Shown here: piece by piece, positions 1-21,686 of the stretch
Numbering within the stretch: position 1 is the first letter of the stretch
Layout of the letters: every line of letters begins with the position of its first letter
From: a virus
IMG/VR virus record: IMGVR_UViG_3300035701_000337
Span: 1-21,686 of that record
Strand: one strand, 5' to 3'
DNA length: 21,686 bases
Translations under genes and position numbers: made by a program
The notes under the pieces: model-generated
What the model was told of the DNA's origin: nothing
The model's database searches: none
The model's input: only the letters and a program-made list of their open reading frames with translations

Positions 1-15
1 TGGGGTATCCTTTCT

Positions 16-43
16 GGCCGCGTTACGTAGCGGCCCCGGCTAC
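16..43. repeat. Overlapping dyads at left edge
   Basis: GGCCGC (16-21) and GCGGCC (30-35) form a 6-bp inverted repeat around GTTACGTA. GTAGC (27-31) and GCTAC (39-43) form a second one overlapping it. A third small dyad, CTCCGC/GCGGAG, follows at 55-60 and 65-70. They lie just downstream of the leftward gene ending at 87 and have no T-tract, so a classical terminator is not supported. They could be a protein-binding or recombination site; the role is unknown. Confidence 0.35.
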
Positions 44-86
44 CGTGCCGGACGCTCCGCTGGCGCGGAGAGGCGCGGGGCGGAGA

Positions 87-293
87 TCAGTCTTGCCAGC
101 CGTCGGCTTGCCGCATGTGGCGGCGCAACCTCTCAGTCTGCCTCTGGGCTTCGGCCTCTCGGTGCTCCAGGGCTATCGCTGCGCGTAGTTGATGCGCGTA
201 TTTGGCTGCGGCGTCCCTGTCGTTTTGGGAACGGCAGATCCGAGCCAGCTCCTCGTGATATTCAGCGGATCGCGTCAACCGCTCAATCAGCAT
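87..293 (-). CDS. Small helical hypothetical protein, 68 aa
   Basis: I do not recognise a family. The start at 293 is chosen because AGGAG lies seven bases upstream of this ATG; the longer frame from 356 has no such site. The protein begins MLIERLTRSAEYHEELARIC and is highly charged (Glu, Arg, Gln, Ala), with no membrane segment and one Cys. It is predicted to be almost wholly alpha-helical, possibly a short coiled coil. It lies beyond the leftward early operon but has its own promoter with a perfect TTGACA, so it is probably expressed independently, perhaps in the lysogen. The dyad at its ribosome-binding site suggests repression or autoregulation (inference). Confidence 0.7.
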   Translation of the reverse strand: MLIERLTRSAEYHEELARICRSQNDRDAAAKYAHQLRAAIALEHREAEAQRQTERLRRHMRQADGWQD

Positions 294-305
294 GATATTT
301 CTCCT

Positions 306-356
306 GCCGCTGGTAGCGGCTAATCCTATTGTCGCGCAGTCTGCTGTTTTTGTCAA
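306..356 (-). promoter_or_regulatory. Sigma-70-type promoter with dyad near the RBS
   Basis: On the minus strand, TTGACA (351-356, a perfect -35 box) is followed after exactly 17 bases by GACAAT (328-333, four of six -10 positions). The DNA upstream is AT-rich compared with its surroundings. Between the -10 and the Shine-Dalgarno of the gene starting at 293 lies a 6-bp dyad GCCGCT-ACC-AGCGGC (306-320, read on the minus strand). It would overlap the expected transcription start and could be an operator or a 5' hairpin. Confidence 0.6.
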
Positions 357-420
357 GCTCTTTTTGTCGATTCCGGAAAGATTTTTGAAGAAAAGGCGAA
401 GGCCGGGCGGCGATTAGGGC

Positions 421-520
421 TGTCACAAAAGGGGTGCGGGAGCGAGGCTGGCAAGTCGTTGATAGCGCGGGGGCAGGGCGGGGCGATTTTGGTGTCACAG
501 AAGGTTTACTTTTTGTGACG
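421..520. repeat. Three TTYTGTGAC repeats in a gene-poor stretch
   Basis: The 294-505 stretch holds no convincing gene beyond the promoter above. It contains TGTCACAAAAGG (421-432), TGTCACAGAAGG (493-504) and the inverted copy TTTTGTGACG (511-520). The second and third form an inverted repeat of about nine base pairs with one G-T pair. The first two are direct repeats 72 bp apart. The arrangement resembles operator or iteron sites. The third copy overlaps the end of the possible small ORF that stops at 506. Confidence 0.45.
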
Positions 521-652
521 CCTTTTGCGAAAAAGGCCCGGATTTCGGGGGTTTCCGAGGTTGGCGCGCGCCCAGGGGCGCCGGCGCGGCGGGGTGGGAA
601 GCGCACGAAAAGACAGGGCCAAAGGGGGGGGCGGAAACTTGGGGGCGCTCAT
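506..652 (-). CDS. Possible Pro/Arg-rich basic peptide, 48 aa
   Basis: This is a weak call. The ATG (650-652) overlaps the TGA of the upstream gene as ATGA, the same coupling used at several junctions of this operon, which is the main reason to list it. The sequence starts MSAPKFPPPP and ends with a run of Lys, Arg and His. Composition is low-complexity and no domain is visible. An eight-G homopolymer (624-631) near its start makes the frame sensitive to a sequencing error. It could equally be a chance ORF at the operon end. Confidence 0.3.
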   Translation of the reverse strand: MSAPKFPPPPLALSFRALPTPPRRRPWARANLGNPRNPGLFRKRRHKK

Positions 653-870
653 GCGGACTCCTCGATGAGCGCGCGAAACGCCGCGCAAAGGCGGGAGTCA
701 CGGCGCAGATCGGCGAGCGCGGCGCGCGTGCGGAGGTTGGGCTTGGCGCGCTCGGCGGCGGCCACTCCCTCGGCCACGTTGTCGACGGCGCGCTGGTAAT
801 CGCCGAGCAACCGGGCGAGTTCGAGGGCGCCGTGGCGGGTGAGTCGCAGGGTCACATCGTTTTTTCTCAT
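649..870 (-). CDS. Small helical hypothetical protein, 73 aa
   Basis: The start at 870 is an ATG overlapping the TGA of the upstream zinc-ribbon-like gene (ATGA). The protein begins MRKNDVTLRLTRHGALELAR and is rich in Ala, Arg, Leu and Glu. It probably forms two or three helices, with no membrane segment and a single Cys. It belongs to the leftward early operon after the methyltransferase. No family is recognised. Small charged proteins in phage early operons often act on host functions or DNA, but nothing here identifies a target. Confidence 0.65.
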   Translation of the reverse strand: MRKNDVTLRLTRHGALELARLLGDYQRAVDNVAEGVAAAERAKPNLRTRAALADLRRDSRLCAAFRALIEESA

Positions 871-1067
871 GAGGCTTGCTCGTTGTTTTGGGGCCAGGGC
901 TTGGCGAGCTCGGGGCGGTGTTCTCTTCGTGCGGTCGGAGTGATGAGAGCCACCAAGCCGCAGGCGGGGCAGGCCGCGCGATCGAGGGGGGCGGTCTCGG
1001 CGCGGCGGATGATGAGGATTTCGGCGCGGCACGAGCAGGTCCAGAGGTAGGTGGCGTCGTAGGTCAT
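867..1067 (-). CDS. Small zinc-ribbon-like protein, 66 aa
   Basis: The protein begins MTYDATYLWTCSCRAEILII and later carries CPAC (residues about 33-36). The CxC plus CxxC pairs are spaced as in a small treble-clef or zinc-ribbon knuckle, so zinc binding is likely. The ATG at 1067 overlaps the TGA of the methyltransferase gene and its own TGA overlaps the next ATG, so it is sandwiched in the coupled operon. The C-terminal third is polar and probably unstructured. A role in nucleic-acid or protein binding is plausible; the actual function is unknown. Confidence 0.7.
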   Translation of the reverse strand: MTYDATYLWTCSCRAEILIIRRAETAPLDRAACPACGLVALITPTARREHRPELAKPWPQNNEQAS

Positions 1068-1927
1068 GCGGGCCTCGCTGAGGCTTCGGCCACGATGGCT
1101 TGCAGGATGGCGCGGGCCAAGTCTATTTGTACGGCCTGCGCGACCATCTTCCATGCGCGCGTCTGCGAACCAACGAAGAGGTAGGTGGACGGGAAGCCTT
1201 GGAGGTCCGCTGCCTCTTCGAAGCGCAACTGGCGTTCGCGGCCGTCCGCCATCTCGACCAGGAAGCCGCGCGAATGGCGACCACCGAAGTCAGTGATCGT
1301 GGGAGAAGGAAGCGCCGCGGGAATGACCCGTTTGCAGCCTGAGGTATACCACTGGTGGCGTGTCCTCTTCGTGGCGTGGAGGATGGCTGGCGTGGTGATG
1401 TAGGGGCCTGGCTGGAGGTAATCGGCGAGAACCTTTCGAGGCGAAACTACGGGGGGCGACGGAAGGGGAAAGTGGCCGACGAAGATCCGCTTGCGGTCCT
1501 GGCCGCTGTAGTGGCGGGCATTCAGCACGGTGTACGGGGTGAAGATCGGCAGGTGCTTGCGCATGCCGATGACGTTTTCGATTGCCCACCAAGTGGGGTC
1601 GATGTCGAGAAGAGCTTCTAGCATTCCGTCCAGCAGGGCGTGCCACCGGGCCATCGCATCGTCGGTGGGTTTCCTGCCGTTGCGGGCCGTGGAAATCTGC
1701 TCGCAGGGGATGGCGCCGAGTACGAGATCGATTCCACGCAGGCGCGCGTAATCGAGGCGGGTCACATCGGCGCACACGATGGGGACCTCGGGGTGATTCA
1801 GTTTGACGGTCAGGCAGCAGTCTTGTGCCCAATCGACGGCGAGCCGGAACTTGATGGGCAATCCGCGAGCTGCCTCGATCCAGCCACCGGCGCCACAACA
1901 GAGATCTATCGCGCGTAGCGGACTCAT
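1064..1927 (-). CDS. Orphan C5-cytosine DNA methyltransferase
   Basis: It transfers a methyl group from S-adenosylmethionine to C5 of cytosine in DNA. The canonical motifs are in order: motif I DLCCGAGGW (residues 8-16), motif IV with catalytic Cys75 in AIPCEQIS, motif VI ENV (117-119), motif VIII QDRKR (143-147), a variable target-recognition stretch (about 170-230), motif IX with EAADLQGFP (238-246) and a degenerate motif X near 260-275. At 287 residues it is short for the family but complete, typical of phage enzymes. The ATG at 1927 gives an ATGA overlap with the upstream gene; an in-frame ATG at 1951 is less likely. No endonuclease gene lies nearby, so the likely job is protecting phage DNA or regulating phage or host genes. 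The target sequence cannot be read from the protein. Confidence 0.92.
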   Translation of the reverse strand: MSPLRAIDLCCGAGGWIEAARGLPIKFRLAVDWAQDCCLTVKLNHPEVPIVCADVTRLDYARLRGIDLVLGAIPCEQISTARNGRKPTDDAMARWHALLDGMLEALLDIDPTWWAIENVIGMRKHLPIFTPYTVLNARHYSGQDRKRIFVGHFPLPSPPVVSPRKVLADYLQPGPYITTPAILHATKRTRHQWYTSGCKRVIPAALPSPTITDFGGRHSRGFLVEMADGRERQLRFEEAADLQGFPSTYLFVGSQTRAWKMVAQAVQIDLARAILQAIVAEASARPA

Positions 1928-2052
1928 CCGGTCACCCGGGCATTCGCGCACTCGGCGCAGAGGACCACGGTGTCGAGTACCAGGCCGTGCGGGTCGGCGA
2001 CACAGATCTGTATGGCGCCGGGCTGTCCGCAGTCGCAGGGGTCGAGCGGCAT
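1924..2052 (-). CDS. Tiny cysteine-pair (zinc-binding-like) protein, 42 aa
   Basis: This ORF is short but well supported. It starts MPLDPCDCGQPGAIQ and has CxC (residues 6-8), then Cys17, then CAEC (32-35), giving two Cys pairs about 24 residues apart, as in a minimal zinc ribbon. Its ATG overlaps the upstream TGA by one base (TGATG) and its TGA overlaps the methyltransferase ATG (ATGA), so it bridges two genes that would otherwise be separated. The layout resembles the other Cys-pair protein just after the methyltransferase, so the enzyme is flanked by two small metal-binding candidates. Function unknown. Confidence 0.65.
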   Translation of the reverse strand: MPLDPCDCGQPGAIQICVADPHGLVLDTVVLCAECANARVTG

Positions 2053-2411
2053 CAATCGTCCTTGTAGGGGAGGTAGTCGGGGGAGGGGCCTGCGAGAGGG
2101 ACGAACGGAACTTGGCGTTTGCGGGTGGGCTTGCCGGCGATCATGGGGCGGTTGCCGCAGGTGCCGTGGATGGGGGCGCGGGCGATGAGGTCGTTGATCT
2201 CGCGGAGGGCGGCGGCGACGGTTGCGCCGGTGTCAGAGATCCAGGTGTGTTTGATGCGCACGGCGTAGAGGATGCGGTCGCGGCCATCTCGGCCATGGAA
2301 GCGCACGAGGCGCAAGTCACAGCCAGCGCGGGTGCCTTCCCACTTGCCTTTGGTGGCGAGGGCGCGGATCACGAGAGACACATCGCGCGGGGTGATGGGT
2401 TCGTATCTCAT
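2052..2411 (-). CDS. Hypothetical early protein, 119 aa
   Basis: The product begins MRYEPITPRDVSLVIRALAT. The N-terminal two thirds alternate helix and strand, with a basic patch around LRLVRFHGRDGRDR. The C-terminal third is rich in Pro, Arg and Lys and ends YLPYKDD. I do not recognise a family. The start at 2411 is preferred because longer in-frame extensions run through the neighbouring genes and have shadow-like composition. It lies eight bases after the upstream stop and has no clear Shine-Dalgarno. The basic character would fit nucleic-acid binding, but that is only a guess. Confidence 0.6.
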   Translation of the reverse strand: MRYEPITPRDVSLVIRALATKGKWEGTRAGCDLRLVRFHGRDGRDRILYAVRIKHTWISDTGATVAAALREINDLIARAPIHGTCGNRPMIAGKPTRKRQVPFVPLAGPSPDYLPYKDD

Positions 2412-2419
2412 GGGTGCGG

Positions 2420-2608
2420 TTACGACGCTGGCGCGGGCGGCGCGGCGGTGCGGGTTTTCTTGGTGGCGGCGGCTTTGCGGCCGGCGGTGGAGGCGGCGTC
2501 GGCTTTGAAGGCGTGGCCAGCTTGCATGACGCAGAAGATGGCCTTGTCCTGCGCGGTGAGTTTCGTGAAGGCTGCGAATGCAGCTTGCACGGCGACCGAG
2601 AGAGTCAT
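2420..2608 (-). CDS. Small hypothetical protein with basic tail, 62 aa
   Basis: The start at 2608 has AGGT about eight bases upstream, inside the preceding stop region. The first 40 residues (MTLSVAVQAAFAAFTKLTAQ and onward) look like two amphipathic helices with one Cys. The tail is a Lys/Arg/Ala/Pro-rich stretch including RKAAATKKTR, similar to unstructured DNA-binding tails. It belongs to the early operon between two other unknown small proteins. No family assignment is possible from the sequence. Confidence 0.55.
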   Translation of the reverse strand: MTLSVAVQAAFAAFTKLTAQDKAIFCVMQAGHAFKADAASTAGRKAAATKKTRTAAPPAPAS

Positions 2609-2614
2609 GGGGTG

Positions 2615-2827
2615 TTACCTCAGCGCGGGAAATCCGGACAGGAAAGAACGGATCTCCGGCGTCTCGTGTGGTTCGATGGGGGCAGCGATCGGCGGCGCGC
2701 TTGCCTCGCCTTGCCGCAACGCTCGCTTGCGGCGCACGATCTGAATAGCTTCGGTCAACTGCTGTAAGTCGTCGTCCGAGAGAGCAGGCAGCATCTCGCG
2801 GATGATGGTGAACTGGATGACGTTCAT
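2615..2827 (-). CDS. Small hypothetical protein, 70 aa
   Basis: The ATG (2825-2827) overlaps the TGA of the replication-like gene as ATGA, so its translation is probably coupled to the initiator. It begins MNVIQFTIIREMLPALSDDD, a compact helical segment with an acidic turn, followed by a basic helix (VRRKRALRQ) and a Pro/Ala-rich tail ending near ETPEIRSFL. The position directly after the initiator is where many temperate phages encode a helicase loader or accessory replication factor, but this protein is much too short for a loader ATPase and shows no Walker motif. Confidence 0.6.
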   Translation of the reverse strand: MNVIQFTIIREMLPALSDDDLQQLTEAIQIVRRKRALRQGEASAPPIAAPIEPHETPEIRSFLSGFPALR

Positions 2828-4317
2828 GAGGCGCCTCCGGAGGCGGCGCGGGGCGGGGCGGAATCCTCGCACGCCTGCTCGCTCTGTGCGGGCTTGTTGC
2901 GGGCTTCGTACATCTGGAAGGCGACCTCGACGACTCGGCGGTCGAAGCGGCGCGGATTGCCAACGATGTCATTGAGGCGTCCGTACTTGCCGGCCTCGAT
3001 GTCGGCGCGGATGGCCTGATCGGCGGCGATCTTCGCGTCCCACGCTTCTTGGTGGAAGAGCAGGGGCACGGCCGTGAGGAAGAAACCTACGGGGTTGGTT
3101 TTGGCGAGGGGGCCCTTCTGGCGGACAGCTTCGGCGACCAGGACGGCGGTGCAGGCCGGCATCTTCTCGCGGCAGGCGAGGATCAGACGTTGGGCGGCGG
3201 CGTAGTCGGGGTCAGAGAAGGCCCGCATGGCGTCGAGGACGATGTGCACTTCGACGGGGGAGAGAGGGGCGGCGGCCGTAGCGGCAGGGGAGTGTGGTGG
3301 AGGGTGACTCGGAGGTTTCATCTCTGGCACTTCTCCAGGGCCGGTTGAATTTACGGCCGCCGAAAGGGGGCCCGCAGCCGCGCGGCTGGCGTGGACGCGG
3401 CCTGGTCGAGGAGCGGCGCCAGCCGGCGACTCGGGAACTGCAAGCTCGGGGGCGGGAAACAGCGTGGGCTGAAGAGGGGGGGCCAGCTCGGGGCGGCCGG
3501 GGAGGGGTTCGGCTGAGTCGAGGGCTTTGAGGAGGAACTCGCGGAAGTTGGCGTTGACCTGGTCGAGGCCGGCCTTGTAGGCGGCCAGGGCCTGTTGGAT
3601 GTCTTCGCGCGGCGCGAGTTCGGCGGCGCGGGCGAGGAGTTTGGAGAGGTTATTTTTGCGCATAAAGGCGAACAAAAGCTGGATGGGTCCCTCAGAGGAT
3701 TGCGCGGCATCCTGGTAGCCATTTTTGGCTACCAGAAGTTCGAGGTCTTTGGCCGGCTTGGGCCTGGCGTGCAGATAGACGAGGTTCCTGCCGCTGTGGA
3801 GCTGCTTGCGTCGGGCAGGGGGCAGGTCGGTGAGCGCGATTCCGAGCTTCTGATCGAGGATTTCGTTCAGCGAGAGGCCGCGGAGTTGCGCGAGCGGGCG
3901 GAGGGCGAACACGCGGATGAGAAGGCCATCGTCCTCCATCTCTGCCAATGCGCGGCGCATGTGCTGGCGGGAAATCCGGATCGCCAAGCGGGTTTCGTCG
4001 TCGATGGCGACAGCCGATTCCTTGCAGGCCGCGGCTGTGGCGCGGTCGAGCATGGCGATGATCTCGTGGGCGAGGAGAGGCGAGATCTCGGGCTTGGCAC
4101 CCGGGTACCGGCGCATGATGACGGCCAGGTCCGACTCGTAGCCGAAGGTCTGGAGCATCAGGCAGGCCCAGATCCGGGCCTTGAGTGGCCAGTTGGGGCG
4201 CATTAACGCCTTGATGGTCAGCTTCGAAGCGTAGGTCCACTCGCCGGGCTTGAGGCCGAGTTTGGCCAAAAAGGGCGGTACCCATGGCGCTTTCAAGGGA
4301 GCTGGTGCAACGGCCAT
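2824..4317 (-). CDS. Phage replication initiator-like protein (winged helix)
   Basis: A 497-residue protein that heads the leftward early operon. ATG at 4317 is preferred over the ATG at 4377 because GAGG sits about five bases upstream. The N-terminal part (about 20-140) is helical. Residues about 108-137, with ISRQHMRRALAEMEDDGLLI, have the look of a helix-turn-helix and wing of the kind used by lambda O and other phage initiators. A Pro/Ala-rich linker (about 265-350) follows, then a second helical domain (about 355-470). This DNA-binding domain, linker and interaction domain layout matches O/DnaD-type initiators that recruit a helicase, though no family signature is decisive. Function by analogy is to bind the phage origin and load host replication proteins. 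It carries a perfect inverted repeat (3712-3735) that could be that origin. A transcription regulator is the alternative. Confidence 0.6.
   Translation of the reverse strand: MAVAPAPLKAPWVPPFLAKLGLKPGEWTYASKLTIKALMRPNWPLKARIWACLMLQTFGYESDLAVIMRRYPGAKPEISPLLAHEIIAMLDRATAAACKESAVAIDDETRLAIRISRQHMRRALAEMEDDGLLIRVFALRPLAQLRGLSLNEILDQKLGIALTDLPPARRKQLHSGRNLVYLHARPKPAKDLELLVAKNGYQDAAQSSEGPIQLLFAFMRKNNLSKLLARAAELAPREDIQQALAAYKAGLDQVNANFREFLLKALDSAEPLPGRPELAPPLQPTLFPAPELAVPESPAGAAPRPGRVHASRAAAGPLSAAVNSTGPGEVPEMKPPSHPPPHSPAATAAAPLSPVEVHIVLDAMRAFSDPDYAAAQRLILACREKMPACTAVLVAEAVRQKGPLAKTNPVGFFLTAVPLLFHQEAWDAKIAADQAIRADIEAGKYGRLNDIVGNPRRFDRRVVEVAFQMYEARNKPAQSEQACEDSAPPRAASGGAS
3712..3735. repeat. Perfect 10-bp inverted repeat inside the replication gene
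   Basis: CTGGTAGCCA (3712-3721), four T, then TGGCTACCAG (3726-3735). The stem is perfect although it lies in coding sequence, around residues VAKNGYQ of the initiator-like protein. Lambda-type phages carry their origin inside the initiator gene, so this is an origin or binding-site candidate. The core GGTAGCCA also occurs in dyads at 5590-5644. A structured mRNA element is the alternative. Confidence 0.5.
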
Positions 4318-4412
4318 AAGACCTCGCTGTGCTGATAATCTAACGTATACGACCCTGGGGACCTCCGAAGAGAGCATTGTAGTCGGAGGGGGTTCCTGCC
4401 GATGTTGGAGGG
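4318..4412. promoter_or_regulatory. Divergent intergenic region with inverted repeat
   Basis: This is the only spacer between the leftward early operon and the rightward integrase, so promoters for both should lie here or just upstream. It holds a perfect 7-bp inverted repeat, CCTCCGA (4362-4368) and TCGGAGG (4383-4389), and the 8-bp palindrome CGTATACG (4344-4351) in a locally AT-rich patch. No clean -35/-10 pair could be read on either strand. The dyads are reasonable operator candidates. Confidence 0.45.
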
Positions 4413-5363
4413 GTGGACTCGACCTACACCTGCGGGACGCCGGATGTGGGGCGGCTGCTGGCGAGCGTGCCGCGGTCGGAGGCGCGGTACGCAGCCAACA
4501 CGCGGTACGCGTACGGGGTGGACTGGCGATGCTTCAGCGGATGGTGCGCACGCGCGGGGCGAGGGGCGGCGCCGGCCGAGACGGACACCGTGCTGGGGTA
4601 CCTCGCGGATCTGCTGGGTGGCGGTCGGAAGATTTCGACGGCGAGGCGGCATCTCACTTCGATCGGCGCGGAGCACCGGCGGCAGGGGCTGGCGGTGGGG
4701 TGGCACGCGCGGGCCTGGGCGGCGCTCGATGCCGCACAGCGCGAGAGGGGCGAGCAGGCGGTCGGGAAGAGGGCCATCACGATCTCCGAGTTGCGGCGGA
4801 TGATCGGGGCATGGGACCAAGGGCGACCGATCGACGCGCGGAATCGGGCAGTCCTGGCGCTGGGGTTCGCGTCGGCATTGCGGAGGAGCAGCCTGGCGAC
4901 GCTCGATCTGGCAGACGTGCGGTTCGAGGCAGAGGGCGTCGTGTTGACGATCCACCGCGACAAGACTGACCAGCTCGGACAGGGGCGCTTGGTGGGGGTG
5001 GCGCGCGGGAAGCACCCACGGACCTGCCCCGTGCGATTGCTCGAACAGTGGATACAGGTCCGGGGGGCGGCGCGCGGGCCGTTGTTCCTGCCGGTCTGCG
5101 GAGGGCACGTTGAGCACCGACGGATGCGCGCACGCCAGGTGGCCGCGATTGTCAAGAGGTCGGTCGAGCGGATCGGTGGCGACCCGGCGTCCTATGGGGC
5201 ACACTCGTTGCGGAGCGGGTTCGTCACGGCGGCGGTCGAGAGCAACGTCAACGAGTTCCTGATCGCGGCTCAGACTGGGCACCGATCGCTGGCCACACTG
5301 CGGCGGTACTTCCGGCAGAGCAACCCGCTGCGGGGGAACGCCAGCGCGATGATCGGGCTGTGA
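4413..5363 (+). CDS. int: Tyrosine recombinase (phage integrase family)
   Basis: It catalyses site-specific recombination through a 3'-phosphotyrosine intermediate; here it probably integrates and excises the phage. The N-terminal region (about 12-110) is a SAM-like core-binding domain. The catalytic domain carries Arg157 in ALRRSSL, Lys184 in the beta-turn HRDKTDQ, His264-x-x-Arg267 in AHSLRSG, His290 in QTGHRS and the nucleophile Tyr299 in RRYF, a complete set. At 316 residues it matches compact integrases that lack a separate arm-binding domain. The start is uncertain: the GTG at 4413 sits directly after GGAGGG, unusually close, with an in-frame stop at 4380-4382; the GTG at 4446 is another option. 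It lies between the early operon and a structured intergenic stretch that may hold the attachment site. A XerC-like host recombinase is less likely given the phage context. Confidence 0.9.
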   Translation: MDSTYTCGTPDVGRLLASVPRSEARYAANTRYAYGVDWRCFSGWCARAGRGAAPAETDTVLGYLADLLGGGRKISTARRHLTSIGAEHRRQGLAVGWHARAWAALDAAQRERGEQAVGKRAITISELRRMIGAWDQGRPIDARNRAVLALGFASALRRSSLATLDLADVRFEAEGVVLTIHRDKTDQLGQGRLVGVARGKHPRTCPVRLLEQWIQVRGAARGPLFLPVCGGHVEHRRMRARQVAAIVKRSVERIGGDPASYGAHSLRSGFVTAAVESNVNEFLIAAQTGHRSLATLRRYFRQSNPLRGNASAMIGL

Positions 5364-5368
5364 CGCCA

Positions 5369-5539
5369 TCAGGCGCCTCCGGCGGCGGCTGCGCGCTTCT
5401 CGCGGACCTGGCGCCAGCGCTCCTGGGCGGCGTGGCGGCATCTGGCTGAGCGCTGTTCGGGAGTCGCGTTAGCGGCGGCTCGAACGCCGCCGCGATGGGC
5501 GGCCTCGACGACGGTAATCGGCTTGGGCTTCTTGGCTAT
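5369..5539 (-). CDS. Small 'TPEQRS-A-AAQERW' protein with ATA start (possible start-loss)
   Basis: Read on the minus strand the frame gives (I/M)AKKPKPITVVEAAHRGG and later NATPEQRSARCRHAAQERW. From memory, the pattern 'GG-ARA-xx-TPEERS-xx-ARKAAxARW' is common in small basic bacterial proteins, so the frame is probably real coding sequence of about 56 residues. The only codon at the expected N-terminus is ATA (5537-5539), with an in-frame TAG four codons upstream and no Shine-Dalgarno. Either ATA is used weakly, or an ATG-to-ATA change has silenced the gene. It converges on the integrase with five bases between the stop codons. Function unknown; a DNA-binding or toxin/antitoxin accessory role cannot be shown. 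Confidence 0.5.
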   Translation of the reverse strand: MAKKPKPITVVEAAHRGGVRAAANATPEQRSARCRHAAQERWRQVREKRAAAAGGA

Positions 5540-5556
5540 GGCCGGATTCTAACCCC

Positions 5557-5608
5557 ATGCAAGCCGGAATGCAAGCCTTTTTTTTCGATGTAGCCAGGGC
5601 GGGGCTAC
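5557..5608. other. Candidate attachment-site region: direct repeat, T-tract, dyad
   Basis: Just beyond the integrase lie two copies of ATGCAAGCC (5557-5565 and 5569-5577, 12-bp period), eight T residues (5578-5585), and the dyad GTAGCC (5590-5595), AGGGCGG, GGCTAC (5603-5608). An inverted pair around a 7-bp spacer is the form of a tyrosine-recombinase core site, and short direct repeats beside it could be arm sites. The T-tract may alternatively end integrase transcription, but no good hairpin precedes it. The attP assignment is inference. Confidence 0.35.
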
Positions 5609-5615
5609 CGGGAAA

Positions 5616-5644
5616 TGGCTACTTGGAAGGCCTCCAGGTAGCCA
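5616..5644. repeat. 29-nt imperfect palindrome
   Basis: TGGCTAC (5616-5622) and GTAGCCA (5638-5644) are perfect complements. The interior continues pairing: TTGGA with CTCCAG gives one G-T pair and one mismatch around AGGCC. This makes an almost complete hairpin in a stretch without genes. It shares the GGTAGCCA core with the repeat inside the replication gene. Confidence 0.45.
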
Positions 5645-5692
5645 CCACGGGCCAGCGTATTGAGATTTAAGTACTTGAGATGGGAAAGAGCA

Positions 5693-5736
5693 TCGTCGTC
5701 GTCGGGTTTCTGTGGTGGGAAGAAGGACGACGACGA
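5693..5736 (-). terminator. 11-bp perfect hairpin downstream of the regulator gene
   Basis: TCGTCGTCGTC (5693-5703) and GACGACGACGA (5726-5736) are exact reverse complements separated by 22 bases. The hairpin lies 12 bases after the stop of the leftward regulator gene, so it may end that transcript. It is followed on that strand only by a weak pyrimidine run (TGCTCTTTCCC), so intrinsic termination is not certain. The rest of 5645-5747 shows nothing recognisable. Confidence 0.4.
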
Positions 5737-5747
5737 ATTTCTGAGGA

Positions 5748-6032
5748 TCAGGCCACGAGCATGGCTTGGCAGTACGGGCAACGAGCAGCGCAACCAGGAG
5801 AGTGGAGACCGGGCTGACAGTCGGCGCCAGCGCGAAGAGAGTGCGGCTGCTGCATGACGTACAGAATCAACTGGCGGGCGCCGCTGACCTCGGCCTTGGC
5901 ACACAGGGAAGCAAGATGTTTGTGGACGGTGGAGGGGAGGATTCCCAGTTCGCCGGCCATTGCTTTGGGGCTACGTCCTTGGCAGAGCATTCGGAGGATG
6001 GACCGATCACGATGGGTGAATTTGGGCGCCAC
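5748..6032 (-). CDS. Short LuxR/GerE-type HTH regulator with Cys-rich tail
   Basis: A 94-residue DNA-binding protein. Residues about 6-65, beginning THRDRSILRMLCQGRSPKAM and continuing through GILPSTVHKHLASLCAKAEV, match the four-helix LuxR/GerE fold: the 'T-R-x-x-x-IL-x-x-L-x-x-G' opening, then the recognition helix STVHKHLASLCAKAEV. There is no receiver or autoinducer domain. The C-terminus carries CAARCPYC, a possible zinc ribbon, instead of the usual end. The start is GTG at 6032 with no Shine-Dalgarno; TAAAAT lies eight bases upstream, so the mRNA may be leaderless. Its promoter overlaps two identical dyads, suggesting autoregulation. Facing the late operon, it could be the phage's lysogeny or late-gene regulator (inference). 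Confidence 0.75.
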   Translation of the reverse strand: MAPKFTHRDRSILRMLCQGRSPKAMAGELGILPSTVHKHLASLCAKAEVSGARQLILYVMQQPHSLRAGADCQPGLHSPGCAARCPYCQAMLVA

Positions 6033-6040
6033 TGATGAGT

Positions 6041-6077
6041 ATTTTACGCAAAAATGCGCTTTATGCGCAAAAATGCG
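6041..6077. promoter_or_regulatory. Tandem dyad operator with regulator promoter
   Basis: CGCAAAAATGCG occurs twice, at 6047-6058 and 6066-6077. Each copy is CGCA-AAAA-TGCG and they start 19 bp apart, near two helical turns. On the minus strand TAAAAT (6041-6046, five of six -10 positions) is preceded after 18 bases by TTGCGC (6065-6070), so the dyads cover the spacer and -35 of the regulator promoter. They also lie about 50-80 bp upstream of the first late gene and could control both directions. Confidence 0.65.
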
Positions 6078-6124
6078 ACTTTGAATCGTTTACTCAGGAA
6101 GGGCAGGGGGCGCATAGTTGAACC

Positions 6125-6493
6125 GTGAGCAGGGCCGGCGGGAAAGAAATCGTCGATGAATTCGGGCGATTGGAGGCTCAGGTTGCGCCTTTGAAACCAC
6201 TGATCGCCCGCAGAGAAGCCGTGCGAGCGATCATCCTGGGGTGGCACGCCGGGCTGTCGGGAGACGAAGGCGCGACTGAGGCCGGCAAAAGATGGAGAGT
6301 CCTCATCACGCCGCGGGATCAACAGCAGGTGATGACGCTCGCCGCGAAGAAGAAGTTGCTCAAGCTCTGGGGGCCGACTAAGTTCTTGGCGAGGTGCAGT
6401 GTGCCGATCAACGCGTTGCCGGGCGACGGATACAGCGTGCTGGAGCGCAGGGGTCCGCGACACTTGAGGGCGGTGCCGATCCTGCGGAAGTGA
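6125..6493 (+). CDS. Hypothetical protein, first gene of the rightward operon, 122 aa
   Basis: It starts at GTG 6125 (GTG AGC AGG GCC). Purine-rich GGAAGGGCAGGGGG lies some 10-25 bases upstream, too far for a good Shine-Dalgarno. The N-terminal half is helical (IVDEFGRLEAQVAPLKPLIA). The second half contains the basic stretch LAAKKKLLKLWGPTKFLARC and a Gly/Pro-rich end. I do not recognise a family. Being first after the dyad operator and upstream of packaging genes, it might be an early-late accessory protein. There is no signal peptide or membrane segment. Confidence 0.55.
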   Translation: MSRAGGKEIVDEFGRLEAQVAPLKPLIARREAVRAIILGWHAGLSGDEGATEAGKRWRVLITPRDQQQVMTLAAKKKLLKLWGPTKFLARCSVPINALPGDGYSVLERRGPRHLRAVPILRK

Positions 6494-6546
6494 GCCTGGC
6501 GGAGCGGGCTGAAAACTACCCCGGTCGTTGTAAGGCGAGGGGAACC

Positions 6547-6813
6547 ATGCGCGCTGAACTCGTGCCGGTGATGTGTGGGTTGAAGTGCGTCGAGCTGGCG
6601 GGGCCGGCGCGGGTGGCGCGGCTGGAGCGCGCCCCGAATGCGCGGGTGATCCGGCGACACCGGGATGGGCGGGCGGTCGAGGTGCAGTTGTGCTCGGTGG
6701 GGGATGACTCGGCCAGGCCGCCGCGCCGAGGCAACCCGCGGCGGTACTCGCACGATCGGGACACTCCGGAGAATCCATTGCACGTGTGGACGCTGAAGCG
6801 CGTCTGGAGGTGA
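6547..6813 (+). CDS. Hypothetical Arg-rich protein, 88 aa
   Basis: The ATG at 6547 is chosen because GAGGGG ends four bases upstream; the longer frame from 6394 overlaps the previous gene in another frame and looks like a shadow. The product starts MRAELVPVMCGLKCVELAGP, has CxxxC (residues 10-14), and a very basic middle with RRHRDGRAVEVQL. The stop is followed after three bases by the next ATG. No family is recognised. Confidence 0.55.
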   Translation: MRAELVPVMCGLKCVELAGPARVARLERAPNARVIRRHRDGRAVEVQLCSVGDDSARPPRRGNPRRYSHDRDTPENPLHVWTLKRVWR

Positions 6814-6816
6814 GAG

Positions 6817-6990
6817 ATGGAGAAGCAGGATCTGATGAGCACGGTAGCGGGCGGCGGGGCCGGGCTGGCGATGCTGGCGACCGTGCGGTGGGAAGCGGTG
6901 CCGTGCGGGGAGCTCGTCAAAATCGGGGTGGCGCTGGTGCTGATGGCGACCGGCTACCTGATGTATCGAGGAGGAAAATCTCCGACATGA
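6817..6990 (+). CDS. Small two-helix membrane protein (holin-like), 57 aa
   Basis: It begins MEKQDLMSTVAGGGAGLAML. Two hydrophobic stretches (about residues 8-23 and 33-51, the second LVKIGVALVLMATGYLMY) suggest two membrane passes with a short polar loop holding one Cys, and a positively charged end. GGAGG lies six bases upstream of the ATG. The stop overlaps the next ATG (ATGA), so it is co-translated with another small membrane protein. Size and topology fit a holin or antiholin, and phage lysis genes can sit next to terminase genes, but no endolysin is visible, so the role is unproven. Confidence 0.6.
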   Translation: MEKQDLMSTVAGGGAGLAMLATVRWEAVPCGELVKIGVALVLMATGYLMYRGGKSPT

Positions 6991-7169
6991 ACTCAGTGTG
7001 GATGACAGCGATTGTCGCCGGCGTGGGGCTTCTGGCCAACGCGATCTGGACGGCGCTGAACATGAAGATGCGCTCGGATCTTCGGGAGTGGATCGAGGGT
7101 GAGTTCGTGAGTGAGCAGGTCTGCCGGCTGCGGATGTATGGCGAGAAGGCGACCGAGCACGGCGGCTAA
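6987..7169 (+). CDS. Single-pass small membrane protein, 60 aa
   Basis: It begins MNSVWMTAIVAGVGLLANAI, a clear membrane helix over residues about 4-25, followed by a polar helical tail (MKMRSDLREWIEGEFVSEQV). The topology, N-terminal anchor plus charged helix, is that of small phage membrane or spanin-like proteins. It starts inside the stop of the preceding holin-like gene (ATGA) and its end overlaps the small terminase start by 32 bases. Its pairing with the previous gene suggests a joint role, possibly in lysis (inference). Confidence 0.6.
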   Translation: MNSVWMTAIVAGVGLLANAIWTALNMKMRSDLREWIEGEFVSEQVCRLRMYGEKATEHGG

Positions 7170-7545
7170 GGCGCGGGCGTTCCTGGCGGCGTACCGGCGG
7201 ACGTGTAACATCACCTGGTCGGCCAAGGCAGTTGGCATCAGTGCGCGGCAGCATTACCGGTGGCTGGAGAAGTACTCGAAGTACAAGGAAGCTTTCCAGC
7301 GGGCCCAGGTGGAGGCGGCGGATTACCTGGAGAGCGTCGCGGTCAAGCGCGCTAGCGTCGGATGGCGAGAGCCGGTGTTTTACCAGGGCGGGAAATGCGG
7401 AAGCGTGAAGCGGTTCGACGGCGGGCTGATGCAGTTCCTGCTGCGCGGGGCGAAGCCGGAGAAGTACCGGCAGACGGCGGAAGTGACCGGGGCCGGCGGG
7501 GGGCCGATTCGGGCGACGCTCGAAGTAGTGTTTGTGGAGCCCTGA
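7138..7545 (+). CDS. terS: Terminase small subunit-like protein
   Basis: A 135-residue protein directly before the large terminase. In packaging phages the small subunit recognises the packaging site and regulates the ATPase. Residues about 20-52, with NITWSAKAVGISARQHYRWL, form a helix-turn-helix typical of terminase small subunits. The next segment (KYKEAFQRAQVEAADYLESV) is the expected oligomerisation helix, and the C-terminus is a short beta-rich tail ending EVVFVEP. I start at ATG 7138 (MARRRPSTAAKA); GTG 7111 in the same frame is an alternative that would overlap the upstream gene more. The stop TGA overlaps the likely start of the large subunit. Confidence 0.8.
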   Translation: MARRRPSTAAKARAFLAAYRRTCNITWSAKAVGISARQHYRWLEKYSKYKEAFQRAQVEAADYLESVAVKRASVGWREPVFYQGGKCGSVKRFDGGLMQFLLRGAKPEKYRQTAEVTGAGGGPIRATLEVVFVEP

Positions 7546-8837
7546 GGGCCGAGTTCCCGGCGAAGGTCCGGTTTCTGTTCGAGCCGCACGATTACAAGAT
7601 CCTGTTCGGCGGGCGCGGCGGGATCAAATCGTGGTCGATGGCGCGGGCGCTGCTGGTCATGGGAGCGCAGCATCAGCTCCGGTGGCTGTGCGCCAGGGAG
7701 ACTCAACAGTCGATTGCGGAGTCGGTCCACCAGTTGCTCGAGGATCAGATCGCGCGGCTGGGGCTGAGCGCGTTCTACCGGGTGGAACGGGCGCGGATTG
7801 TCGGGACGGTGGCGCACCAGGCCGGGATGTACGGCCGCAAGTTGGAGCGGCCGGGGTGCAGCGAGTTTGTCTTCGCCGGGCTGAAGCACAATGTCACCCA
7901 GATCAAGAGCTATGAGGCTCTCGATGGTGTGTGGGTGGAGGAAGCGGCCAACGTCTCGCGGAATTCGTGGGAAGTGGTGCTGCCGACGGTGCGCAAGGAA
8001 GGCAGCGAGATCTGGGTGTCGCTCAACCCGGAACTGGCGACCGACGACTCGTACCTGCGATGGGTGGTCAATCCGCCGGCCGGCGCGGTGGTGGTGAGGA
8101 CCAGCTACGCCGACAACAGGTGGCTGTCGGAGACCTCGCGCAGGAGGATCGAGGCGCTGCGGGTGAGCGACCCGGAGGCGTTCGAGCACATCTACGGGGG
8201 CGCGACCAAGGCGGCGCTGGCGGGGGCGATCTACGGGGCGGAGATGGCCCAGGCGGAGCAGGACGGGCGGATCACGCGGGTGGCGTACGATCCGACCAAG
8301 GCGGTCCACACCTTCTGGGACCTGGGCTACGGGGATCTGACGACGATCTGGTTCGTGCAGGTGTTCCCGTGGGAGTATCGGCTGATCGATTTCACCGAGG
8401 GGCGGGGGGAAGCGCTGGGTCATTACCTGAAGCTGCTCCAGGCGAAGGGCTACGTGTACGGCACGGACTATCTGCCACACGATGCCAAGGCGCACAGCCT
8501 GGGGACGGGGCGGTCAATCGAAGAGCTGATGCGGGAGGCCGGGCGCAAGGTGCAGATTGTCCCGCAGCTTTCGGTCACGGACGGGATCAACGCGGCGCGG
8601 ACCATTTTCCCGCAGTGCTGGTTCGACGCGGAGAAGTGCGCGGATGGGCTGCAATACCTGCGGCGGTACCGGTACGGCGAGATCCAGACGCTGGGGATGC
8701 CGACCAGGGAGCCGCTGCATGATGAGGCTTCGCACGCGGCGGACGCGTTCCGGTACCTGGCGGTGGGGATGAAGGCGCCGAAGAAAGAACCGCCGAAGAG
8801 GCCGCCGGTGTACCGGGGGGCGACGGCGTGGAGCTGA
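7542..8837 (+). CDS. terL: Terminase large subunit (packaging ATPase/nuclease)
   Basis: The motor that pumps DNA into the procapsid and cuts the concatemer. ATPase motifs: a deviant Walker A FGGRGGIKSWSMARAL (residues 22-37), Walker B with the catalytic Glu in DGVWVEEA (128-135), and the coupling motif SLNP (160-163). Nuclease domain: Asp260 in FWDLGYGD, Asp314 in PHDAKAHS, and DEASHAADAFRY (394-405). With the start at CTG 7542 the protein is 431 residues, the usual length. No ATG, GTG or TTG exists in frame between 7395 and the Walker A, and CTG overlaps the TGA of the small subunit as CTGA. The upstream part of the frame (7362-7541) overlaps the small subunit and has shadow composition. Confidence 0.93.
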   Translation: MRAEFPAKVRFLFEPHDYKILFGGRGGIKSWSMARALLVMGAQHQLRWLCARETQQSIAESVHQLLEDQIARLGLSAFYRVERARIVGTVAHQAGMYGRKLERPGCSEFVFAGLKHNVTQIKSYEALDGVWVEEAANVSRNSWEVVLPTVRKEGSEIWVSLNPELATDDSYLRWVVNPPAGAVVVRTSYADNRWLSETSRRRIEALRVSDPEAFEHIYGGATKAALAGAIYGAEMAQAEQDGRITRVAYDPTKAVHTFWDLGYGDLTTIWFVQVFPWEYRLIDFTEGRGEALGHYLKLLQAKGYVYGTDYLPHDAKAHSLGTGRSIEELMREAGRKVQIVPQLSVTDGINAARTIFPQCWFDAEKCADGLQYLRRYRYGEIQTLGMPTREPLHDEASHAADAFRYLAVGMKAPKKEPPKRPPVYRGATAWS

Positions 8838-8841
8838 TCGG

Positions 8842-8882
8842 GGGCCGGGGATCGGGGGCCAGGGGCCAGGGGGCCCGGGGAA
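8842..8882. repeat. G-rich dispersed repeat, copy 1
   Basis: Tandem GGGGGCCGGGG and GGGGCCAGGGG units fill the gap between the large terminase and the next gene. Similar arrays occur at 16117-16147 and 16909-16934. With many runs of four or five G, the strand could form G-quadruplexes. The position between genes suggests a dispersed intergenic element rather than phage coding sequence. Confidence 0.7.
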
Positions 8883-8889
8883 GGACACC

Positions 8890-9195
8890 ATGACGAGCTA
8901 TGCGTATGACTGGCGGCGGGGCGGGCAGGCGCAGCGATCCAAGCCGAAGGGCAAGAAGAAGAGCGCGCCCGCGGCGTCGAAGGCGCGACCGGTGGGGGAT
9001 CTGACGGCGAAGAAACGGAAGGCGCTGGCGGCGTCGGTGTTCGGGCTGCCGGAGAAGCGGAAGTATCCGATGCCGGATCGGTCGCACGCGGCGAATGCCA
9101 AGGCGCGGGCCACCCAGATGGTGAAGAAAGGGAAGCTGTCCAGGTCGGCGAAGGGGCGGATCGACGCCAAGGCGAACCGGATTCTAGGAGGGTGA
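8890..9195 (+). CDS. Small basic protein with 'LPEKRKYPMPDRSHAANAKAR' motif (DUF6582-like)
   Basis: A 101-residue, Lys/Arg/Ala-rich protein. After a basic low-complexity N-terminus (about 1-45) it has FGLPEKRKYPMPDRSHAANA (about 51-70) followed by a helix. From memory, this LP..RKYP.PD..H..NA.AR signature is widespread in small phage head-region proteins and resembles the DUF6582 family, of unknown role; I could not check this. It sits between the terminase and the portal, like head accessory proteins. GGAAGGAC precedes the ATG. It may bind nucleic acid given its charge. Confidence 0.7.
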   Translation: MTSYAYDWRRGGQAQRSKPKGKKKSAPAASKARPVGDLTAKKRKALAASVFGLPEKRKYPMPDRSHAANAKARATQMVKKGKLSRSAKGRIDAKANRILGG

Positions 9196-9486
9196 ATGGG
9201 ACACGCTTACAATTTCCGCGAGGAGAGGGCCGGGGCGGAGGGGCCGAAGGGCCCGGGGCCGAAGGTCCTGAGTCACCTGAAAGTGGTCAAGGGCAAGAAC
9301 GGCGGCCACGTCGTGACGCACGTGTTCGAATACAACCCCGGGCCTGGTGCGAGCCATCCCGACGAAGAGTATCCTTTCGGCGCGGGCGAGGGGGCCAAGG
9401 TGCTGGCGCATATTGCGAAGCACGTGGGGATCAAGGCTTCGGGCGCGGCAGCGGAGCCGCGCGCGGGGGGGAACGCGCTGGAGTGA
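9196..9486 (+). CDS. Hypothetical protein, 96 aa
   Basis: The ATG directly follows the upstream TGA. It starts MGHAYNFREERAGAEGPKGP; the Gly/Pro-rich part is encoded by GGGGCC-like G-rich DNA, so a dispersed repeat may have been absorbed into the gene. The rest (VKGKNGGHVVTHVFEYNPGP and onward) is a compact beta-containing segment, then a helix VLAHIAKHVGI. No family is recognised. Its location between terminase and portal suggests a head accessory role. Confidence 0.6.
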   Translation: MGHAYNFREERAGAEGPKGPGPKVLSHLKVVKGKNGGHVVTHVFEYNPGPGASHPDEEYPFGAGEGAKVLAHIAKHVGIKASGAAAEPRAGGNALE

Positions 9487-9671
9487 GCGCGGGTCCGGTG
9501 GCGCGCGAGGTCCTAGAGGCCGTGATGCGGGAGCAGCTCGAGTATCTGCTCGAGCACGCCAGGCGCTCGCGGTCGGAGCGGGAGATTTGCGCCGGGGGGA
9601 GCGAGGAGACGTGCCGGGAGTGCGCGCGGTTCTTTCGCGTCAGAGCGGAGTTGCTCTCGCTGTTCGAGTGA
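9483..9671 (+). CDS. Small Cys-containing helical protein, 62 aa
   Basis: The GTG at 9483 overlaps the TGA of the previous gene (GTGA). The protein reads SAGPVAREVLEAVMREQLEY from residue 2 and is helical throughout. Three Cys residues are spaced C-x8-C-x2-C (ICAGG...TCRECARFF), which could bind a metal or form disulfides. It ends six bases before the portal start and is probably translationally coupled to it. Function unknown. Confidence 0.6.
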   Translation: MSAGPVAREVLEAVMREQLEYLLEHARRSRSEREICAGGSEETCRECARFFRVRAELLSLFE

Positions 9672-9676
9672 ATTGA

Positions 9677-11854
9677 ATGTCGAATCTGGGCCGCAAAAAC
9701 GAAGCGTTGCTCAAGGAGATCCGGGAGGACTTTGACTACTTCGTCCGGTTCTGGAAGGAAACCCGCGAAGAGGGCGACACGGACATGCGGTACGTGTCGG
9801 GGGACCCCTGGGATCCGAAAGAGAAGAAGCTGCGCGACGCGGCGGATCGGCCCTGCGTGGTGTTCGATGAGCTGAACCAGTATCTCAATCAGCTCATCAA
9901 CGACGTGCGGCAGAACAAGCGGTCGGTGAAGGTCGATCCGACGGGCAGCGGGGCGACCGACAAGACGGCGGAGTTCCGCGGGAATCTGATCCGGCAGGTG
10001 GAGTACGCGAGCAAGGCGCAGGCGGTCTACGCCACCGTGATGGAGAACGTGGCGCAGCGCAGCTATGGGTACGCGCGCGTGTCCAAGCGGTATGTGGCGC
10101 CGGACTCGTTCGATCAGGAGCTGGTCATTGGGGCGATCAACAATCCCAACTCGGTGTGGGACGATCCTGACGCGAAGCAGCGGGGGCGGTCGGACCGTAA
10201 GAAGCTGTTCATCGTGGACATGGTCCGGTTGGCGGACTTCAAGCAGCGCTGGCCGAAAGCGGAGGTGAAGAGTTTCTCGGCGGAGATGATCGCCGACCTT
10301 CCGATGTGGCTGAAGGACGATTTTGTCCAAGTCGCCGAATACTGGCGGATCGAGAGCGAGTCGCGGACGCTGCTGAGCCTGGATGTCGGCGGCGGGTTGC
10401 AGGTGTTCGAGGACGAACTGCCATCGGCGGCGGGCGACGGCGAAACGGTGACGCTGGCCGAGGAATGCGACCTGGGCGATGGGGTGATAGTGCCGAAGGG
10501 CAGGCACAAACTGCTGAACTCGCGCGAGAGCGAAAGGCTCACGGTGATGCAGTACATCACCAACGGCGTGGAGATCCTGGAAGAGAACCCGCAGGATGGC
10601 ACGCTGATCCCGGTGGCCGGGTGCTACGGCAAAGAGAAGTACGTGGACCAGGGCGCGGGGTCGAAGCTGGTGATCGAATCGCTGGTGCGGCTGGCGCGCG
10701 GGCCGTTCATGGCGTATTGCTATGCACAGACCACGGGGATCGAGTTGCTGGGGATGCTGCCCAAGTTCCTGCTGATGGGCTACGAGGGGCAGTTCGAGGG
10801 GCACGAAGAGGAGCTGGCGCAACTCGGCCGCGTGCCGATCCCCTTCGTCCAGATCAAGGCCAAGACCGAAGCTACGGGAGAGACGGTTCTGCCGTTGCCC
10901 CAATGGAACCATTGGGAGGCGCCCCTAGGCGCGGTCGAGGGGATGGCGGAGAGCTATCGGCGGGCGATTCAGTCGGCGCTCGGGATGTACAACGCGAGCG
11001 TGGGCCGGCACGACAGCGCAGGGGAGTCGGGCATCGCGATTCGGAGGTTGGACGATCAATCATCGCAAGGCAGCTTTCACTTCATTGACAACTTCGACGG
11101 GTTTTTGGAGGACGTCGGGCGGATACTCGACGATCAGATCGACTACACCTACGACACGGTGCGCGACGTGGCGACGCGGACGCAAGGAGACAAGCACAAG
11201 GTGGTGCGGATCAACGAGGCGTTCACGGATCCGGAGACGGGGGAAACCTACCACTACAAGATCGGCTCGGGCAGACACAGCGTTTCGATCACTACGGGGC
11301 CGAGCTCGCAATCGCAGCGGGATGAGGCTTCCAAGTTCGCGGATGCGCTGGCGCAGAACCAGCAGGTGTTCCCGCGCATCGCGGATCTGGTAGTGAAGCT
11401 GAAAAACTTGGGCCCGATTGGAGACGAGATCGCCAAGCGGTTGACGCCGGCGGATGTCGCGGCGCAGGAAGGGCAGGGCGGGCCGCCGCTGCCGCCGCAG
11501 GCGCAGGCGCTGATGGCGCAGCAAAAACAGCAACTCATGGCGCAGGCGGCGGTGATCGCGGAGTTGAAGCAGCAGCTCGACGCGAAGATGCCGGAGATTC
11601 AGTCGAAGCAGGCCATCGCGGCGATGGTCGAAGAGACCAAGCGGATGGAGATTCAGGCGCAGATCCGGATCGCGGAATTGAACGCGGGGCTTAAGGCTTC
11701 GATTGTGGGGCTGGAACAGCAGGTGGCCGCGATTCAGCACTCGATTGAGATGCAGGACGCGCAGGCGTTGAGGGAGCATGAGGCGGGCTTGGCTGCGCTG
11801 AGCACGCCGGCGCCGGCAGTGGGCGCCGCGCCGGTTCCGGCAACCGCTCCCTGA
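9677..11854 (+). CDS. Portal protein, P22 gp1-like
   Basis: Dodecameric portals form the unique vertex through which DNA enters and leaves. The 725-residue length equals that of P22 gp1. The N-terminal segment RPCVVFDELNQYLNQLINDV (about 58-77) followed by RQNKRSVKV is characteristic of P22-like portals, as is AQRSYGYARV shortly after. Residues about 455-495 (SFHFIDNFDGFLEDVGRILD) fit the helical stem/clip region. The last 150 residues are Gln/Ala-rich long helices, matching the P22 barrel. The gene stands between terminase and scaffold as in P22. It starts at ATG 9677 with no good Shine-Dalgarno, so coupling to the preceding small gene is likely. Confidence 0.9.
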   Translation: MSNLGRKNEALLKEIREDFDYFVRFWKETREEGDTDMRYVSGDPWDPKEKKLRDAADRPCVVFDELNQYLNQLINDVRQNKRSVKVDPTGSGATDKTAEFRGNLIRQVEYASKAQAVYATVMENVAQRSYGYARVSKRYVAPDSFDQELVIGAINNPNSVWDDPDAKQRGRSDRKKLFIVDMVRLADFKQRWPKAEVKSFSAEMIADLPMWLKDDFVQVAEYWRIESESRTLLSLDVGGGLQVFEDELPSAAGDGETVTLAEECDLGDGVIVPKGRHKLLNSRESERLTVMQYITNGVEILEENPQDGTLIPVAGCYGKEKYVDQGAGSKLVIESLVRLARGPFMAYCYAQTTGIELLGMLPKFLLMGYEGQFEGHEEELAQLGRVPIPFVQIKAKTEATGETVLPLPQWNHWEAPLGAVEGMAESYRRAIQSALGMYNASVGRHDSAGESGIAIRRLDDQSSQGSFHFIDNFDGFLEDVGRILDDQIDYTYDTVRDVATRTQGDKHKVVRINEAFTDPETGETYHYKIGSGRHSVSITTGPSSQSQRDEASKFADALAQNQQVFPRIADLVVKLKNLGPIGDEIAKRLTPADVAAQEGQGGPPLPPQAQALMAQQKQQLMAQAAVIAELKQQLDAKMPEIQSKQAIAAMVEETKRMEIQAQIRIAELNAGLKASIVGLEQQVAAIQHSIEMQDAQALREHEAGLAALSTPAPAVGAAPVPATAP

Positions 11855-11952
11855 CGGTCGCGGCTCAGTAAGGGCAAGAGTTTGAGCAGGACAATTCGCC
11901 TATCGCGGGAAGGCGTGAAAAGAACCGCGAGCTGTAAAAGGAGTCACGTTCT

Positions 11953-12921
11953 ATGCCAGACGAAACACAGGTGGACTCGTCAGCCACGGCGGAGAATTCG
12001 TTGGACACTTTCACCGAGAAGCAACGGTCGGAGTGGCTGATGAAGGGGACGCCACAGCCGAAAGATGAGGCGGAGCCGCGCGCGGAACCGGCGGCCGCGA
12101 AGGAAGGGTCCGAGGCTGCAAAGCCTGAAACAATCGCACCGGCGACGGACACCGGAGGGAAACAGGAGCCGAAACCAGGGAGAGCCGAGCAACGGAAGGC
12201 CGAGCTGGGGAGCGAGATTCAGGAATTGCTGCGGCAACGCGCGGAGTTGCGCGCCGAGGTCGCTGCTGGGAAGAAACCGGCTGAGAAAGTCGCGGAATCA
12301 GCCACCGCGAAGCCAGCAGATGACGGGAAGCCCGTGCCCCCCGATCCGAAGACTTGGACCGGGACGTGGGAAGAGCTGGAGGCGGCCAAGCTCAAGTACA
12401 TCGAGGAGCTGACCGATTGGAAGGCGGGCAAGGCTGACCGCGATCGCGCGGCGGCGGCGCAGCAGGGGAAACTCACCGAGCTTCAGGCGGCGTATAAGAC
12501 GCGGGCTGAGGCGGCGCTGGCGGACGATCCGGAGTATGCCGATGCGCAGGAGATCATCGGCAAGTTCGTGACGGCCAAAGGCGTGAGTGAGCTGATCCTG
12601 GAATCCGAAGTCGGGCCGGAGATCGTGATGCACCTCTACAGGCTGCCGAACGCGGAAGCCCAGAGAGTGGCGGCGCTTTCTCCGTTGGCGCTGGCGCGGG
12701 AGATCACGCGCCTGGAAGCGAAGCTCAGCAAAGCGACAGACGACGAAAAGCGATCGTCTCCTCAACCGAAACGCACGAGCGCGGCGAAGGCGCCGGCTAC
12801 GGAACTGGCGGGCACGAATGCCGGGTCGACCGTGGACGAAGCCGAGCAGGCGCTCGCAGAGGGCGACACGGGTGCGTACATACGCATCATGAACGCTCGC
12901 GCGATCAAGAAAAAAGACTGA
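11953..12921 (+). CDS. Scaffolding protein
   Basis: A 322-residue, highly charged protein directly before the coat gene, as gp8 in P22. The first 100 residues are Glu/Ala/Pro/Lys-rich and disordered. A coiled-coil helix follows (AEQRKAELGSEIQELLRQRA), then a helical middle with EELEAAKLKYIEELTDWKAG, and a Lys-rich end AIKKKD like the basic coat-binding helix of P22 scaffold. It would direct coat assembly and then leave or be degraded. ATG 11953 is preceded by AAAAGGAG, the strongest ribosome site of the head module, fitting high expression. The 98-bp gap before it shows no clear promoter. Confidence 0.85.
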   Translation: MPDETQVDSSATAENSLDTFTEKQRSEWLMKGTPQPKDEAEPRAEPAAAKEGSEAAKPETIAPATDTGGKQEPKPGRAEQRKAELGSEIQELLRQRAELRAEVAAGKKPAEKVAESATAKPADDGKPVPPDPKTWTGTWEELEAAKLKYIEELTDWKAGKADRDRAAAAQQGKLTELQAAYKTRAEAALADDPEYADAQEIIGKFVTAKGVSELILESEVGPEIVMHLYRLPNAEAQRVAALSPLALAREITRLEAKLSKATDDEKRSSPQPKRTSAAKAPATELAGTNAGSTVDEAEQALAEGDTGAYIRIMNARAIKKKD

Positions 12922-12941
12922 CGCGCAAAAGGGCATAGAAC

Positions 12942-14183
12942 GTGGCAAACACATTTCAAGTCGTCGACTGGTTGACCATGGAGGGTCTGCGGACCCTGGT
13001 CAACAAGCTGGCGATTGCAAGTAATTTCAACACCGACTACAACAAGGAGTTCACGCGGGAGTTCGCGGTAGGCGAGAGCGTCCGCGTGAAACTCCCGCAA
13101 CGGTTCAAAATCCGGTCGGGCCTGGGGTACACACCGCAGTCCATCGACCGGCGCTACACGACGGTGGTGTGCAATCAGATTTTCGGCGTCGACTTCGAAT
13201 GGGATTCGGTCGAGCAGGCGCTGAAACTGGAGCGCGGACGCGAGGCCGTGAAACGGGAGTATCTGGATCCGGCCATGGAGCAGATCGCCCAGGAGATCGA
13301 CTCCCGGGCGGCTGCGTGGGCGCACAGTAACACCAACAACGTCGTAGGAGCGCTCGGCACCACGCCGATCTCGTTCGACGTATACGGGCAGGCGCGGGCT
13401 CGATTGATCGAGAACGCCTGCACACCGGGGAAGAAAGTCATGATCGTGTCGCCGCAGATGATGCGGACGATCGTGAGTAACAACCTGCTGGTTTTCAACC
13501 CGCGGGACGAAGTGGCAGAGGCATTCCGGGAAGGGTACTACGGCTTCGCGCAGGGGTTTGAGTGGGACGAATCGGTATCCCTCTACAGGCACATGGCGGG
13601 GACGTGGGCAGGAGCGGTGACGATGAGCGCGGCCTCGGTGGAGGGAGCGACCACGCTGGCGGTGACCTGCACGACGGGGGACACCTTCAATGCCGGCGAC
13701 GTTATCACGGTAGCCGGAGTCAACAATGCCAACCCGGGGACGCGGCGTTCCACGGGAGCGCTGAAACACATCCTCATCACGGCGAACGCGGTGGGGGCCG
13801 GCTCGGCGGCGACGCTGCAAATCGCAGCCGGGACGCAGGGTCTCTGCGGGCCTGCAAGCCAGTATCAGAATGTGGACGCTCTGCCGGCGAACGGCGCGGC
13901 GCTCACCTTGTGGCCGGGCACTACCACCCCGAGCGGACTGTCGGGGATCAACGGCCTGGCGCTGAACCGGGACGCATTCGCCCTGGTGGGCGTGAAGCTG
14001 GAGATCCCGAAGGCTTGCGAGATGTCTTCGCAGGCTCGCGACCCGAAGACCGGGATTTCGGTGGCTTTCCTGCGGATGATGGATCCCACCACGCGCAAGA
14101 TGATCAACCGGTTCGACGTGCTGTTGGGGTTTGGCAACCTGTACCCGGATAACTGCGCGGTGCGGATCGCCAGCCTGAACTAG
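12942..14183 (+). CDS. Major capsid (coat) protein, P22 gp5-like
   Basis: A 413-residue HK97-fold coat protein candidate (P22 gp5 is about 430). Residues 1-220 contain the N-arm, E-loop region (EFAVGESVRVKLPQRFKIRS) and the long spine helix (LERGREAVKREYLDPAMEQI). Residues about 224-337 form a separate Thr/Ala/Gly-rich beta domain with TTGDTFNAGDVITVAGVNNA, in the place of the P22 I-domain. The C-terminal part returns to the core and ends RFDVLLGFGNLYPDNCAVRI. The start is GTG 12942, 20 bases after the scaffold stop. Order portal-scaffold-coat and domain layout together make the call firm. Confidence 0.92.
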   Translation: MANTFQVVDWLTMEGLRTLVNKLAIASNFNTDYNKEFTREFAVGESVRVKLPQRFKIRSGLGYTPQSIDRRYTTVVCNQIFGVDFEWDSVEQALKLERGREAVKREYLDPAMEQIAQEIDSRAAAWAHSNTNNVVGALGTTPISFDVYGQARARLIENACTPGKKVMIVSPQMMRTIVSNNLLVFNPRDEVAEAFREGYYGFAQGFEWDESVSLYRHMAGTWAGAVTMSAASVEGATTLAVTCTTGDTFNAGDVITVAGVNNANPGTRRSTGALKHILITANAVGAGSAATLQIAAGTQGLCGPASQYQNVDALPANGAALTLWPGTTTPSGLSGINGLALNRDAFALVGVKLEIPKACEMSSQARDPKTGISVAFLRMMDPTTRKMINRFDVLLGFGNLYPDNCAVRIASLN

Positions 14184-14210
14184 CAGGCATCGAAAGGAGA
14201 CACACAGACC

Positions 14211-15149
14211 ATGAAACACACACTCAAGCAATTGACTTTGGCGCTGGCTGTGCTGCTGGTATCGAGCGGATGCCTGCACGCACAGGCCACGCTGGCATCG
14301 ACGACGCTTTCCGCGGCTCTGACCGGGACGGATTCGAGCACCACGCCGGGCGCGTCGACGGACGTAATCTACCTGACGTCGGTGGCGGGCTTCGTGCAGA
14401 ACTCGGTGGGGCAGTACACCACCCTGCTGTACGTGGACTTCGAGGCGATGGATGTGGTAGCGGTGCTGAACTCCACAACCGGGCGGGTGCGCGTGGTGCG
14501 CGGCGCCTGGGGCACGCAAGCGAGCGCGCATCTCAACGGGGCGACGGTGTACGTGGGCCCGCCCAGCTATTTCGGCGGGGCGGGAGGAGGCGGCGCTTAC
14601 GGCAGCGACAAGCACGGCGCTTGCACGGCTACCGCGGAGTTGGTTTTGCCGTTCATCAACATCAGCAACGGCAACATGTTCCACTGCATCGCGTCGCAAT
14701 GGCGGCTCATCAACACCATCCCGCAAACAGTTGCATGCACGGCGACGGTGAGCTGGAACAGCAGCACCACCCTGAGCAACGTCACGGGGATGGTGGTTAC
14801 GGTGGTTCCGGGAACGTATCGGTTCTACGTGAACGCTCCGGGGATCGCAACGGCGAACACCGGGATCAAGATGGCGTTCAAACTGACCACCGCGGTGCTC
14901 ACCAGCATTGAGTACACGGCCAGGGCGTTCACGGCCTCCGGGGTAGTCGTAACGCACGGGACGACGACCACGGATCAGACCCTGTGGATGGATAGCGCCG
15001 CGGGAGTAGTGATCAGCACCGTGATCGAGGGGACGGTGGTGGTCGGAACGGGCGGGACGATCCAGTTCCAGGGCGCGCAGCACACGTCGCACGCGGACAC
15101 GGCGAGCGTTTACGTGGGCTCGAGCATGACGTTCACGCGCATCTTCTGA
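14211..15149 (+). CDS. Secreted-type beta protein in the head operon
   Basis: A 312-residue protein starting MKHTLKQLTLALAVLLVSSG, then C21 and LHAQA: a full Sec signal peptide. A type I site after HAQ or HAQA is likely; the Cys sits in an imperfect lipobox (Ser at -3). The mature part is Thr/Ser/Gly-rich. Residues about 200-312 (GTYRFYVNAPGIATANTGIK, then EGTVVVGTGGTIQFQGAQHT) resemble the beta jelly-roll domain seen in phage decoration and tail proteins. AAAGGAGA precedes the ATG and an intrinsic terminator follows. A signal peptide on a structural-type gene is odd: it may coat the cell surface, block superinfection or be an acquired host gene, or the leader may be retained but unused. Confidence 0.7.
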   Translation: MKHTLKQLTLALAVLLVSSGCLHAQATLASTTLSAALTGTDSSTTPGASTDVIYLTSVAGFVQNSVGQYTTLLYVDFEAMDVVAVLNSTTGRVRVVRGAWGTQASAHLNGATVYVGPPSYFGGAGGGGAYGSDKHGACTATAELVLPFINISNGNMFHCIASQWRLINTIPQTVACTATVSWNSSTTLSNVTGMVVTVVPGTYRFYVNAPGIATANTGIKMAFKLTTAVLTSIEYTARAFTASGVVVTHGTTTTDQTLWMDSAAGVVISTVIEGTVVVGTGGTIQFQGAQHTSHADTASVYVGSSMTFTRIF

Positions 15150-15164
15150 GGCGCATTTTCCCTG

Positions 15165-15193
15165 GGGGGCGTGCCTGAGGCGCCCCCGTTTTT
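15165..15193 (+). terminator. Rho-independent terminator after the head module
   Basis: GGGGGCG (15165-15171) pairs with CGCCCCC (15181-15187) around a 9-base loop and is followed by a run of five T. It lies 16 bases after the stop of the secreted-type gene. It probably ends or attenuates the head transcript, so the tail genes may depend on read-through or antitermination. Confidence 0.75.
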
Positions 15194-15194
15194 G

Positions 15195-15230
15195 TTCACC
15201 GCGGAGACGCGGAGGACGCGGAGAAAAGAG
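15195..15230 (+). repeat. Dispersed CACCGCGGAGACGCGGAG repeat, copy 1
   Basis: It begins TTCACCGCGGAGACGCGGAG and continues with GACGCGGAGAAAAGAG, placed directly between the terminator and the next ribosome site. A close copy lies at 18829-18864. Repeats of this kind are common between genes in GC-rich genomes of Acidobacteria and relatives (from memory), so finding them within a phage late operon suggests insertion from the host repeat pool. Confidence 0.8.
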
Positions 15231-15241
15231 GAGAGAGTTCT

Positions 15242-15445
15242 ATGTTTCCACGGATGATTTACCACCCCGAGAAGGGGCAACGCGTCGTGAAGGATGAGGC
15301 TGAGCACAAGAACCACCTGAAGGATGGGTGGCAGGAGAAGCCGATTCCGGAGAAGGCTCCGGAGGCGGAGGCGGACCCGGTCGGCGATCGGATCGCGGCG
15401 CTGGAGGCGCGGGTGGACGCGCTGGAAGCGAAGAAAAAGAAGTAG
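15242..15445 (+). CDS. Small charged protein with coiled-coil end, 67 aa
   Basis: It begins MFPRMIYHPEKGQRVVKDEA and includes KNHLKDGWQEKP, a pattern I have seen in small head-tail region proteins where a short beta knuckle contains H-x-x-L-x-x-GW. The last 20 residues (DRIAALEARVDALEAKKKK) form a heptad coiled coil. GAGGAGAGAG lies just before the ATG. It sits between the coat module and the connector genes and could be a small accessory of either. Function unknown. Confidence 0.7.
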   Translation: MFPRMIYHPEKGQRVVKDEAEHKNHLKDGWQEKPIPEKAPEAEADPVGDRIAALEARVDALEAKKKK

Positions 15446-15451
15446 GGCGCG

Positions 15452-16153
15452 ATGGCCTCACTGGTGTCGGACATCATTGCCGACGCGCTGTTCTATATCA
15501 ACGCGTACGGGCCGGGGCAGACGGTTTCGACGGACGATCAGACGTTCGGGTTGCGGGTGGTCAACCGGGTGCTCGATGGGTGGAGCGCGCGGAAACTGTC
15601 GCCGATCGGGATCAAGCAGGGGACTTATGCCCTGAGCGGGGCGGGGTCTTATACCTATGGGCCGGCGATGGTCTGGGCGGCGACGGTGCGCCCGATCAAG
15701 GTCAAGGCGGCGGCGACGGTGGCGGCGAACGGTGTGCAGAAAGAGGCGCGCGTGGTCACGGCGGAGCAGTGGGCAGGCATGGCGGACCTGACCCGGACCG
15801 GGATCTACATCGAGGACCTGTACTGGGATGGCGGGTGGCCGACGGGGATAGTCTACGTGACACCGAAGCCGACTGCCGGGAGCTGCCTGCTGTGGACCTA
15901 CGAGCAGATTACCGCGTTCGTGAATCTGACGGATGCGGTGGCGCTGCCGCTGGGGTATGAACGGGCGCTGGTGATCGCGTTCGCACTGGAGCTGTGCCTT
16001 CCGTTCGGGCGGCCGATTCCGGAGGGGTTGCCGCAACTGGCGCAGCAGGCGATGGTGGATATCGCGGCGCTGTCGGCGGAGATTCTGGGCACGGCTGTGC
16101 CGGCGGCTTCGCCGCAGGGGCCAGGGGCCGGGGGCCGGGGGCCAGGGCTGTGA
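15452..16153 (+). CDS. Head-tail connector, P22 gp4-like, copy A
   Basis: P22 gp4 binds beneath the portal and joins it to the tail. This 233-residue protein has the N-terminal helical pair (LVSDIIADALFYINAYGPGQ, then VVNRVLDGWSARK), the GTYALSGAGSYTYGPA turn, a beta segment with RPIKVKAA, the pair GIVYVTPKPTAGSCLLWTYE, and a C-terminal helix pair (LPLGYERALVIAFALELCLP). It is longer than P22 gp4 (166 residues). The last ~16 residues (PQGPGAGGRGPGL) are encoded by a dispersed G-rich repeat that has extended the gene. The next gene has the same layout, so the two are paralogues. Confidence 0.78.
   Translation: MASLVSDIIADALFYINAYGPGQTVSTDDQTFGLRVVNRVLDGWSARKLSPIGIKQGTYALSGAGSYTYGPAMVWAATVRPIKVKAAATVAANGVQKEARVVTAEQWAGMADLTRTGIYIEDLYWDGGWPTGIVYVTPKPTAGSCLLWTYEQITAFVNLTDAVALPLGYERALVIAFALELCLPFGRPIPEGLPQLAQQAMVDIAALSAEILGTAVPAASPQGPGAGGRGPGL
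16103..16147. repeat. Hairpin plus G-rich dispersed repeat, copy 2
   Basis: GCGGC-TTC-GCCGC (16103-16115) is followed by GGGGCCAGGGGCC-type units up to 16147. The element forms the 3' end of the first gp4-like gene, where it encodes a low-complexity tail, and stops just before the TGA. Confidence 0.7.
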
Positions 16154-16160
16154 GGCAGAC

Positions 16161-16907
16161 GTGAACGTCGCGGACATGCTGAACGCCGCGGCTAAGGCGC
16201 TGGGGAAGCTGCGGGCGGGGGGCGGGCTGTGTCCATCGGAATTGGCGGATGGGCTGATCGTGCTGAATAACCTGGTGGACTACTGGACCACCAGGAAGGC
16301 CTTCGTCTATACCACGCGGATGGATGAGTACGCCTTCACGGGGAAGGCGGCGCCGGATGCGGTCAACCCGGCGGTGTACACCATCGGGCCCTCGGGGGCG
16401 GACTTCACGGCGGCGCGGCCGACGCGCATCGAGCGGGCCAACATCGTGCTGAACGATGTGACTCCGGGGGTGTTTTATCCGCTGGAGATCCTGGACGTGG
16501 ACCAGTGGGCGGCCATCACGGTGGAGCAGTTGCCGGTGACGCTGCCGAGCAAGATGTACTGCGACTACGCGGTGCCGAACGCGAACCTTTACTTCTGGGG
16601 GCAGCCGACGGAGCCGTACCTGTTGCAGCTTTTGACGTGGCAGCAGATCGCGGCGTTTGCGTCGCTGGCGACGGTGATCGTTGTGCCGCCGGGGTACTAC
16701 GCGGCGTTTCTGTACAGCCTGGCGGAGTTGGTGGGGCCGCAGTGGAACGCGGCGGTTCCGCAGGCGGTGGTGGTGATGGCGAGGAACGCGAGGGCGGGGA
16801 TTCAGGGGATGAACTCGAGAGCGCCGCACATGAGCACGCGGGATTCGGGGATGCCGCGGAGCGGGGGCGGGAGGGCGTGTTTCAACTACCGGACCCGGGG
16901 ATACTGA
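16161..16907 (+). CDS. Head-tail connector, P22 gp4-like, copy B
   Basis: A 248-residue protein starting at GTG 16161. Layout repeats that of copy A: N-terminal helices (MLNAAAKALGKLRAGGGLCP, then LIVLNNLVDYWTTRK), the AVYTIGPSGADF turn matching SYTYGPA, RPTRIERANIV matching RPIKVKAA, VPNANLYFWGQP matching GIVYVTPKP, LLTWQQIAAFASL matching LLWTYEQITAFVNL, and the PPGYYAAFLYSLAELVG helix. The last 50 residues are Arg/Gly/Ser-rich and probably disordered. Its TGA overlaps the next ATG (TGATG). The pair may form a two-layer connector instead of the single gp4 ring (inference). Confidence 0.75.
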   Translation: MNVADMLNAAAKALGKLRAGGGLCPSELADGLIVLNNLVDYWTTRKAFVYTTRMDEYAFTGKAAPDAVNPAVYTIGPSGADFTAARPTRIERANIVLNDVTPGVFYPLEILDVDQWAAITVEQLPVTLPSKMYCDYAVPNANLYFWGQPTEPYLLQLLTWQQIAAFASLATVIVVPPGYYAAFLYSLAELVGPQWNAAVPQAVVVMARNARAGIQGMNSRAPHMSTRDSGMPRSGGGRACFNYRTRGY

Positions 16908-18820
16908 TGGGGGCCGGGGGCCGGGGGCCAGGGGAAGGATGCGGGCTTCGCCCGCGGCTTATGCGGTTTGAGGGGTTCACTTCCGGGTTCTATTCGTTTC
17001 CATCGCTGAATGCGGCGGCGCAAAGGACGATGAACTATTACCCGGATCTGGTGCAGGGAGACGAGAAGGCGCGGCGGGTGCTCACGCCGACGCCGGGGCT
17101 GTCGCTCTATGGCACCTTGCCTACGTCGCCTTGCCGTGGGCTGTGGCCGGGGCAGCAGCGGCTGTTCGGCATCGGGGGGTCGCACCTGTATGAAGTGACG
17201 GGGCCGACTACCTTTGTGGATCACGGGGATGTCGGCAATGACAATCTGCCGGCGCAGATGATCCCGAACGGGAACCAACTGTTCGTGGTCTCGAACGGGT
17301 ACGCCTGGTGCGACAACGGGGCGGGCGCGGTGAAGTGCCAGTTCTCCAGCCTGCTCTACGACCTGGTGATCGACCTGAGCACCGGCAGGCTCACGGGAGA
17401 CACGGGCGGGATCTTCGACGCGGGCGACATCGGGAAGACGGTGCAGGTTACGGGCGGGACCGGGTTCACGGTCCAGAGCAACGTCATCACGGCGGTGGAC
17501 TCGAACGGGATGGCCACCGGGACTACCTCGTGGGGGACGGCGGGATCGACGGGCGGAACGGGGATCGAATGGCTCGGCACGTACGTGACGGCCAGCATGG
17601 GGGCATTCCTGGACAGCACGTTTTTTGCGGCGGAACCGGGCACGAAGGTGGTGTATTACTCCGATGTGAACGACGGGACCATGTGGCATCCGTTGCAGTA
17701 TCTCTCGAAAGAAGCGTACCCGGACGCGGTGGCGGCGATTCTCGCGGACCACAAGCAGCTTTATGTCATGGGGGCGCTGGAATCGGGCGAGGTGTGGACG
17801 GGGACGGGCAGCGGGACTAACCCGTTCCAGCCGAATCCGAGCTACTTCATGCACATCGGGGTCCAGGCGCCGTGGAGCGTTTGCCGGCTGTCGAACGGGG
17901 TGGCGTGGATCGGCGGGGATGTCCGGCGCGGAGAGCGCGTGGCCATTCTGGCGACGGGGTATTCGCCGGCGCGGGTCAGCACGGCGGCCATCGAGAAAGC
18001 TTGGGGGGCTCACGCGACCGTGGCGGACGCGGTGGCCTACGTGGTCATCCAAGACGGGCACGAGTTCTGGGTGATCAACTTCCCGACGGCGAATGCGACC
18101 TGGGTCTACGACGCGACGCTGGGCGAGTGGCACGAGCGCGGGTGGGGCGGGATCGTGGCGACCACCATAGCGGCGAACGTGGCGACCGGATCGCAGACGG
18201 TCACGCCGGCGGCGATGACGAATATCGCGGTGGGGACCTCGCTTGTGGTGGCGAACGCCAACGGATCGAACAGCGAAACCGTGGTGGTAACGGCGACCGG
18301 CAGCGGAACGTTTACGGCGACCTTTGCGAGCACGAAGACCGGGCCGGGAATCACGGTGAGCGGCACGGGGTGGAATCGGCAGCGCGGGGCGTACCACGCG
18401 TGCATCGGGATCGGGACGCCGAACGAAGTGCATTACGTGGGGGACTGGCAGAACGGGAACATCTACGTGATGTCCGCGGCCTACGTGCAGGATAACGGGG
18501 TGGCGATTCACCGGCGGCGGCGGGCGCCGCACCTCAGCAATGAGAACAAGCGGCGGTTCTACTCGCTGGTTGAGCTGGACTGCGACACGACCAAAGCGAA
18601 CGTCGAGGGGGCGCCTCCGCGGGTGCGGTGGCTGCGATGCGGAGCGGCGCGCGACCGGATCTACCAGGTGGATGACGACGGCGCGGGGAATGTGACCCTG
18701 AGTTACTCGGACGATCGGTGCCTGACGTTCACGACGCGGGCGGCGGTGAGCGTGAGCGCGGCGGCGGCGGCGATCGGGATCGTGGGGATGTATTTGGAGT
18801 TCAGCGAGGGGACGGGGTAG
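16907..18820 (+). CDS. Tail hub / packaged-DNA stabilisation protein, P22 gp10-like
   Basis: P22 gp10 caps the connector and retains packaged DNA. Core features recur here: an N-terminal segment (SFPSLNAAAQRTMNYYPDLV) and GLSLYGT like the SFPGI start; a beta-propeller-like series with GNQLFVVSNGYAW, DHKQLYVMGALESGEVW and APWSVCRLSNGVAWIGGD; AAIEKAWGAHATVADAVAYV matching the 'ASIEKIIRSYT' region; HEFWVINFPTANATWVYDA matching 'HELLIIHLPRHVLVYDA'; and a C-terminal LSYSDDRCLTFTT motif. Two Gly/Thr-rich beta domains (about 155-220 and 413-490) are inserted, making it 637 residues against 472 in P22. The start may be ATG 16907 (overlapping the previous TGA) or ATG 16961; the stretch between is repeat DNA. 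The TAG stop lies in the left copy of a 15-bp direct repeat. Confidence 0.82.
   Translation: MGAGGRGPGEGCGLRPRLMRFEGFTSGFYSFPSLNAAAQRTMNYYPDLVQGDEKARRVLTPTPGLSLYGTLPTSPCRGLWPGQQRLFGIGGSHLYEVTGPTTFVDHGDVGNDNLPAQMIPNGNQLFVVSNGYAWCDNGAGAVKCQFSSLLYDLVIDLSTGRLTGDTGGIFDAGDIGKTVQVTGGTGFTVQSNVITAVDSNGMATGTTSWGTAGSTGGTGIEWLGTYVTASMGAFLDSTFFAAEPGTKVVYYSDVNDGTMWHPLQYLSKEAYPDAVAAILADHKQLYVMGALESGEVWTGTGSGTNPFQPNPSYFMHIGVQAPWSVCRLSNGVAWIGGDVRRGERVAILATGYSPARVSTAAIEKAWGAHATVADAVAYVVIQDGHEFWVINFPTANATWVYDATLGEWHERGWGGIVATTIAANVATGSQTVTPAAMTNIAVGTSLVVANANGSNSETVVVTATGSGTFTATFASTKTGPGITVSGTGWNRQRGAYHACIGIGTPNEVHYVGDWQNGNIYVMSAAYVQDNGVAIHRRRRAPHLSNENKRRFYSLVELDCDTTKANVEGAPPRVRWLRCGAARDRIYQVDDDGAGNVTLSYSDDRCLTFTTRAAVSVSAAAAAIGIVGMYLEFSEGTG
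16909..16955. repeat. G-rich dispersed repeat plus hairpin, copy 3
   Basis: GGGGCCGGGGGCC-type units (16909-16934) are followed by the perfect hairpin GCGGGC-TTC-GCCCGC (16941-16955). It sits at the 5' end of the gp10-like frame and would encode the first residues (GAGGRGPGEGCGLRPRL) if translation begins at 16907. It pairs a G-array with a CTTCG-type hairpin, as copy 2 does. Confidence 0.7.
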
Positions 18821-18828
18821 GGAAAGCA

Positions 18829-18864
18829 TTCACCGCGGAGACGCGGAGAGCGCGGAGAAGAGAG
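18829..18864 (+). repeat. Dispersed CACCGCGGAGACGCGGAG repeat, copy 2
   Basis: It begins TTCACCGCGGAGACGCGGAG and continues with AGCGCGGAGAAGAGAG, nearly identical to 15195-15230. It forms the left end of the inserted segment, which supports a host-chromosome origin for that DNA or gives a homologous anchor for recombination between repeats. Confidence 0.8.
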
Positions 18865-18880
18865 TCTTGGCGGGCGGGTG

Positions 18881-19117
18881 TCAGCCCCGAACTTCTTCTA
18901 CGAGGTCTAGGATGCGCGCGAAGTCCGGATGTTTCTCTAGGAGATCGGAGAGTTCGGCGAGGCGCTCAGCTTTTTGCTCGTGGCGCCGGGACTCGCTGAG
19001 TTGCCGGGCTACGCGCTCACAAAGGGGGGTACGGACTTCGCGCTCGAGGGTTTGGCCGCAGGACTGGGCGATGCGGTCTTCGCGCTCTTTGAAGAATTTC
19101 GCGTCAGGATGGTCCAT
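18881..19117 (-). CDS. Reverse-oriented 'moron' candidate, 78 aa helical protein
   Basis: The only minus-strand gene within the late region. It begins MDHPDAKFFKEREDRIAQSC and continues with charged helices (VARQLSESRRHEQKAERLAE, then LSDLLEKHPDFARILDLVEE), so it is a soluble, probably coiled-coil protein with two Cys. On its strand TATACT (19125-19130) is a good -10 box seven bases before the ATG, with no Shine-Dalgarno in good register, so the mRNA is probably leaderless; no -35 is evident. It lies inside the 331-bp insertion. Morons are extra genes expressed from a prophage independently of phage genes, often altering the host or excluding other phages. No family is recognised and its activity is unknown. 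Antisense interference with the late transcript is also possible. Confidence 0.65.
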   Translation of the reverse strand: MDHPDAKFFKEREDRIAQSCGQTLEREVRTPLCERVARQLSESRRHEQKAERLAELSDLLEKHPDFARILDLVEEVRG

Positions 19118-19155
19118 GCCTAAGAGTATACCCCCTGAGGGGACGGGGTAGCGGA

Positions 19156-19620
19156 ATGCCGACGGGGGCTGTGCCGGCGCAATCGGCGATGTTCCAGGGG
19201 GAGGGGTTCAAGGCGCTGAGCACGCCGTGGATCGGGTTCTTCAACGACCTGCTGAAGGCGAGCGGGGCGGATGCGCGGGGGTCGGCGGGGGCGGCGGCGT
19301 ATTCGCTGAGCGTGAAGGGGACGCTGGCGATTGGGAGCGACCTGGCGCCGAAGACCTACGTGCTGAAGAGTGTGACGCCCTCGGTGCTGCGGGTGGACGT
19401 GAAGCAGGCGCCGGTGGGAGCGAACCTGGTGGTGGTGTTGTCGTACTACACGGCGCCGGGAGCGGCCACCGAAGTGGCGACGTTCACGGTGGCGCCGGGG
19501 AAGCTGTCGGATACGCAGACCACCAAGGTGGGGGTGCCGGCGGGCGCTTGGTGGGAAGTGGACATTACCGGCGTCGGGACCACGTTTCCGGGATCGGATT
19601 TGACGGTGACAGTCCAATGA
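19156..19620 (+). CDS. Tail-associated beta-sandwich protein, 154 aa
   Basis: It starts MPTGAVPAQSAMFQGEGFKA; GGGG in the direct repeat upstream serves as ribosome site. A short helical N-terminus (TPWIGFFNDLLKA) precedes a beta domain (about 52-154) with TLAIGSDLAPKTYVLKSVTP and VPAGAWWEVDITGVGTTFPG, similar in style to the jelly-roll C-terminal domains of phage fibres and to the end of the secreted-type protein at 14211. Its TGA overlaps the start of the giant tail gene (ATGA), so the two are probably partners. P22 has the needle protein gp26 near this place, but this protein lacks its long coiled coil. Most likely a small tail or fibre-attachment protein. Confidence 0.65.
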   Translation: MPTGAVPAQSAMFQGEGFKALSTPWIGFFNDLLKASGADARGSAGAAAYSLSVKGTLAIGSDLAPKTYVLKSVTPSVLRVDVKQAPVGANLVVVLSYYTAPGAATEVATFTVAPGKLSDTQTTKVGVPAGAWWEVDITGVGTTFPGSDLTVTVQ

Positions 19621-21686
19621 GCGCGATTGCCAAGCTACAGCCGCATCGGACGATGTACCTGCGGGGATTTGACCGGCGGGGGGCTGTGGCGGCGATGACT
19701 CAGGCCTCGGCGGGCGGGTTCACTGTTTCGGGGTGCTGGTCGGACCAAGCGGACTTCGCGGTGCTGGTGCTGTTCGACGCGGACGATCTGTTCGGGCACT
19801 TACTCACGTCGCGGTATCTGCCGGGGTTCTCGCTGGCGGGAGTGACTCTGGATTTCGATTTGGCGCTCACGGGGTGCATGTCGCCGATCAGCGCGAAGTA
19901 CCAGAGCGTGCCGTGGGGGAAGCTGAGCTACATCACGAGCGCGGAGGCGGCGGGGACGGTGGCGCTGCCGGCGCCGACTTCCACCACGGGCGGAAGCGCG
20001 GCGAGCCGGACCTATACCGTCAACGGGGCGCCGATGATCTATGACCGGGTGCAACTGGTGTACCTGGGGAACGTGGTGTTCGATCACATCGTGGCGGCCG
20101 GGGAGAGTTGCAGCGACGTGGCAGCGGCGCTGGTAGCGCAGATCAATGGGAGCGGGTACCTGACGGCCACGCAGGCGGGGGCGCAGTTCACGGTGACGGC
20201 GCCGGCGGGGCGCGACGGGAATGGCGTGGATCTGCTCGAGATGCACAAGACCGGGACGTGCTATCTGACGCCGGCGGGGGCATCGAAACTGACGGGCGGG
20301 GCGGACCCTACGTCGATGCACTTCCATTTGGACTTCTCGGCGCTGGGGCTGGGGAGTTGCCGGCAGATCTGGCTGACTCTGGCGCCGTGGCTGAACTACG
20401 ACTCGGGGGCGGTGAATCCGTCGCTGGTCGCGTATGCGCCGATGGAGTGGTCGGCGGTGTTCTCGGGGTGGACGGTGGTGGATCCGGGCGGAGTGACGCC
20501 GCTGAAGATCGCGGGGGCGGGATCGGTGACTGTCGGGAGCCGGGACGCTTGGACCTCTTACGCGGGGAGCGGGTGGACGCTGGAAGCCGGGTTTTACTTC
20601 CAGGGGTTCGCGCGGCGGTCGGCGCATGCCGGCGACTCAGTGGCAGTGGCCTACTCGTGCCAATATACGCATGACCTGTACCTGGGGACGGCGCTATCGG
20701 CCTCCGGAGGCGGGTTCAGCGTATCGGTAGACAACGGGGCTCCGGTCGCGGTGAGCACCTACGCCAATGCGCTCTCGCCGTTCGCGGGGCGGCGGCTGAT
20801 TGCGAGCGGGGTAGCGGCGGGAATCCACCTGGTGGTGCTCACGGTGGCGTCGGGGGCGTGCCTCTTCGATTTTCTTCAGGCCGCGGTGTTGGCGGATCCG
20901 GCATCGCCGGGAATGACGTTTGCGGCCGTCAATTGCGCGTGCGACTACGATACCGACCAGACCTACAAGATTCCGCCGGCGCGGGCGCTGTGGGTGCTCT
21001 CGCAGATGGGATTTCAGGGAGACATCGACTTCTATGCGGGGGTGTTTTTCGCGCTGGAGCGGGTGCGGAACGGCGGGCACTTCCACCAGGCCACCGTGAC
21101 GATCACGGGGCCGTTCAACACGGGAACGGGGTTCGGCGACGGGGACGCGTTCTTCTTCGATATTGCGGGAACGAGCCTGGGGGCGGCCGCGTATCCGGCG
21201 GATACGGCGACGACGCTGGCTCAGAGATTGGTGGATGCGGTCAACGGAACCTTCGTGGGCGTGTGCGCGGCGCCAGGGCCGGGGGCCGGACAATTCACTG
21301 TGACGTGCTTGAGCCCGATCAACGGGTTCACCATGTCGGTGTCGGCATCGCCGGGGGCGACGGGCACCATCGGGATGACGGGCGATATCGCGGTGGGGAA
21401 CGAAGGGACGTGGGCGGTGGACGCGTCGCAGGCCTCTCCGCTGAATCGCGGGTTCAGCGATTACCTGGCGGACTTCGCCGGGCTGGTCCATGCGGCGGGG
21501 CAGACCATGACGCTGGCGTTCTCGCAGGAACTGCTGGGAGCTCCGGATGTGAACACGAGCGGTGGCGCGTGGACGCAACGGTTTCCGGATGCATCGACGG
21601 TTCTGACGGCTACCGGGTTCGGATCGTGGGGCGCGGGCGTGGTCGAGGCGGTGGCCGCGGGAGTCTATCAGCAGACCGGGCACGGG
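19617..21686 (+). CDS. Large multidomain tail protein, incomplete at window end
   Basis: The frame opens at ATG 19617 (MSAIAKLQPHRTMYLRGFDR) and stays open for 690 codons to the window end. Visible parts: an N-terminal beta region (about 1-120); a beta module (about 131-228) with VAAALVAQINGSGYLTATQA; a sandwich resembling carbohydrate-binding domains (about 277-428, including GGFSVSVDNGAPVAVSTYAN); then FAAVNCACDYDTDQTYKIPP and ARALWVLSQMGFQGDIDFYA, like the first strands of a TIM-barrel glycosidase-type fold; and a second copy of the beta module (about 495-590) with TTLAQRLVDAVNGTF. A fibre, tail-tip or sheath-like host-recognition protein is likely. It resembles the TIM-barrel proteins described as non-contractile tail sheaths, but I cannot confirm that. 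G-rich repeat-like DNA lies near 21271-21289. Confidence 0.7.
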   Translation, partial: MSAIAKLQPHRTMYLRGFDRRGAVAAMTQASAGGFTVSGCWSDQADFAVLVLFDADDLFGHLLTSRYLPGFSLAGVTLDFDLALTGCMSPISAKYQSVPWGKLSYITSAEAAGTVALPAPTSTTGGSAASRTYTVNGAPMIYDRVQLVYLGNVVFDHIVAAGESCSDVAAALVAQINGSGYLTATQAGAQFTVTAPAGRDGNGVDLLEMHKTGTCYLTPAGASKLTGGADPTSMHFHLDFSALGLGSCRQIWLTLAPWLNYDSGAVNPSLVAYAPMEWSAVFSGWTVVDPGGVTPLKIAGAGSVTVGSRDAWTSYAGSGWTLEAGFYFQGFARRSAHAGDSVAVAYSCQYTHDLYLGTALSASGGGFSVSVDNGAPVAVSTYANALSPFAGRRLIASGVAAGIHLVVLTVASGACLFDFLQAAVLADPASPGMTFAAVNCACDYDTDQTYKIPPARALWVLSQMGFQGDIDFYAGVFFALERVRNGGHFHQATVTITGPFNTGTGFGDGDAFFFDIAGTSLGAAAYPADTATTLAQRLVDAVNGTFVGVCAAPGPGAGQFTVTCLSPINGFTMSVSASPGATGTIGMTGDIAVGNEGTWAVDASQASPLNRGFSDYLADFAGLVHAAGQTMTLAFSQELLGAPDVNTSGGAWTQRFPDASTVLTATGFGSWGAGVVEAVAAGVYQQTGHG

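Follow-up and report, generated by a model that had tools for sequence, protein, structure and literature searches.

Most lysogeny switches studied use CI/XRE-type repressors. The zinc-binding Ogr/Delta proteins of P2 are small phage regulators that act as late activators. In Bacillus, GerE (PDB 1fse) is a single small stand-alone GerE-fold protein with no sensory domain. LuxR-type regulators are also carried by temperate phages, in which they influence lysis and lysogeny; besides VqmA-Phage, these include Aeromonas phage XRE-LuxR (PMC10432266) and the Phaeobacter prophage xre-luxR-luxI (PMC13345283), in both of which the LuxR-type regulator has a ligand-binding domain and is described as working with XRE or cI proteins.

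The locus described here lies in IMG/VR virus record IMGVR_UViG_3300035701_000337, of which the whole stretch analysed, 21,686 nucleotides, is called the window. It resembles the lambdoid immunity region (CI/Cro, OR) in its nearby integrase, in an array of several putative operators flanked by predicted divergent promoters, and in a regulator and operators that co-diverge between phages with similar virions. It differs in having a GerE-type HTH with a putative zinc tail rather than CI, with no Cro-like partner found and no HTH_3 protein in the records examined. Like Bacillus GerE, the regulator is small and free of a sensory domain; unlike GerE, it is phage-borne, lies beside an integrase, and has an extra H-C-C-C tail and its own putative operator array. 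With the phage LuxR-type regulators it shares the HTH and, we infer, a role in the lysis/lysogeny choice of a temperate phage, but unlike the Aeromonas and Phaeobacter examples it consists of HTH and tail only, with no XRE/cI partner seen. P2 Ogr/Delta is comparable in its small size, its phage origin and its zinc site, which in the window's protein is a probable one, but its fold and zinc motif differ from those of the window's regulator, whose DNA-binding part is a GerE HTH.

We think it fairly probable that two dyads next to this regulator are its operators, and that it is most likely the immunity repressor of a temperate, P22-like phage of Acidobacteria.

The regulator and the paired dyads of the window

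The initial annotation had recognised a LuxR/GerE-type HTH in the regulator, and this identity is borne out (Table 1). Pfam GerE (PF00196) matches residues 5–58 with an E-value of 4.4e-10 and 39.5 bits, against a curated cut-off of 23.5, and an AlphaFold2 model (mean pLDDT 90) has the four-helix GerE fold. Foldseek places this model with LiaR (4wul, TMt 0.85) and GerE (1fse, TMt 0.85) at a probability of 1.00 and E-values of 0.003–0.05; the HTH domains of VraR and phage VqmA match in fold as well, matches were also seen at the sequence level, and the PHROG matches include 'sigma factor' families. The term LuxR applies to the HTH domain only, as the protein has neither an autoinducer nor a receiver domain. 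A quorum-sensing LuxR receptor was accordingly rejected, because in a protein of 94 aa with its HTH starting at residue 5 there is no N-terminal autoinducer-binding domain, as was a NarL/FixJ response regulator, because there is no receiver domain and the NCBIfam response-regulator matches span the HTH only and fall far below their cut-offs. A CI/Cro-type repressor was also rejected: the regulator is GerE, and no HTH_3 (PF01381) protein was found in G000, G001, G239, G240 and G241, five records of ~113 kb in total that are mostly fragments, outside which another repressor may exist. The C-terminal tail is probably zinc-binding, as judged from its ligand pattern: His-Cys-Cys-Cys recurs in 7 of the 8 lineages aligned. 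H77 and C88 do not vary in any of the 8, and L001 lacks one cysteine.

Table 1. Features of the regulator locus in the window (positions as in the window)
Feature	Position	Strand	Basis and remarks
Tyrosine integrase	4413..5363	plus	Pfam Phage_integrase 7.8e-16; convergent (tail to tail) with the regulator
Regulator, 94 aa, GerE/LuxR-type HTH (residues 5–58) and zinc-knuckle-like tail	5748..6032	minus	GTG start; Pfam GerE, AlphaFold2, Foldseek
C-terminal tail H77-x3-C81-x3-C85-x2-C88, putative zinc ligands	5769..5804	minus	C72 just before; GLH..(C)..C..C pattern in 8-lineage alignment
Predicted -10 TAAAAT, regulator promoter	6041..6046	minus	Consensus scoring only; strongest regulator promoter signal
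Proximal dyad, putative operator CGCA-AAAA-TGCG	6047..6058	.	Between the predicted -35 and -10 of the regulator's promoter; 19–20 bp arrays kept in G001, L049, L089
Distal dyad, putative operator CGCA-AAAA-TGCG	6066..6077	.	Overlap with the regulator promoter's predicted -35
Weak candidate -10 CATAGT, divergent operon	6113..6118	plus	Consensus scoring only; -35 TTTACT at 6089–6094, spacer 18
First gene of divergent operon	6125..6493	plus	GTG start; family without assigned function, members beside the regulator in L002, L028, L089
Terminase large subunit	7362..8837	plus	Pfam Terminase_3 7e-33; packaging/head run downstream of the divergent promoter region

Between the start of the regulator (GTG 6032) and that of the divergent operon (GTG 6125), the 12-mer CGCAAAAATGCG, with arms CGCA and TGCG around AAAA, is present exactly twice, in DNA of 36% G+C (6035–6095) compared with 65% for the whole window. 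The two identical 12-bp dyads originally reported here are indeed exact copies, 19 bp apart from start to start and separated by a gap of 7 bp. A search of the 21,686-base contig, itself a fragment, returned no further exact copy, the next-best match having 2 mismatches. Many copies across the host genome, which the initial annotation had named as evidence against its reading, are not indicated by the genomes searched, those of the relatives' family: 61 of them hold 49 copies (~0.8 per genome). The operator pair in the form GCAAAAATGC-N9-GCAAAAATGC had no match in other phages among the viral_contigs searched.

None of 20,000 dinucleotide shuffles made from the 92-bp intergenic region produced two close, identical 12-mers with dyad arms; when the whole window was shuffled 300 times, such a repeat turned up 4 times. 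The same DNA can also be read in an alternative register, as the 14-mers TTTTTGCGCATAAA and TTTTTGCGTAAAAT, likewise 19 bp apart; the register is therefore not unique, and the real half-sites may extend beyond 12 bp.

A simple promoter scan gave nothing above its cut-off, and the promoters in Table 1 come from consensus scoring. The -10 box of the regulator lies 8 nt before its GTG and is paired with a poor -35; because of this short distance, and because no Shine-Dalgarno sequence was seen, the regulator mRNA is probably leaderless or nearly so. Measured from the predicted starts, the dyads lie at ~-37 and ~-18 of the regulator promoter and ~53 and 72 bp upstream of the divergent one, whose best -10 falls ~36 bp beyond the distal dyad. 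The earlier statement that the dyads cover the regulator's own promoter stands as an overlap with a likely promoter, one placed by consensus scoring alone; the interval first annotated, 6041–6077, also includes the likely -10 box (6046–6041, minus strand). The rightward operon that starts at GTG 6125 encodes the small and large terminase subunits followed by portal and coat proteins, both of P22 type. Its first gene had no Pfam, PHROG or PDB match.

Putative operator arrays and probable module exchange among relatives

The first homologues came from two Bryobacterales MAGs and a single virus contig, and further relatives were gathered via the integrase, terminase and coat protein. A wider search of 399 genomes of the class returned the known match only, and a search of 237 genomes of the family returned 3. 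The host phylum appears to be Acidobacteria, since relatives sit in MAGs of that phylum. In the regulator-bearing relatives, the GerE gene beside the integrase is convergent with it, and a GerE regulator lies beside the integrase in all five lineages of the virion group with a record spanning the region (the window, G001, L049, L098 and L034/L097).

Within this virion group, terminase, portal and coat protein are 67–79% identical to those of the window in G001, L049, L098 and L034, the head and packaging proteins of G001 being 68–79% identical. The regulator, by comparison, is 45% identical in G001, 39% in L049 and 28% in L098, and is undetected by tblastn in L034. Conversely, L049 and L089 share 89% identity in the integrase and 82% in the regulator, with no detectable terminase similarity. 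Virion genes that are alike thus accompany diverged regulators, and L049 and L089 have their integrase and regulator in common but not their terminase. Integrase, regulator and operators therefore travel as a set and change in step, which is the pattern of an exchangeable immunity module.

The arrays themselves vary in sequence and little in spacing. At the same locus, G001 has four dyads, GGGCAAAATGCGC, GGGCAAAATGCCC, GGCTAAAATGCC and the inverted GGGCGTTTTGCTC, at 27989, 28008, 28028 and 28047 (spacing 19, 20 and 19), which are clustered only at the regulator locus in 30 kb, with one 2-mismatch match elsewhere, at 1032. L049 has TCCGGTTTCTGGA, TCCGATTTCCGGA and CCGTTTTCCGG, spaced 19 and 20 bp, with a different half-site, TCC...GGA. 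When L049 is aligned with L089, the dyads prove to be conserved, as does a -10-like box on each side, and the spacers differ; taken alone, L089 does not have 19 bp as its best repeat distance, and its support is the alignment to L049. The best repeat-dyad score of the window was reached by 0 of 200 mononucleotide shuffles, that of G001 by 0 of 200, that of L049 by 2 of 200 and that of L089 by 10 of 200. Three operator types were seen across the phages with arrays. In the aligned recognition helices, L049 and L089 both read TCHERI and share their operator type, whereas the window (TVHKHL) and L001 (TARTHI) differ from both and from each other, in the operators as well as in the helix. This comparison of relatives makes a strong case for the dyads as operators of the regulator.

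No 19-bp array was found upstream of the regulator in L028, L031, L034, L042, L098 or prophage L002, the last of which has a single dyad, GGACTAAATAGTCC. The 19-bp array thus belongs to certain branches and does not accompany every regulator of this kind. Other motifs are present in the upstream regions that lack it, among them TACTTTCGTAC in L034 and L042.

The proposed switch and its alternatives

In the prophage state, neighbouring dyads would each hold a dimer of the regulator, at one dimer per ~19 bp. The bound dimers would govern the promoter of the regulator itself and silence the divergent packaging/head operon; the tyrosine integrase would belong to the same exchangeable module as regulator and operators. 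The sequences themselves show the dyads, the GerE fold and the arrangement of integrase, regulator and dyads, which is conserved and co-diverges among relatives; the binding, the zinc, the sign of regulation at either promoter and the role in lysogeny we infer. In the window, with the dyads at the positions given above relative to the predicted start, autorepression is favoured, the bound dyads blocking the regulator's own promoter. In L049 and L089, the predicted divergent promoter has one dyad between its -35 and -10, and the regulator promoter has another close to position -40, a geometry that would fit repression of the divergent promoter together with self-activation of the regulator. The initial annotation had proposed a complete lysogeny-type switch built on a LuxR/GerE HTH rather than a CI-like repressor. 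A lysogeny switch is still the best reading, and HTH_3 is missing from the five records; 'complete' says more than the sequence shows, as no Cro-like partner was recognised in the fragmentary records, several related lineages lack the 19-bp array, and it is the -10 of the regulator, not a convincing rightward promoter, that the array of the window adjoins. Bound there, the regulator might activate the divergent promoter or do nothing to it.

The main rival makes use of that same position. The regulator would bind the dyads as a mainly autorepressed activator of the divergent packaging/head operon, that is, a late-gene activator and not a lysogeny repressor. The dyads abut the regulator's -10 at an activator-like distance from the predicted divergent start, GerE-type proteins are often activators, 'sigma factor' families are among the PHROG matches, and L031, L039 and L098 have a second GerE-type gene inside the rightward operon. 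We nevertheless regard this as unlikely: the dyad that separates -35 from -10 in the conserved divergent promoter of L049 and L089 fits repression, and a mobile, fast-diverging pairing with an integrase suits an immunity gene better. That the array is instead a replication origin, bound by a replication protein in the manner of the lambda ori repeats, seems very unlikely. The direct repeats of the array, ~19 bp long, symmetric as dyads and set in AT-rich DNA (36% G+C), and the four copies of G001 do resemble iterons. But the arrays adjoin a regulator gene between divergent genes and travel with regulator and integrase between unrelated virions, and the sole replication-like candidate, a large leftward gene at 2824–4377, lies beyond the integrase and is without a G001 homologue.

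We give the least credence, a remote chance, to the dyads having nothing to do with the phage regulator, either as sites for a host regulator or as a leftward terminator hairpin (TGCGCATAAAGCGCA-TTTTT). Sites for a host regulator should stay constant in sequence between phages, yet there are three operator types. One terminator-like hairpin did score, on the minus strand at 6069–6055, but such hairpins arise at chance level (0.8 per shuffle) and, as judged by inspection, neither the G001 array nor that of L049 folds into this one; the terminator was rejected.

Returning to an operator array for an immunity repressor, a bolder form of this reading is possible and is put forward tentatively: a stand-alone GerE-type HTH with a zinc-knuckle tail may replace CI in this group of Acidobacteria phages, as a previously unrecognised repressor class. 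Integrase, regulator and the 19-bp comb of operators would then make up a single exchangeable heteroimmunity cassette, and the cysteine-rich tail might act in oligomerisation or as a redox- or metal-sensing induction device. No description of a stand-alone GerE-zinc phage repressor was found in the literature searched, whose partial coverage makes this weak evidence. If the reading is true, a GerE-type repressor with a putative zinc tail, no sensor domain and operator sets to match in several lineages would widen the kinds of protein known to silence prophages, and would offer a first way into the study of lysogeny in the Acidobacteria, a soil phylum that is abundant and difficult to culture. 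The natural series of regulator-operator pairs makes the recognition specificity of GerE directly testable.

Other elements at the locus and in relatives

Several further elements were observed. In the gap that separates the convergent genes, close behind the regulator's 3′ end, the window has an inverted repeat, TCGTCGTCGGGTTTCT / AGAAGGACGACGACGA (5696–5736), a possible terminator or attachment region, and its leftward gene cluster includes a C5-cytosine DNA methyltransferase (1064–1951, minus strand). The small-protein family heading the divergent operon, which in the window resembles a Mu Gam-like protein as judged by eye only, comprises window 6125–6493, L002:511–945, L028:892–1248 and L089:4433–4861; in L001, L034 and L049, a KTSC-domain gene occupies this head position. 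The second GerE-type HTH genes of the rightward operons lie at L031:3872–4339, L039:3156–3617 and L098:2794–3420 (plus strand), those of L031 and L098 having an N-terminal Cys-x2-Cys zinc-ribbon-like segment, and L089 encodes a sigma-70 region 2 protein (2927–3652, minus strand) in the operon divergent from the regulator. Finally, a 33-bp element, GCCTGGCGGAGCGGGCTGAAAACTACCCCGGTC, separates the first divergent gene from the one after it (window 6494–6526, plus strand) and recurs with 0–3 mismatches in L049, L001, L098 and L034/L097, where the surrounding proteins are only 56–75% identical; it is a candidate packaging site, promoter or RNA element.
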